A DNA stretch of 64,000 bases from Blastococcus sp. URHD0036. GTDB lineage: Bacteria; Actinomycetota; Actinomycetes; Mycobacteriales; Geodermatophilaceae. The notes under the pieces are model-generated. The model made no database searches and had not been told where the DNA came from. It saw only the letters and a program-made list of their open reading frames with translations. The stretch is from contig NZ_JNIK01000016.1 in NCBI RefSeq assembly GCF_000701365.1, positions 310,001-374,000 on the forward strand, in the 5' to 3' direction. This document shows positions 1 to 64,000 of this stretch, piece by piece. Every line of letters starts with the position of its first letter. The stretch's first letter is position 1. Position numbers and translations under genes: made by a program.

Positions 1-22
1 CCCGCAACTAGCCGGCGACGTG

Positions 23-58
23 ACGAGGCCCCCGCTGCTGCTGCAGCGGGGGCCTCGT
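23..58. terminator. Hairpin terminator, probably bidirectional
   Basis: A perfect 14-base inverted repeat (23-36 and 45-58, arms starting ACGAGGCCCCC) encloses an 8-base loop. It lies directly after the stop of the minus-strand DUF805 gene. It could also end a plus-strand gene lying left of the window. There is no T tract, as in most terminators of this window. Confidence 0.7.
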
Positions 59-69
59 GCGTGCGGGGG

Positions 70-699
70 TCAGTAGCCGTAGGCCACGGGCTTCGGCGGG
101 ACGCCGTGCTGGTTCGGCCGCGGCTCGCTGTCGGTGGCCCACCAGACGATCAGCAGGATGATGCCGACCAGCGGGACGAGGGCGATCAGCTGCCACCACC
201 CCGAGCGGCCGGTGTCGTGCAGGCGGCGGGCGCCCACGGCCAGGCCCGGGATGAGCAGGCCCAGCCCGACGATGATCTGCAGGGCCGGGAACCCGATGGC
301 CTGGTCGATCAGGCTGGCCACGAACGAGACGATGAAGTTGAACAGGTAGAACCACCAGAACTCCGAGCGGCGGGCGCGGCCGGTGAAGTCGGCGTACTTC
401 GACAGCACGGTGCGCACGGCCTCGGGCATGCCCATGCTCGCCCCGCCGGCCGGTGCACCGGAGTAGGCCGGCGCCGGCTGGTACTGCGGGGGACCGCCCT
501 GGGGCTGGCCGTAGGCCTGGTTGCCGTAGCCGCCCTGGGGCTGGCCGTAGGGCTGGTTCCCGTAGCCACCCTGCGGCTGGCCGTAGGGCGGGGTGCCCTG
601 GCCGCCCTGGGGCGGGCCGTAGCCCGGCTGACCGGAGGGCGGGCCGGACGGGGGACCCGACGGGGCGCCGTAGGGGTCGTTCGGGTCGGAGCTGGACAT
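70..699 (-). CDS. DUF805 family membrane protein with Pro/Gly/Gln-rich N-terminus
   Basis: The protein has 209 residues and its function is unknown. Residues 1-85 are low complexity, with near-repeats of GGYGNQPYGQPQ. A DUF805 domain follows from about residue 97, recognised by RARRSEFWWFYLF and RRLHDTGRSGWW, and carries three or four hydrophobic segments. The family is an integral inner-membrane protein with no settled role. The ATG at 699 is preceded on the minus strand by a GGAGGAACC ribosome site, so I chose it over the longer open frame reaching 1362. The gene is divergent from serA, about 150 bases away, and ends at the terminator at 23-58. The proline/glutamine-rich cytosolic tail is common on actinobacterial membrane proteins and may mediate protein contacts; that is inference. 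Confidence 0.85.
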   Translation of the reverse strand: MSSSDPNDPYGAPSGPPSGPPSGQPGYGPPQGGQGTPPYGQPQGGYGNQPYGQPQGGYGNQAYGQPQGGPPQYQPAPAYSGAPAGGASMGMPEAVRTVLSKYADFTGRARRSEFWWFYLFNFIVSFVASLIDQAIGFPALQIIVGLGLLIPGLAVGARRLHDTGRSGWWQLIALVPLVGIILLIVWWATDSEPRPNQHGVPPKPVAYGY

Positions 700-833
700 G
701 CCGGTGGTTCCTCCCGGTAGGTGTCTCGCCGACGGCGAGCGCTCGGCGTCGGAGCGTAGGGCCTCCACGCGTCCCCCGAGCGGTTCTGGGCCACGGGGAC
801 GGGGGTGGGCGGGGCGTCGCACGGGGACGCTCC

Positions 834-839
834 TAGGCT
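834..839 (+). promoter_or_regulatory. Putative -10 element (TAGGCT) for leaderless serA
   Basis: TAGGCT lies 8 bases before the GTG of serA, and no Shine-Dalgarno sequence is present. This spacing puts transcription initiation at or within a base or two of the start codon, the arrangement known for leaderless actinobacterial mRNAs. Confidence 0.55.
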
Positions 840-847
840 GTTGCCCC

Positions 848-2452
848 GTGACCGCCACCGTGCCGGGGACCGCGCCCGTCGTCCTGATCGCCGAAGAGCT
901 CGCCCCGAGTGTCCTGGAGGTCCTCGGCGGCGACGTCGAGATCCGGCACGTCGACGGCGCCGACCGCGCCGCCCTGCTGCCGGCCCTGGCCGACGCCGCG
1001 GCGGTGATGATCCGCAGCGCCACGCAGATCGACGCCGAGGCGCTCGCCGCCGCGCCGAACCTCAAGGTCGTCGCCCGTGCCGGCATCGGGCTGGACAACG
1101 TGGACGTGTCCGCCGCCACCGAGCGCGGCGTCATGGTCGTCAACGCGCCGACCTCCAACATCACCAGCGCCGCCGAGCACGCCGTCGCGCTGCTGCTCGC
1201 CGCCGCGCGGCAGATCCCCGCCGCCGACGCGTCGCTGCGCGAGGGTGCCTGGAAGCGCTCCAAGTTCATGGGCGTCGAGGTCACCGACAAGACCGTCGGC
1301 GTCGTCGGCCTCGGCCGGATCGGCGTCCTGGTGGCCCAGCGGCTGGCCGCCTTCGGCACCACGCTGATCGCCTACGACCCCTACATCCAGCCGGGTCGCG
1401 CCGCCCAGCTCGGCGTCCGGCTGGTCTCGCTGGAGGAGCTGCTCCGCGAGTCCGACTTCATCACCATCCACCTGCCCAAGACGCCGGAGACCCTCGGCCT
1501 CATCGGGGCCGAGGAGCTGGCCACCACCAAGAAGGGCGTCATCATCGTCAACGCCGCCCGCGGTGGGCTGGTCGACGAGGCGGCGCTGGCCGACGCCCTG
1601 CGGTCCGGGCAGGTCGGCGCGGCCGGTCTCGACGTGTACGCCAAGGAGCCGACCACCGACAGCCCGCTGTTCGCGCTGCCGAACACCGTCGTCACCCCGC
1701 ACCTGGGTGCCTCGACCACCGAGGCGCAGGACAAGGCCGGCACGGCGGTCGCGCACTCGGTGCGGCTGGCGCTGCAGGGCGAGTTCGTGCCGGACGCGGT
1801 CAACGTCCAGGCCGGCGGCGTCGTCGCCGAGGACGTGCGGCCCGGACTCCCGCTGGCGGAGAAGCTCGGGACCGTCTTCACCGCGGTGGCCGGTGGGCTC
1901 GCCCAGTCGATCACCATCGACGTGCGCGGCAAGCTCGCCGAGTTCGACGTCACCGTCCTGCAGCTCGCCGTCCTCAAGGGCGTCTTCGGCGACGTGGTCG
2001 AGGACCAGGTGACCTACGTGAACGCGCCCCTGTTCGCCGAGCAGCGCGGGCTGGAGGTGGCGCTGACCAGCGACGTCGAGAGCCCCGACTACCGCAACCT
2101 GGTCGCCGTCCGCGGCGCCATGGCCGACGGCGCCGAGGTCACCGTCTCCGGCACGCTGTTCGGCAAGAACCAGCTGCCGAAGCTCACCGAGATCGACGGC
2201 TTCGACATCGACCTCGACCTCTCCGGTCACCTTCTCTTCTTCGTCTACACCGACCGCCCCGGCGTCGTCGGCACCGTTGGTGCGGCGCTGGGCGAGGCCG
2301 GCATCAACATCGCCGGCGCGCAGGTCAGCCGCACGACCAAGGGCGGCGAGGCGCTGATGGCCGTCACCGTCGACAGCCCCGTGCCCGCGGAGCTGCTGGC
2401 CGACATCGCCGCTCGCATCGGAGCCCGTGAGGCGCGCGCCGCCGACCTGTGA
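848..2452 (+). CDS. serA: D-3-phosphoglycerate dehydrogenase
   Basis: The enzyme catalyses the first step of serine synthesis, oxidising 3-phosphoglycerate to 3-phosphohydroxypyruvate with NAD+. It has 534 residues, the long actinobacterial form. The NAD-binding motif GVVGLGRIG sits at about 151-159, the catalytic Arg in NAARGGLVD near 238 and the His in TPHLGAST near 285. An allosteric substrate-binding domain spans about 320-450 and a C-terminal ACT domain binds serine for feedback control ([20 protein letters not shown]). The GTG at 848 was chosen because it gives the family N-terminus and follows a TAGGCT -10 hexamer. An upstream ATG at 698 would add an unlikely extension. leuB follows 38 bases downstream with its own apparent promoter. 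Confidence 0.97.
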
Positions 2453-2476
2453 CGCAGCTCGCACGTGGGGCCCGGC

Positions 2477-2482
2477 TAGGGT
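2477..2482 (+). promoter_or_regulatory. Putative -10 element (TAGGGT) for leaderless leuB
   Basis: TAGGGT ends 8 bases before the leuB ATG, with no recognisable ribosome-binding site between. The geometry is the same as at serA and ddl, suggesting a leaderless transcript. Confidence 0.55.
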
Positions 2483-2490
2483 CGGGCCCC

Positions 2491-3513
2491 ATGCGCCTGG
2501 CAGTGATCGCGGGAGACGGAATCGGCCCGGAGGTCGTGGCCGAGGGACTCAAGGTCCTCGGCGAGGTCGCCCCCGACCTCGAGACCACCCCCTACGACCT
2601 GGGGGCCGCCCGCTGGCAGGCCACCGGCGAGCTGCTGCCGGAGTCGGTGCTCGACGAGCTCCGCCAGCACGACGCGATCCTGCTCGGCGCGATCGGTGAC
2701 CCGTCGGTGCCGCCGGGCATCCTCGAGCGCGGGCTGCTGCTGCGGCTGCGCTTCGAGCTCGACCACCACGTCAACCTGCGCCCGGCGCGGCTGTTCGACG
2801 GCGTCCGCAGCCCGCTGGCCGCCCCCGGCGCCATCGACATGCTCTGCGTCCGCGAGGGCACCGAGGGGCCCTACGTCGGCAACGGCGGGGTGCTCCGTCG
2901 CGACACCTCGCAGGAGATCGCCACCGAGGTCAGCATCAACACCGCCTTCGGTGTCGAGCGCGTGGTCCGGTACGCCTTCGAGCGCGCGGTCGCCCGCCCC
3001 CGCAAGCACCTGACGCTGGTGCACAAGACGAACGTGCTGACCTTCGCCGGGTCGCTGTGGTCGCGCACCGTCGAGGAGGTCTCGGCGGAGTTCCCCGAGG
3101 TCACCGTGGCCTACCAGCACGTGGACGCCGCGACGATGTTCTTCGTCAGCGACCCCGGCCGCTTCGACGTCATCGTGACCGACAACCTGTTCGGCGACAT
3201 CGTCACCGACCTGGCCGCCGCCGTCACCGGGGGGATCGGGCTGGCCGCCAGCGGGAACCTCGACGCGTCGGGCACCAACCCGAGCATGTTCGAGCCGGTC
3301 CACGGCTCGGCGCCCGACATCGCCGGCCAGGGGATCGCCGACCCGACCGCGACCGTGCTGTCGGTGGGGATGCTCCTGGAGCACCTCGGCCGGGCCGAGC
3401 AGGCCAAGAAGGTCAACGCCGCGGTCGCCTTCGAGGTGTCCACCCGCGACCCGCAGGCGTCCATCCGCACCCAGGAGGTCGGCGACCGGCTCGCCGCGCT
3501 CGCCTCCGGCTGA
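2491..3513 (+). CDS. leuB: 3-isopropylmalate dehydrogenase
   Basis: The enzyme catalyses the third step of leucine synthesis, the NAD+-dependent oxidative decarboxylation of 3-isopropylmalate to 2-oxoisocaproate. It may also serve the citramalate route to 2-oxobutyrate, given the neighbouring cimA. It has 340 residues, typical for the actinobacterial LeuB. The N-terminus [12 protein letters not shown] and the metal and substrate region [15 protein letters not shown] with [10 protein letters not shown] are clear. The adenine-binding [10 protein letters not shown] stretch lies near 270. The ATG at 2491 begins directly after a TAGGGT hexamer; an in-frame ATG-equivalent 42 bases earlier would overlap the promoter and was rejected. 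leuC and leuD, the partners, are 16 kb downstream. Confidence 0.97.
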
Positions 3514-3527
3514 GGCTCTGCGGCGCC

Positions 3528-3555
3528 TTGACGTAAACTGAAACGCGGTTACAGA
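3528..3555 (+). promoter_or_regulatory. Putative promoter with overlapping imperfect palindrome
   Basis: TTGACG (3528-3533) and TACAGA (3550-3555) are spaced 16 bases apart, resembling a sigma-70-type promoter for the SDR-SDR-cupin genes. Between them lies GTAAAC-N8-GGTTAC (3533-3552), a 5-of-6 inverted repeat of the size bound by TetR-type repressors. No regulator gene is adjacent. The operator assignment is inference. Confidence 0.4.
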
Positions 3556-3584
3556 CTGCGGGTCGGTCCAGTCGAGGGAGCCGC

Positions 3585-4402
3585 ATGCAGATCACCGGGT
3601 TGACCGGCACGGTCGCCGTCGTCACGGGCGCTGCCCGCATGCGTTCGATCGGACGGGCGATCACGCTGGAGCTGGCCCGAGCGGGCTGCGACGTGGCGAT
3701 CACCGGGACCGACCGGCACCCCGACACGTTCCCCGCCGAGGAGCGCGAGGCCGGCTGGCTCGGTCTGTCGTCGGTCGCGGCGGAGGTCGAGGCGCTGGGT
3801 CGCCGCTGTCTCCCGCTGACCCCCGGCGGCCGGGGAGCGGAGGAGCACGCGGCCCACATGGCCCAGCGGGTGACCGGCGAGCTCGGGAACATCGGGGTGC
3901 TGGTGAACAACGCCGCGGCCTCTCGCGGCGCTGACCGGGTCCCGGTCGTCGACGTGCCCGACGGCGTCTTCGAGTCGGTGGTGGACACCAATCTCAACGG
4001 GGCATTCGCGACGAGCCGGGCCGTGGCGCGGGCGATGGTCTCCGCCGGCCGGGGCGGCAGCATCGTCAACATCTCCTCGATCGGCGGGAAGCTGGCCGCC
4101 GGCCGCACCGCCGCCTATGCCGCGTCCAAGGCAGGACTGCAGGCGCTCACCTCGGCGATGGCGCAGGAACTCGGCCCGGCCGGCATCCGGGTCAACGCCG
4201 TCTGTCCGGGGATCGTCCGGACGTCGCGGCTGGACGACATGTCCGACGAGCGACTGGCCGCCGTCCTGGAGTCCTCGGTCCCGCTGCGCCGTCCGGGGCG
4301 GCCCGAGGACGTCGCGCACCTCGTGGTGTTCCTCAGCAGCGACCAGGGGGCGTGGATCACCGGCCAGGCGATCAACGTCGACGGCGGGCAGCTGACGATC
4401 CG

Positions 4403-4406
<4 letters not shown>
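3585..4406 (+). CDS. SDR family oxidoreductase
   Basis: This is a classical short-chain dehydrogenase/reductase of 273 residues; the substrate is unknown. The Rossmann nucleotide motif is the extended form TGAARMRSIGRAI near residues 13-25. NNAA is at about 106-109, the catalytic Ser is in IVNISSIGG and the Tyr-x3-Lys is YAASK near 181-185. The C-terminal WITGQAINVDGGQ is typical of 3-oxoacyl-ACP-reductase-like members. It has a GAGGGAG ribosome site before the ATG. It overlaps the next gene by four bases (GTGA) and forms a small operon with a second SDR and a cupin protein. This trio is not part of the conserved leuB-cimA neighbourhood, so it looks like an accessory catabolic or modification cassette. 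Confidence 0.88.
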
Positions 4407-5227
<821 letters not shown>

Positions 5228-5249
5228 TCCCGATCCGACGGAGGCAGCG

Positions 5250-5939
5250 ATGCGCACGGTGACCCCCAGCGAGACCCGGACGGTCGACCGCGGTCACGGG
5301 TACGCGCTGAGCGACTACCTGGGCGACCACACCGATGCCGGCGCGGGCCCCCAGGCCTACCTGGTCCGGCAGGGGACCGCGGAGCTCGGGGCCCACTTCC
5401 ACGAGGTGGACCAGTTCCAGGTCGTCGTCGGCGGCGCGGGGACGCTGGGGCGCGAGCCGGTCGGCCGCGGCGTCCTGCACTACGCCGACGCATACACCGC
5501 CTACGGACCGATCCGGACCGACCCCGCCGTCGGCCTGGAGTACGTGACGCTGCGGCTGGAGCCCACGACGGGCATCAACCCCATGCCGGAGGAGCGGGCG
5601 AAGCGGCGCGCTGCGGGCGGGGGAGGGGAGCACTTCACCTGCGCCCTCGACGGCACCGCGCAGCCGGGCACCCGGGCCCGAGAGCTGGCCCGGACCCGGC
5701 GTGGTGCCCGCGCCCTGGCCCTGCGCCTGCCCCCGGGCGCGACGCCCGAGGCCGAGGGCCTGCCGGCGAGCGGTCGTGGATACGCCGTCGTCCTCGGGGG
5801 AGCGCTGCGCGACGGCGGGCGCGAGCTCCCGGCCGGCAGCGTGCTCGCCCTCGACCGGCCCGGCGAGCTGACCCGGCTGGTGGCCGACGGGACCACCGGC
5901 GCCGAGCTCGCCGTCTGCCTGTTCCCCGAGGCCGGCTGA
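5250..5939 (+). CDS. Cupin-fold protein
   Basis: The 229-residue protein is of unknown function. An N-terminal cupin motif, GAHFHEVDQFQVVVGG at 47-62, supplies the usual His-x-His and Glu metal ligands, although the second cupin motif is weak. Residues from about 140 to 229 look like a second, degenerate cupin barrel (YAVVLGGALRDGGRELPAGS). It starts at an ATG with a GGAGGCAGCG ribosome site, 22 bases after the end of the interrupted SDR, and is presumably cotranscribed with both SDR genes. Bicupins next to SDRs often act on aromatic or keto-acid substrates; I cannot name a substrate here. Confidence 0.75.
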   Translation: MRTVTPSETRTVDRGHGYALSDYLGDHTDAGAGPQAYLVRQGTAELGAHFHEVDQFQVVVGGAGTLGREPVGRGVLHYADAYTAYGPIRTDPAVGLEYVTLRLEPTTGINPMPEERAKRRAAGGGGEHFTCALDGTAQPGTRARELARTRRGARALALRLPPGATPEAEGLPASGRGYAVVLGGALRDGGRELPAGSVLALDRPGELTRLVADGTTGAELAVCLFPEAG

Positions 5940-5971
5940 GCGGCGCGCCGCCTGTGCTTTACTCGGCGGTG

Positions 5972-6004
5972 ATGTCCCGCACCGGCACGATCGCCATTCG
6001 CTAG
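5972..6004 (+). CDS. Putative leader peptide MSRTGTIAIR for cimA attenuation
   Basis: A ten-codon open frame (ATG 5972, TAG 6002-6004) precedes two consecutive hairpins and the cimA gene. It contains two isoleucine codons (ATC, ATT) close to its end. Isoleucine is the end product of the citramalate pathway that cimA starts. The stop codon overlaps the first arm of hairpin one, the arrangement expected if ribosome stalling at the isoleucine codons changes RNA folding. There is no strong ribosome site upstream; GGCGGTG precedes the ATG. The assignment rests on geometry and codon content. Confidence 0.6.
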   Translation: MSRTGTIAIR

Positions 6005-6032
6005 CGCGCAGTCACCTCCTCCGACTGCGCGC
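6004..6032 (+). promoter_or_regulatory. Attenuator hairpin 1 upstream of cimA
   Basis: A perfect 10-base stem (6004-6013, GCGCGCAGTC, with 6023-6032) has the loop ACCTCCTCC. The loop repeats the ACCTCC of the terminator's left arm (6036-6041), so it could pair with the GGGGGGT of the terminator's right arm as a competing fold. The left arm begins at the leader-peptide stop codon. Confidence 0.6.
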
Positions 6033-6060
6033 AGACCTCCCGTACCCGGGGGGTCTTTTT
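6033..6060 (+). terminator. Rho-independent terminator of the cimA attenuator
   Basis: AGACCTCCCG (6033-6042) pairs with CGGGGGGTCT (6047-6056), with one G-T wobble and a 4-base loop. A run of T residues to 6060 follows. It lies 37 bases before the cimA ATG, so it must be bypassed for cimA expression. It is the only hairpin in the window with a clear T tract. Confidence 0.75.
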
Positions 6061-6097
6061 CGTGTCCGGGCCGAATCCACCCTCCGCAGGAGATCCG

Positions 6098-7687
6098 ATG
6101 TCCACCGATCTCGACTTCCACGTCTTCGACACCACCCTGCGCGACGGTGCGCAGCGCGAGGGCGTCAGCTACTCCGTCGCCGACAAGCTCGCCGTGGCGC
6201 GGCTGCTGGACGAGATCGGCGTCGGCTACATCGAGGGCGGCTGGCCGGGGGCGCTGCCCAAGGACACCGAGTTCTTCGCCCGTGCCCGCACCGAACTCAA
6301 GCTGGAGCACGCGCAGCTCGTGGCGTTCGGAGCCACCCGCAAGGCCGGCGTCCGCGTGGAGGACGACCCGCAGGTCGCCGCGCTCCTCGAGGCCCAGACG
6401 CCGGTGGTCTGCCTGGTCGCCAAGTCCGACGTCCGGCACGTGCGCGAGGCGCTGCGGACGACGCTGGAGGAGAACCTCGCGATGGTGGCCGACACCGTCG
6501 CGTACCTGGTCGCGCACGGCCGGCGGGTGTTCCTCGACTGCGAGCACTTCTTCGACGGGTACGCCGCCGACCGCGACTACGGGGTGCGCGTGCTGGAGGC
6601 GGCGTTCGGGGCCGGCGCGGAGGTCGGCGTCCTGTGCGACACCAACGGCGGCATGCTGCCGATGACGGTCGGCCGGGTGGTCGCCGACGTGCGGGCCCGT
6701 ACCGGCGGGAAGCTCGGGATCCACTGCCAGAACGACACCGGCTGCGCGGTGGCCAACACCCTCGCCGCGGTCGAGGCCGGCGTGACGCACGTCCAGGGCA
6801 CCGCGAACGGCTACGGCGAGCGGGCCGGCAACGCCGACACCTTCCAGCTGATCGCGAACCTCGTCACGAAGATGGACCTCCCCGTGGTGCCGGCCGACTG
6901 CCTGCCCGAGCTGCAGCGGGTCAGCCACGCCATCGCCGAGCTCGCCAACATCGCGCCCGACGACCACCAGCCCTTCGTCGGCGCCTCGGCGTTCGCGCAC
7001 AAGGCCGGGCTGCACGCCAGCGCCATCAAGGTCAGCCCCGAGCTCTACAACCACCTCGACCCGGCCGTCGTGGGCAACGACATGCGCATCCTGGTCACCG
7101 AGATGGCCGGCCGCGCCTCGGTGGAGCTCAAGGGCCGCGAGCTCGGCGTCGACCTCGCCGGGCAGGGCGACGCGATCGGCCGCGTGGTCGACCAGGTGAA
7201 GGTGCTGGAGGCCGACGGCTGGTCGTTCGAGGCCGCCGACGCGAGCTTCGAGCTGCTGCTGCGCGCCCAGCTGCCCGACGCGGCGCCGCCGCTGTTCGAG
7301 CTGGAGAGCTACCGCGCCACCGTCGAGCACTGGGGCAACGGCCTGGTGGTCGGCGAGGCCACCGTGAAGGTGCACGTGCCCAACCCCGACGGGACGACGG
7401 AGCGGATCATCTGCACCGCCGAGGGCAACGGCCCGGTGAACGCCCTCGACGTGGCGCTGCGCCAGGCGCTGGTGACCCGCTACCCGCAGCTGGCCGAGGT
7501 CGAGCTCGCCGACTACAAGGTGCGCATCCTCGGCTGGAAGGGCGGCACGAGCGCCCGCACCCGCGTGCTGATCGACACCACCGACGGGGTGGGGGAGTGG
7601 ACCACCGTCGGCGTGCACGACAACGTCGTCGAGGCGAGCTGGCACGCGCTCGTCGACGCGCTCACCTACGCCGTCCGCCACCGCTGA
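6098..7687 (+). CDS. cimA: Citramalate synthase
   Basis: The enzyme condenses acetyl-CoA with pyruvate to (R)-citramalate, the entry of the threonine-independent isoleucine pathway; LeuCD and LeuB then give 2-oxobutyrate. The 529-residue protein has the DRE-TIM barrel start FDTTLRDGAQREG (residues 9-21), the HMG-CoA-lyase-like barrel to about 280 and a C-terminal LeuA-type allosteric domain (about 400-529). The family's second metal motif, usually His-x-His-Asn, reads His209-Cys-Gln-Asn212 here. The ATG at 6098 has an AGGAG site eight bases upstream. Transcription appears controlled by the attenuator at 5972-6060. A related 2-isopropylmalate or homocitrate synthase activity is possible, but length and sequence fit CimA. 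It ends at a 12-base-stem terminator. Confidence 0.92.
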   Translation: MSTDLDFHVFDTTLRDGAQREGVSYSVADKLAVARLLDEIGVGYIEGGWPGALPKDTEFFARARTELKLEHAQLVAFGATRKAGVRVEDDPQVAALLEAQTPVVCLVAKSDVRHVREALRTTLEENLAMVADTVAYLVAHGRRVFLDCEHFFDGYAADRDYGVRVLEAAFGAGAEVGVLCDTNGGMLPMTVGRVVADVRARTGGKLGIHCQNDTGCAVANTLAAVEAGVTHVQGTANGYGERAGNADTFQLIANLVTKMDLPVVPADCLPELQRVSHAIAELANIAPDDHQPFVGASAFAHKAGLHASAIKVSPELYNHLDPAVVGNDMRILVTEMAGRASVELKGRELGVDLAGQGDAIGRVVDQVKVLEADGWSFEAADASFELLLRAQLPDAAPPLFELESYRATVEHWGNGLVVGEATVKVHVPNPDGTTERIICTAEGNGPVNALDVALRQALVTRYPQLAEVELADYKVRILGWKGGTSARTRVLIDTTDGVGEWTTVGVHDNVVEASWHALVDALTYAVRHR

Positions 7688-7693
7688 CGTGCG

Positions 7694-7730
7694 CCCAGGG
7701 CGCGTCTCCGGCCGGGGAACGCGCCCTGGG
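7694..7730. terminator. Bidirectional terminator between cimA and the VOC gene
   Basis: A perfect 12-base stem, CCCAGGGCGCGT (7694-7705) with ACGCGCCCTGGG (7719-7730), encloses a 13-base loop. It lies between convergent genes and lacks a T tract. Confidence 0.75.
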
Positions 7731-7744
7731 TGGACATCGCCCGC

Positions 7745-8119
7745 TCAGGGGTCGAGGCGGGTGCGCAGCAGGCAGAACACGTTGCCCTCCGGGTCGGCCA
7801 GCACGTGCCAGCCCTCGTCCCCGGTCTGCCCGACGTCGGCCGGCACGGCGCCGAGCGCCAGCAGCCGCTGCAGCTCCGCCTCCTGGTCGCAGTCGGTGGC
7901 GTTGACGTCGACGTGCATCCGCCCCCCGGTCGGGGCGAGCTCGCCGACGGGTCCGAAGACGAGCGTGGGAGCGGGACCGCCGAAGCCCGCCTCCGGGCCG
8001 ATCTCGACGGCGCCGTCCTCCCGGGAGAGGACCCGGTAGCCGAGCACCTCCGCCCACCAGGCGGCGAGCGCCTCGGGGTCGCGGCTGTCGACGACGATCT
8101 CGGAGAGACGGCAGGCCAT
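7745..8119 (-). CDS. VOC superfamily (glyoxalase-like) protein
   Basis: This 124-residue protein is one vicinal-oxygen-chelate domain of the glyoxalase/bleomycin-resistance type. It begins LSEIVVDSRDPEALAAWW, has RMHVDVNATD in the centre and ends with the family's DPEGNVFCLL. Such proteins are small dimeric metal-dependent enzymes or binding proteins, and the substrate cannot be read from sequence. The ATG at 8119 gives the family N-terminus. The gene is convergent with cimA and divergent from the FAH-family gene, 69 bases away. Confidence 0.85.
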   Translation of the reverse strand: MACRLSEIVVDSRDPEALAAWWAEVLGYRVLSREDGAVEIGPEAGFGGPAPTLVFGPVGELAPTGGRMHVDVNATDCDQEAELQRLLALGAVPADVGQTGDEGWHVLADPEGNVFCLLRTRLDP

Positions 8120-8176
8120 GACCCCCGACCGTAGGCGGTGGACGGCGGCGGCGCGGCCCGGACCCCGGGTGGTCAG

Positions 8177-8182
8177 TAGCCT
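8177..8182 (+). promoter_or_regulatory. Putative -10 element (TAGCCT) for the FAH-family gene
   Basis: TAGCCT ends 6 bases before the GTG at 8189, with no Shine-Dalgarno sequence, which fits a leaderless mRNA. Confidence 0.5.
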
Positions 8183-8188
8183 CGACCC

Positions 8189-9001
8189 GTGCGCATCGTC
8201 CGCTTCGCCTCGCCCTCCGGCATGTCCTTCGGTGTCCTCGACGGTGACGGTCAGGTCGCCCAGATCGAGGGCCACCCGTTCGGCTCCATCTCCTTCACCG
8301 GGCAGCGGTTCCCGCAGGCCGACATCCGGCTGCTCTCGCCGATCCTGCCCAGCAAGGTCGTCTGCGTCGGGAAGAACTACGCCGACCACGTCAAGGAGAT
8401 GAACACCGGGGACGCGCCGAAGGAGCCGCTGCTGTTCCTCAAGCCGTCGACGTCGGTCATCGGCCCCGGTGACGCCATCCGCATCCCGCCGGGCAGCACG
8501 AACGTGCACCACGAGGCCGAGCTCGCCGTCGTCATCGGTGCCCGCGGCGCGCGCAACGTCAGCCCGGAGCAGGTCCCGGCCAGCGTCTTCGGCTACACGA
8601 TCGGCAACGACGTCACCGAGCGGGACATGCAGCGCAGCGACGGTCAGTGGACCCGCGCCAAGGGCTTCGACTCGTTCTGCCCGATCGGGCCGTGGATCGA
8701 GACCGACCTCCCGGGCATCGGCAAGGACCCGGCCGACCTGCAGGTCACCTGCACCGTCGACGGCGAGCTGCGCCAGGACGGCCGCACGAGCCAGCTGCTC
8801 TTCGACGTGCCGACGCTCATCTCCTACATCTCGCGGGTGATGACCCTGCTCCCCGGCGACGTCGTCCTCACCGGGACGCCGTCCGGGGTCGGGCCGATCG
8901 CGCCGGGGCAGCGCGTCGAGGTGTCGATCGAGGGGCTGGGCACGCTGGCCAACACCGTCTCCGGTGCCGACACCGTCTCCTCGGCCGGCGGCGCGCGGTG
9001 A
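8189..9001 (+). CDS. Fumarylacetoacetate hydrolase family protein
   Basis: The 270-residue protein has the FAH fold of enzymes that hydrolyse, decarboxylate or isomerise 2-oxo acids. The signature [10 protein letters not shown] is at 58-67 and the metal-binding [13 protein letters not shown] is at 105-117, with acidic ligands Glu109 and Glu111. The C-terminal part has [15 protein letters not shown] member of this family beside gltX is conserved in mycobacteria (Rv2993c). The exact substrate is unknown; acylpyruvate or oxaloacetate-type substrates are common in this subgroup. The last codons overlap the gltX GTG by four bases, indicating translational coupling. Confidence 0.9.
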
Positions 9002-10473
9002 CCGCCCCGGTGAAGACCCGGTTCTGTCCCTCGCCGACCGGCCTGGTGCACGTCGGCGCCATGCGGACGGCGCTGTTCAACTGGGCGCACGCCCGCCACA
9101 CCGGCGGCACCTTCGTCTTCCGCATCGAGGACACCGACGCCGCCCGCGACAGCGACGAGTCCTACCGGCACCTGCTCGACTGCATGCGCTGGCTCGGGAT
9201 GGACTGGGACGAGGGGCCCGAGGTCGGCGGGCCGAACGGGCCGTACCGGCAGTCGGAGCGGTCCGAGGTCTACCGCGAGATCGCCGGGAAGCTGCTGGCC
9301 TCCGGCCACGCCTACGAGTCGTTCTCCACCAACGAGGAGGTCGACGCCCGCCGCCGGGCCGCCGGGCAGGACCCCAAGCTCGGCTACGACAACGCCGACC
9401 GGCACCTCACCGACGCGCAGAAGCAGGCCTTCCGCGACGAGGGCCGGCTGCCGGTGCTGCGGCTGCGGATGCCGGAGACCGACATCGCCTGGACCGACCT
9501 CGTCCGCGGGGAGATCTCCTTCGCGGCCGGCTCGGTGCCGGACTTCGTGCTGATGCGCGGCAACGGCGCGCCGCTGTACCCCTTCACCAACCCGGTGGAC
9601 GACGCCCTGATGGGCATCACCGACGTGCTCCGCGGCGAGGACCTGCTGCCCTCCACCCCGCGGCAGATCGCGCTCTACCGGGCGCTGACCGACATCGGCG
9701 TCGCGCCGGGCACCCCGCGGTTCGGGCACCTGCCGCTGGTGTTCGGCGAGGGCAACAAGAAGCTGTCCAAGCGCGACCCGCAGTCGAACTTCGACGTCTA
9801 CCGCGAGCGCGGGTTCCTGCCCGAGGGGCTGATCAACTACCTGGCCCTGCTCGGCTGGGCGATCGCCGACGACCGGGACGTGTTCTCCGTGGCGGAGATG
9901 GTCGAGGCCTTCGACGTCACCCGGGTGAGCGCCAACCCGGCCCGCTTCGACCTCAAGAAGGCCGAGGCGATCAACGCCACCCACCTGCGCGCGCTGCCGA
10001 TCGAGGAGTTCCTCCGGCACGTGCGGCCCTTCCTCGCCGGCGCCGGGCTGATCGCCGACCCGCCGACCGAGGAGCAGGAGCGGGTCCTGCGGGCCATCGC
10101 GCCGCTGGCCCAGGAGCGGATGATCGTGCTCTCCGACGCCGTCGGCCTGCTCGGCTTCCTCTTCACCGACGAGGTGGAGATCGACCCCGCCGCCGCGGCG
10201 AAGCAGCTGGCCGGGGACGACGCCGCCGAGGTCCTGGACGCCGCCACCGCCGCGCTCACGGGCCTCGCCGACTGGTCCACCGCCGCGATCGAGGAGGCAC
10301 TGAAGACCGCGCTCGTCGACGGTCTGGGCCGCAAGCCCCGGCAGGCGTTCGGCCCGGTGCGGGTCGCGGTCAGCGGCCGCACGGTGTCCCCGCCGCTGTA
10401 CGAGTCGATCGAGCTGCTCGGCCGGGAGCGCACCCTCCACCGCCTGGCCGCGGCACGGGCGCACGGGGGATGA
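8998..10473 (+). CDS. gltX: Glutamate--tRNA ligase
   Basis: This class I aminoacyl-tRNA synthetase charges tRNA-Glu, and two tRNA-Glu genes lie 1.4 kb downstream. It has 491 residues, the usual length. [20 protein letters not shown] near the N-terminus contains the HIGH-type motif as HVGA, and the KMSKS-type motif is KKLSKRDP at about residue 255. The alpha-helical anticodon-binding domain fills the C-terminal third. If the genome lacks glnS, this enzyme may also charge tRNA-Gln for GatCAB amidation, common in actinobacteria. The GTG start overlaps the preceding stop (GTGA), and the stop overlaps the next ATG. Confidence 0.97.
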
Positions 10474-11732
10474 CCGAGGCCGGCGGCCCCGGCTGGGGAG
10501 ACGAGCCCTACGCGGGGCCGCCGCCGACGGCCCGCTACGGCGCGCCACCGCTGGTCCCCGGAGCACTGCCCGGCCTGCACCCGCACCTGCCCCCGGGTGC
10601 CCCCGGCCCGGTGCCCTGGCCGCTCGGGCCGGTGCCGATGCCCCCGGGACCGCACACCCACCCGAGCGGCCCACCGGGGCCGTGGACGGGACCCCCCGGC
10701 CCGGCACCGTGGGGCCCGCCGGCACCGTGGGGCCCGTCGTGGGGCCCGCCACCACCGTGGGCGGTGCCGCCCTGGGCGCTGCCCAAGCCGCTGCCGCACG
10801 ACGTGCCCACACCGTTCCTGCTGGTCATGCGCGCGCGGACCTGGCGCTGGTGGCAGCCGCTGCTCGGGCTGTTCCTGTTCGCCGTCGTCTACACGGTGGG
10901 CGCGTTCGCCGTCGTCTTCCTGGGTGCCGTGGCCGTGGTGTCGCGCGGGGCGGTCGACCTGGAGTTCGACGACCTCACCGACCCGGCGACCCTGCTGATC
11001 ACCAACCTCAGCCTGATCGTCGCGATCCCCGTCGTCTGGCTGTGCTGGGTGGCCGCGCACCAGCTGCCGATCGGGTCCTCCTCCTCGGTGCTCGGCCGGC
11101 TTCGGTGGGACCTGTTCCGCGCCTACGTCCCGCTGGCGGTGCTCGCCCTGGGCCTGGGCATCGCCGTACAGCTCGGCCTCGGCGTCGCCCTGGACGACGG
11201 CGCGGAGGTCACCGGGCCGGTCCGCTCGTTCGCGCTGCTGGTGTTCTTCGTGCTGCTCACCACGCCGCTGCAGTCGGCCGCCGAGGAGTACGTCTTCCGC
11301 GGGTACCTCAGTCAGGCGATCGCGGCCTGGATCGGGCGGGAACGGGCCGGGGCCCTGGTCGCGGCGCTCCTGACCGCGACGCTGTTCTCGCTGGCCCACG
11401 TGCCCGGCGACCTCCTGCTGTTCCTCGACCGGTTCGCCTTCGGGCTGGCCGCCTCGGCGGTGGTGGCGCTGACCGGCGGGCTGGAGGCGGCGATCGTGCT
11501 CCACGCGGTGAACAACGTGCTGGTCTTCCTGCTGGCCGGCGCGCTGGGGGAGGGCGTGGAGACCGATGCAACGGTCAGCGGCTGGTCCGGTCTCGTGGTG
11601 GTGCTGCTCGACGTCCTGGCGATGGCGGCGTACGTGCTGCTCGTGCGCAGGTCGGTGGGCCGTCGGCCACCCGCGACCCGCACGCCGGCACAGGACCTGC
11701 GGCTCCGGCCGGTCGGCGCCGCGGCCCGCTGA
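10470..11732 (+). CDS. CPBP family intramembrane metalloprotease with Pro-rich N-terminus
   Basis: The 420-residue membrane protein has a proline-rich cytosolic stretch (residues 1-110, many GPPPPW-like units) and then about eight hydrophobic segments. The CPBP/Abi signature is complete: AEEYVFRG near 271-278, FSLAH near 310 and HAVNN near 348, together the predicted zinc-binding protease site. Members process prenylated or other membrane proteins, and bacterial substrates are mostly unknown. ATGA overlaps the gltX stop, so the two are cotranslated. It is followed by the tRNA cluster. Confidence 0.9.
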
Positions 11733-11805
11733 GGGGAGGGGGTGCGCGGGACCGCTCAGCGGGTCGGGTATGGTTGTTCCCGCGCCGCGAGGCGTGCACG
11801 ACCCT

Positions 11806-11877
11806 TGGGGTATGGGGTAATTGGCAGCCCGACGGTTTCTGGTTCCGTTAGTCTAGGTTCGAGTCCTGGTACCCCAG
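11806..11877 (+). tRNA. tRNA-Gln (anticodon CTG)
   Basis: A 72-base cloverleaf has acceptor arms TGGGGTA/TACCCCA, anticodon loop TTCTGGT, T arm GGTTCGAGTCC and a G discriminator. No CCA is encoded. The anticodon stem has a T-T mismatch at its loop-proximal pair. Confidence 0.95.
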
Positions 11878-11910
11878 CGAGGAAGCGCCATCTCCTCAGC
11901 ACCACCGCAC

Positions 11911-11983
11911 GGCCCCGTCGTCTAGCGGCCCAGGACGCCGCCCTCTCACGGCGGTAGCGAGGGTTCGAATCCCTTCGGGGCTA
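11911..11983 (+). tRNA. tRNA-Glu (anticodon CTC), copy 1
   Basis: A 73-base tRNA has anticodon loop CTCTCAC between CCGCC/GGCGG arms and T loop GGTTCGAATCC. Acceptor GGCCCCG pairs with CGGGGCT, with a G-T first pair. The cognate synthetase gene gltX is just upstream. Confidence 0.95.
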
Positions 11984-11990
11984 CGCGACC

Positions 11991-12021
11991 GAGAGCCCCC
12001 GACCCACGGTCGGGGGCTCTC
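11991..12021 (+). terminator. Terminator after tRNA-Glu copy 1
   Basis: A perfect 14-base stem (GAGAGCCCCCGACC with its complement) has a 3-base CAC loop. It lies 7 bases after the tRNA. Confidence 0.85.
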
Positions 12022-12096
12022 GCCGTTCCCGGGCCCCGTGGCGCGGCACCCCCAGGTGCGGCGCGCGTCGGTGAGCGTGGCACGATGGCAGTGCAC

Positions 12097-12169
12097 GGCC
12101 CCGTCGTCTAGCGGCCCAGGACGCCGCCCTCTCACGGCGGTAGCGAGGGTTCGAATCCCTTCGGGGCTA
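12097..12169 (+). tRNA. tRNA-Glu (anticodon CTC), copy 2
   Basis: Its sequence is identical to the tRNA-Glu at 11911-11983, including four bases of 5' flank. It lies in the second copy of the tandem repeat. Confidence 0.95.
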
Positions 12170-12176
12170 CGCGTCC

Positions 12177-12209
12177 GAGAGCCCCCGGCCCCACCGGCCG
12201 GGGGCTCTC
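12177..12209 (+). terminator. Terminator after tRNA-Glu copy 2
   Basis: A 14-base stem (GAGAGCCCCCGGCC with its complement) has a 5-base loop. It keeps the arms of the copy-1 terminator but has compensatory GAC/GTC to GGC/GCC changes in the stem, showing that pairing is maintained. Confidence 0.85.
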
Positions 12210-12260
12210 GCCGTTCCCGGCCACCGGGCCCCCGCGCAGGCGGCTGACCAGCGGCGCGAC

Positions 12261-12266
12261 TAGCGT
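12261..12266 (+). promoter_or_regulatory. Putative -10 element (TAGCGT) for the gal operon
   Basis: TAGCGT lies 44 bases before the galT GTG. A GGCAGGAGG ribosome site in the leader indicates a conventional leadered transcript here. Confidence 0.4.
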
Positions 12267-12310
12267 CGAGCACCGGCGCGGCCCGCCGGGGCGGCAGGAG
12301 GGCGGGGCAC

Positions 12311-13405
12311 GTGATCCGCACGAGTCGTCGGATGGCCGACGGCCGCGAGATCCTCTACTACGAGGTGGACGGGTCGGCGGTCTCCCACGACACCCCCGAC
12401 ACCCGGGACCTCCCGGCGGTCGGCACGCACTCGCAGCTGCGCTGGGACGCGCTGCTCGGCGAGTGGGTCGTCTACGCCGCCCACCGGCAGTCGCGGACCT
12501 TCCTCCCGCCGGCCGACGAGTGCCCGCTGTGCCCCACCCGGCCCGGTCGTCCGCCGACCGAGGTGCCGGAGGCCGACTACCAGGTCGTCGTCTTCGAGAA
12601 CCGGTTCCCGTCGCTGGCCACCGCGGTCGACCCCGACGTCCCGCCGACGGCCCCCGGCGCCCCCTACGCGGAGCAGCGCCCCGGGTTCGGCCGCTGCGAG
12701 GTCGTGGTCTTCACGAGCGACCACGACCGCGCCCCGGCCGAGCTGGGTGCCGAGCGGCTGCGCCTGCTGGTCGACGTCTGGGCCGACCGGACGGCGACGC
12801 TGGCCGCGATCGAGGGCGTCGAGTACGTCTACCCCTTCGAGAACCACGGCGAGGAGATCGGGGTGACGCTGGGCCATCCGCACGGGCAGGTCTACGCCTA
12901 CCCCTTCCTGCCCTCCCGGGTCGAGCGGGTCCTCGCCTCGGTCGAGCGGCACCGCGAGCAGACCGGCGGCGACCTCTTCGCCGACGTCGTGGCCGCCGAG
13001 CGGGGCGGACCGCGGGTGGTCGCGGCCAACGAGCACTGGACCGCCTTCGTGCCGGCCGCCGCCCGCTGGCCCTACGAGCTGCAGCTGTTCCCGCACCGCC
13101 GGGTGCCCGATCTCCCGGCACTCACCGGCGAGGAGCGGACGGCGCTCGCGGAGCTCTTCGGCGACTCGCTCGGCCGGTTCGCCCACCGCTTCGACGAGCC
13201 GATGAACTACATCGCCGCCTGGAACCAGGCCCCGGTGCACCGTGGCCGCGAGGACTGGTGGCTGCACCTGCAGCTGTTCAGCCTGCGCCGCGCCCCGGGC
13301 AAGCTGAAGTACCTCGCCGGCTCGGAGTCGGGCATGGGCGCCTTCATCAGCGACACGAGCCCCGAGGACGTCGCGGAGCAGCTGCGGAACGTGGTCGTCC
13401 CGTGA
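12311..13405 (+). CDS. galT: Galactose-1-phosphate uridylyltransferase
   Basis: The Leloir-pathway enzyme exchanges galactose-1-phosphate with UDP-glucose to give UDP-galactose and glucose-1-phosphate. The 364-residue protein has the catalytic GHPHGQ motif, in which the second His (191) is uridylylated, and zinc-ligand candidates in CPLCP near 71-75. ENHGEEIGVTLGHPHG and NWWLHLQLFS-like segments (here EDWWLHLQLFS) match the family. The GTG at 12311 follows an AGGAGG site at good spacing, but an ATG seven codons later is possible. It overlaps galK by four bases. This begins a four-gene galactose operon; no galE is present in the window. Confidence 0.95.
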   Translation: MIRTSRRMADGREILYYEVDGSAVSHDTPDTRDLPAVGTHSQLRWDALLGEWVVYAAHRQSRTFLPPADECPLCPTRPGRPPTEVPEADYQVVVFENRFPSLATAVDPDVPPTAPGAPYAEQRPGFGRCEVVVFTSDHDRAPAELGAERLRLLVDVWADRTATLAAIEGVEYVYPFENHGEEIGVTLGHPHGQVYAYPFLPSRVERVLASVERHREQTGGDLFADVVAAERGGPRVVAANEHWTAFVPAAARWPYELQLFPHRRVPDLPALTGEERTALAELFGDSLGRFAHRFDEPMNYIAAWNQAPVHRGREDWWLHLQLFSLRRAPGKLKYLAGSESGMGAFISDTSPEDVAEQLRNVVVP

Positions 13406-14571
13406 GCTCCGACGCCGAGCTGGGGGCGGTCGCCCGCGCCGCGTTCGTCACCGCCTTCGACGCCGAGCCGGAGGGCGTCTGGGCGGCGCCCGGCCGGGTC
13501 AACGTCATCGGCGAGCACACCGACTACAACGAGGGCTTCGTGCTCCCGGTCGCGCTGGGTCAGACCACCCGGGCCGCGGTGGCCCGCCGAGCCGACGGCC
13601 GCCTCGCCCTCGTCTCGGCGCAGCACCCCGACCAGCGGGTCGAGCTGGACCTGGCGGACCTGGCACCCGGGCACCCGGCGGGCTGGGCCGGCTACCCGGC
13701 GGGCGTCGTGCAGGAGCTGCGGGAGCGGGTGCCCGGCGGGGTGAGCGTGCTCGTCGACGGTGACGTGCCGGCGGGGATGGGGCTGTCGTCGTCGGCGGCG
13801 CTGTCGTGCTCCGTGGCCCTGGCGCTGCGCGACCTCGCCGCCCCGGAACTGTCGGTGGCCGACCTGGTCGACGTCGCCCGCGCGGCCGAGAACGACTTCG
13901 TCGGGGCGCCGACCGGGATCCTCGACCAATCGGCGTCGCTGCTGTGCACCGCCGGCCACGCCCTGTTCCTCGACACCCGCGACCGCAGCAGCGAGCAGGT
14001 CCCGCTGGACCTCGAGGCGGCCGGGCTGGTGCTGCTGGTCGTCGACACCGGGACGACGCACAGCCACGCGACCGGGGGCTACGGCGACCGGCGGCGCGAG
14101 TGCGAGCAGGCCGCGGAGCACCTGGGCGTGCGGGCGCTGCGGGACGTCGCCGACGTCGACGCCCTCGCCCCGCTGGACGACGGGACCGACGACGGCGCGG
14201 TGCTGCTGCGCCGTGCCCGCCACGTGGTCACCGAGGACGCCCGCGTGCTGGAGGTCGTGCGGCTGCTGCGCGACACCGGCGACCCGCGGGCGGTCGGGCC
14301 GGTGCTCACCGCCGGGCACGCCTCGCTGCGCGACGACTTCCAGATCTCGACGCCGGAACTGGACACCTGCGTCGCCGCCGCGCTCGAGGCCGGTGCCGAG
14401 GGGGCCCGGATGGTCGGCGGCGGGTTCGGCGGGAGCGCGATCGTGCTGGTCGAGGCCGGGTCCGTCGATCGGGTGACCGACGTGATCACGCGTCGATTCC
14501 GGGAACACGGGTACAGCGCGCCCCGGACCTCCCTCGCCGTGCCCTCGCCGGGAGCCCGCCGGCTCAGCTGA
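13402..14571 (+). CDS. galK: Galactokinase
   Basis: It phosphorylates galactose with ATP to galactose-1-phosphate, the substrate of GalT upstream. The 389-residue GHMP kinase has the galactokinase signature GRVNVIGEHTDYNEGFVLP at about 31-49. The ATP-binding loop PAGMGLSSSAAL is near 124-135 and GGGFGGSAI is in the third motif near 340. The GTG start overlaps the galT stop. A transporter gene follows 31 bases on, supporting uptake and phosphorylation of galactose as the operon's role. Confidence 0.96.
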   Translation: MSSDAELGAVARAAFVTAFDAEPEGVWAAPGRVNVIGEHTDYNEGFVLPVALGQTTRAAVARRADGRLALVSAQHPDQRVELDLADLAPGHPAGWAGYPAGVVQELRERVPGGVSVLVDGDVPAGMGLSSSAALSCSVALALRDLAAPELSVADLVDVARAAENDFVGAPTGILDQSASLLCTAGHALFLDTRDRSSEQVPLDLEAAGLVLLVVDTGTTHSHATGGYGDRRRECEQAAEHLGVRALRDVADVDALAPLDDGTDDGAVLLRRARHVVTEDARVLEVVRLLRDTGDPRAVGPVLTAGHASLRDDFQISTPELDTCVAAALEAGAEGARMVGGGFGGSAIVLVEAGSVDRVTDVITRRFREHGYSAPRTSLAVPSPGARRLS

Positions 14572-14602
14572 ACCAACCACCTGCGAGACAACGGAGGTCC
14601 GC

Positions 14603-16285
14603 GTGGGCGATCTGCGCCTCGACGCCAACTGGGTCGACTACATGCTGGTCATCGCCTACTTCGCCGTCGTCCTGCTGATCGGGGCCGCCGCCCGGCGGCG
14701 GGTCTCCGACAGCCTGGACTTCTTCCTGTCCGGCCGGTCGCTGCCGGCCTGGGTCACCGGCCTGGCGTTCATCTCGGCCAACCTCGGAGCCGTCGAGATC
14801 GTCGGGATGTCGGCCAACGGCGCCCAGTACGGCATGCCGACGATGCACTACTTCTGGGTCGGCGCGGTTCCGGCGATGCTGTTCCTCGGCATCGTGATGA
14901 TGCCCTTCTACTACGGGTCGAAGGTCCGCAGCGTCCCGGAGTTCATGCGCCGCCGGTTCGGCACCGGGGCCCACCTGGTGAACGCGCTGAGCTTCGCCGT
15001 CGCCCAGATCCTCATCGCCGGCATCAACCTGTTCCTGCTCGCGAAGATCGTCGAGCTGCTGCTGGGCTGGCCCCTGTGGCTGTCGCTGATCGTCGCCGCG
15101 GCCGTGGTCCTCAGCTACATCACCTTCGGTGGCCTCTCGGCGGCCATCTACAACGAGGTGCTGCAGTTCTTCGTCATCGTCGCCGCGCTGCTGCCGCTGA
15201 CCCTCATCGGCCTGCACCGGGTGGGCGGGATCGACGGCCTGATCGACAAGGTGCGCGGTGCGGGCGGTGAGGAACAGCTGAAGTCGTGGCCCGGCACGGA
15301 GCTGTCGACCTTCGACAGCCCGGTGCTGTCGGTCATCGGCATCGTCTTCGGGCTCGGCTTCGTGCTCTCCTTCGGCTACTGGACGACGAACTTCGTCGAG
15401 GTGCAGCGGGCGATGGCGACCAAGTCGATGTCCGCGGCCCGGAGCACGCCGATCATCGGGTCGTTCCCGAAGATGTTCGTGCCCTTCATCGTGGTCATCC
15501 CGGGCATCATCGCCGGCGTCCTCGTGCCGGAGGTGGCCAAGGCGAAGGCCGAGGCCGACCCCGACTTCGAGTACAACAACGCGATCCTCGGGCTGATCAG
15601 CGACGTCCTCCCCAACGGCCTGCTCGGCGTCGCGATCGCCGGCCTGCTGGCCGCGTTCATGGCCGGCATGGCCGCGAACATCTCGGCCTTCAACACCGTC
15701 TTCAGCTACGACCTGTGGCAGCAGTACGTGAAGAAGGACCGGCCCGACGGCTACTACCTGAAGGTGGGCCGCTGGGCGACGGTGGGCGCCACCGTCGTCG
15801 CGATCGGGACGGCGATCATCGCGTCCGGCTACCAGAACCTGATGGACTACCTGCAGACGCTGTTCGGGTTCTTCAACGCCCCGCTGTTCGCCACCTTCAT
15901 CCTCGGCATGTTCTGGAAGCGGATGACGGCGACGGCCGGCTGGGTCGGTCTGGTGTCGGGCACCCTCGCCGCGGTCGCCGTGGCCTTCCTGAGCGAGGAC
16001 GCCTTCGGGACGGCGTCCCTCGGCGTCATCTCCGTCGGCGGCCAGGGCGCGAGCTTCCTCGCCGCCAGCGCCGCGTTCGTCGTCGACATCGTGGTCAGCG
16101 TCGCGGTCACGATGGTCACCCAGCCCAAACCGGCGCACGAGCTGGCCGGGCTGGTCTACAGCGAGACGCCCAAGGAGCAGCGCACCGACCCCGACGCGCA
16201 CGAGCTGCCCTGGTACCAGTCGCCGGTGCCCCTGGCGACCATCTCGCTGGTCATGGTCGTCGCCCTCAACGTGATCTTCCGATGA
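14603..16285 (+). CDS. Sodium:solute symporter (SSS family), probably galactose uptake
   Basis: The 560-residue membrane protein has about 14 hydrophobic segments of the LeuT-like SSS fold. The N-terminal SLPAWVTGLAFISANLGAVE and the core ITFGGLSAAIYNEVLQFF are typical of the SGLT-like sugar branch. A GGAGGTCCGC ribosome site precedes the GTG at 14603. Position after galT-galK argues for galactose or a related hexose as substrate; this is inference from context, since the family also carries inositol, proline and other solutes. The stop overlaps the ATG of the following small membrane protein (GATGA), suggesting a functional partner. Confidence 0.9.
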   Translation: MGDLRLDANWVDYMLVIAYFAVVLLIGAAARRRVSDSLDFFLSGRSLPAWVTGLAFISANLGAVEIVGMSANGAQYGMPTMHYFWVGAVPAMLFLGIVMMPFYYGSKVRSVPEFMRRRFGTGAHLVNALSFAVAQILIAGINLFLLAKIVELLLGWPLWLSLIVAAAVVLSYITFGGLSAAIYNEVLQFFVIVAALLPLTLIGLHRVGGIDGLIDKVRGAGGEEQLKSWPGTELSTFDSPVLSVIGIVFGLGFVLSFGYWTTNFVEVQRAMATKSMSAARSTPIIGSFPKMFVPFIVVIPGIIAGVLVPEVAKAKAEADPDFEYNNAILGLISDVLPNGLLGVAIAGLLAAFMAGMAANISAFNTVFSYDLWQQYVKKDRPDGYYLKVGRWATVGATVVAIGTAIIASGYQNLMDYLQTLFGFFNAPLFATFILGMFWKRMTATAGWVGLVSGTLAAVAVAFLSEDAFGTASLGVISVGGQGASFLAASAAFVVDIVVSVAVTMVTQPKPAHELAGLVYSETPKEQRTDPDAHELPWYQSPVPLATISLVMVVALNVIFR

Positions 16286-16617
16286 GCACCCAGGAGCCCG
16301 AGATGAGCGAGCCGACCACCCGCGGCGGCACCCAGCCCGTCGGTGCGCACTCCGCCGGCGCCTTCGACGTCCGCAACGTGATCGCGGCGCTGATCGGCTT
16401 CTACGGCCTCGTGCTGGTCGTCTACGGGATCGTCGACCCCGATCAGAAGTCCGAGGGGACGGGCGACGTGAACGCCAACCTGTGGTCGGGGATCGTGATG
16501 GTCCTCGTCGCGGCCGGGTTCGCCCTGTGGTCGCGGCTGCGCCCGATCGTGGTCGACCCGACCGAGCTGCCGGCCGAGGACGGGCCGGCCGACGACGGGC
16601 CCGGCGCCCGGCACTAG
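16282..16617 (+). CDS. Small two-helix membrane protein of the gal operon
   Basis: The 111-residue protein has a polar N-terminus (1-28). Helices at about 32-50 (VIAALIGFYGLVLVVYGIV) and 68-86 (LWSGIVMVLVAAGFALWSRL) follow, then an acidic tail rich in Asp and Pro. I do not recognise a named family. It is translationally coupled to the SSS transporter, and similar small membrane proteins accompany other actinobacterial SSS transporters, so an accessory subunit is plausible but unproven. Its TAG stop shares the tetramer CTAG with the stop of the convergent oxidoreductase gene. Confidence 0.75.
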   Translation: MSTQEPEMSEPTTRGGTQPVGAHSAGAFDVRNVIAALIGFYGLVLVVYGIVDPDQKSEGTGDVNANLWSGIVMVLVAAGFALWSRLRPIVVDPTELPAEDGPADDGPGARH

Positions 16618-17711
16618 GAGACGGTGACCGGCACCTGCTGGACCAGGTTGTTCGCCATGCCCTGCCGGTTCCACTCCTGTTCCAGTGGCTGGGCGCCGGA
16701 GGAGTCCGCGGCGCGCACGACCAGTTCGTGCCGGCCCGGGGGCGCCGTCCAGTCGAGCGTCCAGGAGCGCCAGGCGAAGGGGTGCGCCGGGTCGGGCGGG
16801 TCGAGCTCGGCGTCGGTCCAGGTGCCGCCGCCGTCGGTGCTGACCTCGACGCGGGTGATCGGCGCGCGGCCGGACCAGGCGCGGCCGGACAGCTGCACGG
16901 GCCCGGCAGGCAGGAACCGCTCGCGGCTCATGAAGTCCGGGAAGCCGGGCGGCGCGAGCAGAGCGCGCGGGCGGATCCGGTCGACCGGGGTGCCGGGGTC
17001 GCCCGGCTCGGTCTTCAGCCGGTAGGCGACGGCGTTCTGGAAGCCGTCGAACTCGTGGTCCAGGACCTCGATCCGGGTCAGCCACTTCACGTGCGCCATC
17101 CCGTACCAGCCGGGCACGACCAGGCGCAGCGGTGCCCCGTGCTGCGGCGGGAGGTCGGCGCCGTTCATGGCCCAGGCGAGCAGGACGTCGGGGCGCATCG
17201 CCTCGGCGAGCGGGAGGGCGCGGGCGTAGTCCTGCTCCACGCCCCGCTCGACGCCGTGGTCGGCCCCGGTGAAGACGACGTCGACGGCGCCGGCGGAGAC
17301 GCCGGCCTCCTCGAGGAGCGGGGCGAGGGGGACGCCGGTCCACTCCGCGGTGCCCACCGCCTCCAGCAGCCACGGCTGGCTGACCGGGCGGGGCTCCAGG
17401 CGGGCGCGCCCGTTGCCGGCGCACTCCAGCGTGACCCGGGAGGTGACCGCGGGCCGGGCCTGCAGCGCGGTGAGGTCCAGGTCGAGCGGCTGCTGCACCG
17501 CCCCCGTGATCCCCAGCCGCCAGGAGGCCGGGTCGACGGCGGGGATGTCGTAGTGGGTGAGCACGTAGTGCAGCCCGGGCGGGGTCACGTCGTAGCGCAG
17601 GGCCTCCAGCGGCAGCCCGTGGTTGCGGGTGGCGAGGGCCAGCTCGTCCAGGCCGATGCCCTCCCCGGGCTCGGCGGTGCGGGCCCGGCCCCGGGCGACG
17701 GTGTCGGTCAT
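16614..17711 (-). CDS. Sulfite oxidase-like molybdopterin-dependent oxidoreductase
   Basis: The 365-residue protein belongs to the sulfite oxidase/YedY superfamily. The oxidoreductase molybdopterin domain spans about 40-235, with the molybdenum-ligating Cys97 in TLECAGNGR and the cofactor region PPQHGAPLRLVVPGWYGM. A C-terminal Mo-co dimerisation (immunoglobulin-like) domain fills about 250-365. No heme domain and no twin-arginine signal is visible, so it would be cytosolic unless the start is wrong. The GAM ligand pattern fits sulfite dehydrogenases that pass electrons to a separate acceptor. The ATG at 17711 begins 59 bases from the IclR gene's stop, and both are on the minus strand. Confidence 0.88.
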   Translation of the reverse strand: MTDTVARGRARTAEPGEGIGLDELALATRNHGLPLEALRYDVTPPGLHYVLTHYDIPAVDPASWRLGITGAVQQPLDLDLTALQARPAVTSRVTLECAGNGRARLEPRPVSQPWLLEAVGTAEWTGVPLAPLLEEAGVSAGAVDVVFTGADHGVERGVEQDYARALPLAEAMRPDVLLAWAMNGADLPPQHGAPLRLVVPGWYGMAHVKWLTRIEVLDHEFDGFQNAVAYRLKTEPGDPGTPVDRIRPRALLAPPGFPDFMSRERFLPAGPVQLSGRAWSGRAPITRVEVSTDGGGTWTDAELDPPDPAHPFAWRSWTLDWTAPPGRHELVVRAADSSGAQPLEQEWNRQGMANNLVQQVPVTVS

Positions 17712-17770
17712 GGCCGTTGTCTACGCCTGGTTCGCCGGCACGGACAGGCCCAGCGGTCTCCCTCCGCGGC

Positions 17771-18472
17771 TCAGCGGGCGGAGCGGCCGATCGCGGCGGC
17801 GGCCTCGAGGACGGCGCCGACCACCTCGGGCGCCGGACGGCGACCCAGCCGCTCGACGGGCCCGCTGATCGAGACCGCACCGAGGACGCCGCCCGTGGCG
17901 TCACGGACGGGTGCCGACAGCGAGGCCACGCCCGGCTCCCGCTCGGCGACGCTGTGCGCCCAGCCGCGCCGGCGGACGTCGAGGAGGGTGCGCGCGGTGA
18001 AGCTCGCCGACGGCAGCAGGGGCGTGACCTCCTCCGCGGGGGCGAAGGCCAGCAGTGCGTGCGCGGCCGACCCGGCGGTCATGGGCAGCCGGGCGCCCAC
18101 TGGGACGGTGTCGCGCAGGCCCGAGGCTCGCTCGGCCGCGGCCAGGCAGACGCGGGCGGCGCCGTCGCGCACGTAGAACTGCGCGCTCTCGCCACTGGCG
18201 TCGCGGAGCGCGGCCAGGTGCCGGCCGGCGACCTCGCCCAGATCCGCCCCGCTGCGACCGAGCTCGGCGAGGCCCGGCCCGGGCGTCCACGCCCCCGCCG
18301 GCGTGCGCCGGACCAGCCGGTGGCCCTCCAGCGCCACCGCCAGCCGGTGCGCGGTGGCCCGGGGCAGCCCGGTGCGTGCGACCAGCTCGGCGAGGGTGGC
18401 CGGTTCGTCGGCGACCGCGCGGAGGATGGCCACTGCTTTGTCCAGCACGGCTACGGGGTTAGGCTGTCCCAC
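17771..18472 (-). CDS. IclR family transcriptional regulator (NdgR/LtbR type)
   Basis: The 233-residue regulator has an N-terminal winged helix-turn-helix (TLAELVARTGLPRATAHRLA, about 27-46) and a C-terminal IclR effector domain ending in ISGP. An IclR protein divergent from leuCD is a conserved actinobacterial arrangement. LtbR of Corynebacterium and NdgR of Streptomyces control leucine synthesis genes from this position, so the same role is likely here. I chose the GTG at 18472 because it gives the conserved start GQPNPVAVLDKAV; an upstream ATG would run into leuC. An inverted repeat (18463-18477) overlaps this start. Confidence 0.92.
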   Translation of the reverse strand: MGQPNPVAVLDKAVAILRAVADEPATLAELVARTGLPRATAHRLAVALEGHRLVRRTPAGAWTPGPGLAELGRSGADLGEVAGRHLAALRDASGESAQFYVRDGAARVCLAAAERASGLRDTVPVGARLPMTAGSAAHALLAFAPAEEVTPLLPSASFTARTLLDVRRRGWAHSVAEREPGVASLSAPVRDATGGVLGAVSISGPVERLGRRPAPEVVGAVLEAAAAIGRSAR

Positions 18473-18477
18473 ACAGC
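18463..18477. promoter_or_regulatory. Inverted repeat GCTGT-N5-ACAGC in the IclR-leuC region
   Basis: The palindrome overlaps the GTG of the IclR gene and lies 60 bases before leuC. Its location in the divergent promoter region makes it a candidate autoregulatory operator of the IclR protein. I found no second copy in the 64-base gap. Confidence 0.4.
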
Positions 18478-18536
18478 AATACTTACATCCCACTGTCTGA
18501 GAAGCCAGCGGGGGAGCTGACCGGAGGGACCCAGCA

Positions 18537-19949
18537 GTGCCCAAGACCCTGGCCGAGAAGGTCTACGACGCCCACGTCGTGCGCAGCACCGCGGGCGAGC
18601 CCGATCTCCTCTACATCGACCTGCACCTCGTGCACGAGGTCACCAGCCCCCAGGCCTTCGACGGGCTGCGGGCCGCCGGCCGCACGGTGCGCCGTCCCGA
18701 CCTCACGATGGCGACCGAGGACCACAACGTCCCCACGCTCGACATCCTCGCGCCGATCGCCGACCCGGTGAGCCGCGCCCAGGTCGACGCGCTGCGCCGC
18801 AACGCCGCCGAGTTCGGCATCCGGCTGGCCCCCATGGGCGACCGCGACCAGGGCATCGTGCACGTGATCGGCCCGCAGCTGGGCCTCACCCAGCCGGGCA
18901 TGACGATCGTCTGCGGCGACAGCCACACCTCGACCCACGGCGCGTTCGGGGCGCTGGCGTTCGGGATCGGCACCAGCGAGGTCGAGCACGTGCTGGCCAC
19001 GCAGACGCTGCCGCAGTACCGCCCCAAGCAGATGGCGGTCACGGTCGACGGCGAGCTGCCCCCCGGCGTGAGCGCGAAGGACGTCATCCTCGCTGTCATC
19101 GCCCAGATCGGGACCGGCGGCGGCCAGGGCTACGTGATCGAGTACCGCGGCAGCGCCATCGAGAAGCTGTCGATGGAGTCCCGGATGACCATCTGCAACA
19201 TGTCGATCGAGGCCGGCGCCAAGGCCGGGCTCATCGCGCCGGACCAGACCACGTTCGACTACCTGCAGGGCCGTCCGCACGCGCCGCAGGGCGCGGACTG
19301 GGACGCCGCGGTCGAGTACTGGTCGACCCTGCGCACCGACGAGGGCGCCGTCTTCGACCACGAGGTGCACATCGACGCCGCCTCGCTGACGCCGTTCGTC
19401 ACCTGGGGCACCAACCCGGGCCAGGGCCTGCCGATCGCCGGGCGGGTACCCGACCCGGCCGACTACGCGAACGAGGACGAGCGCCGCGACGTCGAGGGCG
19501 CCCTGGCCTACATGGGGCTGACCCCCGGCACGCCGCTGCGCGAGGTCGCCGTCGACACCGTCTTCCTGGGCTCCTGCACCAACGGCCGGATCGAGGACCT
19601 GCGGGTCGCCGCCGAGCTGCTGAAGGGCCGGCGGATCGACGCGAACACCCGGATGCTCGTCGTCCCGGGCTCGGTGGCGGTCAAGGCGCAGGCCGAGGCC
19701 GAGGGCCTGGACCGGGTCTTCCTCGACGCCGGCGCCGAGTGGCGCGGCGCGGGGTGCTCGATGTGCCTGGGCATGAACCCCGACCAGCTGGCGCCGGGGG
19801 AGCGGTCGGCCTCCACCAGCAACCGCAACTTCCAGGGCCGGCAGGGCAAGGGCGGGCGCACCCACCTGGTGTCCCCGGCCGTCGCCGCGGCCACCGCGCT
19901 CACCGGCCACCTGGCCGCGCCCGCCGACCTCGCGTCCGTCGACGCCTGA
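18537..19949 (+). CDS. leuC: 3-isopropylmalate dehydratase large subunit
   Basis: With LeuD it isomerises 2-isopropylmalate to 3-isopropylmalate, and citramalate to 3-methylmalate in the CimA route. It is a 470-residue aconitase-superfamily protein. The three [4Fe-4S] cysteines are in FLGSCTNGR (Cys347) and [13 protein letters not shown] (about 407 and 410). [20 protein letters not shown] is the family signature. The GTG at 18537 has a CCGGAGGGA site. leuD follows after 18 bases. Control by the divergent IclR protein is expected from synteny. Confidence 0.98.
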
Positions 19950-19967
19950 CCGCTGGAGTTCCCCGAC

Positions 19968-20573
19968 ATGGACGCCTTCACCACCCACACCGGCACGGCC
20001 GCCCCGCTGCGCCGCAGCAACGTCGACACCGACCAGATCATCCCGGCCGAGTACCTCAAGCGGATCACCCGGACCGGCTTCGAGGACGGTCTGTTCATCG
20101 CCTGGCGGACCAACGAGCCCGACTTCGTGCTCAACCAGCCGCAGTACGCCGACGCCTCGATCCTGGTCGCCGGCCCGGACTTCGGCACCGGCTCCTCGCG
20201 CGAGCACGCGAACTGGGCGCTGCTGGACGGCGGCTTCCGGGTCGTCATCAGCTCGCGGTTCGCCGACATCTTCCGCAACAACTCGACCAAGGCCGGGCTG
20301 CTGACGGTGATCCTCCCGCAGGACCAGGTCGAGGCGCTGTGGAACGCGATCGAGGCCGACCCGGCGCTGCCGGTGACGGTCGACCTGCGGGCGAAGGCGG
20401 TCTCCTACGGCGACACGACCGTGCCGTTCGAGATCGACGACTACGTCCGCTGGCGGCTGCTCGAGGGCCTGGACGACGTCGGCCTGACCGAGCGGCACCT
20501 CGACGACATCCAGTCCTACGAGGCCACCCGGCCGGCCTGGAAGCCGAAGGCCCTCCCCGCGCTCCCCGCCTGA
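19968..20573 (+). CDS. leuD: 3-isopropylmalate dehydratase small subunit
   Basis: The 201-residue swivelling subunit pairs with LeuC. Conserved segments are [19 protein letters not shown] at the N-terminus and [17 protein letters not shown] near 68-84, which carries the substrate-binding loop. The family's C-terminal [10 protein letters not shown] is also present. The gene ends four bases before a very strong hairpin terminator. In mycobacteria hupB follows leuD; here the next gene is the convergent mutT1 homologue. Confidence 0.98.
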
Positions 20574-20577
20574 CCCC

Positions 20578-20624
20578 GAGCGGAGTGCGAGGGGCGAGGT
20601 TCCCTCGCTCCTCGCACTCCGCTC
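20578..20624. terminator. Long-stem terminator between leuD and mutT1
   Basis: A nearly perfect 22-base stem (20578-20599 with 20603-20624, one G-T wobble) has a 3-base loop, arms beginning GAGCGGAGTGCGAGG. It lies between convergent genes and includes the first bases of the mutT1 stop codon. No T tract is present. Confidence 0.85.
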
Positions 20625-21537
20625 AGGTCTCGGGGTCGATCGGGAAGTCTCGGTAGTAGTCGGCCAGCAGCGCCCCGGGCCGGCCGCCGAGGGCCCACGT
20701 GCTGCCCTTGGTCGCCGGGGGCCACAGCGCACCCGCCACGCCGGCCCAGCGGACGCCGAGGGCCATCAGCATCGAGGGGATCGCGCCGCCCTGGCTGCAC
20801 ACCACGGTGACGCCGGGTGCCGGGCGCGTCTCCAGGAACCGCTCCACCGCGGCCAGCCCCGCCTGCGGATCGGCGGCGAACTCCTCCTCGCCGACCTCCG
20901 GCAGCGGCTGCACCGGCAGCCCCAGCACCTCGGCCAGGGGCTCGACGGTCTCCCGGCAGCGGGTCCGCTCGGCGGTCAGCACCGCGGTCGGGGCGAACAG
21001 CGGCAGCACCTCGGCCAGCCGGCGGGCCTGCCGCCGGCCTCGGGGGTCGAGCGGGCGCAGGTCGTCGTCGCCGTCCCACTCCGACCGGCTGCCGGCCTTC
21101 GCGTGCCGCACCAGCAGCAGCGTGGGCGAACGGGGGACGTCGGTGCGGGCGAGGTCGGCCAGCACGGCGCGGTCGTGGTCGTGGGTGACCGTGGCCGTGG
21201 CGTCGTCCACTGGGAGCCAGCGCAGGTCGTCGGTCTCGTCCCCGGGCTCGAAGGTGCCGCCGACGGCCTCCATCAGCCAGTAGTCGACCCGCTTGGTGCC
21301 GCCCTCCACCGCGTACTGCGTGCGGACGCTGCGCCGGCCGACGACGACCGAGCAGCCGGTCTCCTCGCCCACCTCGCGGACGGCGGTCTCGAGCAGCGAC
21401 TCGCCCGGGTCGTGCTTGCCCTTGGGCAGCGACCAGTCGTCGTAGCGGGGCCGGTGCACGACCGCGGTCTCGATGCCGCCGGCGGGCGTGCGCCGCCACA
21501 CGGCACCGCCGGCCGCCGGGATGAGGCCGTCGGACAC
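20623..21537 (-). CDS. mutT1: NUDIX hydrolase fused to histidine phosphatase (MutT1-like)
   Basis: The two-domain protein has 304 residues. The N-terminal NUDIX domain carries the box GKHDPGESLLETAVREVGEE (40-59 and on), and a C-terminal SixA/phosphoglycerate-mutase-like domain begins LLLVRHAKAG at 141, with His145 catalytic. The mycobacterial MutT1, which sits next to ppk as here, has the same architecture and hydrolyses 8-oxo-GTP/8-oxo-dGTP and diadenosine polyphosphates. The GTG at 21537 gives the family start SDGLIPAAGGAVW. Only 5 bases separate it from the ppk stop, so the two genes are cotranscribed. Confidence 0.93.
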   Translation of the reverse strand: MSDGLIPAAGGAVWRRTPAGGIETAVVHRPRYDDWSLPKGKHDPGESLLETAVREVGEETGCSVVVGRRSVRTQYAVEGGTKRVDYWLMEAVGGTFEPGDETDDLRWLPVDDATATVTHDHDRAVLADLARTDVPRSPTLLLVRHAKAGSRSEWDGDDDLRPLDPRGRRQARRLAEVLPLFAPTAVLTAERTRCRETVEPLAEVLGLPVQPLPEVGEEEFAADPQAGLAAVERFLETRPAPGVTVVCSQGGAIPSMLMALGVRWAGVAGALWPPATKGSTWALGGRPGALLADYYRDFPIDPET

Positions 21538-21542
21538 CGCCG

Positions 21543-23639
21543 TCAGCCCGCCTGCTCGGCGACGACGGCGACCAGCCCGGCCTGGTGGTCGCGGCCCTTG
21601 TGGCGGGTCCAGGTGCCGTCCGGCCCGAGCTGCCAGCAGCCGACGTCGTCGGCCATCGCGGAGTCGAACATCGACTGCAGCTGGCGGTGGGCGTCCTCCT
21701 CGCAGACGCGCAGCAGCACCTCCACCCGCCGGTCGAGGTTGCGGTGCATGAGGTCGGCGCTGCCGATCCACCACTCGCCCTCGCCGCCGTTGGCGAAGTG
21801 GAAGACCCGCGAGTGCTCGAGGAAGCGGCCCACGATGGAGTGCACGCGGATGTTCTCCGACAGGCCGGGGACGCCGGGGCGCAGCGCGCAGATGCCGCGG
21901 ATGAACAACTCCACCGGCACGCCGGCGCGCGAGGCCTCGTAGAGGGTGTCGATGGTCTTCTCGTCGACCAGGGAGTTCGCCTTCAGCCGGATGCGGGCCG
22001 GCCGCCCCTCGGCGGCGTGCCGGGCCTCCCGGCGGATCTTCTCCACCAGGCCGGAGCGGATGCTGTGCGGCGCCACCATGAGCTGCCGGTAGCTGGTCTG
22101 GCGGGAGTACCCGGTGAGGGTGTTGAAGAGGTCCGTCAGGTCGGCGCCCACCCGCGGGTCGGCGGTGAGGATGCCCAGGTCCTCGTAGATCCGCGCGGTC
22201 TTGGGGTTGTAGTTGCCGGTGCCGATGTGGCAGTACCGGCGGATCACGCCGCCCTCCCGCCGGACCACGAGCGCCGTCTTGCAGTGGGTCTTGAGGCCGA
22301 CCAGGCCGTAGACGACGTGGCAGCCGGCCCGCTCCAGCTCGCGGGCCCAGCTGATGTTGGCCTCCTCGTCGAAGCGCGCCTTGATCTCGACGAGGACGAC
22401 GACCTGCTTGCCGGCCTCGGCCGCCTCGATCAGCGCGGTCACGATCGGGGAGTCACCCGACGTGCGGTAGAGCGTCTGCTTGATCGCCAGGACGTCCGGA
22501 TCGGCGGCGGCCTGCTCGATGAACCGCTGCACGCTCGTCGCGAACGAGTGGTACGGGTGGTGGACGAGCACGTCGCCCTCGCGCAGGGTGGCGAAGACGC
22601 TCTTCGGGGTCTCGCCCTCCGACAGCCGGGGGTGGGTCGCCGGCACGAACGGCTCGTCCTTGAGCTCCGGGCGGTCGAGGTCGTAGAGCGCCATCAGCGC
22701 GGCCAGGTCGAGCAGCCCGGGCACGGTGACGACGTCCTGCGGACCGACCTCCAGCTCGGAGACCAGCACGTCGAGGATCCGCGGGTCCATCGTCTCGTGG
22801 ACCTCCAGCCGCACGGCCGGGCCGAACCGGCGCCGGGCCAGTTCCCGCTCCAGGGCCTGCAGGAGGTCCTCGTCGCGGTCCTCCTCGACCTCCAGGTCGG
22901 CGTTGCGGGTCACCCGGAACACGTGGTGGTCGAGCACGTCCAGGCCGGGGAACAGCTGCTGCAGGTGCGCGGCGATCAGGTCCTCCAGCGGGAGGAAGAC
23001 CGCCGACGCGGCGTCCGGCGCGGTGCCGGAGCCCACCCGGACGAAGCGGGGCACGTTGTTGGGCACCTTGAGGCGGGCGAACCGGGGGGCGCCGGTGTCG
23101 GGGTCGCGCACGGAGACGGCGAGGTTCAGCGACAGCCCGCTGATGTAGGGGAACGGGTGCGCCGGGTCGACCGCCAGCGGGGTCAGCACCGGGAAGACCT
23201 GGTCGCGGAAGTACTCCCGCAGGCGCAGCGCCTCGGCGTCGTCGAGGTCGTCCCAGTGGACGATGCGGACGCCGGCCTGCTCCAGCTGCGGCCGGACGGA
23301 GGACGCGAAGCAGTCGCTCTGCCGGTGCACGAGTTCTTGGGTGCGCTCGGTGACCCGGGCCAGCTGCTCGCGGATGGTCAGCCCGTCGGGCGAGCGGACC
23401 GTGAGGCCGGTGCTCTGCCGCCGCTTGAGCCCCGCGATCCGCACCATGAAGAACTCGTCGAGGTTGCTGGCGAAGATGGCCAGGAACTTCATCCGCTCCA
23501 GCAGGGGCAGGGAGTCGTCCTCGGCGAGCTCGAGCACCCGCGCGTTGAAGTCCAGCCAGGACAGCTCCCGGTTGAGGAAGCGGTCCGGCGGCAGCTCGGC
23601 TCGAGCGGCGGGCGTTTCGGTCGTCGTCGTCTCGGCCAC
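21543..23639 (-). CDS. ppk: Polyphosphate kinase 1
   Basis: It reversibly polymerises the gamma phosphate of ATP into inorganic polyphosphate at the membrane. The 698-residue protein has all four PPK1 domains: the N domain with [19 protein letters not shown], a head domain, and two phospholipase-D-like catalytic domains. The autophosphorylated His lies in [18 protein letters not shown], and the second His region is near APHSIRSGL. The GTG at 23639 gives a plausible N-terminus; the upstream ATG in the same stretch is out of frame. Neighbours mutT1 and cofC match the mycobacterial order. Confidence 0.97.
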
Positions 23640-23697
23640 GTCGCCATCGTGCCGCAGGAAGGTGAACGGAGGGCGACCTCCGGGGGATCGGCCCTGT

Positions 23698-24360
23698 TCA
23701 GCGCTGTGGGATCGACGACGGCAACCGGGGCAGCAGGGCGGCGGTGTGCCGGCCGACCCCCAGCCGCACCGCGGCGACCAGATCGGCCTCGGTGTCGACG
23801 TCACGGCGCAGGCCGGGCCAGTCCCCGGGCAGCGGCAGCGCGCCGTCCGCGGTGTGCGCGGCGGCCGAGCCCGCGCCGAAGCGGGGGAGCAGGTCGCCGT
23901 CGCGGGCGGCCAGCAGGGTGGTGCCGGTGCCCGCCGCGTCGGTGACCAGCGCGCGGCCGGTCCCCTCCGCGGCGCGGAGGGCGGCTGCCAGCTCTGCGGG
24001 TCGCAACGCCGGCAGGTCCGACGACAACGCGGCGACCGCGGCGGTGCGGGCCGCGCGTGCGCCGTGGGTGAGCGCGGGGTTGAGCCCGCGGTCGGGCTCG
24101 TCGCCGACCGTGCGCGCCCCCAGCCCGGAGACCACCGCCGCCGCCCGGGCGTCGTCGGTCACGACGACGACGTCGGTGACGACGACGTCGCCGTCGGCCA
24201 CGGCCAGGGCGGCGGTGACGGTGTCGGCGAGGAGGGCGAGGACCAGGTCGGCGTGGAGGTCCCCGTGCCGCCCCGGCGCCGCCGCCGTGAGGGGCGCGAG
24301 ACGGGTCTTGGCCACCGCCAACCGCTTGGCGGGGACGACGACGGACCACTCCACGGCCAC
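23698..24360 (-). CDS. cofC: 2-phospho-L-lactate/phosphoenolpyruvate guanylyltransferase
   Basis: The nucleotidyltransferase activates 2-phospholactate or phosphoenolpyruvate with GTP for coenzyme F420 synthesis (CofC, FbiD in mycobacteria). The 220-residue protein has the N-terminal nucleotide-binding motif [14 protein letters not shown] at about 6-19. The centre has [11 protein letters not shown], then [14 protein letters not shown] and the C-terminal [12 protein letters not shown] typical of the family. Its place beside ppk mirrors Rv2983. The GTG at 24360 was chosen, with a second GTG two codons in as an alternative. It is divergent from plsC, implying that the organism makes F420. Confidence 0.93.
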
Positions 24361-24472
24361 AATGTGAGCACACCGGGCGGGGACAGCCGTCGCGCGCGGG
24401 GACCCCGGTGACGGGCCGGCCCCCTCGCAGGGTCGATCATGGTGGGGATCACAGCGAGCGAGAGGGGGGCCG

Positions 24473-25288
24473 GTGGCGCAGGAGTCGTCCCCGGAGGTCG
24501 CGGGGCACCCGACCGGAGAGGCCGGCGTCGCCCGCCGCCCGTCGAAGTGGCAGACCCGGGGCCACATCCCCTGGGCACTGTGGCTGGGAGTCGCGATCGT
24601 CTACCCGGCCGCGTCCCTGTTCTTCCGGCTCCGCTACCGCCACGGCGACCGCCTCCCCGCCCGCGGCCCGGTCCTCGTGGTCGCCAACCACGTCTCGGTG
24701 CTGGACCCGCTGGCCTGCGCGCGCCTGATCTGGGACCACGGCCGCGTGCCGCACTTCCTCATCAAGGACGCGCTGTTCAAGGGGCTCTTCGGGACGCTGC
24801 TGCTCAAGGCCGGGCAGATCCCGGTCGTCCGCGGCACCTCCGACGCCGCACGGTCCGTCGAGCAGGCCCGCCTCGACCTGGCCGCGGGCAACGTCGTCGT
24901 CATCTATCCGGAGGGCTCGGTCACCCGTGACCCGGACTGGTGGCCCATGCAGTCCCGGACCGGTGTCGCGCGACTGGCGCTCACGACCGACGCGCCGGTC
25001 GTCCCGGTGGCCCAGTGGGGGCCGCACCGGGTGCACGACTACCACGCCAAGAAGCTGCACCTGCGCCCGCGGCGGCCGGCGGACTACCTGGTCGGCGAGC
25101 CCGTCGACCTGGAGTCGCTGCGCGCCGAGGTGCGCGCCGGCCGGGCGCTGACCCCGGACCTGCTGCGCGACACCACCGACCTGATCATGGGCCGGGTCCG
25201 CGACCAGCTGGCCGAGCTCCGCGACGAGCCGGCGCCGGCCGGCTTCGCCCCCCGCCCGGGCACGGCGCTGCCGGGGGCCGCGGCGTGA
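24473..25288 (+). CDS. plsC: 1-acyl-sn-glycerol-3-phosphate acyltransferase
   Basis: It acylates lysophosphatidate at sn-2 to phosphatidate at the inner membrane. The 271-residue protein has a hydrophobic anchor ([17 protein letters not shown], about 35-51) and the catalytic motif NHVSVLD near 71-77. [12 protein letters not shown] and the substrate motif [12 protein letters not shown] lie near 140-151. The GTG at 24473 follows an AGAGGGGGGC ribosome site. It is coupled by GTGA to gpsA, which supplies glycerol-3-phosphate, so the pair starts phospholipid synthesis. Confidence 0.92.
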
Positions 25289-26295
25289 CAGCTGCCGGGC
25301 CGGCCCGCGTCGCCGTCCTCGGGGCCGGGTCGTGGGGGACGGCGTTCGCGAAGGTGCTCGCCGACGCCGGCAGCACGGTCGTGCTGCACGCCCGCCGTCC
25401 GGAGCTGGCCGCGTCGATCCGCGCCGACGGGGAGAACGCCGACTACCTGCCGGGGGTCCGGCTGCCGGAGTCGCTGCGCGCGACGAGCGACGCGGCCGAG
25501 GCGCTCGAGGGTGCCGACGTCGTCGTCCTGGCGGTGCCGTCGCAGTCGCTGCGGGACAACCTGACCGCCTGGACGTCGCTGCTCCCGCCCGACGCGAGCC
25601 TGCTGTCGCTCATGAAGGGCATCGAGCTGGGCAGCACCAAGCGGATGAGCGAGGTCATCTGCGAGGTCACCGGCGCCGGGCCGGACCGGGTGGCGGTGCT
25701 GTCCGGGCCGAACCTCGCCCGCGAGATCGCCGAGGAACAGCCGGCCGCCACGGTCATCGCCTGTCCCGACCACGACCGTGCCGCGGCGATCCAGGCTGCC
25801 TGCCTGACCCCCTACTTCCGGCCGTACACCAACACCGACCTAGTGGGCTGCGAGCTGGGCGGGGCGGTGAAGAACGTGATCGCGCTGGCCTGCGGCGTGG
25901 CCGAGGGCATGGGGTTCGGCGACAACACCCGCGCCTCGCTCATCACCCGCGGACTGGCCGAGACCGCCCGGCTGGGCGCCGCCCTGGGCGCGGAGCTGAC
26001 CACGTTCGCCGGGCTCGCCGGACTGGGGGACCTCGTGGCCACCTGCAGCTCACCGCTGTCCCGGAACCGCACCTTCGGCGAGAAGCTGGGCCGCGGCATG
26101 TCGCTGGAGGAGGTGCAGAAGAGCACCCGCCAGACGGCCGAGGGGGTCAAGAGCTGCCGCCCGGTCATGGACCTCGGCCGCGCCCACGGCGTGGACATGC
26201 CGATCACCGAGGCCGTGGTGCGGGTCTGCCACGAGGGCGTCTCCGCCGGGCAGATGGTGAAGGAGATCATGTCCCGCGAAGCGAAGCCGGAATGA
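25285..26295 (+). CDS. gpsA: Glycerol-3-phosphate dehydrogenase [NAD(P)+]
   Basis: It reduces dihydroxyacetone phosphate to sn-glycerol-3-phosphate, the phospholipid backbone. The 336-residue protein has the dinucleotide motif [18 protein letters not shown] at 9-26 and [10 protein letters not shown]. The catalytic lysine region is [17 protein letters not shown], with [12 protein letters not shown] following. The GTG overlaps the plsC stop and the stop overlaps the next ATG. It corresponds to mycobacterial gpdA2 beside cofC and ddl. Confidence 0.97.
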
Positions 26296-27467
26296 GCCTC
26301 CCCGGCTGGGGCGACGGGACCCGCTCGGTGCGGGCGGGGGAGGACGCCCCGGTCGCCGGCGCCCCGCTGCGCCCCTCGCCGGTCTTCGCCGCCCCGTTCC
26401 ACCTGGCCGACCAGCCGCCGCGCACCGGTGGCGCCGACGCCTACGCCCGCACCGAGCACCCCACGCTGCGGGCGCTGGAGGGGGCGCTGGGCGAGCTCGA
26501 CGGCGGCCGCTGCCTGTCCTTCGCCACCGGCATGGCGGCGATCAGCGCCGCCGTCCTGGCGGTCACCGCGGCCGGCGACCGGGTTGTGCTGCCCTCGGAC
26601 GGCTACTACGCCACCCGGCTGCTGGGCGCCGAGGAGCTGACGCGGTTCGGGCTCCGGGTCGAGTACGTGCCCACCCTGGAGATCGGGGCCGTCGCGGCCC
26701 GCGGCGACCTCGACGGCGCCCGGCTGGTGCTGCTGGAGACGCCCAGCAACCCCGAGCTCGACGTCTGCGACATCGCCGCGGTGGCCCGCGCGACCCGGGC
26801 GGCCGGCGCGCTGCTCGCCGTCGACAACACCACGGCCACCCCGCTCGGCCAGCGCCCGCTGGCCCTCGGCGCGGACATGACGGTCGGCTCGGACACCAAG
26901 GCGCTGACCGGGCACAGCGACCTGCTGCTCGGGCACGTCAGCACGACCGACGACGACGTCCACGGCCGCCTCAAGGGCTGGCGCGACCGGACCGGCGGCA
27001 ACCCCGGCCCGTTCGAGGCGTGGCTGGGGCACCGCTCGATGGGGACGCTGGACCTGCGGCTGGCGCGGCAGGCCGAGAACGCCCGCGCGGTGGCGGAGCT
27101 GCTGGCGGGCACACCGGGCGTGACCGGGGTGCGTTGGCCCTGGCTCGCCGGGGACCCCTCGGCCGAGCTGGCCGCCCGGCAGATGCTGCGGCCCAACGGC
27201 GTGGTGTCGGCGGAGCTGCCGGACGAGGCAGCGGTCGGCCGGCTGCTCGCCGGGTGCCGGCTCTGGGCGGCGGCGACCAGCTTCGGGGGCCTGCACAGCA
27301 CGCTGGACCGCCGCGCGCAGTGGGGCGGGGACGCCGTGGCCCCGGGGTTCGTGCGCTTCTCCTGCGGCATCGAGGACACCACCGACGTGGTGGCCGACCT
27401 CGCCGCGGGCCTGGCGTCGGCGCTCGGGGGTCGCGCGCAGGACCCGGCGCAGGGAGGCGTCCGCTGA
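26292..27467 (+). CDS. Cys/Met metabolism PLP-dependent enzyme (cystathionine gamma-lyase-like)
   Basis: The 391-residue fold-type-I PLP enzyme has the family hallmarks [28 protein letters not shown] and [13 protein letters not shown]. The PLP lysine is Lys203 in [15 protein letters not shown], and the C-terminus has [16 protein letters not shown]. Annotation as cystathionine gamma-lyase is the best family match. Cystathionine synthase or a related C-S lyase cannot be excluded, and the usual Tyr-Arg phosphate-cup segment is divergent. Its ATG overlaps the gpsA stop, and its own stop overlaps the likely CTG start of the next gene. Confidence 0.85.
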
Positions 27468-29119
27468 GCCGCACGACGCTGGACCGGGTGCTCGGTGCCG
27501 GCGAGGTGCTGCGCCTGGGCCGGGACACCCCGTACCACGCCCTGGCCTGGCAGCCCGGCGAGCCGCACCACCTGCGCCGGGAGCTGGTCGGCTCGACGTG
27601 GGAGCCGCCGCGCACCGGTGTCGAGGCGATCGGGTGCCTGGCGCACGTCACCGACATGCAGCTGGCCGACGTCTGCTCGCCGGCGCGGTTCGAGTTCTTC
27701 AACCGGTTCGCCGCCGACCCGCGGATGGCGGCCCTGGTGCCGATGCAGCGGCCGCAGGAGGCGCTGACGGCGCACGCGATCGACGCGCTGGTGCGCACCC
27801 TCAACGCCGTCCGCGGCGGGCCGCGCACCGGGCACCCGCTGCAGGTCGTCGTCACCACCGGCGACGCGATCGACAACGCCCAGTGGAACGAGCTCTCGCT
27901 GTACCTGGACCTGCTCGCCGGCGGCGTCGTGTACCCCGGCGCAGGGCTCACCGCCTACGACGGCGTGCAGGCAGCGGGCTGGCCGCACGACCTGTTCTGG
28001 CGGCCGGACGTCGACGGTGAGCCCGACCTGTTCCGCGACCGGCACGGCTTCCCGCACCGTCCCGGCCTCCTCGAGGCGGCGTTCGCCGGGTTCGCCGCCG
28101 AGGGGCTGCGGCTGCCGTGGCTGGGCTGCCACGGCAACCACGAGGCGCTCATCCAGGGCGTGGGCGTGCCGACCCCGGCGCTGCAGGAGTACCTCCTGGC
28201 CGACCAGAAGCCGGTGGAGATCGCGCCGGACCTGCCGCTGGAGGACGCCGTCGCCCTGTTCACGCACTCCTCGGAGGTCTTCACCACCGCCCCGTCGCGC
28301 ACGATCACCCCGCTGGCCGACCGCCGGATCGTCGACCGGCGGTCCTTCGTCGCCGCGCACCTCTCCGACCCCGGCACGCCCGAGGGGCACGGCTTCACCC
28401 CGGACAACTACCGGGACGGCACGGCGTACTACGCCTGGGACGGCCTCCCCGGCGTGCGGGTCATCTGCCTGGACACCACGCAGGTCACCGGGGGCAGCGC
28501 CGGCTCGGTGGACGCCGTCCAGTCGCGGTGGCTGGTCGACCGGCTGCGGGAGGTGTCGTCGTCCTACCTGGAGCCCGACGGCACCCGCGTCGACACCGGC
28601 AACGCCGACCGGCTGGTCGTGCTGCTCTCCCACCACGGGTCGACGACGCTGACCCGCGCCGAGGCCTTCCGCGCCGTTCCGGCCGGTGAGGAGGGGCTGC
28701 TCGGGGGGCCGGACCTGGTCGACCTGCTGCACCGGCACCCGAACGTCGTCCTCTGGCTCAACGGGCACACCCACGTCAGCGAGGTCCGGCCGTGGCACTC
28801 CCCGGAGGAGCCCGGCCGCGGGTTCTGGGAGGTCACCACCTGCGCCGTCGTGGACTGGCCGGGGCAGGCCCGGCTGGTGGAGTTCCTGGACAACGGCGAC
28901 GGCACCCTGTCGCTGGTCTGCACGATGCTCGACCACGACAGCCCCGCCGTCCCGCCCGAGGCGCTCGACCCGGCCGCCCGCGATCCGCGGGCGCTGGCCT
29001 CGCTGCACCGGGAACTGTCGGCCAACGTCCCCTGGGCGGGTCTCGGCTCGGGTCTGGCCGGCGGCCCGCGGGACCGCAACGTCGAGCTCGTGGTGCGCGA
29101 CCCCCGCCGCCGCGGCTGA
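27464..29119 (+). CDS. Metallophosphoesterase (TIGR03767-like), probable CTG start
   Basis: The 551-residue calcineurin-like phosphoesterase has metal motifs HVTDMQLAD (about 66), TTGDAIDN, GCHGNHEAL (about 224) and LNGHTHVSE (about 430). Actinobacterial relatives are actinobacterial-specific phosphoesterases of unknown substrate. No ATG lies near the N-terminus. A CTG at 27464 overlaps the previous stop as CTGA, sits six bases after GGGAGG and yields [18 protein letters not shown], whose TTLDR start resembles homologues. A GTG at 27488 is the only conventional alternative and would be 30 bases from the ribosome site. No signal peptide is visible, so it is probably cytosolic. Confidence 0.82.
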   Translation: MSRTTLDRVLGAGEVLRLGRDTPYHALAWQPGEPHHLRRELVGSTWEPPRTGVEAIGCLAHVTDMQLADVCSPARFEFFNRFAADPRMAALVPMQRPQEALTAHAIDALVRTLNAVRGGPRTGHPLQVVVTTGDAIDNAQWNELSLYLDLLAGGVVYPGAGLTAYDGVQAAGWPHDLFWRPDVDGEPDLFRDRHGFPHRPGLLEAAFAGFAAEGLRLPWLGCHGNHEALIQGVGVPTPALQEYLLADQKPVEIAPDLPLEDAVALFTHSSEVFTTAPSRTITPLADRRIVDRRSFVAAHLSDPGTPEGHGFTPDNYRDGTAYYAWDGLPGVRVICLDTTQVTGGSAGSVDAVQSRWLVDRLREVSSSYLEPDGTRVDTGNADRLVVLLSHHGSTTLTRAEAFRAVPAGEEGLLGGPDLVDLLHRHPNVVLWLNGHTHVSEVRPWHSPEEPGRGFWEVTTCAVVDWPGQARLVEFLDNGDGTLSLVCTMLDHDSPAVPPEALDPAARDPRALASLHRELSANVPWAGLGSGLAGGPRDRNVELVVRDPRRRG

Positions 29120-29124
29120 GCGGC

Positions 29125-29880
29125 TCAGGCCGGGACCGCCTCCGCCCGCCGGCGGCGGGCCGCTACGGCGGTGAGCCAGAGACTGACGCCCCAGTAGTAG
29201 ACGAGGTAGGCCAGGGACACCGCGACCACCAGCGGGTGCGGGTCCGGGTACTGCGCGAGCAGGACGGCGTAGGTGACCGCCCAGACGGCGGAGAGGACCA
29301 GGCTCAGCGTCCGCAGCGCACCGCTGCGCGAGGGGTACAGGAAGCGGATCGGGACGAACACCAGCACCGAGAAGACGACGAGGGACACCGCGAGGACGGG
29401 CTCGCTCACGTCCAGCACGATCGCGTAGAAGGCGACGACGTTCCAGTAGCTCGGGAAGCCCAGGAAGGTGTGGTCCTCGGTCTTCGCGTCCACCCGGCAG
29501 AACTGGTAGCAGGAGGCGAGCAGGGGCAGCGCCGCCAGCACGTACCCGGGGAGGCCCTCGGGGAGGTGCCCGGTCGTCCAGAGCAGCACGACGGGCGCGA
29601 AGACGTAGGTGAGGTAGTCGACGATGTTGTCCAGCAGCGCGCCGTCGAACCAGGGGTAGGTCACCTTCACCTGCGCCCGGCGGGCCAGCATGCCGTCGGT
29701 GCCGTCGACGAACAGCGCGGCCAGCCCCAGCCACAGCGCGGCCTCGACGTCGCCGTCGATCGCCGCGACGACGATGAGGAAGCCCAGGACCGTGCCCAGC
29801 GCGGTGTAGAGGTGCACGAGCGCCCCGGCCAGCCGCAGCCCGCGGGAGGGCGGCGCGGTCGGTGCAGGGTCTCCGGACAT
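29125..29880 (-). CDS. pcs: CDP-alcohol phosphatidyltransferase, probable phosphatidylcholine synthase
   Basis: The 251-residue membrane protein has about eight hydrophobic segments. The CDP-alcohol transferase motif is complete: [12 protein letters not shown] followed by [18 protein letters not shown]. The stretch [20 protein letters not shown] and [10 protein letters not shown] match bacterial phosphatidylcholine synthases (Pcs), which condense CDP-diacylglycerol directly with choline. Phosphatidylcholine is a known polar lipid of Geodermatophilaceae. I chose the ATG at 29880; a GTG nine codons upstream is possible. It is convergent with the metallophosphoesterase and divergent from ddl. 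Confidence 0.85.
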
Positions 29881-29966
29881 CGGCGACGAGGCTCCCACAC
29901 AGCCCCCCGCCCGGCCTCCCGCGCGGCCCGCCACGCCGCCGTCCGGGCGGGCGCGAACTGCTCGAC

Positions 29967-29972
29967 TAGGGT
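29967..29972 (+). promoter_or_regulatory. Putative -10 element (TAGGGT) for leaderless ddl
   Basis: TAGGGT ends 8 bases before the ddl ATG. The hexamer and spacing are the same as at leuB, and no ribosome site is present. Confidence 0.5.
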
Positions 29973-29980
29973 CGCTGGCG

Positions 29981-31099
29981 ATGAGCGGACAGGCACGGAA
30001 GCTGCGCGTCGCGGTGGTGTTCGGCGGTCGCAGCGCCGAGCACGCGATCTCCTGCGTCTCGGCCGGGAGCGTGCTCGCGGCCGTCGACCCCGACCGCTAC
30101 GAGGTCGTCCGGGTGGGCATCACCCGCGACGGCGGGTGGGTGCTCGCCGACCCGGAGCAGCGGCTGGCGATCGTCGGCGGGGAGCTGCCCGAGGTGACCG
30201 GGGGGACGCCGGTCACGCTCGTCGGCGACCCCGGTGGCCGCGGCCTGCTCCCGCTCGGGGACGACGCCCGGCTGGTCGAGGTCGACGTCGTCTTCCCGGT
30301 GCTGCACGGGGCCTTCGGTGAGGACGGCACGATCCAGGGCCAGCTGGAGATGAGCGGCCTGCCCTACGTCGGCTCCGGGGTGTTCGCCAGCGCGGCCTCG
30401 ATGGACAAGGAGTTCACGAAGAAGCTCCTCGCCGCGGCGGGCCTGCCCCAGGGCGACCACGTCGTCCTGCGCGACGCCTCCGGTGCGCTCTGCCCCGACC
30501 CCGCCGTCCTCGACGAGGCGGCCCGGGAGCGGCTGGGCCTGCCGGTCTTCGTCAAGCCCTCCCGCGCCGGCTCCAGCATCGGCATCACGAAGGTGACCGA
30601 CTGGGCGCAGTTCCCCGGCGCGGTGGCGACCGCGAGGGCGATCGACCCCAAGGTCGTCGTCGAGGCCGCGGTGCCGGGCCGCGAGGTCGAGTGCGGGGTG
30701 CTCGCCGGCCGCGGCGGCGGCCTGCCGGAGGCCAGCCAGCCCGCGGAGATCCGGCTCAAGCCGGGGACCGACTGGTACGACTTCGACGCGAAGTACCTCG
30801 ACGACGCCGTGGAGTTCGACGTGCCGGCCGACCTCACCCCGGAGCAGACCCTCCTGGTGCAGCGGACCGCCACCCGCGCCTACCTGGCGATGGACTGCCA
30901 GGGCCTGGCGCGGGTCGACTTCTTCCTGGGCACCGATGCCGACGGCGCCGACCGGCTGGTCATCAACGAGGTGAACACGATGCCGGGGTTCACGCCGATC
31001 TCGATGTTCCCGAGGATGTGGGCCGCCAGCGGGGTCGCCTACCCGGAGCTGGTCGACCGGCTGCTGGCGGACGCGCTCGCGGGTCCGGCCGCTCGGTGA
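29981..31099 (+). CDS. ddl: D-alanine--D-alanine ligase
   Basis: It joins two D-alanines with ATP for peptidoglycan synthesis in the cytoplasm. The 372-residue ATP-grasp enzyme shows [20 protein letters not shown] at the N-terminus and [33 protein letters not shown] is in the ATP-grasp core, and the metal/phosphate motif [18 protein letters not shown] lies near the end. Position beside gpsA matches mycobacteria. The last bases overlap the GTG of a downstream lipoprotein gene. Confidence 0.98.
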
Positions 31100-31785
31100 C
31101 CCGCCGGCGGCGCTCGCTCCCCGGCGCTCCGCTGCCCGCCCTCCTCGCCGTCCTCGGCCTCCTCGCGTCGGCCGGGTGCTCCTCCGGCGACGGGGAGGGC
31201 ACCGACGCGGCGCCGACCTCGACCGCCGGGTCCGAGGCCGTCCCGGAGACGCCGGAGGAGCTCGCCGCCCTGCTGGTGACGGAGGTGCCGTCGGGCCTGG
31301 TCCGCGTCGCCGACGACGACGTCGACCCGCCGGCGGGGCCGAAGACGGTGGAGGACGTGGCGGGCTACGCCGACGACCCGGGCTACGAGCGGCAGGTCCT
31401 GGAGGACTACGGCTACCGGTTCGGCTGGGAGCGCTTCTGGGGGACGCCGGGCGGCACCGTCACCAGCGTCTTCGTCGACGAGTTCGACGGTGCTCCCGCG
31501 GCGGCGGCCTATGCCGAGGACCTGGCCGCCGACGGCGCGGACTACTACGCCGGCATGCTGCAGCACGGCCCGCCGGGGCTGCCCCGGGGCTGCCGGCTGC
31601 TCACGGTCGCGCACCCGGACCCGGAGACGCGGCTCACCGGCCCGGCGGCGTTCGCCTGGTGCGGCTCCGGGGTCTTCAGCGTGGCCGTGAGCGCGGTGAC
31701 CGGCACGCCGGGGGGCTCGGTGGAGGCGGCCACCGACGAGGTCGCCGCCGTCGTCGCCGAGCAGCTGGCCCGGCTGCCGGACTGA
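31096..31785 (+). CDS. Predicted lipoprotein, family unknown
   Basis: The 229-residue protein has an Arg-rich start, a hydrophobic stretch ([16 protein letters not shown]) and a lipobox ending in Cys28, so it is predicted to be exported and lipidated on the outer face of the membrane. A Ser/Thr-rich linker to about 50 is followed by a domain with two or more cysteines ([17 protein letters not shown]) that I do not recognise. It is translationally coupled to ddl. Its TGA stop abuts the TGA of the convergent DUF3515 gene with no gap (TGATCA), so no terminator separates them. Confidence 0.75.
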
Positions 31786-32310
31786 TCACCCGTCGCCGGG
31801 CTGCGGCTCCTGGCGGGCCATCGTGGCGCTGATGAGCGGGCTCAGCGTGGCCACCGGTCCGCTGTTGACGGTGGGGGGCACGGACAGCTCGACGTACACC
31901 GGCCGGTCGACCGCCGTGTACAGCACGTGGTCCGGGTCGGAGTCGTCGACGAACCAGGTGACGCCGTTGATGTCGAAGACCTGCGAGTCCAGCACGAAGG
32001 CCGCGGGGCGTTCGACCCCGCAGCGCAGCACGATCGCCGGCTCTCCCCAGGCGTAGGCGTAGGGGGTGTCGGACCGGACGGGTCGGGACCGCTGCCCGGC
32101 CAGCTCGACCGGCAGGTCGGTCATGAACCGCGGGCAGGCGGCGTCGGTCTCGGGCGTCGGCGCCGGCACCGGGACCTCGAGCACCGGCAGGTCGGCGCGG
32201 GCGGAGGCGCTGGGCCCGCTGACGTCGACGGGCGGGTCGTCGGGCTCGTCGTCGCGCAGGTTGGCCAGCACGAGGAGCACGACCAGCACCGGGACGACGA
32301 CCGCCGTCAC
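31786..32310 (-). CDS. DUF3515 family membrane-anchored protein
   Basis: The 174-residue protein has one N-terminal helix (VVVPVLVVLLVLANL) and an extracytoplasmic domain. Conserved stretches are CPRFMTDLPVELAGQ, PAIVLRCG and GVTWFVDD. It corresponds to mycobacterial Rv2980, located between ddl and thiL, and its function is unknown. The GTG at 32310 begins directly at the helix. The frame remains open upstream to a CTG at 32412, which would add 34 residues (TERPGPEQDDEAADP and on) and bring the start next to the preceding gene's stop. The longer form is plausible because family members usually carry a short cytosolic N-terminus. Confidence 0.8.
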   Translation of the reverse strand: MTAVVVPVLVVLLVLANLRDDEPDDPPVDVSGPSASARADLPVLEVPVPAPTPETDAACPRFMTDLPVELAGQRSRPVRSDTPYAYAWGEPAIVLRCGVERPAAFVLDSQVFDINGVTWFVDDSDPDHVLYTAVDRPVYVELSVPPTVNSGPVATLSPLISATMARQEPQPGDG

Positions 32311-32416
32311 CAGCAGGGAGGCGCGGCGCAGCGGGTCGGGGCCTGCGGGGGTCTGCTGCGCGGCCGGGTCCGCCGCCTCGTCGTCCTGCTCCGGCCCGGG
32401 GCGCTCGGTCAGCGGC

Positions 32417-32650
32417 TCAGATGTTGACGACGGGGCAGGTCAGCGTGCGGGTGATGCCGTCGACCGACTGCACCCGCGCGACGACCAGGCGACCCAGCTC
32501 GTCGACGGTCTCCGCCTCGGCCCGGACGATGACGTCGTAGGGGCCCGTGACGTCCTCGGCCTTGGTGACCCCGGCGATGTCGGCGATGGTCGTGGCCACC
32601 TGAGCGGCCTTGCCGACCTCGGTCTGGATCAGGATGTAGGCGTGGACCAC
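32417..32650 (-). CDS. Lrp/AsnC ligand-binding domain protein (stand-alone RAM domain)
   Basis: The 77-residue protein consists only of the AsnC/Lrp effector domain (HAYILIQTEVGKAAQVA, then AEDVTGPYDVIVRAEAE) and lacks a DNA-binding helix-turn-helix. Stand-alone domains of this kind form ring-shaped oligomers and bind amino acids. In actinobacteria this one is conserved beside DUF3515 and thiL. The GTG at 32650 was chosen because the longer frame adds an unrelated Pro-rich stretch. It is divergent from thiL. Confidence 0.88.
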   Translation of the reverse strand: MVHAYILIQTEVGKAAQVATTIADIAGVTKAEDVTGPYDVIVRAEAETVDELGRLVVARVQSVDGITRTLTCPVVNI

Positions 32651-32742
32651 GGGAGAACCTTCCTCGGGCAGCGCTGCCGCCGGGATGCGGCGGCCGGGCG
32701 GCGGTGCGGCTCGCAACCTACCCCAGTGATCGGAGGCACCCC

Positions 32743-33774
32743 GTGACACGGCCATCTGCTCCCGGACCGCCGGGGGAGACCGTCGCGGCCCTCGGCGAGT
32801 TCGCCCTCATCGACCGCGTCGTGGCCCGGGCCGGTGTCGCCCGGGCCACCGAGGTCGGGCCCGGCGACGACGCCGCGGTCGTGCGGACGCCCGACGGCCG
32901 GGTGGTCGCCACGACCGACGTCCTGGTCGAGGGCCGGCACTTCCGCCGCGACTGGTCGACCGGCCTCGACGTCGGGCACAAGGCCGCGGCGGCGAACCTG
33001 GCCGACGTCGCGGCCATGGGCGCCGTCCCCACCGCGCTGCTGGTCGGGCTGGCCTGCCCCGGGGACACGCCCACCGCCTGGCTGGAGGCGGTGGCCGACG
33101 GGCTGGCCGCCGAGGCCGGTCCGCTCGGCGCGGCGGTCGTCGGGGGCGACACGGTGGCCTCCGCCCCGGACAGCGGCGCCGTCGTCCTCTCGGTGACCGC
33201 GCTGGGCGACCTCGGCGGCCGGCGGCCGGTGCTGCGGTCGGGCGCCTCGCCCGGGGACGTGCTGGCGCTGGCCGGCCGGCTGGGCTGGTCGGCCTGCGGG
33301 CTGGCGGTGCTGCGGCGGGGCTTCTCCAGCCCACTGGCGGCGGTGCGTGCGCACCGTCGTCCCGAGCCGCCGTACGCGGCCGGCCCGGCGGCCGCCGACG
33401 CCGGCGCCACCGCGATGTGCGACGTCAGCGACGGGCTGCTGTCGGACGCCGGGCACCTCGCCGACGCCAGCGGCGTGGTCGTGGACGTCGACGCGGCGGC
33501 GCTGGCGGCGGCCACCCTGGAGCCCCCGGGGCCGCTGCAGCAGGTCGGGGCGGCGCTCGGCGTGGATCCGCTCCGCTGGGTGCTGACCGGCGGAGAGGAC
33601 CACGCGCTGCTGGCCACCTTCCCGGCGGATGCGACGCTGCCTCCCGGCTGGTCGGTCATCGGCGCGGTGCGGGCAGCCGACGGGGACCCCGGGGTGCGGG
33701 TCGACGGCCGTCCGGCCGCGGAGGTCGCGGCCGGGCTCGGGGCGGGAGGAACGGGACATGCGCACTTCGGATGA
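32743..33774 (+). CDS. thiL: Thiamine-monophosphate kinase
   Basis: It phosphorylates thiamine monophosphate to the active diphosphate. The 343-residue protein has the PurM-like ATP-binding fold with GEFALIDRV at the start, GPGDDAAVV near 44-52, TTDVLVEGRHFRRDW and the CDVSDGLLSDAGHLA motif near 226. RWVLTGGEDHALLATF is near 280. A CGGAGGCACC site precedes the GTG at 32743. Its 3' end overlaps the next gene by 17 bases. Location matches mycobacterial thiL; ung, which follows it in mycobacteria, is absent here. Confidence 0.95.
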   Translation: MTRPSAPGPPGETVAALGEFALIDRVVARAGVARATEVGPGDDAAVVRTPDGRVVATTDVLVEGRHFRRDWSTGLDVGHKAAAANLADVAAMGAVPTALLVGLACPGDTPTAWLEAVADGLAAEAGPLGAAVVGGDTVASAPDSGAVVLSVTALGDLGGRRPVLRSGASPGDVLALAGRLGWSACGLAVLRRGFSSPLAAVRAHRRPEPPYAAGPAAADAGATAMCDVSDGLLSDAGHLADASGVVVDVDAAALAAATLEPPGPLQQVGAALGVDPLRWVLTGGEDHALLATFPADATLPPGWSVIGAVRAADGDPGVRVDGRPAAEVAAGLGAGGTGHAHFG

Positions 33775-34300
33775 CGGGGCCACTGCGGACGATGCCGGGC
33801 ACGTGCTGCCCGACGGCCGGACCGTGCGGTTCCGCGCGACGGGGTACGACTCCCCGGTCGCCCGGGCGCTGGTCGCGGCGGTGCAGCAGGAGTACGTCAC
33901 CCGCTACGGCGGGCCGGACGAGGCCGCCGTCGACCCCGCGGAGTTCGTGCCGCCGGAGGGGCTGTTCCTGGTCGCCGAGGCCGACGGCGAGCCGGTCGGC
34001 TGCGGGGCCTGGCGGGTGCACTCCCCGGGCGTGGTCGAGGTCAAGCGGGTGTACGTGGCGGCGTCGGCCCGCCGGCTGGGGCTGGCCGGTCTGCTGATGG
34101 ACGCGCTGGAGTCCAGCGCGGCGCTGGCCGGACACCGGTCGGTCGTGCTGAACTCCGGGGACCGTCAGCCGGAGGCGCTGGCGCTGTACGCCGGGCGTGG
34201 TTACCGGGCGGTGCCCGGGTACGGGATCTACGCCGACTCGCCGGGGGCCGTCTTCCTCGGCAAGCACCTGACCAGCGAGGAGCAGTCGTGGGCGTCGTGA
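33758..34300 (+). CDS. GNAT family N-acetyltransferase
   Basis: The 180-residue protein has a single GNAT acetyl-CoA-binding domain: EVKRVYVAASARRLGLAGLL (about 90-109) contains the R/Q-x-x-G-x-G/A-type loop as RRLGLA, and ALALYAGRGYRAVPGYG is motif B. The substrate is unknown. An GGGAGGAACGGGAC ribosome site within thiL precedes the ATG at 33758, and the ends overlap (with thiL by 17 bases and the next gene by 13), so the three genes form one operon. Confidence 0.88.
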   Translation: MRTSDDGATADDAGHVLPDGRTVRFRATGYDSPVARALVAAVQQEYVTRYGGPDEAAVDPAEFVPPEGLFLVAEADGEPVGCGAWRVHSPGVVEVKRVYVAASARRLGLAGLLMDALESSAALAGHRSVVLNSGDRQPEALALYAGRGYRAVPGYGIYADSPGAVFLGKHLTSEEQSWAS

Positions 34301-34917
34301 CGATCTCGGCGTCCTACGGCGCCGGCGGGGTGGACGTCGGTCCGGCGGTCGCCGAACGGCTGGGACTGCCCTTCCACGACCGGGCGATCCCCTTCCAGGT
34401 CGCCGGGCGGCTCGGCGTCCCCGTCGAGGAGGCGGAGGAGAACGACGAGCGGGTGGCCCGCGGGCTGTGGCGGCTGGTCGCCTCGCTGGGCAGCGTGCCC
34501 GACCCGGTGGGCGGCGTCGTGCCGATGACCGGGGTGCCCGACGAGCGGGCGTTCCGCGAGCAGACCGAGCGGGTGCTGGGCGAGATCGCGGCCGGCGTCG
34601 GGGGAGTGGTGCTCGGGCGGGCGGCGGCGCTGGTGCTGCACGACCGCTCCGACGCGCTGCACGTGCGGCTGGACGGCCCGGTGGAGCGCCGGGTGTCGGC
34701 GGTCGTCGCCCGGACGGGGCGGCCCCGCCAGGAGGTCCGCCGCGAACTGGAGGCCAACGACCGCGCCCGCGAGGCCTACGTCCGGCACTTCTACCGGGTC
34801 GACTCGCGCTCGCCGCGCAACTACCACCTGGTCCTGGACGGGACGGCGTTCCCGCTGGACTCCCTGGTGGACCTGGTGGTCAGCGCCGCGCGGGCCCGCG
34901 GCATCGGCGGCCACTGA
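34288..34917 (+). CDS. Cytidylate kinase-like family protein
   Basis: The 209-residue protein matches the cytidylate-kinase-2 type nucleotide kinase family. The P-loop region is unusual: ISASYGAGGVDVGPAVAERL replaces the canonical GxxxxGK[ST], as is normal for this family. LPFHDRAIPFQVA, then VVLGRAAALVLHDRSDALHV and a basic lid segment RRVSAVVARTGR follow. The physiological substrate is not established. It overlaps the GNAT gene by 13 bases and ends before a strong terminator. Confidence 0.8.
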   Translation: MGVVTISASYGAGGVDVGPAVAERLGLPFHDRAIPFQVAGRLGVPVEEAEENDERVARGLWRLVASLGSVPDPVGGVVPMTGVPDERAFREQTERVLGEIAAGVGGVVLGRAAALVLHDRSDALHVRLDGPVERRVSAVVARTGRPRQEVRRELEANDRAREAYVRHFYRVDSRSPRNYHLVLDGTAFPLDSLVDLVVSAARARGIGGH

Positions 34918-34934
34918 GCGTCCAGCGCCGACGC

Positions 34935-34971
34935 GAGAGACCCCGGGGACCGCTGGTCCCCGGGGTCTCTC
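34935..34971. terminator. Bidirectional terminator, 17-base perfect stem
   Basis: GAGAGACCCCGGGGACC (34935-34951) pairs perfectly with 34955-34971 around a 3-base GCT loop, between the cytidylate-kinase-like gene and convergent rpmB. No long T tract follows. Confidence 0.85.
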
Positions 34972-34992
34972 GTTCCGTACGGATGTCCGCTG

Positions 34993-35184
34993 TTACGCGC
35001 GGACGACCTTGCCGGCGCGGATGCACGAGGTGCACGCGTTGATCCGGCGACGGTTGCCGGGAGCCACGAGGGCCCGCACGGACTGGATGTTCGGGTTCCA
35101 ACGGCGCGGCGTGCGGCGGTGCGAGTGCGACACCGACATACCGAAACCGGGGCCCTTGCCACACACATCGCACACGGCAGCCAC
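34993..35184 (-). CDS. rpmB: 50S ribosomal protein L28
   Basis: The 63-residue protein has the L28 sequence MAAVCDVCGKGPGFGMSVSH followed by RTPRRWNPNIQSVR. It keeps two CxxC pairs (Cys5/Cys8 and CTSC near 51-54), so this is the zinc-binding form. The ATG at 35184 has a GGGAG site. A TAGACT hexamer on the minus strand (35258-35263) places the start of transcription about 65 bases upstream. The gene is divergent from the DAK-family gene, as in mycobacteria. Confidence 0.97.
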   Translation of the reverse strand: MAAVCDVCGKGPGFGMSVSHSHRRTPRRWNPNIQSVRALVAPGNRRRINACTSCIRAGKVVRA

Positions 35185-35257
35185 GGCGGATCACTCCCAG
35201 AGATTCGTTTCACTTCACGGCGGCGCTCGGACGGCGACCGCGTACAGACCGTCGGCC

Positions 35258-35263
35258 AGTCTA
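35258..35263 (-). promoter_or_regulatory. Putative -10 element (TAGACT) for rpmB
   Basis: On the minus strand TAGACT lies about 74 bases before the rpmB ATG. The 65-base leader carries a GGGAG ribosome site, so this transcript appears leadered. Confidence 0.4.
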
Positions 35264-35315
35264 GCCGCTCCTCCGGGACGGTGTCGCGCGCCCCGGTCCG
35301 GTCGGTCCGCGTGGG

Positions 35316-35321
35316 TACTCT
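35316..35321 (+). promoter_or_regulatory. Putative -10 element (TACTCT) for the DAK-family gene
   Basis: TACTCT ends 6 bases before the GTG at 35328, and no ribosome-binding site intervenes. Leaderless transcription is likely. Confidence 0.5.
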
Positions 35322-35327
35322 CCGCCC

Positions 35328-36965
35328 GTGCTGCCGGTGCTGGACGACGCCGCGGCCGGCCGGTGGTGCCGGGCCGCGGTCGCCGCGCTGTCCGAGGCCC
35401 GGAGCCGGCTCGACGAGCTCAACGTCTTCCCGGTGCCCGACGGTGACACCGGCACGAACCTGCTGCTCACCGCCGAGGCGGCGCTCGCGGCGCTGGACGC
35501 GGCGGGCGAGGGCCCGGGCGAGTCGGCCTGGACGGTGCTGGCCCGCGGCGCGGTGCTCGGCGCCCGGGGCAACTCCGGCACCATCCTCGCCCAGCTGATG
35601 CGCGGCCTGGCCGACCAGCTGGCCGCGGGTCCGGCCGACGGGCCGGCCTTCGCGAAGGCGCTGCAGGGGGCGGCCGACACCGCCTACGGGGCGGTGGCCG
35701 AGCCCGAGGAGGGCACCTTCCTCACGGTGGCCCGGGCCGGCGGGGACGCCGCGGTCGCCGCAGCCGCCGAGGGCCGCACCGACCTCGCCGACGTGGTCCG
35801 CGCCGCGGCCGACGGCGCCCGCGTCGCCCTGGAGGCGACGCCCGGTCAGCTGGCCGTGCTCCGCGACGCGGGGGTGGTCGACGCCGGTGGTGCCGGCCTG
35901 TGCCTGGTGCTCGACGCCCTGGTCACCACCGTCACCGGGGTCGAGCCGGCCCGTCCGTCGCTGGGTCGCCGGGCCGACCGCCACGAGGCCGGACCGGGCG
36001 GGCACCACCACCATCACCACCCGGGCGACCGCGACGTGCCGCACCAGCCGCCGGCGGGCCCGGGCAGCGAGGTGCAGTACCTCCTGGCCGACGCCGACGA
36101 GTCCGCCGTCGCCCGGCTGCAGACCCGGCTGGCGGCCCTCGGTGACAGCCTCGTCGTCGTCGGCGTCGACACCCCCACGGGGCGCGAGTGGAACGTGCAC
36201 GTGCACTGCGCCGACGTCGGTGCGGCGATCGAGGCGGGCATCGAGGCGGGCCGGCCGTACCGCATCTCGGTCACCCCGCTGGCGCCGGTCCCGCCCGCCG
36301 CGCCGGTGCAGGGCACCCGTGCCGTCGTCGCGATCGCCCCCAGCGAGGGGCTGGCCGAGCTCTTCGCCGCCGAGGGGGTCTTCGTGGTCACCTGCGGGCC
36401 CGGCGGCGTGACCGAGGACGACGTGCTCGACGAGGTGCTCGGGTCCACGGCCGCCGCGGTGGTCGTGCTGCCCAACGACGCGGAGCTGGCGGCGGTGGCC
36501 TCCCGCGCCGCCGTCCGCGCCCGGGAGCTGGGCCGCGAGGTCGCCGTCCTCCCGACCCGCTCGCCGGTGCAGGGGCTGGCGGCCCTGGCCGTCGCGGACC
36601 CCTCGCGGCACTTCGGCGACGACGTCGTGACCATGGCCGAGGCCGCCGCGGCCACCCGCTGGGCGGAGATCACCGTCGCCGAGCAGGAGGCGCTGACCAG
36701 CGCGGGCCGCTGCCAGCCCGGGGACACGCTCGGTTCCGCCGAGGGCGACGTCGTCGTCATCGGGCCCGACCGGCTCGCGGTCGCCTGCGAGCTGCTCGAC
36801 CGGCTGCTGTCGGCCGGCGGTGAGCTGGCCACCCTCGTGGTCGGGCCGGACGCCGAGCTGGGCGACGCCGCCTGCCGGCACCTGTCCGTCGCGCACCCGA
36901 CGGTCGAGGTCGTGCGCTACGACGGCGGAGCGGCGGGGGTGCCGCTGCTGGTGGGGGTGGAGTGA
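35328..36965 (+). CDS. DAK2/DhaL-domain kinase-like protein (FakA/YloV family)
   Basis: The 545-residue protein has an N-terminal DhaL nucleotide-binding domain (FPVPDGDTGTNLLLT near 36-50, GARGNSGTILAQLMRG near 81) and a C-terminal FakA-type domain (about 240-545). In Firmicutes the family is the ATP-binding subunit of fatty acid kinase, working with DegV-type FakB. No fakB is seen in this window. Actinobacteria keep it next to recG, as here and in mycobacteria (Rv2974c-2975c). The linker contains a natural run of six histidines at residues 226-231. A GTG directly after a TACTCT hexamer was chosen as start. recG begins immediately after the stop. Confidence 0.9.
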   Translation: MLPVLDDAAAGRWCRAAVAALSEARSRLDELNVFPVPDGDTGTNLLLTAEAALAALDAAGEGPGESAWTVLARGAVLGARGNSGTILAQLMRGLADQLAAGPADGPAFAKALQGAADTAYGAVAEPEEGTFLTVARAGGDAAVAAAAEGRTDLADVVRAAADGARVALEATPGQLAVLRDAGVVDAGGAGLCLVLDALVTTVTGVEPARPSLGRRADRHEAGPGGHHHHHHPGDRDVPHQPPAGPGSEVQYLLADADESAVARLQTRLAALGDSLVVVGVDTPTGREWNVHVHCADVGAAIEAGIEAGRPYRISVTPLAPVPPAAPVQGTRAVVAIAPSEGLAELFAAEGVFVVTCGPGGVTEDDVLDEVLGSTAAAVVVLPNDAELAAVASRAAVRARELGREVAVLPTRSPVQGLAALAVADPSRHFGDDVVTMAEAAAATRWAEITVAEQEALTSAGRCQPGDTLGSAEGDVVVIGPDRLAVACELLDRLLSAGGELATLVVGPDAELGDAACRHLSVAHPTVEVVRYDGGAAGVPLLVGVE

Positions 36966-39158
36966 GTGGCGGTCGACCTGACCACCGACCTGTCCAAGGT
37001 CCTCGGCCCGAAGACCGCCAAGGCCATGGCGACCTCGCTGGGCCTGCACACGGTGCGCGACCTGCTCCGGCACTACCCGCGGCGCTACGCCAAGCGGGGC
37101 GAGATGGCCCGCCTCGACGACCTGCAGGTCGGGGACCGCGTCACGGTCCTGGCCCAGGTCCGCAAGGTCACCACGCGGCAGATGCGCCAGCGCCGGGGAT
37201 CGCTGACCGAGGTCACCGTCGGCGACGGCGCCGGGACGATGCAGCTGGTCTTCTTCAACCACCGGCACGCCCAGCTGCGCGAGGGCGACTGGGGCCTGTT
37301 CGCCGGAACGGTGGGGGAGTACCGCAACAGCAAGCAGTTCGCCCACCCCGACTTCCACCTCATCACCGGTGACGACGACGAGGACTGGGCCCGCGCCCTC
37401 ATCCCGCTGTACCCGGCGAGCAAGGAGGTCAGCAGCTGGGTGATCCAGCGCTCGATCAAGCTGCTGCTGGACGCCGCCGGCGGCTTCGGCTTCGTGCAGG
37501 ACCCGCTGCCCGAGGAGATCCGGGCGCGGCACGGGCTGCCGAGCCTCCCCGCGGCGCTGCTGGACAAGCACCGGCCCACCTCCCAGGCCGACGTCGACCG
37601 GGCCGACGAGCGGCTGAAGTGGGACGAGGCGCTGGTCCTGCAGCTGACCCTCGCCGCCCGCCGCCGGGCCGCCGCGCTCGAGCCCGGGACCGCCCGCCCG
37701 CGCCGGGCCGGCGGGCTGCTCGACGCCGTCGACGCCGCCCTGCCCTTCTCGCTCACCGAGGGCCAGCGCGAGGTCGGCGAGGAGCTGGCCGTCGAGCTCG
37801 ACCGCGACGTCCCCATGCACCGGCTGCTCCAGGGCGAGGTCGGCTCGGGCAAGACCGTCGTCGCGCTGCGCGCCATGGCCCAGGTCGTCGACGCCGGCGG
37901 CCAGGCCGCCCTGCTGGCGCCGACCGAGGTGCTCGCCGCGCAGCACGCCCGGGGCATCGCCGCCCTGCTCGGTCCGCTCGGCCGGGCCGGCGAGCTCGAC
38001 GGCGACGCCTCGGGCACCCGCGTCGTGCTGCTCACCGGCTCGCAGAAGGCCGCCGCCCGCCGGGAGGCGCGGGCCGCGGTCGCCGACGGCAGCGCCGGCA
38101 TCGTGATCGGCACCCACGCGCTGCTGCAGGAGGGCGTCGACTTCGCCGACCTCGGCCTGGTCGTCGTCGACGAGCAGCACCGGTTCGGCGTCGAGCAGCG
38201 CGACGCCCTGCGTGCCAAGGGCAACCGCCCGCCGCACGTGCTCGTGATGACCGCGACCCCGATCCCGCGGACGGTCGCGATGACCGTCTACGGCGACCTG
38301 GAGACCTCCACGCTGCGCCAGCTGCCCAGCGGCCGCGGCGGGGTGTCCAGCTCGGTGGTGCCGATGGGCGAGAAGCCCGCCTGGCTCGACCGCGCGTGGC
38401 AGCGGCTGCGCGAGGAGGTCGCCGCCGGCCGGCAGGCCTACGTCGTGTGCCCGCGCATCGGCGACCTGGAGGGCGAGAAGGCGGGCTCGGAGGAGGAGCC
38501 GGGGGACGACGACGGCGCCCCGGCCGACGACGGCTCCGAGCGCCGGCCGCCGCTGGCGGTGCTCGACGTCGCGGAGACGTTGCGGAGCGGGCCGCTGGCC
38601 GGGCTGCGGCTCGACGTCCTCCACGGGAAGCTCACCCCCGACGAGAAGGACGCGCGGATGCGGGCGTTCGCCACCGGGGAGACCGACGTCCTCGTGGCCA
38701 CCACCGTCGTCGAGGTCGGCGTCGACGTACCCAACGCCACCGTCATGGTCGTGATGGACGCCGACCGCTTCGGGGTGAGCCAGCTGCACCAGCTGCGCGG
38801 CCGGGTGGCCCGCGGGAAGCACGCGGGGCTGTGCCTGCTGGTCTCGGAGGCCTCGACCTCCTCGCCGACCGGGCAGCGGCTGGCCGCCGTGGCCGGCACC
38901 TCCGACGGCTTCGAGCTGGCCCGGCTGGACCTGGAGACCCGCCGCGAGGGCGACGTCCTCGGCGCCGCGCAGTCCGGGCGCCGCTCGGGCATCCGGCTGC
39001 TGTCGCTGCTGCAGGACGAGGAGCTCATCGCCCGGGCCCGCACCGAGGCGACGGCACTCCTGGCGACCGAGCGCGGGCTCGCCGACCACCCGGGGTTGGC
39101 GATGGAGGTGGCCGCGCTGGCCACCGACGAGCGCGCCGAGTACCTGGAGAAGGCGTGA
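36966..39158 (+). CDS. recG: ATP-dependent DNA helicase RecG
   Basis: The branch-migration helicase remodels stalled replication forks and Holliday junctions. The 730-residue protein has the N-terminal wedge/OB domain (VGDRVTVLAQVRKV), Walker A in LQGEVGSGKTVVALRAM near 290 and the DEAH-type box VVVDEQHRFGVEQR near 400. TATPIPRT and the C-terminal motif VI region QLRGRVARGKH follow. A short acidic insert (EKAGSEEEPGDDDGAPADDG, near 505) distinguishes it from E. coli RecG and is shared by many actinobacteria. The GTG directly follows the previous stop, and rsmD overlaps the end. Confidence 0.97.
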   Translation: MAVDLTTDLSKVLGPKTAKAMATSLGLHTVRDLLRHYPRRYAKRGEMARLDDLQVGDRVTVLAQVRKVTTRQMRQRRGSLTEVTVGDGAGTMQLVFFNHRHAQLREGDWGLFAGTVGEYRNSKQFAHPDFHLITGDDDEDWARALIPLYPASKEVSSWVIQRSIKLLLDAAGGFGFVQDPLPEEIRARHGLPSLPAALLDKHRPTSQADVDRADERLKWDEALVLQLTLAARRRAAALEPGTARPRRAGGLLDAVDAALPFSLTEGQREVGEELAVELDRDVPMHRLLQGEVGSGKTVVALRAMAQVVDAGGQAALLAPTEVLAAQHARGIAALLGPLGRAGELDGDASGTRVVLLTGSQKAAARREARAAVADGSAGIVIGTHALLQEGVDFADLGLVVVDEQHRFGVEQRDALRAKGNRPPHVLVMTATPIPRTVAMTVYGDLETSTLRQLPSGRGGVSSSVVPMGEKPAWLDRAWQRLREEVAAGRQAYVVCPRIGDLEGEKAGSEEEPGDDDGAPADDGSERRPPLAVLDVAETLRSGPLAGLRLDVLHGKLTPDEKDARMRAFATGETDVLVATTVVEVGVDVPNATVMVVMDADRFGVSQLHQLRGRVARGKHAGLCLLVSEASTSSPTGQRLAAVAGTSDGFELARLDLETRREGDVLGAAQSGRRSGIRLLSLLQDEELIARARTEATALLATERGLADHPGLAMEVAALATDERAEYLEKA

Positions 39159-39709
39159 CGCGGCTGATCTCCGGCGTCGCCGGCGGGCGGCGGCTGAAGG
39201 TGCCGCCGTCGGGCGTGCGGCCCACCGGTGACAAGGCCCGCCAGGCGCTGTTCAACAGCCTCGCCTCGCTCGTGGACCTCGACGGCGCGGCGGTGCTGGA
39301 CCTGTACGCCGGCTCCGGGGCCCTCGGCCTGGAGGCGCTGTCGCGCGGCGCGTCGAACGTGGTGTTCGTCGAGTCCGGCCCGCGGGTGCTGCCGGTGCTG
39401 CGGGCGAACGTCGCGGCCGTCGGGCTGCCCGGGGCGCGCGTGGTCGCCGGGTCCGTGCCCACCGTGGTCGCCGGTTCCCCGCCCGCCCGCTTCGACCTGG
39501 TGGTGGCCGACCCGCCGTACGCCACGCCGCCCGAGGAGGTCCTCGGGGTGCTCACCGCCCTGGCCGGCGGCGGCTGGCTGGCCGAGGACGCCGTGGTGGT
39601 GGTCGAGCGGTCCAGCCGCGAGCAGCCGTGGGAGTGGCCGACACCCCTGACCGGGATCCGCGATCGCCGCTACGGGGAGGCCCTGCTCCGGTACGGTCGC
39701 GCATCGTGA
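39155..39709 (+). CDS. rsmD: 16S rRNA (guanine(966)-N(2))-methyltransferase
   Basis: It methylates G966 of 16S rRNA in the small subunit. The 184-residue class I methyltransferase starts TRLISGVAGGRRLKVPPSG, has RPTGDKARQALFNSL and the SAM-binding motif VLDLYAGSGALGLEALSRGA near 49-68. The catalytic tetrad DPPY lies in VVADPPYATP near 119. GTGA overlaps link it to recG upstream and coaD downstream, the conserved order. Confidence 0.96.
   Translation: MTRLISGVAGGRRLKVPPSGVRPTGDKARQALFNSLASLVDLDGAAVLDLYAGSGALGLEALSRGASNVVFVESGPRVLPVLRANVAAVGLPGARVVAGSVPTVVAGSPPARFDLVVADPPYATPPEEVLGVLTALAGGGWLAEDAVVVVERSSREQPWEWPTPLTGIRDRRYGEALLRYGRAS
39692..39697 (+). promoter_or_regulatory. Possible internal -10 element (TACGGT) for coaD
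   Basis: TACGGT lies inside the end of rsmD, 8 bases before the coaD GTG, matching the leaderless pattern elsewhere in the window. Because it is within a coding region, this match is weaker evidence. Confidence 0.3.
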
Positions 39710-40188
39710 GGCGTGCGGTCTGCCCCGGGTCCTTCGACCCGGTCACCAACGGGCACGTCGACGTCATCACCCGGGCCGCCGGCCTCTACGACGAGCTCGT
39801 CGTGGCGGTGCTGGTCAACCCCGGCAAGGCCGGACTGTTCACCGTCGACGAGCGCATGGAGCTGCTGCGCGAGGCGTGCGCGGACCTGCCCAACGTCACC
39901 GTCGACAGCTTCCACGGGCTGCTGGTCGACTACTGCCGCGAGCACGACATCCCGGTGATCGTGAAGGGCCTGCGCGCCGTCGGCGACTTCGAGTACGAGC
40001 TGCAGATGGCCCAGATGAACCGCGAGCTCGCCCACGTCGAGACGCTCTTCGTGCCGACCGCCCCGCAGGTGGGCCACCTCTCGTCGAGCCTGGTCAAGCA
40101 GATCGCGAAGTTCGGTGGGGACGTCTCCCGCCTCGTGCCCAAGGCCGTGCTCGACCGGCTGCTGGCCCAACGGGAGCAGGGCGCATGA
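39706..40188 (+). CDS. coaD: Phosphopantetheine adenylyltransferase
   Basis: It transfers AMP from ATP to 4'-phosphopantetheine, the penultimate step of coenzyme A synthesis. The 160-residue protein has the T/HxGH nucleotidyltransferase start RRAVCPGSFDPVTNGHVDVI, then KGLRAVGDFEYELQMAQMN and a C-terminal SSSLVKQIAKFGGDVS loop. All are characteristic of bacterial hexameric CoaD. The GTG overlaps the rsmD stop, and the stop overlaps the next ATG. Confidence 0.98.
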   Translation: MRRAVCPGSFDPVTNGHVDVITRAAGLYDELVVAVLVNPGKAGLFTVDERMELLREACADLPNVTVDSFHGLLVDYCREHDIPVIVKGLRAVGDFEYELQMAQMNRELAHVETLFVPTAPQVGHLSSSLVKQIAKFGGDVSRLVPKAVLDRLLAQREQGA

Positions 40189-40871
40189 CGGAGGTCGTCT
40201 ACCGGCTCTACGACGTCGTCGACGAGCTGAGCCAGGTCATCGAGCACGCCCGGAGCGTGCCCATGTCCGGTTCGTGCATGGTGCCGCGCGACCACCTCCT
40301 CGACCTGCTCGACGAGCTGCGGGAGAACCTCCCCGAGGAGGTGCAGCAGGCCGGCCGGATCGTCGAGCAGCGCACCGAGATCCTCGAGCAGGCGCAGGCC
40401 GAGGCCGAGCGCCTCACCGGCCGTACCCGCGGGGAGAGCGAGCAGCTGGTCGGCTCGGCCCGCCGCCAGCGCGAGGAGATCCTCGGGGTCGCGCGCCGCC
40501 AGCGCGACGAGCTCCTGGCCCAGGCGCAGGCCGCGGCCGAGGACCTGCTCGCCGAGGCCGAGGCCGAGGCCGCCCGCCTGGTCGAGGAGGCCCGCCTGCA
40601 CCACGAGGCCGTGCTCGCCGACGCCCAGGCCCAGCAGGTGCAGCTGCTCGCAGTGGCCGCGCAGGAGCACGAGCGGCTGGTGACCGAGACCGAGGTCTAC
40701 CGCGGCGCCGTCGCGCGCGCCGACGAGCTGGGGGCGCAGACGGCCGGCGAGGTCGCCCGCATGCGCGCCGAGGTCGACGAGTACGTCGACAGCCGCCTGG
40801 CCGACTTCGGCGGCACCCTCGAGCGCATGATGCGGTCGGTCGAGCAGGCCCGGCTGAACCTCCGCGACTGA
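40185..40871 (+). CDS. sepIVA: DivIVA-like coiled-coil septation protein (SepIVA/Rv2927c type)
   Basis: The 228-residue protein is almost entirely coiled coil after a short N-terminal domain (VYRLYDVVDELSQVIEHAR and MVPRDHLLDLLDELRENLPE). Heptad-rich repeats such as AQAAAEDLLAEAEAEAARLV run from about 60 to 215. The mycobacterial homologue SepIVA (Rv2927c), also next to the coaD/rnc region, is a DivIVA-domain protein needed for septation and polar cell-wall metabolism. An equivalent cell-division role is likely. It is coupled to coaD by ATGA. A palindrome-rich 240-base gap follows. Confidence 0.85.
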   Translation: MTEVVYRLYDVVDELSQVIEHARSVPMSGSCMVPRDHLLDLLDELRENLPEEVQQAGRIVEQRTEILEQAQAEAERLTGRTRGESEQLVGSARRQREEILGVARRQRDELLAQAQAAAEDLLAEAEAEAARLVEEARLHHEAVLADAQAQQVQLLAVAAQEHERLVTETEVYRGAVARADELGAQTAGEVARMRAEVDEYVDSRLADFGGTLERMMRSVEQARLNLRD

Positions 40872-40893
40872 GCGGACGGCCACCCCGCGCGGG

Positions 40894-40910
40894 GATCAGG
40901 TGACCTGATC
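40894..40910. promoter_or_regulatory. Palindrome 1, GATCAG-N5-CTGATC
   Basis: The 17-base perfect inverted repeat GATCAGGTGACCTGATC lies 22 bases after the sepIVA stop. The same arms and spacing recur at 40957-40973, exactly 63 bases away centre to centre, suggesting a two-site operator. The regulator is unknown. Confidence 0.5.
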
Positions 40911-40917
40911 GGCGAGC

Positions 40918-40949
40918 GTCCTCCCTCACGGCCCACGGTGAGGGAGGAC
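40918..40949 (+). terminator. Hairpin after sepIVA
   Basis: A 12-base perfect stem, GTCCTCCCTCAC (40918-40929) with GTGAGGGAGGAC (40938-40949), has an 8-base loop. It probably terminates the recG-to-sepIVA transcript. It lies between the two GATCAG palindromes. Confidence 0.65.
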
Positions 40950-40956
40950 ACCGCAT

Positions 40957-40973
40957 GATCAGGGAAGCTGATC
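40957..40973. promoter_or_regulatory. Palindrome 2, GATCAG-N5-CTGATC
   Basis: GATCAGGGAAGCTGATC repeats the six-base arms and five-base spacer length of the palindrome at 40894-40910. It lies 64 bases upstream of the putative DUF177 -10 element. Confidence 0.5.
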
Positions 40974-41036
40974 GTCGCCGACCCGGCCGCTGGGTGGGGC
41001 GGACGGCGGGGCGGGCGCCCGTCGGCGGCCATCGGG

Positions 41037-41042
41037 TAGTCT
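41037..41042 (+). promoter_or_regulatory. Putative -10 element (TAGTCT) for the DUF177-rpmF-rnc-mutM operon
   Basis: TAGTCT lies 71 bases before the chosen DUF177 ATG. It is the only good hexamer in the gap between sepIVA and DUF177. Confidence 0.4.
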
Positions 41043-41113
41043 TGGCAGCTGCTCCGGCCGCGGTGAACAGCCCCGCCGGACCTCCCCCCTTCTCCCGACC
41101 CGCGAGTACCGAC

Positions 41114-41737
41114 ATGCCTGCCGCACCGCTGCCCCGCTCCGGCGCCGCGTCCACGGACGCCCGGCGTCTCTCCGTCAACCCCTGGCGGATCGAGCTGCGC
41201 GAGCTGGGCCGCCGGGCGGGGTCGATGCAGGAGCTCGAGCGCACCGTGCCGGCGCCGGAGGGCTTCCGCGTGGAGCTCATCGGGGTGCCCGCGGGCGCGC
41301 CGGTCCAGCTGCACCTGCGGCTGGAGGCGGTCATGGAGGGCGTCCTGGTCTCCGGCACCGTCGAGGCGCCGCTGGTCGGCCAGTGCGCCCGCTGCCTCGA
41401 CGACATCGAGGACACCCTCTCCCTGCCCGTGCAGGAGCTGTTCGCCTACGAGGGCAGCACCACCGAGGCCACGAGCGACGAGGACGAGGTGCGGCTGGTC
41501 GAGGGCGAGCGCATCGACCTCGAGCCGATGGTGCGCGACGCCGTCGTCCTGGCCCTGCCCCTGTCGCCGACCTGCACCGACGACTGCTCGGGGCTATGCG
41601 TCGACTGCGGCGAGCGCCTCGACGACCTGCCCGACGACCACTCGCACGACGTGGTCGACCCCCGCTGGGCCGGCCTCGCCGGCAAGCTCACACCTCCGCC
41701 GGGTACTCCTGGCGGTAGCAACCCGAAGGAGAACTGA
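41114..41737 (+). CDS. DUF177 (YceD) domain protein
   Basis: The 207-residue protein is of the YceD/DUF177 family, almost always encoded beside rpmF and linked to large-subunit rRNA or ribosome assembly. The zinc-ribbon-like cysteines are clear: QCARCLDDIED near 94 and CTDDCSGLCVDCGERLDDLP near 155-174. Acidic stretches surround them. The ATG at 41114 was chosen because the longer frame from 40955 begins inside the palindrome region and encodes an unlikely Pro/Arg-rich extension. One base separates its stop from the rpmF GTG. Confidence 0.9.
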   Translation: MPAAPLPRSGAASTDARRLSVNPWRIELRELGRRAGSMQELERTVPAPEGFRVELIGVPAGAPVQLHLRLEAVMEGVLVSGTVEAPLVGQCARCLDDIEDTLSLPVQELFAYEGSTTEATSDEDEVRLVEGERIDLEPMVRDAVVLALPLSPTCTDDCSGLCVDCGERLDDLPDDHSHDVVDPRWAGLAGKLTPPPGTPGGSNPKEN

Positions 41738-41738
41738 C

Positions 41739-41918
41739 GTGGCCGTCCCGAAGCGGAAGATGTCCCGCAGCAACACCCGCGCGCGCCGCTCGCAGTGGAA
41801 GGCGACCGCCCCCACCCTGTCGCCGTGCCCGAACCGGGCCTGCGGCGAGCTGAAGCCCCCGCACCAGGCCTGCCCGACCTGCGGTCAGCACGACGGCCGT
41901 CAGGTCCTCTCGGTCTGA
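41739..41918 (+). CDS. rpmF: 50S ribosomal protein L32
   Basis: The 59-residue protein begins [20 protein letters not shown], the invariant L32 N-terminus. It carries a zinc ribbon with cysteines in [12 protein letters not shown] and QACPTCGQ. The first pair is Cys-x4-Cys rather than the usual Cys-x2-Cys. A GAAGGAGAACT site within the end of DUF177 serves the GTG. rnc follows 11 bases later, giving the conserved DUF177-rpmF-rnc-mutM order. Confidence 0.97.
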
Positions 41919-41929
41919 CCGGTCCGATC

Positions 41930-42742
41930 GTGGGGAGCCCCGCCGCGGCCGCCCCGGCCACCGGCGCCGGTCCGGCGGCCTCGCCGGGCGGGGCCGGCCA
42001 CGCCGAGACCGCGGCCGCCTGGCTGCTCGACGCCCTCGGCATCGAGCTGCCCGGCGGCCTGCTGGTGCTGGCGCTGACCCACCGCTCGTACGCCTACGAG
42101 AACGGTGGGCTGCCGACCAACGAGCGGCTGGAGTTCCTCGGGGACTCCGTGCTCGGTCTCGTCGTCACCGACGAGCTCTACCGCAGCCAGCCCGACCTCC
42201 CCGAGGGTCAGCTGGCGAAGCTGCGCGCGTCCGTCGTCAACATGACCTCGCTGGCCGGCGTCGCGCGCCGGCTCGGCGACGGCGGCATCGGCCCGCACCT
42301 GCTGCTGGGCCGGGGCGAGGAGACCACCGGCGGCCGGGACAAGGACTCGATCCTGGCCGACGCGATGGAGGCGCTCATCGGCGCCGTCCACCTCGGGCTG
42401 GGCCTCGACGTGGCCGGCGCGGTCGTGCACCGGCTGTTCGACCCGCTGCTGGCCGAGTCGGCCACCCGCGGCGCCGGCCTGGACTGGAAGACCAGCCTCC
42501 AGGAGCTCGGTGCGGCCCGCGGGCTGGGCGCGCCGACCTACGTCGTCGAGGACACCGGTCCCGATCACGCGAAGTCCTTCACCGCCGCGGTGCTGCTCTC
42601 CGGTACTGAGTACGGCCGCGGGGGCGGGCGCACGAAGAAGGCCGCCGAGCAGGAGGCCGCGGAGGCCGCCTGGCGCGCGCTGTCGGCCGAGACGCCGGCC
42701 GCCGACCCGGGGGACTCCGTGGCCGACCCCGCGGAGGCCTGA
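41930..42742 (+). CDS. rnc: Ribonuclease III
   Basis: The double-strand-specific endonuclease processes rRNA precursors and other structured RNAs. The 270-residue protein has an Ala/Pro-rich N-terminus of about 30 residues. The catalytic RNase III domain follows ([20 protein letters not shown] near 64-83 and [12 protein letters not shown] near 143), then a double-stranded-RNA-binding domain ([13 protein letters not shown] to [12 protein letters not shown]). Essential acidic residues are present. The GTG at 41930 is the first start after rpmF; a later start is possible because the Ala-rich stretch is not conserved. Confidence 0.95.
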
Positions 42743-42748
42743 GCTCCC

Positions 42749-43630
42749 GTGCCCGAACTGCCCGAGGTCGAGGTGGTGCGGCGCGGCCTGGAGCAGTGGG
42801 TCGCCGGCCGCACCGTCGCCGCCGTGGAGGTCCGCCACCCGCGCGCGGTGCGCCGCCACCTGGAGGGCGCCGACCACTTCGTCGCGGCGCTGACCGGGCG
42901 CACCCTCACCGCGGCGCACCGGCGCGGCAAATACCTGTGGCTGCCGATCGCCGAGGCCGACGGGACCCCGTCCGGCCGGGCGCTCGTGGCGCACCTGGGC
43001 ATGAGCGGGCAGCTGCTGGTCGAGAAGAAGAGCCAGCCCGACGAGACGCACCTGCGGGCCCGGTTCACCTTCACCGACGGCGGCCGGGAGCTGCGGTTCG
43101 TCGACCAGCGGACCTTCGGCGGCCTGGCTGTGGAGGACGCGGCCGGGGAGGACCTGCCCGCGCGGCTGGCGCACATCGCCATCGACCCGCTGGACCCCTC
43201 GTTCGACGAGGACGCCTTCAGCGCCGCCCTGCGCCGCCGGCACACCGAGGTCAAGCGGGCGCTGCTGGACCAGACGCTGATCGGCGGCGTCGGCAACATC
43301 TACGCCGACGAGTCGCTGTGGCGCGCGAAGCTGCACGGCGCGCGGCCGACCGACGCGCTGACCCGGCCCCAGGTGTCGGCCCTGCTCCACGGCGTGCGCG
43401 ACGTGCTGGGGGAGGCCCTCGCGCAGGGCGGTACCTCGTTCGACTCCCTGTACGTCGACGTCAACGGGCAGAGCGGCTACTTCTCCCGCTTCCTCGCCGT
43501 CTACGGCCAGGCCGACCGGCCGTGCCCGCGGTGCGGCACGCCCATCCGCCGGGAGTCGTTCATGAACCGGTCCAGCTACAGCTGCCCCACCTGCCAGCCC
43601 CGCCCGCGGGCCCGGCGTCCGCGCGCCTGA
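42749..43630 (+). CDS. mutM: Formamidopyrimidine-DNA glycosylase
   Basis: The base-excision repair enzyme removes 8-oxoguanine and formamidopyrimidines. The 293-residue protein has the catalytic N-terminus [16 protein letters not shown] (after Met removal Pro is the nucleophile), a conserved Lys near 57 (RRGKYLWLP) and the helix-two-turn-helix segment [20 protein letters not shown]. It ends with the zinc finger [15 protein letters not shown] to SYSCPTCQ. It starts 6 bases after rnc and presumably shares its transcript. Confidence 0.97.
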
Positions 43631-43754
43631 ACGAGCAGGTGACCGCCGGGGCGAGGGCGTCGGGCGGGCCCGGATGTCACCACAGCGTGACGAAGACGAC
43701 ATCGCCCGGACACGGGTGCTGTGCAGTGTGGGCGTTGACCTGCGTGTCCCTGGC

Positions 43755-43771
43755 TGTCACCCTGGGTGACA
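43755..43771. promoter_or_regulatory. Palindrome TGTCACC-CTG-GGTGACA upstream of the small coiled-coil gene
   Basis: A perfect 7-base inverted repeat with a 3-base spacer lies in the 209-base gap after mutM. It sits just downstream of a TTGACC that could be a -35 element. It may be an operator, or a weak terminator for mutM; the protein binding it is unknown. Confidence 0.45.
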
Positions 43772-43839
43772 CCGAGCCCGCGCCGACCGTGATCCGGGGC
43801 GCTGGGCACACCTCCCGCTGTAGGAAGGCCACCACAGCC

Positions 43840-44046
43840 ATGGCCAAGGCACTGTTCGGTCACGTCGTCAGCCCGGTCCAGCTCCGGGTAGCCGAGGAGA
43901 ACGCCGCGCTGCGGGCGCGGGTGCGCCGGCTCGAGGCCGAGCTCGAGGAGCTGCGCGCCCAGCGCGACGCCGCCCGTGACGCCGTCATCGCCTCCGAGCT
44001 GCTCAGCATGGCCGGCGACAGCGCCGCCCAGCCCGCCCTGGCCTGA
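43840..44046 (+). CDS. Small conserved coiled-coil protein
   Basis: The 68-residue protein begins AKALFGHVVSPVQLRVAEEN and continues with a heptad-rich helix (LRARVRRLEAELEELRAQRD). It ends in a short polar tail. Similar short coiled-coil proteins starting MAKAL are widespread in actinobacteria without known function; I cannot name the family. An AGGAAGG site lies about 12 bases before the ATG. The gene stands alone between mutM and a convergent ferredoxin, with a palindrome in its promoter region. Confidence 0.7.
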   Translation: MAKALFGHVVSPVQLRVAEENAALRARVRRLEAELEELRAQRDAARDAVIASELLSMAGDSAAQPALA

Positions 44047-44062
44047 CGGCGACCGGCCGGGC

Positions 44063-44272
44063 TCAGTCCGGCAGGGGCGTGACGCTCAGCGCGCGCTTCG
44101 GGCAGGCCGCCACGGCCTCGTGCACCCGGCTCATGATCTCCTCCGGCGGGTTCTCCTGGAGGATGTAGAGGAAGCCGTCGTCGCGGACCTCGAAGACCTC
44201 GGGCGCGATGCCCATGCACACGGCGTTGGACTCGCAGAGGTCGAAGTCCGCGTCCACCTGGTAGCCAGCCAC
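44063..44272 (-). CDS. Ferredoxin, probable [3Fe-4S] type
   Basis: The 69-residue ferredoxin has CESNAVCMGIAPEVF (Cys13 and Cys19) and VAACPKRAL (Cys56). Three cysteines in Cys-x5-Cys...Cys-Pro arrangement indicate a [3Fe-4S] cluster, as in the actinobacterial ferredoxins that serve cytochrome P450s. No P450 gene is in the window, so the redox partner is unknown. The ATG at 44272 gives the family start AGYQVDADFDLC. It is divergent from smc. Confidence 0.92.
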   Translation of the reverse strand: MAGYQVDADFDLCESNAVCMGIAPEVFEVRDDGFLYILQENPPEEIMSRVHEAVAACPKRALSVTPLPD

Positions 44273-44352
44273 GGGCCCAGCGTAGTGCGTGTCCCACCGG
44301 CACCACCCGCATCTCCCGCCCCGGATCCCGGCGCGACGGGGGTGCGCTGGGC

Positions 44353-44358
44353 TAGCCT
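44353..44358 (+). promoter_or_regulatory. Putative -10 element (TAGCCT) for leaderless smc
   Basis: TAGCCT ends 9 bases before the smc GTG, without a ribosome-binding site. Confidence 0.45.
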
Positions 44359-44367
44359 CTTGACCCC

Positions 44368-47300
44368 GTGCACCTGTCGAGCCTGACGCTGAAGGGCTTC
44401 AAGTCCTTCGCGTCTCCGACGACCCTGCGGCTCGAGCCGGGGATCACCGCCGTCGTCGGGCCGAACGGGTCGGGTAAGTCCAACGTCGTCGACGCGATCG
44501 CCTGGGTCCTCGGCGAGCAGGGCGCCAAGAGCCTGCGCGGCGGCAAGATGGAGGACGTCATCTTCGCCGGCACGGCCGGCCGCCCGGCGCTGGGCCGGGC
44601 CGAGGTCACGCTGACCATCGACAACACCGACGGCGCGCTGCCGATCGAGTACACCGAGGTCTCGATCACCCGCCGCATGTACCGCTCCGGCGAGAGCGAG
44701 TACGAGATCAACGGCGACAAGGTCCGCCTGCTCGACGTCCAGGAACTGCTCAGCGACTCCGGCATCGGCCGCGAGCAGCACGTCATCGTCGGCCAGGGCC
44801 AGCTGGACGCCGTCCTCTCCGGCCGGCCCGAGGACCGGCGCGCCTTCGTCGAGGAGGCCGCCGGCGTCCTGAAGCACCGGCGCCGCAAGGAGAAGGCGCT
44901 GCGCAAGCTCGACGCGATGCAGGCCAACCTCGACCGGCTCGGCGACCTCACCGCGGAACTGCGCCGCCAGCTCAAGCCCCTGGGCCGGCAGGCCGAGGTC
45001 GCCCGCCGCGCGGCCGGCGTCCAGGCCGACCTGCGCGACGCCCGCCTCCGGCTGCTGGCCGACGACCTCGTCCGGCTCCGCGACGCGCTCGACAAGGACG
45101 TCGCCGACGAGACCGCCGCCCGGGAACGCCGCGCCGTCGTCGAGGCGGAGCTGGCCGGGGTCGCCTCCCGCGAGGCCGCGCTGGAGGCGGCGCTCGCGGC
45201 CAACGCACCGCAGCTCGGCAGCGCCCAGGACACCTGGTACCGGCTGTCGGCGCTGACCGAGCGGTTCCGGGCCGTCGCCGCGCTGGCGGGGGAGCGGCAC
45301 CGGCACCTGGCCGCGCCGCTCGCCGCCGCCACCGGTGGCCGCGACCCCGACCAGCTGGACGCCGAGGCCGACCGGATCGCCGCGACCGAGGCCGACCTCG
45401 CCGCGGGGCTGGAGGCCGAGCGGGGGCGCCTGGCCGCTGCCGTCGCCGCCCGCGCCGAGCTGGACCGGGCGCTCGCCGCCGCCGAGAAGGCGTGGGTCGC
45501 CGCCAGCCGCGCGCTGGCCGACCGCCGGGAGGGGCTGGCCCGGCTGTCCGGTCAGGTCGCCGCGGCACGGTCCCGGGTGACCGCCGGGCAGGCCGAGATC
45601 GACCGGCTCGCGGTCGCCGCCGGCGAGGCCGCCCAGCGCGCCGAGGCCGCCGCCGACCGGCTCGCCGAGCGCCGGGCCGCGCTGACCGAGCAGGAGGACG
45701 AGGACACCGCGCTGGTCACCGCGCACTCCGACGCCGTCGCCGCGCACACCGAGGCCGCCCGCCGGGTCACCGAACTGACCGCCGCCGAGCGGGCTGCCGA
45801 GCGCGACCGCGCCGGCGCTCAGGCCCACCGCGACGCCCTCGCCTCCGGTCTGGCCCCCGCCGACGGCGCGGCAGCGGTGCTCGCCGCCGGTCTCCCCGGG
45901 GTCCTCGGCCCGCTGGCCGACCGGATCACCGTCGCCGCCGGGTCGGAGACCGCGCTGGCCGCGGCGCTCGCCGGGATGGCCGACGCCGTCGTCGTCTCCG
46001 GCGTGGCGGAGGCCGCCGCGGCCCTGGCCCACCTCAAGGACGGCGCCGCGGGCCGGGCCGCGCTCCTGGTCACCGCCGGACTCCCGCCGCTGCCGCGCGA
46101 CGGCTGGCCGGAGCTGCCGGCCGGCGCGCGGTGGGCGCTGGACCTCGTGGAGGCGCCCGCCGAGCTCGCACCGGCACTGGGCCGGGTGCTGGACCGGGTG
46201 GCAGTCGTGTCCGACCTGGCGGCCGCGAGCGCATTCGTCTCCACCCACCCCCGCGCGCGGGCGGTGACCGCCGACGGCGACCTCGTCGGCGCCGACTGGG
46301 CGGCGGGCGGCCAGGCCGACGCCCCCACCGGCCTCGAGGTCCGGGCACGGGTGGAGGAGGCCGGCCGGCGGCTGGCGGCAGCCGCCGCGCGCGCGGCCAC
46401 GCTGGCCGACGAGCTCACCGCCGCCCGGGAGACCGCCCGCGAGCGGTCGGCGGACGTGGAGACCGCGCTCGCCGCCCGGCAGGCCGCCGACCGCAGCCGC
46501 TCGGCCGTCGCCACCGAGCTGGCCGAGCTGGGCGCCGCGGCGCGCTCCGCCGCCGCCGAGGCGGAGCGCTCGTCCGCCGCGCGGGTGCGCGCGGAGCAGG
46601 CGCTGGAGCAGGCCGAGTCGGCCGTGGCCGACCTCGAGGAGCGGCTCGCGGCGGCGGAGGCGGTGCCGCTGGAGGACGAGCCCTCCTCCGAGGAGCGGGA
46701 CCGGCTGCGCCTGGAGGTCGCCGCGGCGGGCCAGGCCGAGACCGAGGCGCGGCTGGCGGTGCGGACCGCGGAGGAGCGCGCCCGGGCCCTGTCCGGCCGG
46801 GCCGACTCGCTGCGCCGGCAGGCCCGTCAGGAGCGCGCCGCCCGCGAGCGCGCCGCGGCCGCCCGCGCCGCCCGTGAGCGCGGAGCCGTCGTCGCCGGGC
46901 GGGTGCGCGCCGACGCCGAGGCCGCGCTCACCGCCCTCGCCGGCTCCCTGTCACGCGCGGCGACCGAGCGCGACGAGCTGGCCCGCCGGCGCAGCGCCGC
47001 CGAGGCCGAGCTGCTGGAGGCGCGCAGCCGGGTGCGGACGGCGACGGCGGAACTGGAGCGCCTGACCGACGAGGTGCACCGCGACGAGGTCGCACGCGCC
47101 GAGCAGCGGTACCGGATCGAGGCGCTCGAGGGGCGCGCGGCCGAGGAGTACGGCGTCGACCTGCCGACGCTGGTCGCCGAGTACGGGCCTGGCGCACCCG
47201 TGCCGCCGTCGCCGGCCGAGATCGCCGCCGCGCAGGCCGCGGGGGAGCCCGAGCCGGAGCCGGTGCCCTACGACCGGCCCGCGCAGGAGCGCCGGGCGGC

Positions 47301-47934
47301 CCGCGCCGAGCGCGATCTCGCCACGCTGGGGAAGGTCAACCCGCTGGCGCTGGAGGAGTTCGCGGCGCTGGAGGAGCGGCACACGTTCCTGGCCACGCAG
47401 CTGGAGGACCTGAAGAACACCCGGCGGGACCTGCTCACCGTCGTCCGCGAGGTCGACGGCCGCATCCACGACGTGTTCGCGGCCGCGTTCGCCGACGTGC
47501 AGCGGGAGTTCGAGCAGGTCTTCGCCGTCCTGTTCCCGGGCGGGCAGGGACGGCTGACCCTGACCGACCCCGAGGACATGCTGACCACCGGCATCGAGAT
47601 CGAGGCCCGCCCGCCGGGCAAGAAGGTCAAGCGGCTGTCGCTGCTGTCGGGCGGCGAGCGCTCGCTGACGGCGGTGGCGCTGCTGGTCGCGATCTTCCGG
47701 GCCCGGCCCTCGCCGTTCTACGTGCTCGACGAGGTCGAGGCGGCGCTCGACGACGTGAACCTCGGGCGGCTGCTCACGCTGGTCGAGCAGCTGCGGTCGA
47801 CATCGCAGCTGATCGTCATCACCCACCAGAAGCGCACGATGGAGATCGCCGACGCCCTCTACGGCGTGAGCATGCGCGGCGACGGCATCACCGGCGTGAT
47901 CAGCCAGCGCCTGCGCGAGCCCGAACCCGCCTGA
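44368..47934 (+). CDS. smc: Chromosome segregation protein SMC
   Basis: The ATPase of the bacterial condensin organises and segregates chromosomes with ScpA and ScpB. The 1188-residue protein has the usual layout. The N-terminal Walker A is VVGPNGSGKSNVVDAIAWVL near 29-48, followed by a long coiled coil and a hinge around 500-650 (VLGPLADRITVAAGSETALA). A second coiled coil leads to the C-terminal head with LSLLSGGERSLTAVALLVA and Walker B in FYVLDEVEAALDDVNL. Both coiled coils are unusually Ala/Arg-rich. The GTG directly follows a TAGCCT hexamer. Confidence 0.97.
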   Translation: MHLSSLTLKGFKSFASPTTLRLEPGITAVVGPNGSGKSNVVDAIAWVLGEQGAKSLRGGKMEDVIFAGTAGRPALGRAEVTLTIDNTDGALPIEYTEVSITRRMYRSGESEYEINGDKVRLLDVQELLSDSGIGREQHVIVGQGQLDAVLSGRPEDRRAFVEEAAGVLKHRRRKEKALRKLDAMQANLDRLGDLTAELRRQLKPLGRQAEVARRAAGVQADLRDARLRLLADDLVRLRDALDKDVADETAARERRAVVEAELAGVASREAALEAALAANAPQLGSAQDTWYRLSALTERFRAVAALAGERHRHLAAPLAAATGGRDPDQLDAEADRIAATEADLAAGLEAERGRLAAAVAARAELDRALAAAEKAWVAASRALADRREGLARLSGQVAAARSRVTAGQAEIDRLAVAAGEAAQRAEAAADRLAERRAALTEQEDEDTALVTAHSDAVAAHTEAARRVTELTAAERAAERDRAGAQAHRDALASGLAPADGAAAVLAAGLPGVLGPLADRITVAAGSETALAAALAGMADAVVVSGVAEAAAALAHLKDGAAGRAALLVTAGLPPLPRDGWPELPAGARWALDLVEAPAELAPALGRVLDRVAVVSDLAAASAFVSTHPRARAVTADGDLVGADWAAGGQADAPTGLEVRARVEEAGRRLAAAAARAATLADELTAARETARERSADVETALAARQAADRSRSAVATELAELGAAARSAAAEAERSSAARVRAEQALEQAESAVADLEERLAAAEAVPLEDEPSSEERDRLRLEVAAAGQAETEARLAVRTAEERARALSGRADSLRRQARQERAARERAAAARAARERGAVVAGRVRADAEAALTALAGSLSRAATERDELARRRSAAEAELLEARSRVRTATAELERLTDEVHRDEVARAEQRYRIEALEGRAAEEYGVDLPTLVAEYGPGAPVPPSPAEIAAAQAAGEPEPEPVPYDRPAQERRAARAERDLATLGKVNPLALEEFAALEERHTFLATQLEDLKNTRRDLLTVVREVDGRIHDVFAAAFADVQREFEQVFAVLFPGGQGRLTLTDPEDMLTTGIEIEARPPGKKVKRLSLLSGGERSLTAVALLVAIFRARPSPFYVLDEVEAALDDVNLGRLLTLVEQLRSTSQLIVITHQKRTMEIADALYGVSMRGDGITGVISQRLREPEPA

Positions 47935-47941
47935 TCCCCAC

Positions 47942-48004
47942 GAGGCATAGGAAGCAATCCGCACGTCCCCAGACCAGAGATGTGCGGATGGCTTCCTATG
48001 CCTC
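47942..48004. terminator. Long hairpin between smc and the convergent endonuclease gene
   Basis: A 23-base inverted repeat (47942-47964 and 47982-48004, 22 of 23 pairs) encloses a 17-base loop. The arms, beginning GAGGCATAGGAAGC, are much less GC-rich than other terminators here, and no T tract follows. It overlaps the stop codon of the minus-strand gene. Termination of both genes is the simplest role. Confidence 0.6.
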
Positions 48005-48830
48005 ACACGCCGGAGGGGACCAGGAGGTCGACGACCAGCGGCAGGTGGTCCGAGGCGCCCTCGGCGTCCAGCACCCGCGCCGACACCACGGTGACCCCGG
48101 GCGAGACCCACACCTGGTCGATCCGCCGCCGCGGGGAGCCCGACGGATGCGTGAGGCCCTGACCGCTGGTCCAGAACCGCCAGCCCGCGCGGTCCTCCTT
48201 GGCGGAGGCGAGCTCCCAGGCGTCGGTGAACCGCTCCTGCAGTTCCTGCAGCTCCGCGGCGTCGGGGGTGGCGTTGAAGTCGCCCACCAGCACGCCGGCA
48301 CCCATCGCCTCGGTCTGCAGGCCGGCCAGCGCGGCGACCTGCCCGGCGCGCTCGTCGGCCGAGTCGGTCGTCAGGTGCGTGGCGGTGACCCACAGGGTGC
48401 CGCCGTCCAGCTCCACCATGGTCTGCAGGGCGCTGCGCGGCTCGCCGCTGCCGGGCAGGCGGTGGACCTCGCTCACGAGCACCGGCAGCCGGGAGAGCAG
48501 GGCGTTGCCGTACTGGCGGCGGTCGGCGCCGTCCCGGCGCGGCTCGTCGATCGCCGGGCCCCAGGCCAGCTGCATGTCCAGCGCACGCGACAGCAGCAGG
48601 GCCTGGTCGACGTCCTCGCTGCGCGCCCCGAACCGGCGGTCGACCTCCTGCAGGCAGATGAGGTCGGCCTCGGCCGCGGCGAGCACGGTGGCGAGCCGGG
48701 CGAGGTCGTGCCGGTCGTCGGTGCCCACCCCGTGGTGGGTGTTGAAGGTGACGAGGCGGACGGGGATCGGCGGCTGGTCCGGACCGGGCGCGGGCCGGGG
48801 CGACGGGGAGTCGCTCGCTGCAGAACTCAT
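48003..48830 (-). CDS. Endonuclease/exonuclease/phosphatase family protein
   Basis: The 275-residue protein has an EEP (DNase I-like) fold. VTFNTHHGVGT near 27, ICLQEVDRRFG (catalytic Glu near 62), THLTTDSAD, VGDFNATPD near 185 and the C-terminal ASDHLPLVVDL (catalytic Asp-His) are present. Substrates in the family range from DNA to phospholipids and inositol phosphates, and none can be chosen here. The ATG at 48830 lies four bases from the stop of the upstream phosphatase gene, so the two phosphoester hydrolases are cotranscribed. Confidence 0.9.
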   Translation of the reverse strand: MSSAASDSPSPRPAPGPDQPPIPVRLVTFNTHHGVGTDDRHDLARLATVLAAAEADLICLQEVDRRFGARSEDVDQALLLSRALDMQLAWGPAIDEPRRDGADRRQYGNALLSRLPVLVSEVHRLPGSGEPRSALQTMVELDGGTLWVTATHLTTDSADERAGQVAALAGLQTEAMGAGVLVGDFNATPDAAELQELQERFTDAWELASAKEDRAGWRFWTSGQGLTHPSGSPRRRIDQVWVSPGVTVVSARVLDAEGASDHLPLVVDLLVPSGV

Positions 48831-48834
48831 CAGG

Positions 48835-50523
48835 TCAGCCTGGCACCTCCGCCGGCACCGCGTCGGTCAGCGCCAGGTCCAGCACCTCCTCCAGCTCCTC
48901 GGTCTCCCGGGTGCGCTCGTCGGCGACGAGCAGCCGGAACCGGGCGCTGCGGCCGTCGAGCACGAGCTCGCCGACCTGGTTGCCGAAGAACGGCCCGGCG
49001 CCCTTCGTCCAGTCCAGGGGGGAGGGCTGCACGCGGGCCACCTTCGCCATGCCCGTCATCAACCGGCGGGCCCACCGGCTCCAGCCGATCCGGAAGCCCA
49101 CCTTGATCGGGTGCGGGGCCTGGTTGTGCAACGGCGACACGGTGAGCTGGTGCACCCGGGAGGTCAGCCCGCCCGGCTCGGTGAGCTCGGCGGCGTAGGC
49201 GTGGTGGACGTCGCCGGACAGGACCAGCACCGTCGCCGGAGCCGGACCGGCCTCCCCCCGCGCCAGCGAGGTGACCGCCCGGCCGAGCCGCTCGAAGGAG
49301 TCGCCGAACGCGGCCCAGTGCTCCAGGTCGGCGGCCTGCCGGAGCTTCTCCGCCAGCCGGCCGCGCCACCGGCCCTCGTGTCGCACGTTGAGCGTCTCGT
49401 TCCAGCGCTCGATCTCGTGGATGGCGTGCGGGAGCAGCCACGGCAGGGACGTGCCGAGGACGACGTGCTGCACGCCCTCCTCGACCGCCCGGCGCATCGC
49501 CGCCTCGACCCAGTCGAACTCGGCGTCGTCCACCATCCGGCGGGCCTGCTCGTCGAGGACCCGGCCGGCCCGGCTGTCGACCATGACCATGCGCACGTCG
49601 CCCCAGTGCCGGACGTAGCTCCAGCGCATCGAGCCCGGGTCCTCGTCGGCGGCGACCGCCATCTCGCGGAGCATCGACTCGGCGTCGTCGCTGTCGTCCG
49701 TGCGCGTCTGCATGGCCTGCCACACGGGGTTGTCCGCCAGCTCCTGGATGCTCAGGTTGCCCAGGTGCTGGTAGATCCAGTAGCTGACCAGGCCCCCGGA
49801 GATGCGGTCGGCCCACCACCCGGTCCCGGTCACCTGGCGCCGCCAGGCGGCGGAGGTGTTCCAGTCGTCGATCATCTCGTGGTCGTCGAAGATCATCGAG
49901 GACGGGATCGTCGACAGCAGCCAGCGCACCTGGGGATCGGTCCAGGACTCGGCGTACAGCCGGGTGTACTCCTCGAAGTCGAGCACCTGCGCGCCTTCGT
50001 CGACCGGCTCGCCGCGGCGCAGCGACAGCCACTCGCGCGTCTTCGCGGTCAGCTCGTCGGCGTACACCTGGTCGCCGAGCAGCACCAGGGCGTCGGGCCA
50101 CCGGTCCTCCGGCAGCGCAGCCACCCGGGTCGCGTAGACGTCCAGGGCGTCGGGCGGGATGCCCTCGGCGAGCGCCACGGTGCTCGGGGTCGCGTACCGG
50201 CACGAGCCGAAGGCGATGGTGAACGGGCCGGGCCGGCCGGGCGTGCGGATCCGGCTCGGCGGGAAGGTCGACGCCGCGTCGGGCCAGACGCGGGCGCCGT
50301 CCAGGGCGACCTCGTAGGGCGTGGTGCTGCCCGGCTCGAGGCCCTCGACGACGACCAGCGCGTAGTGGTGGCCACCGACGCAGAAGGTGCGGGCGCGGCG
50401 GCCGAGGACCTCCACCTCGCAGGCCCGGTCGGTCTCCACCCAGACGGTCGCCGAGACGGGGTCGACGTGCCGAAGCAGCGGTCCGATGAGGAGGGCCGGG
50501 GTGCTCCCGGTGGACAGCGGCAT
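48835..50523 (-). CDS. PhoD-like alkaline phosphatase family protein
   Basis: The 562-residue metallophosphatase has an N-terminal beta domain (about 1-95, GPLLRHVDPVSATVWVETD) and a PhoD-like catalytic domain. Metal-site motifs are FGSCRYATPST near 107, LLGDQVYADE near 149, IFDDHEMIDDWN near 213 and LSGDVHHAYAAEL near 422. Unlike secreted PhoD it has no twin-arginine signal, so it is probably cytosolic. Its substrate is unknown. It precedes the EEP-family gene by four bases and is divergent from ftsY. Confidence 0.88.
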   Translation of the reverse strand: MPLSTGSTPALLIGPLLRHVDPVSATVWVETDRACEVEVLGRRARTFCVGGHHYALVVVEGLEPGSTTPYEVALDGARVWPDAASTFPPSRIRTPGRPGPFTIAFGSCRYATPSTVALAEGIPPDALDVYATRVAALPEDRWPDALVLLGDQVYADELTAKTREWLSLRRGEPVDEGAQVLDFEEYTRLYAESWTDPQVRWLLSTIPSSMIFDDHEMIDDWNTSAAWRRQVTGTGWWADRISGGLVSYWIYQHLGNLSIQELADNPVWQAMQTRTDDSDDAESMLREMAVAADEDPGSMRWSYVRHWGDVRMVMVDSRAGRVLDEQARRMVDDAEFDWVEAAMRRAVEEGVQHVVLGTSLPWLLPHAIHEIERWNETLNVRHEGRWRGRLAEKLRQAADLEHWAAFGDSFERLGRAVTSLARGEAGPAPATVLVLSGDVHHAYAAELTEPGGLTSRVHQLTVSPLHNQAPHPIKVGFRIGWSRWARRLMTGMAKVARVQPSPLDWTKGAGPFFGNQVGELVLDGRSARFRLLVADERTRETEELEEVLDLALTDAVPAEVPG

Positions 50524-50597
50524 GCCGGTCAGCGTCCCACTCCGGCCTGCGCGCCGCGGCCGGTGCGGGCTGTCGATCGCCTGGGAGACTGACGGGC

Positions 50598-51812
50598 ATG
50601 GAGTTCGTGCTGATCGCGGTCGCGATCCTCGTCGTCGCCCTGCTCGTCGGGGTCGGACTGCTCACCAGCCGCGGGAGGCGCACCACCCGGCTGGACGACG
50701 ACGCCCTGGACGGCACCACGCTCACCCGCCCCCGCCCGCCACAGGCCCCGCCGGTCGGGCCCTCCGAGACGTCGGGCGCCACGGCCAGCGGCCTGGGGAC
50801 CACCCCCGCGGAGGAGACCCGCCCCGAGGTGCCGGTCGAGCTGCCCCCGGCCGAGCCGGAGCCGGGGCTGCTGTTCGAGACCCCGCCGCCGTCGGCCGGC
50901 CGGCTGGTGCGGCTGCGCGCCCGGCTGGCCCGCTCGCAGTCCTCCCTCGGCCGCGGCCTGCTCACCGTCCTCGCCCGGGAGAAGCTCACCGAGGACGACT
51001 GGGAGGAGGTCGAGGAGACGCTCCTGGCCGCCGACGTCGGCATCGGGGCCACCACGCAGATCGTCGACCGGCTGCGCACCCAGTCACTGGTGCTGGCCAC
51101 CGCCTCGGCAGCGGACCTGCGCGCGCTGCTGGTCCGCGAGCTGACCGCCGTCCTCGGCCCGGACCTGGACCGCACCCTCGGTGTCCAGCGGCACGAGGGC
51201 CGCCCGGGCGTGGTGCTCGTGGTCGGCGTCAACGGCGCCGGCAAGACGACGACGGTCGGCAAGATCGCCCGCGTGCTGGTCGGTGACGGGCGCAGCGTCG
51301 TCCTCGGCGCCGCCGACACCTTCCGCGCGGCCGCCGCCGACCAGCTGGAGACCTGGGGCGAGCGGGTCGGGGTGCTCACCGTGCGCGGCAAGGAGGGGGC
51401 CGACCCGGCGTCGGTGGCGTTCGAGGCGGTGCGCACCGGAGTGGAGGCCGAGGTCGACACCGTCGTCGTCGACACCGCCGGACGGCTGCACACCAAGTCC
51501 GGGCTGATGGACGAGCTCGGCAAGATCAAGCGGGTCGTCGAGAAGCAGTCGCCGGTCACCGAGGTGCTGCTGGTCCTCGACGCGACGACCGGTCAGAACG
51601 GCGTCGTCCAGGCGCGGGTCTTCACCGAGGCGGTGGAGGTCACGGGCGTCGTCCTGACCAAGCTCGACGGCACCGCGAAGGGCGGCATCGTCGTCTCGGT
51701 GCAGCGCGAGCTCGGCATCCCGGTGAAGCTCGTCGGCCTCGGCGAGGGCGCCGACGACCTGGCGCCGTTCGAGCCGGAGGCCTTCGCCGAGGCGCTGGTC
51801 GGCGGGGAGTAG
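50598..51812 (+). CDS. ftsY: Signal recognition particle receptor FtsY
   Basis: The SRP receptor docks Ffh-ribosome complexes at the membrane. The 404-residue protein has an N-terminal membrane anchor (VLIAVAILVVALLVGVGLL, about 4-22). A Pro/Glu-rich linker leads to about 100, and the NG GTPase domain carries VVGVNGAGKTTTVGKIA near 211, VVDTAGRLHTKSGLMDE and LTKLDGTAKGGI. The ATG at 50598 is the natural start of the anchor. Its partner Ffh is encoded 6 kb downstream. A hairpin terminator follows. Confidence 0.97.
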   Translation: MEFVLIAVAILVVALLVGVGLLTSRGRRTTRLDDDALDGTTLTRPRPPQAPPVGPSETSGATASGLGTTPAEETRPEVPVELPPAEPEPGLLFETPPPSAGRLVRLRARLARSQSSLGRGLLTVLAREKLTEDDWEEVEETLLAADVGIGATTQIVDRLRTQSLVLATASAADLRALLVRELTAVLGPDLDRTLGVQRHEGRPGVVLVVGVNGAGKTTTVGKIARVLVGDGRSVVLGAADTFRAAAADQLETWGERVGVLTVRGKEGADPASVAFEAVRTGVEAEVDTVVVDTAGRLHTKSGLMDELGKIKRVVEKQSPVTEVLLVLDATTGQNGVVQARVFTEAVEVTGVVLTKLDGTAKGGIVVSVQRELGIPVKLVGLGEGADDLAPFEPEAFAEALVGGE

Positions 51813-51816
51813 GCGT

Positions 51817-51855
51817 GGAGGGGATCGGCGGGCGGAACGCCCACGGATCCCCTCC
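51817..51855. terminator. Terminator between ftsY and the nickel transporter gene
   Basis: GGAGGGGATC (51817-51826) pairs with GATCCCCTCC (51846-51855). The loop itself contains a smaller GGCG/CGCC pairing. The genes on both sides converge here. Confidence 0.7.
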
Positions 51856-51857
51856 GG

Positions 51858-52979
51858 TCACGGGGTGGTGCCGGTGGTCCACTTCTGCTCGATGTGGCCG
51901 AACCGCCAGACCGCGACGGCGACGGCCCAGGTGAGCACGAAGAGGCCGACGATCGCGAAGCCCACGTACTCGAGGTCGAGCGAGGCCAGCCACACCAGCG
52001 GCTGCACGTCGAGGTCGAGCCGGTCGACGAGCAGGCCGACCAGCACGAGCAGCCCGATGACGAGCGCCACGGCGACCGACAGCACCGTGATCGTGAGGTT
52101 GTAGAAGACCTTCCGCACCGGCTTGAGGAACGCCCAGCCGTAGGCGCGGGACATGAGGACGCCGTCGGCGGTGTCGAACAGGCTCATCCCGGCCGCGAAG
52201 AGCACGGGCAGCACGAGGATCGCGTACCAGGGCAGCACGAAGGCGGCGGACCCGGCGGCCAGGACCAGCAGCCCCACCTGGGTCGCGGTGTCGAAGCCGA
52301 GCCCCATCAACAGCCCGACCGGGTACAGGTGCCACGCCTTGCTCACCCGCCGGGTGACCCGGTTCAGCAGCCGCGCGAGGAAACCGCGGTTGTGCAGGTG
52401 GTGCTCGAGCTCGGCCTCGTCGTACTCCCCGGTGCGCATCCGCCGGAACACGCGGGCGATGCCGATGGCCGACCCGAGGTTCATGAGCCCGATGAGCAGC
52501 AGGAAGGACCCGGCGACGAGGGTGCCGATGAGCCCCAGTGTCTGCCCGGTCCCGGAGTCGCCGTCCTGGACGACGCCGGCGACCGACCGGACGCCGACGA
52601 CGAGCAGCAGCGCCGCGCCGAACACCACGGAGGAGTGCCCGAGGGAGAACCAGAAGCCCGTGCTCACCGACGACTTGCCCTCGTCGACGAGCTTGCGGGT
52701 GGTGTTGTCGATCGACGCGATGTGGTCGGCGTCGAAGGCGTGCCGGACGCCGAGCATGTAGGCCGTCAGGCCCACGCCGACCCCGAGGACCCCGGTACTG
52801 CCCAGCTGGTAGTTGGCCGGGGCGACGGCGAACACGAGGACGCCCCAGCCGACCACGTGCAGCAGGAGCACGAACGCGGACATGCCCCCGATCGACCGCC
52901 ACTCGGAGCGGCTGAACGTGCCACCGGTCCGGCGGCCCCCGGACGGCACGGCGGTCGGGGAGAGGGCGGGGGCGTGCAC
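51858..52979 (-). CDS. High-affinity nickel/cobalt transporter (NiCoT family)
   Basis: The 373-residue membrane permease has about eight helices. The NiCoT signature GVRHAFDADHIASIDNTTRK lies in the second helix, and FSLGHSSVVF and GLLMGLGFDTATQVGLL are the other conserved motifs. It imports Ni2+ (or Co2+), probably for urease, hydrogenase or Ni-superoxide dismutase, none of which is in the window. The central loop is His-rich (ELEHHLHNRG). The GTG at 52979 has an AGGAGGCAGC ribosome site. A Nur-type box overlaps its promoter, indicating repression by nickel. Confidence 0.93.
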   Translation of the reverse strand: MHAPALSPTAVPSGGRRTGGTFSRSEWRSIGGMSAFVLLLHVVGWGVLVFAVAPANYQLGSTGVLGVGVGLTAYMLGVRHAFDADHIASIDNTTRKLVDEGKSSVSTGFWFSLGHSSVVFGAALLLVVGVRSVAGVVQDGDSGTGQTLGLIGTLVAGSFLLLIGLMNLGSAIGIARVFRRMRTGEYDEAELEHHLHNRGFLARLLNRVTRRVSKAWHLYPVGLLMGLGFDTATQVGLLVLAAGSAAFVLPWYAILVLPVLFAAGMSLFDTADGVLMSRAYGWAFLKPVRKVFYNLTITVLSVAVALVIGLLVLVGLLVDRLDLDVQPLVWLASLDLEYVGFAIVGLFVLTWAVAVAVWRFGHIEQKWTTGTTP

Positions 52980-53022
52980 GCTGCCTCCTGGAGAGAGTGG
53001 GTCGGGCCTGCGGTGGACCTTA

Positions 53023-53039
53023 TTGCAGCCTCTTTGCAA
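53023..53039. promoter_or_regulatory. Nur (nickel uptake regulator)-type box
   Basis: TTGCAG-CCTCT-TTGCAA matches the published Streptomyces Nur box pattern TTGCAA-N5-TTGCAA with one mismatch. It lies 44 bases before the nickel transporter start. It falls in the spacer just upstream of a minus-strand TAAGGT hexamer (53016-53021), where a bound repressor would block RNA polymerase. The rest of the 329-base divergent gap (52980-53308) holds the amt promoter region and no gene. Confidence 0.7.
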
Positions 53040-53139
53040 CTGCGACCGGGTGGCAGGAACCGGTGACCTGTGCGCCCGGTCACCACCAGGACCCCGCGCA
53101 ACAGCGGTGAAACACGGCCGACGGACACGCGGGCCGGAG

Positions 53140-53178
53140 TTCACCGTCCGGAAACAGTCGGGCGTGTGCAGGCGAAAC
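53140..53178 (+). promoter_or_regulatory. Candidate GlnR half-sites upstream of amt
   Basis: TTCAC-N6-GAAAC (53140-53155) fits one half of the actinobacterial GlnR box. A second GAAAC lies at 53174-53178, 23 rather than the canonical 22 bases on, and its GTnAC partner is degenerate. The site is 131-169 bases before amt. This is a weak match. Confidence 0.3.
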
Positions 53179-53308
53179 AGGTGAACGGCACCGTGAACGC
53201 CGGTCGCTCCCAGGGACGGGGCGCCGCCTCTGCCCACTCACTCCCGGGGCCCCCGCCCCGGGTTCCTCTCTGTGGCACTGCCACACCGACGACCTCTAGG
53301 AGGTTGCC

Positions 53309-54987
<1,679 letters not shown>

Positions 54988-55002
54988 CGCACGGCGCACC
55001 GA

Positions 55003-55044
55003 CGTCGGCCGGGGTGGCGGGGAGACCCGCTGCCCCGGCCGACG
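55003..55044 (+). terminator. Hairpin between glnB and glnD
   Basis: A 12-base perfect stem, CGTCGGCCGGGG (55003-55014) with CCCCGGCCGACG (55033-55044), is followed by CCTTTCC. It may end or attenuate the amtB-glnB transcript before glnD. Confidence 0.65.
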
Positions 55045-55115
55045 CCTTTCCCCGGCGTCCACCGGACGCCCCCACCCCGCCCTCCCGGGCGACCCGCCGA
55101 TCCGATGGGGGAGAC

Positions 55116-57506
55116 GTGCTCGACACCGACTCGCTGCCCGCACTGCCGCGGGACCAGCGGGTGAAGGCCCTCGACACCTGGCTGGCCGGCCTGCTGGCCG
55201 ACGCGGTCGCGGGCACCCCGCCGCCGGTCTCCCGCCGCGGCGGCGCGGCGCCCCGGACCGGCACCGACGGCCTGGCCCTGGTCGCGGTCGGCAGCCTCGG
55301 CCGGCGCGAGCCCCCGCCGCACGGCGACCTCGACCTGGTGCTCGTGCACGACGGCCGCCCCGAGATCGCCGCCCTCGCCGACGCGCTCTGGTACCCGGTC
55401 TGGGACGCGGGCCTGCGGCTGGACCACTCCGTCCGGTCCATCTCCGAGGCGGTCACGGTCGCCTCGACCGACGTCAAGGCCGGCCTCGGGCTGCTCGACG
55501 TCCGGGTGATCGCCGGGGACGCCGACCTCGGGGCCCGGCTGCGCACCGCCACCCTCGGCAGCTGGCGCCAGTCGGCGTCCCGGCTCCTGCCCCAGCTGCG
55601 CGACCTGCGCCGTGAGCGGGCCCGCAAGGTCGGGGAACTGGCCTTCCTGCTCGAGCCGGACCTGAAGGAGGCCTACGGCGGCCTGCGCGAGGGCCAGGTG
55701 CTGCGCGCGGTCGCCGCCGCCCAGCTGGCCGACGAACCCTCCGCCGAGGCGGAGGAGGCCTACTCCTTCCTGCTCGACGTCCGCGACGAGCTCCGCCGCC
55801 GCTCGGGCCGGCCCACCGACGTGCTCGTGCGCCAGGAGCAGGCACCCGTCGCGGCCGCCCTGGGCCTGGCCGACGACGACGCCCTCCTGCGCGAGGTCAG
55901 CCTGGCGGGGCGGCGGCTGGCGTTCGTCGCCGACGAGACGTGGCGGCGGGTGGAGTCGGCACTGGTCCGCCGTCCGCGCGGCCGCTACCGGCGGGTCAAC
56001 CGCGAGCCGCTGGCCGAGGGCGTCGTCCGCCAGGGCGACGAGGTCGTGCTCGCCCGGGACGCCCGTCCGGCCGCCGATCCGGGGCTGGTGCTGCGCGGCG
56101 CGGCCGCCGCGGCCCGCGCCGACCTGCTGCTCTCGCCCTACACGCTCAAGGTCCTCGCGGTGCACAGCCCACCGGTCCCCGAGCCGTGGCCGGCCGAGGT
56201 CCGGTGGTCGTTCCTGCGGCTGCTGGCCAGCGGCCGCAGCGCGGTCCCGGTGATCGAGCAGCTGGACCAGGAGGGCCTCTGGGCGCGGCTGCTGCCCGAG
56301 TGGGACCGCGTCCGGTCGCTGCCGCAGCGGCACCCGTGGCACCGCTTCACCGTCGACCGCCACCTCGTCGAGGCGGCCGCCGCCGCGGCCGAGCTGACCC
56401 GCGACGTCGACCGGCCCGACCTGCTGCTGGTCGGGGCCCTGCTGCACGACATCGGCAAGGGGCTGCCGGGCGACCACAGCGTCGTCGGGGAGCCGATCGG
56501 CGCCGAGATGGCCACGCGCATGGGCTTCACGCCGGAGGACGTCGCGACGATCGCCGCGATGGTCCGCCACCACCTGCTGCTGCCCGACACCGCCACCCGG
56601 CGCGACATCGACGACCCGACCACGATCCAGCGGGTCAGCGAGACCCTCGGGGCGAGCCCGGCCCTGCTGCAGCTGCTGCACGCGCTGGCGCAGGCCGACG
56701 GCGCGGCCACCAGCGCCGCGGCCTGGTCGCCGTGGAAGGCGCACCTCGTGGCGGCCCTGGTCGCCCGGGTGCAGGGGTTCATGGGCACGAGTACCGTGCC
56801 CGAGCCCGATCCGGTGCTGAACCCGACCCAGCCGCAGGTCACGTCGGCCACCTCGGAGGCCGCCGCCGGCGACGCCGACGCGGTCACCGTCGGCATCGAG
56901 GACGTCGCCGACGGCCAGCAGATCACCGTCGGCGCCCCGGACCGGACGGGTCTGTTCAGCGTGCTGGCCGGCGTGATGGCGCTGAACCAGCTCGACGTCC
57001 GGGCGGCCAAGGTGAACGTGCTCGACGGCCGGGCGACGGCGGTGTTCGCGGTGCGCCCGCGGTTCGGCCGGGCACCGGTGGCCGCGATCCTGGCCGACGC
57101 CGTCCGTGCCGCGCTGGAGGGCACGTTGCCGCTGGCCGAGCGGCTGCGGCAGCGGGAGGCGGACTACCGGCAGGACGGCGTGCGGGCCGCGCCTCCCCGG
57201 ATCTCGTGGCACGACTCGGAGGTGAGCGGGGAGCAGAACAGCATCGTCGAGGTGCGGGCTGCCGACCGCGCCGGGCTGCTGCACCGGCTCACCGCCGCGC
57301 TGGCCGCGGAGGGCCTCGACGTCACCTCCGCCCGGATCGAGACCCTGGGCGCGGACGCCGCCGACTACTTCTACGTGTGCAACTCCACGCGCGAGCCCAT
57401 CGATCCCGCCCAGCGGGTCCGCATCGAGGCGGCGCTGGTCGGCGCCACGCGCGGCGCGCCGGAACCCGTGCCGAGCGGTCGGGGGGCCGGGGACACGCCG
57501 GGCTGA
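55116..57506 (+). CDS. glnD: PII nucleotidyltransferase (uridylyl/adenylyltransferase) GlnD
   Basis: It modifies PII according to nitrogen status; actinobacterial GlnD adenylylates Tyr51. The 796-residue protein has a nucleotidyltransferase domain (VGSLGRREPPPHGDLDLVLV near 50-69) and a PII-uridylyltransferase linker. An HD hydrolase domain (LLHDIGKGLPGDHS near 446) and two C-terminal ACT domains (ITVGAPDRTGLFSVLAGVMA and VEVRAADRAGLLHRLTAALA) follow. The GTG at 55116 has a GGGGGAGAC site. A GTG at 55014 would begin inside the upstream hairpin and is less likely. Confidence 0.95.
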   Translation: MLDTDSLPALPRDQRVKALDTWLAGLLADAVAGTPPPVSRRGGAAPRTGTDGLALVAVGSLGRREPPPHGDLDLVLVHDGRPEIAALADALWYPVWDAGLRLDHSVRSISEAVTVASTDVKAGLGLLDVRVIAGDADLGARLRTATLGSWRQSASRLLPQLRDLRRERARKVGELAFLLEPDLKEAYGGLREGQVLRAVAAAQLADEPSAEAEEAYSFLLDVRDELRRRSGRPTDVLVRQEQAPVAAALGLADDDALLREVSLAGRRLAFVADETWRRVESALVRRPRGRYRRVNREPLAEGVVRQGDEVVLARDARPAADPGLVLRGAAAAARADLLLSPYTLKVLAVHSPPVPEPWPAEVRWSFLRLLASGRSAVPVIEQLDQEGLWARLLPEWDRVRSLPQRHPWHRFTVDRHLVEAAAAAAELTRDVDRPDLLLVGALLHDIGKGLPGDHSVVGEPIGAEMATRMGFTPEDVATIAAMVRHHLLLPDTATRRDIDDPTTIQRVSETLGASPALLQLLHALAQADGAATSAAAWSPWKAHLVAALVARVQGFMGTSTVPEPDPVLNPTQPQVTSATSEAAAGDADAVTVGIEDVADGQQITVGAPDRTGLFSVLAGVMALNQLDVRAAKVNVLDGRATAVFAVRPRFGRAPVAAILADAVRAALEGTLPLAERLRQREADYRQDGVRAAPPRISWHDSEVSGEQNSIVEVRAADRAGLLHRLTAALAAEGLDVTSARIETLGADAADYFYVCNSTREPIDPAQRVRIEAALVGATRGAPEPVPSGRGAGDTPG

Positions 57507-57552
57507 GCTTCCCCGGTCCTGTCGGAGGTGCGTGTTCTCCTCGCTGCAGCGT

Positions 57553-57569
57553 GACGGAACGGTTCCGTC
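57553..57569. promoter_or_regulatory. Perfect palindrome GACGGAAC-G-GTTCCGTC
   Basis: A 17-base palindrome lies in the 83-base gap between glnD and the small zinc-ribbon gene, 21 bases before the latter's start. The length and symmetry suit a dimeric repressor. It could alternatively form a very short hairpin in glnD mRNA, but a one-base loop makes that unlikely. Confidence 0.5.
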
Positions 57570-57589
57570 TGCGGCCGAGAGGAGCCCGC

Positions 57590-57781
57590 GTGCCCGAGAT
57601 CAGCGACTGGCTCTGCCCCGAGTGCGGAGACCTCCGGGTGTTCGTGCAGCCCCCGTGCGCCGACGGCCACACCGACGACGGCGGCGACTGCCCCGAGTGG
57701 GTCTGCGCCGACTGCGGCACCGCCCTGTTCTCCGGGCCCACCCCGATGGCCGTCCCGGTCGCCGTCCGCCGGGCCGCGTGA
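57590..57781 (+). CDS. Small zinc-ribbon protein
   Basis: The 63-residue protein has CPECGD at 9-14, a further Cys-x3-His (CADGH) near 23-27 and CADCG near 39-43, giving at least one four-cysteine zinc ribbon. I do not recognise a named family. It is preceded by a GAGAGGAG ribosome site before the GTG at 57590, and by a perfect 17-base palindrome. It sits between glnD and ffh, and ffh has its own TAGCCT hexamer just after its stop. Confidence 0.7.
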   Translation: MPEISDWLCPECGDLRVFVQPPCADGHTDDGGDCPEWVCADCGTALFSGPTPMAVPVAVRRAA

Positions 57782-57795
57782 GCGGCGGACCTCGG

Positions 57796-57801
57796 TAGCC
57801 T
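57796..57801 (+). promoter_or_regulatory. Putative -10 element (TAGCCT) for ffh
   Basis: TAGCCT lies 54 bases before the ffh GTG. The leader carries a TGAGGA ribosome-site-like stretch, so this transcript appears leadered. Confidence 0.4.
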
Positions 57802-57855
57802 GGGGTGCAGGAGGCGCGGTCCGCCCGCGCCCGGAACTCTCCCTGAGGACGGCTT

Positions 57856-59418
57856 GTGTTCGAGACCCTCTCCGACCGCCTGGACAAGGTCTTCACCGGT
57901 CTGCGCGGCAAGGGCCGGCTGACCGAGGCCGACATCGACGCCACCGCGCGCGAGATCCGCATCGCGCTGCTGGAGGCCGACGTCGCGCTGCCGGTGGTGC
58001 GCGCCTTCGTCAACGCGGTGAAGGAACGGGCCCGCGGCTCGGAGGTCTCCCAGGCCCTCAACCCGGCCCAGCAGGTCATCAAGATCGTCAACGAGGAGCT
58101 CGTCCAGGTCCTCGGCGGCGAGACCCGGCGGCTGCGGTACGCCAAGACCTCGCCGACGGTGATCATGCTGGCCGGCTTGCAGGGTGCGGGTAAGACGACG
58201 CTCGCCGGCAAGCTCGGGAAGTGGCTCAAGAGCCAGGGCCACACGCCCCTGCTCGTCGCCGCGGACCTGCAGCGGCCCAACGCGGTCAACCAGCTGTCGA
58301 TCGTGGCCGGGCAGGCCGGGGTGGACGTCTACGCCCCCCAGCCGGGCAACGGGGTCGGCGACCCGATCCAGGTCGCACGGGACTCCATCGACCACGCCCG
58401 CCGCACGATGCACGACGTCGTCGTCGTCGACACCGCCGGCCGGCTGGGCATCGACGCCGAGCTGATGGCCCAGGCGGCCGGGATCCGCGACGCCGTCCAG
58501 CCCGACGAGACGCTGTTCGTCGTCGACGCGATGATCGGCCAGGACGCCGTCACCACCGCCGAGGCCTTCCGCGACGGCGTCGGCTTCTCCGGTGTCGTGC
58601 TGACCAAGCTCGACGGCGACGCCCGCGGTGGTGCCGCGCTGTCGGTGCGGTACGTGACCGGTCAGCCGATCATGTTCGCCTCGACCGGCGAGAAGCTCAC
58701 CGACTTCGACGTCTTCCACCCCGAGCGGATGGCCTCGCGCATCCTCGGCATGGGCGACGTCCTCACGCTCATCGAGCAGGCCGAGCAGGCCTTCGACGCC
58801 GACCAGGCCGAGCGGATGGCCGGCAAGCTCGCCTCCCGCGAGGGCTTCACCCTCGAGGACTTCCTCGAGCAGATGCTCGCCATCCGCAAGATGGGCCCGA
58901 TCGCCAACCTGCTGGGGATGCTGCCCGGCGCCGGGGCGATGAAGGAGCAGCTCAAGCAGGTCGACGACCGCGACCTGGACCGCACCGCGGCGATCATCCG
59001 CTCGATGACGCCGCAGGAGCGGGTCAACTCCAAGATCATCAACGCCTCGCGGCGGGTGCGCATCGCCAACGGCTCCGGCGTCAGCGTCACCGACGTCAAC
59101 CAGCTGCTGGAGCGGTTCGCGCAGGCCCAGAAGATGATGGGCCAGATGGCCGGCAGCATGGGCCTGCCGGGCATGGGGCCGATGTCGAAGAAGGCCCGCG
59201 GCCGCCAGATGCAGGCGCAGGCGAAGAAGGGCAAGGGGAAGAAGGGCAAGGGCAAGGCGCCCGCCCGCCGGCCGATGGGCGCTCCCGGCCTGCCGCCGGG
59301 CGCCGGCTTCCCGGGCGGCGCCGGTCTCCCGGGCGGCATGCCGAGCCTGCCGCCCGGCCAGGCGATGCCGGACCTCACCAAGCTGAACTTCGACCAGTTC
59401 AAGGACGGCGGGCGCTGA
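57856..59418 (+). CDS. ffh: Signal recognition particle protein Ffh
   Basis: The SRP GTPase binds signal sequences and 4.5S RNA and delivers ribosomes to FtsY. The 520-residue protein has the N domain (FETLSDRLDKVFTGLRGKG) and the G domain with MLAGLQGAGKTTLAGKLG near 104, VVDTAGRLGIDAELM near 191 and LTKLDGDARGGA near 247. The Met-rich M domain spans about 300-440 (MMGQMAGSMGLPGMGPM). A basic KKGKGKKGKGK stretch and a Pro/Gly-rich tail end the protein. The stop overlaps a probable CTG start of the next gene. No 4.5S RNA gene was recognised nearby. Confidence 0.97.
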   Translation: MFETLSDRLDKVFTGLRGKGRLTEADIDATAREIRIALLEADVALPVVRAFVNAVKERARGSEVSQALNPAQQVIKIVNEELVQVLGGETRRLRYAKTSPTVIMLAGLQGAGKTTLAGKLGKWLKSQGHTPLLVAADLQRPNAVNQLSIVAGQAGVDVYAPQPGNGVGDPIQVARDSIDHARRTMHDVVVVDTAGRLGIDAELMAQAAGIRDAVQPDETLFVVDAMIGQDAVTTAEAFRDGVGFSGVVLTKLDGDARGGAALSVRYVTGQPIMFASTGEKLTDFDVFHPERMASRILGMGDVLTLIEQAEQAFDADQAERMAGKLASREGFTLEDFLEQMLAIRKMGPIANLLGMLPGAGAMKEQLKQVDDRDLDRTAAIIRSMTPQERVNSKIINASRRVRIANGSGVSVTDVNQLLERFAQAQKMMGQMAGSMGLPGMGPMSKKARGRQMQAQAKKGKGKKGKGKAPARRPMGAPGLPPGAGFPGGAGLPGGMPSLPPGQAMPDLTKLNFDQFKDGGR

Positions 59419-60497
59419 CCCCCGCGCTGCACCTCGCGGGGGTCGTCCTCCCGGAGGGCGAGCACCGCGACCTGTGGGTCCGCGACGGGCTGCTCACCTC
59501 CGAGCCGGTCGCCGGAGCCGAGACGGTCTCCCGGGGCGGCTTCGTGCTGCCCGGGCTGGTCGACGCGCACTGCCACGTCGGCATCGCCCGCGGCGGCGGC
59601 CACGTCGAGACCCTCGACGGGCTGCGCGAGCAGGCGCTCGCCGAGCGGGACGCCGGTGTCCTCGCGCTGCGCGACTGCGGCTCCCCGGTCGACACCCGGG
59701 CCCTGGACGACGAGCCGGACCTGCCGCGGATCATCCGTGCCGGCCGGCACCTGGCCAGCCCCCGCCGGTACCTGCCCGGTCTCGGGATCGAACTGGAGCC
59801 CGCGGACCTGGTCGCCGAGGTGCGGGTGCAGGCGCGCCGCGGTGACGGCTGGGTGAAGCTGATCGGCGACTGGATCGACCGCGAGGTCGGCGACCTGGCG
59901 CCCGAGTGGCCGGCCGAGGTCGTCGCCGCGGCCATCGCCGCCGCGCACGAGGAGGGCGCGAAGGTCACCGCGCACACGTTCGGCACCGACGCGCTGCCCG
60001 ATCTGATCCGCGCCGGCATCGACTGCGTGGAGCACGGCACCGGCCTCACCGAGGAGCTCATCGGCGAGATGGCCGCCCGCGGCACCGCCGTCGTGCCCAC
60101 CCTGGTCAACGTGGAGAACTTCCCCGGGTTCGCCGAGGCGGGGGAGAAGCGTTTCCCGCAGTACGCGTCGACGATGCGGCGGCTGTACGCGGACTCGGGT
60201 GCCGTGGTCAGGGCGGCGTACGAGGCCGGGGTGCCGGTGTTCGCCGGCACCGACGCCGGTGGCGGCATCGCGCACGGGCGGGTGGCCGACGAGATCCGCG
60301 CGCTGGCCGCGGCCGGGCTCCCCGCCGAGGCGGCGCTCGCGGCCGGATCGTGGGGTGCCCGCACCTGGCTGGGCCTGCCGAACGTCGTCGACGGCGCCCC
60401 GGCCGACCTGGTCGTCTACGACCGCGATCCGCGGACGGACCTCGACGTCCTCGCCCGTCCGTCGCTCACCGTCCTGCGCGGTCGGGTGTACCGCTAG
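59415..60497 (+). CDS. Amidohydrolase family protein, probable CTG start
   Basis: The 360-residue metal-dependent hydrolase is of the imidazolonepropionase-like amidohydrolase group. The His-x-His motif is in [12 protein letters not shown] near 52-61, a metal His in VTAHTFG near 192, CVEHGTG near 213 and the Asp in [10 protein letters not shown] near 280. An amidohydrolase after ffh is conserved in mycobacteria (Rv2915c). No ATG, GTG or TTG exists in frame before residue 49, which is only a few residues from the metal site. A CTG at 59415 overlapping the ffh stop as CTGA, nine bases after AGGA, gives the full N-terminal beta sandwich ([20 protein letters not shown]). The substrate is unknown. 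Confidence 0.88.
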
Positions 60498-60543
60498 CGA
60501 AACCCACCGGCGGCCCGGCGGGCCCGCCTGGGAGGATCGCCCC

Positions 60544-62292
60544 GTGCTCCTCCGGATGTCCTCCCTGTTCCTGCGCACCCTCCGCGACGACCCGGCCGAC
60601 GCGGAGGTGCCCAGCCACCGGCTCCTCGTGCGTGCCGGGTACATCCGCCGCGCCGCCCCGGGCGGGTTCACCTGGCTGCCGCTGGGCTACCGGGTGTTCC
60701 GCAACGTCGAGCGCGTCGTCCGCGAGGAGATGGATGCGATGGGCGCGCAGGAGGTGCACTTCCCGGCGCTGCTGCCGCGCGAGCCCTACGAGGCCACCGG
60801 CCGGTGGACCGAGTACGGCCCCAACCTCTTCCGGCTGCAGGACCGCCGCGGCAACGACTTCCTCCTCGGCCCCACCCACGAGGAGATGTTCACGCTCCTG
60901 GTGAAGGACCTGTACTCGTCCTACAAGGACCTGCCGCTGTCGCTCTACCAGATCCAGACGAAGTACCGGGACGAGGCGCGGCCCCGGGCCGGGCTGTTCC
61001 GCGGCCGCGAGTTCACGATGAAGGACAGCTACTCCTTCGACGTCGACGACGCCGGTCTGGACAAGAGCTACGCCGCGCACCGCGACGCCTACATCCGGAT
61101 CTTCGACCGGCTGGGCCTGGAGTACGTGATCGTCTCGGCGATGTCCGGCGCGATGGGCGGCTCCCGCAGCGAGGAGTTCCTGCACCCCACCGAGATCGGG
61201 GAGGACACCTTCGTCCGCTCGGCCGGTGGGTACGCGGCGAACGTCGAGGCCGTCACGACGGTGGTGCCCGACGCGATCCCGCTGGAGGGGCTGCCCGAAG
61301 CGCACGTCGAGGACACCCCCGACACCCCCACGATCGAGACGCTGGTCGCCGTCGCGCAGGAGAAGTTCCCCGACGCGGGGTACACCGCGGCGTCGACGCT
61401 GAAGAACGTCGTCGTCACGCTGCTGCACCCCGACGGCACGCGGGAGCCGCTCGTCATCGGCATCCCCGGGGACCGCGAGGTCGACGCCAAGCGCCTGGAG
61501 GCCCAGGTCGCGCCGGCCGAGGTCGAGCCGTTCACCGAGTTCGACAAGCACCCCGCGCTGGTCAAGGGCTACATCGGCCCGCAGGTGCTCGGTGCCGACA
61601 GCGACTCCGGCATCCGTTACCTGGTCGACCCCCGGGTCGTGCCGGGCAGCCGCTGGATCACCGGCGCCAACGAGCCCGGCAAGCACGTGTTCGACCTGGT
61701 GGCCGGCCGGGACTTCACCTGGGACGGCGTCGTCGAGGCCGCCGAGGTGCTGGCCGGTGACCCCGCGCCCGACGGCTCGGGGGCGCTGGAGCTCGCCCGC
61801 GGCGTCGAGATGGGCCACATCTTCCAGCTGGGCCGCAAGTACGCCGAGGCGCTGGACCTCAAGGTCCTCGACGAGAACGGCAAGCTCGTCACGGTCACCA
61901 TGGGCTCCTACGGCATCGGCGTCTCGCGGGCCGTGGCCGCCATCGCCGAGTCGATGCACGACGAGCTCGGTCTCGTCTGGCCGCGGGAGATCGCGCCGGC
62001 CGACGTGCACGTCGTCGCCACCGGCAAGGACGCGGCGATCTTCGAGGCGGCGGAGCACCTGTCGGCGGAGCTCGTGGCGGCCGGCCTGACGGTGCTCTAC
62101 GACGACCGGCCGAAGGTCAGCCCCGGCGTGAAGTTCAAGGACGCCGAGCTGCTCGGCATGCCGACGATCGTGACCGTGGGCCGGGGCCTGGCCGACGGCG
62201 TCATCGAGGTGCGCGACCGGGCGACCGGCGACCGCCAGGAGGTCCCGGTGGCCGAGGCGCGGGAGCGGGTGCTGGCGGCGGTGCGCGGCTAG
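60544..62292 (+). CDS. proS: Proline--tRNA ligase (bacterial type)
   Basis: This class II synthetase charges tRNA-Pro. The 582-residue protein has motif 1 around [20 protein letters not shown], motif 2 in [20 protein letters not shown] and motif 3 in [13 protein letters not shown] near 458. A C-terminal anticodon-binding domain follows. The insertion (about 230-390, with [17 protein letters not shown]) is the YbaK-like editing domain that removes mischarged alanine, typical of the bacterial ProS type. The GTG at 60544 has a GGGAGGA site; an ATG four codons later is an alternative. Confidence 0.97.
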
Positions 62293-62711
62293 CCCGCGAC
62301 CAGCTCGACCTCGTAGCCGTCGTCGTCCTCGAGGTAGGCGGCGCGGTGGTCGGGGCCGCCGGCGAACGGGTGGCGGTCGGCGAACAGCAGCCGCCAGCCG
62401 TGCGCCGGCGCCTCGGCGACGAGGGCGTCCAGCTCCTGCGTCGTCCCCGCGTGGAACGCCAGGTGGTTGAGGCCGGGTGCGCGGCGCTCGTGCCGGTCGC
62501 CGGTCAGCGCGGGGGACTGCTCGACGACGACGTAGACGTCGCCCGCCCGCCACGACCGGCCGTGCTCCCACGACTGGTACGCGACCGCGCCCAGCCGGGT
62601 CAGCAACCACCCCCAGGAACGCTCGGCGCGGCCCAGGTCGGGCACCCACAGCTCCACGTGGTGGAGCAGTCCACGGCTGGTTTCCTCGCCCGTCGCCACG
62701 TCTGGCATCAT
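62289..62711 (-). CDS. VOC superfamily (glyoxalase-like) protein
   Basis: The 140-residue protein has one vicinal-oxygen-chelate domain: [20 protein letters not shown] at about 16-35, LNHLAFHAG near 80-88 and [15 protein letters not shown] at the C-terminus, with metal-ligand His and Glu in canonical places. The enzymatic role is unknown. Two adjacent ATG codons (62711 and 62708) are both possible starts. It is convergent with proS, and their stops share the tetramer CTAG. Confidence 0.85.
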
Positions 62712-62844
62712 GGACTGTCGAACACGGCGTCGTGCGGCCCTCTCACCGCGCCTCGGCCGTGTCCCTGGCTCCGCCCCGGCGTATCCCCACGCGCTCACCC
62801 GGCGAGCAACCGACAGACAGCGTTCGAGGAGAATCCGAGCCACC

Positions 62845-63315
62845 GTGGCCACCAAGATCAAGCTCATGCGCCTGGGCAAGATGCGCGCGCCGTACTACCG
62901 CATCGTCGTCGCCGACTCGCGCACCAAGCGTGACGGCCGCTCGATCGAGACGATCGGCAAGTACCACCCCAAGGAGGACCCCTCCTTCATCGAGGTCGAC
63001 AGCGAGCGCGCGCAGTACTGGCTGGGTGTCGGCGCGCAGCCGACCGAGGCCGTCGCCGCCATCTTCCGGGTCACCGGTGACTGGCAGAAGTTCAAGGGCG
63101 AGGCCGCGCCGCCGCCCATGAAGGTCGCCGCCCCGAAGCCGGACAAGAAGGCCCTCTACGAGGCCGCCGTCCTGGCCGGTGGGGACGAGCCGGCCGCCGG
63201 CGCCACCACCCCGAAGAAGAAGGCCGCTCCCAAGGCCGAGGCCGCCTCCGAGGCCGCCCCTGCTGCTGCGGACGCCGCTCCGGCGGACGCCCCCGCCGAG
63301 ACGCCCGCCGAGTAA
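62845..63315 (+). CDS. rpsP: 30S ribosomal protein S16
   Basis: The 156-residue protein has a canonical S16 core in residues 1-80 ([20 protein letters not shown], then [20 protein letters not shown]). A long Lys/Ala/Pro-rich C-terminal tail ([20 protein letters not shown]) follows, as in other high-GC actinobacteria. The GTG at 62845 gives the exact family start, with GAGGAGAA upstream. The KH-domain gene follows after 3 bases and rimM after that, the standard rpsP operon. Confidence 0.97.
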
Positions 63316-63318
63316 GAC

Positions 63319-63555
63319 ATGGTGGAAGAGGCGCTCGAGCACCTGGTCAAGGGCATCGTCGACCACCCGGAGGACGTCCAGGTCGACCTGCTCACCAACC
63401 GTCGCGGCAAGACCCTCGAGGTCCGGGTGCACCCCGACGACCTGGGCAAGGTCATCGGCCGCGGCGGGCGCACCGCCAAGGCGCTGCGCACCGTCATGAC
63501 CGGCGTCGGTGGCCGGGGCCTGCGGGTCGACGTCGTCGACACCGACGGGCGCTGA
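63319..63555 (+). CDS. khpA: KH-domain RNA-binding protein (KhpA)
   Basis: The 78-residue protein is a single KH domain with the RNA-binding loop VIGRGGRTAKALRTVM near 45-60. Encoded between rpsP and rimM as in most Gram-positives, it corresponds to KhpA, which works with KhpB in RNA binding and cell elongation. It starts at ATG 63319, 3 bases after the rpsP stop. Confidence 0.95.
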   Translation: MVEEALEHLVKGIVDHPEDVQVDLLTNRRGKTLEVRVHPDDLGKVIGRGGRTAKALRTVMTGVGGRGLRVDVVDTDGR

Positions 63556-63566
63556 GCGCACCACCC

Positions 63567-64000
63567 TTGAGCACCACCCCTGACGACACCGTGGTGGTCG
63601 GCCGCATCGGCCGGCCCCACGGTGTTCGTGGTCTGGTGACCGTCGAGGTCCGGACGGACGACCCCGACCAGCGGTTCGCCCCCGGCGCCGTGCTGACCAC
63701 CGAGCCCGCCGACCGCGGCCCGCTGACGGTCGTGGACAAGCGCTGGCACAGCGGCACCCTGCTGCTCCAGCTGGCCGCCCCCTCCGGCGAGGTCTACGAG
63801 CGCCGGGAGACCGTCGACGCGCTGCGCAACACGATGCTGGTCGTCCCCGTGGCCGAGCTCCCGCCGATCGAGGAGCCGGACTCCTTCTACGACCACCAGC
63901 TCGTCGGCCTCGCCGTCCGGCTGCCCGACGGCTCGGTCGTCGGCGAGGTCACCGCCGTCCGGCACGAGGCGCAGGACCTGCTGGTCGTGCGGCGCACCGG
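63567..64000 (+). CDS. rimM: Ribosome maturation factor RimM, 3' end outside the window
   Basis: RimM binds S19 and assists assembly of the 30S head. The visible 144 codons contain VVVGRIGRPHGVRGLVTVEV (the RimM N-terminal signature) and DSFYDHQLVGLAVRLPDGSV, the start of the PRC-barrel domain. The gene runs off the right edge. A TTG at 63567 is taken as the start because it lies 11 bases after khpA, with a short polar lead-in. The in-frame GTG codons at 63591 and 63594 are alternatives. Confidence 0.9.
   Translation, partial: MSTTPDDTVVVGRIGRPHGVRGLVTVEVRTDDPDQRFAPGAVLTTEPADRGPLTVVDKRWHSGTLLLQLAAPSGEVYERRETVDALRNTMLVVPVAELPPIEEPDSFYDHQLVGLAVRLPDGSVVGEVTAVRHEAQDLLVVRRT

Follow-up and report, generated by a model that had tools for sequence, protein, structure and literature searches.

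The region upstream of the citramalate synthase gene cimA in Blastococcus sp. URHD0036 raises the question of whether a short open reading frame (ORF) and two hairpins place the gene under the control of isoleucine, and how a ribosome on that frame might decide the fate of the transcript. We analysed a stretch of 64,000 nucleotides (the window; all coordinates refer to it, and the features of the element lie on its plus strand). A preliminary description of the sequence had proposed an isoleucine leader-peptide attenuator of cimA. Its leader, Ile codons, hairpins, terminator and control amino acid are upheld by the comparative analysis, but the mutually exclusive pairing that it envisaged is not. 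We consider it highly probable that the element is an isoleucine-responsive, ribosome-mediated transcription attenuator of cimA. As far as comparative sequence evidence can speak, this reading is strongly supported by the conserved ORF, the Ile codons, the fixed spacing, the covarying hairpins, the placement before cimA and the swapped codons in sister leaders.

Architecture of the element in the window

The leader ORF, the first hairpin (H1) and the intrinsic terminator (T) form one stretch at 5972-6060 that is followed by cimA, and our reading of the sequence, the fold and the TIGR00977 match agree with the earlier account of a ten-codon frame with two Ile codons, a perfect 10-bp hairpin at its stop codon and a T-tailed terminator before the gene. 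The leader ORF (5972-6004) encodes MSRTGTIAIR*, with its ATG at 5972 and a TAG stop at 6002-6004; the Ile codons are ATC (5990-5992) and ATT (5996-5998). The G of the stop codon is the first base of the opening pair of H1 (6004-6032), in which the arms GCGCGCAGTC (6004-6013) and GACTGCGCGC (6023-6032) form 10 perfect pairs around the 9-nt loop ACCTCCTCC (6014-6022). T (6033-6060) adjoins H1 without a gap; its arms AGACCTCCCG (6033-6042) and CGGGGGGTCT (6047-6056) form ten pairs around a loop at 6043-6046, and its U-tract runs to 6060. The gene presumed to be regulated, cimA (6098-7687, ATG at 6098), scores 615 bits with TIGR00977 (cut-off 450) and is preceded by a Shine-Dalgarno-like AGGAG at 6088-6092.

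The minimum-energy fold of 5955-6065 (-52.2 kcal/mol, z -4.05) was as low in none of 200 shuffles and consists of H1, T and a weak 5' stem that is missing from the centroid structure. A terminator scan returned 6033-6056 and two overlapping versions, with an expectation of 0.1 terminator-like sites in shuffled sequence. Thus a terminator between the leader ORF and the gene is indicated by the sequence and the fold, as well as by the covariation given below, with termination itself being predicted. No T-box or other Rfam family was found at the element at gathering score, and a run by E-value gave six matches, all far below the cut-off. The T-box of actinobacterial ileS (PMC1262725) would likewise respond to the isoleucine supply; the cimA element differs in having no T-box match.

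An extended -10-like promoter element, TGC-TTTACT (5955-5963), lies 8 nt 5' of the leader ATG, and from this arrangement the leader transcript is predicted to be nearly leaderless. A scan of 5500-6300 for the TTGACA/TATAAT consensus found no promoter. Among 188 parsed leaders (defined below), a TGn-hexamer stands 6-8 nt 5' of the start in 107 and at another spacing in 12, and the strict pattern is unmatched in 69.

Conservation, spacing and covariation

A CimA protein match was found in 111 of the 112 genomes of the family Geodermatophilaceae, in some of them partial or to a remote relative. We took the DNA 5' of 102 cimA places; the cimA motif was found in 101 of them, one of which lies at a contig end, leaving 100 readable loci. 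The element is present 5' of cimA in 96 of these 100, and in each of the 96 an in-frame ORF has its TAG stop at the hairpin's GCGCGC base. The leader peptides include MHTTGTIIIS, MDATRTIIIS and MSTTGTFIIA, and distant members carry MSSLLVIIS. In the four loci without the element (L066, L096, L097 and L100), the end of leuB stands directly 5' of cimA, as judged by eye. Read-through of the leader stop into cimA was considered and rejected, the two frames being unrelated (phases 39, 35 and 22 among the 96 loci).

We built a covariance model, R1, from an alignment of 89 distinct leaders. The window site reaches 118 bits (E 3.8e-28 within the Blastococcus genome) and is itself in the training set; independent support comes from the conservation of the element before cimA in families other than its own. 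R1 has matches in 209 of the 394 class genomes at an E-value of 0.1 or lower. In the same sample cimA is found at E 1e-80 in 310 genomes, and an R1 match occurs in 196 of these and in 13 of the remaining 84 genomes (Fisher P 2e-15, counted per genome with the place of the match unchecked). All 28 returned R1 loci outside the family, which are high-scoring matches, stand just 5' of cimA, as do 79 of 80 further loci picked from the listed R1 matches, the exception (L149) being an ilvB leader; among the inspected high-scoring class matches outside the family, 107 of 108 therefore precede cimA. In a set of named genomes, the best 80 of 590 loci for CimA alignment and including three of the same family, 75 of the 80 carry an R1 match before cimA. 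The carriers include Blastococcus, Modestobacter, Micromonospora, Amycolatopsis, Kutzneria, Thermobifida fusca, Streptomyces, Nonomuraea, Nocardioides, Cellulomonas and others, and the named loci with no match are L250, L258, L267, L279 and L309 (Pseudofrankia).

R1 misses true cases, for 7 of 20 cimA upstream regions from unmatched genomes show an Ile leader by eye. The other 13 show none by eye; they include all six cimA loci of one family (f20) and all four of another (f28), and in the latter cimA stands directly 3' of another gene. That cimA has no such leader in some lineages weighs against the attenuator reading. One might regard the element as the ordinary terminator of the upstream gene, which ends nearby at 5939, accompanied by a chance ORF. 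The probability of this reading is negligible, since the element is kept before cimA in many families despite differing upstream DNA.

We parsed 212 leaders for the ORF, H1 and T by folding and obtained 189, with 14 lost at an interrupted T-run and 9 without an acceptable ORF and hairpin parse. The 189 include the ilvB leader of the Blastococcus genome itself; the remaining 188, used for ribosome masking, for the promoter and codon tallies and for the shuffle comparison, include the ilvB leader L149 and the misparses L210 and L213, leaving 185 clean leaders. The gap between the last Ile codon and H1 is ~5 nt and measures 4-8 nt in 180 of the 185, a figure obtained with an ORF choice that favoured gaps near 5 and 0 nt, which is a mild bias. 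T starts 0-2 nt past H1 in 185 leaders and at 0 nt in 155; this abutment in all parsed cases is partly by construction, because only two-hairpin candidates were kept. Of 3760 dinucleotide-shuffled sequences, 756 had a pair of abutting hairpins of which the second lay at the end, and 165 had such a pair with the 4-8 nt gap before it.

As anticipated in the preliminary description, the Ile codons are conserved in relatives: codon slots -3 and -4 before H1 hold Ile in 168 and 162 of the 185 clean leaders, respectively, and the Ile content of CimA is 2.9%. The lack of conserved Ile codons or hairpins that would have spoken against the preliminary description was thus not observed. End-product codons thus stand just 5' of a regulatory hairpin, as in a leader peptide. 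The stop codon varies in position, lying at the base of H1 in 139 leaders, inside H1 in 46 and before H1 in 2 (n = 187). It is the distance of the Ile codons from H1, and not that of the stop codon, that is kept, in agreement with the prediction of a stalling model. The Ile codon ATT is enriched in the leaders, with 125 of 253 Ile codons versus 25 of 423 in the cimA genes of the class (Fisher P 1e-39, in a tally that includes L149 and misparsed rows) and 22 of 219 versus 2 of 412 in the family (Fisher P 5e-9), and both P values are too small because the sequences are related. This excess might be explained if a more slowly read codon were favoured where isoleucine is sensed. In Streptomyces-type leaders (L174-L181 and L280), H1 is enlarged with inner hairpins, reaching 71 nt in L177, and its base still adjoins the Ile run and the terminator.

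The second anticipated feature, covarying stems, was found in alignment A3, which comprises 88 leaders (82 from other families). In this alignment, which was fitted to the structure under examination and hence favours it, 15 of the 20 pairs of H1 and T changed on both sides; paired cells amount to 96.0%, compared with 81.4% after shuffling and at most 53.2% after sliding, and the covariation score is 0.444 versus 0.172. The lowest pairs of H1 (GCGC; A3 columns 73-77 with 132-136) are practically invariant, three of them at 88/88, and the rest covary. When all column pairs were scanned, the six highest-ranking ones were H1 or T pairs, and such pairs made up 12 of the first 40. The scan revealed no third helix; the remainder is scattered, largely two Ile-codon columns against many partners, and the loop columns are poorly aligned.

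Ribosome position and candidate mechanisms

In a classical trp-type attenuator, the position of the ribosome at the control codons decides termination, and the antiterminator shares a strand with the terminator. The cimA leader has the ribosome-position logic in common with this type, but no strand-sharing antiterminator was detected in it. We folded the 188 leaders with the ribosome-covered RNA removed, in four masked states. The mean probability of H1 was 0.90 with the ribosome stalled at the first Ile codon, 0.44 at the last Ile codon and 0.009 at the stop codon. In contrast, the mean probability of T was 0.93-0.98 in all masked states; it dropped under 0.5 in 7 of 188 leaders when the ribosome was placed at the stop, and in no more than 1 in any other state. 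These folds predict that the ribosome position changes the RNA structure and that H1 is the part that is switched. T forms in every ribosome state; therefore, pairing alone gives no account of antitermination.

The preliminary description had seen the possibility of mutually exclusive pairings between the loop of the first hairpin and the GGGGGGT arm of the terminator. Such a classical antiterminator, in which on stalling the H1 loop pairs with the right arm of T and excludes T, is attractive at first sight: the ACCTCC in the H1 loop of the window repeats the left arm of the terminator, H1 loops are C-rich and G-poor (58% C and 8% G in 188 leaders), the same kind of pairing has been proposed for the Corynebacterium ilvB-II motif (PMC10272879), and the loop:arm duplex energy in the family is sizeable (mean -8.97 kcal/mol). 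However, shuffled loops do almost as well (-8.97 versus -8.44 kcal/mol in the family, -4.05 versus -3.64 kcal/mol in the class, a gain of 0.4-0.5), and the family duplex is no better than with swapped arms (-9.2). Furthermore, H1 loops are 3-5 nt long in 59 of 188 leaders, the covariation scan singles out neither loop-to-arm pairs nor a third helix, and the mean probability of T stays at 0.93 or above under masking; no helix that shares a strand with T and excludes T emerged. We therefore regard this antiterminator as unlikely. As a general mechanism, a loop-to-terminator pseudoknot or antiterminator is rejected on the basis of the shuffled-loop energies and the covariation scan. An extension of H1 into the left arm of T was also sought by eye in several lineages, and no common pairing was seen.

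The edge of a ribosome is taken to lie 12 nt past the first base of its A-site codon. On this assumption, the unpaired RNA between the ribosome edge and T has a median length of 0 nt at the first-Ile stall, with H1 folded, versus 17 nt at the stop codon, with H1 open (n = 187). With the stalled ribosome directly on one side of H1 and T directly on the other, the folding of H1 removes the free RNA between them. For the attenuator the following course may be proposed. A ribosome would start at the probably leaderless 5' end and translate the leader ORF. When isoleucine is replete, the ribosome at the stop codon would cover the 5' arm of H1 and keep H1 open, so that T would form and transcription would end before cimA. 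When isoleucine is short, the ribosome would stall on the Ile codons, H1 would fold ahead of it and, we infer, transcription would read through into cimA. As to how T would fail, we conjecture that the folded H1 brings the stalled ribosome onto the base of T and that T is blocked sterically, with no need for a classical antiterminator; we put this forward tentatively, at somewhat under an even chance.

Another way to use H1 would be mainly as a polymerase pause hairpin that keeps the ribosome and the polymerase in step, the switch then working through the speed of coupling and not through H1 acting on T. Pause hairpins at about 10 nt distance are known in other attenuators, and H1 of the window ends 10 nt 5' of the loop of T. 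By itself, though, pausing leaves unexplained the fixed distance from the Ile run to H1 while the stop codon moves, and we give this reading little credence.

Leaders with other control codons and published systems

The genome of the window carries a second leader of this kind. At an E-value of 10 or lower, R1 has 12 matches there: the cimA leader, an ilvB leader (27 bits) and ten others, of which the five that we read (L105, L106, L108, L110 and L111) look unrelated. The ilvB leader (L104, G000:C15:306326-306444, ~3.6 kb before the window; gene identified by TIGR00118) encodes VPSACQILVVA*, with ILVV as its control codons, and has the same layout of control codons, hairpin and terminator as the cimA leader. 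Elsewhere, the ilvB leaders L149 and L336 carry LVI and ILVL, leuS leaders carry Leu codons (L334, L335 and L337; TIGR00396, which the partial protein of L335 matches below the cut-off), and leuA leaders are found in L326, with LLL (TIGR00973), and in L352. In all five of the leuS and leuA leaders the control codons include the U-ending CTT, a parallel to ATT in the Ile leaders. Seven of 20 further R1 loci that we read are leaders (L326, L327, L334-L337 and L340); the other 13 (L329-L333, L338, L339 and L341-L346) are not recognisable as such and include tRNA or coding stretches. L340 shows a Trp leader, MSATRTWWPAF*, with a hairpin and a terminator before a gene for a chorismate-binding enzyme, whose best hits are to anthranilate synthase component I, well below the cut-offs.

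A scan of the phylum at E 0.001 matched R1 in 25 of 149 genomes, 19 of them outside the class, and we fetched 20 loci from 18 of these 19. Twelve of the 20 have an ilvB motif and one (L352, leader MSQNLLLT*) a leuA motif, and L357 and L367 are Ile-only leaders before cimA (TIGR00977 best hit, partial proteins). L364 has an Ile-only leader, NAVIIIE*, before leuB instead of cimA. In L365, the gene after the match encodes a partial protein whose best hit, NF011645, marks it as isocitrate lyase, and the ORF ends in FVAIA*; this match may be due to chance. L351, L362 and L366 have no known gene within the stretch fetched. The model built on cimA leaders thus retrieves ilvB leaders, with control codons, a short gap, H1 and T, both in and outside the class. 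The exchange of control codons on one scaffold indicates that the control amino acid follows the pathway.

This exchange bears on a further reading, in which a protein or small molecule binds H1 and the Ile codons are incidental. The near-invariant lowest H1 pairs, three of them at 88/88, would fit a binding site, and, according to a study cited in a 2005 paper (PMC1262725), altering codons of the ilvB leader in Streptomyces coelicolor was reported to be without effect. Yet the control codons vary with the regulated gene (Ile for cimA; Ile/Leu/Val for ilvB; Leu for leuS and leuA), and Mycobacterium tuberculosis ilvB1 is reported to need its LVVI codons, a change to AAAA having abolished induction (PMC13236596). 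We judge such binding to be very improbable. For the ribosome-mediated attenuator, the logic of ON at the stall and OFF with the ribosome at the stop agrees with the M. tuberculosis ilvB1 report. More tentative still than the steric block at cimA is the wider suggestion of an actinobacterial attenuator class common to cimA (Ile), ilvB (Ile/Leu/Val), and leuS and leuA (Leu), which would lack an antiterminator helix and use H1 as a strap for the steric block.

Actinobacterial leader attenuators of ilvB, leuS and trp are already known (PMC1262725, PMC8079986, PMC10272879). The ilvB leader attenuator, described for M. tuberculosis ilvB1 (PMC13236596) and predicted elsewhere (PMC1262725), resembles the cimA leader in its short ORF of branched-chain codons, a structure masked at the stop, an intrinsic terminator and a branched-chain gene; the cimA leader differs in its gene and in having Ile as its sole control codon. 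The terminator and anti-terminator of ilvB1 are called mutually exclusive in PMC13236596, whereas our pairing analysis finds no such exclusion in the cimA leaders, a contrast in which ilvB1 is represented by its published description. In the case of the Corynebacterium ilvB-II motif, as presented in PMC10272879, there are likewise two stem-loops, the second followed by U's, and an upstream ORF (uORF) rich in Ile, Leu and Val, but the uORF extends over most of P1, an antiterminator between the P1 loop and the right shoulder of P2 is proposed, and the gene is ilvB. In the cimA leaders, the corresponding complementarity of loop and right shoulder is no more than composition gives. The Streptomyces lividans leaders in Table 4 of PMC8079986 are similar in being leaderless short ORFs before leuS, ilvB and trpE with hairpins and U-rich stretches; that table holds eight leaders, none before cimA, while other Streptomyces have an Ile-Ile cimA leader.

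Literature searches, both aimed at cimA and broader, found no cimA leader in print within a coverage that leaves out most subscription papers; PMC12452182 names citramalate synthases and, in its accessible text, speaks of Bacillota T-boxes only. New here are cimA as the regulated gene, a single control amino acid and a wide distribution, on a known scaffold in which no antiterminator was found. If our reading is true, the citramalate route to isoleucine, which 310 of the 394 sampled class genomes possess, would be under end-product control in most of those lineages, and one leader scaffold would serve with its control codons swapped from gene to gene. The cimA leaders also call into question whether a mutually exclusive antiterminator is needed, as textbooks have it, and they bear on the paradox of Streptomyces ilvB, where the parts of an attenuator are present and codon changes were reported to have no effect.

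Two other features of the window were observed. A short-chain dehydrogenase gene at 4352-5227 has an in-frame TAA at 5072-5074, and the frame beyond it still resembles the C-terminus of such enzymes; either the gene is broken in this genome or the stop is a sequencing error. At 11806-12170, a tRNA-Gln(ctg) gene precedes a pair of tRNA-Glu(ctc) genes whose Rfam scores are equal and which may stem from a tandem duplication.
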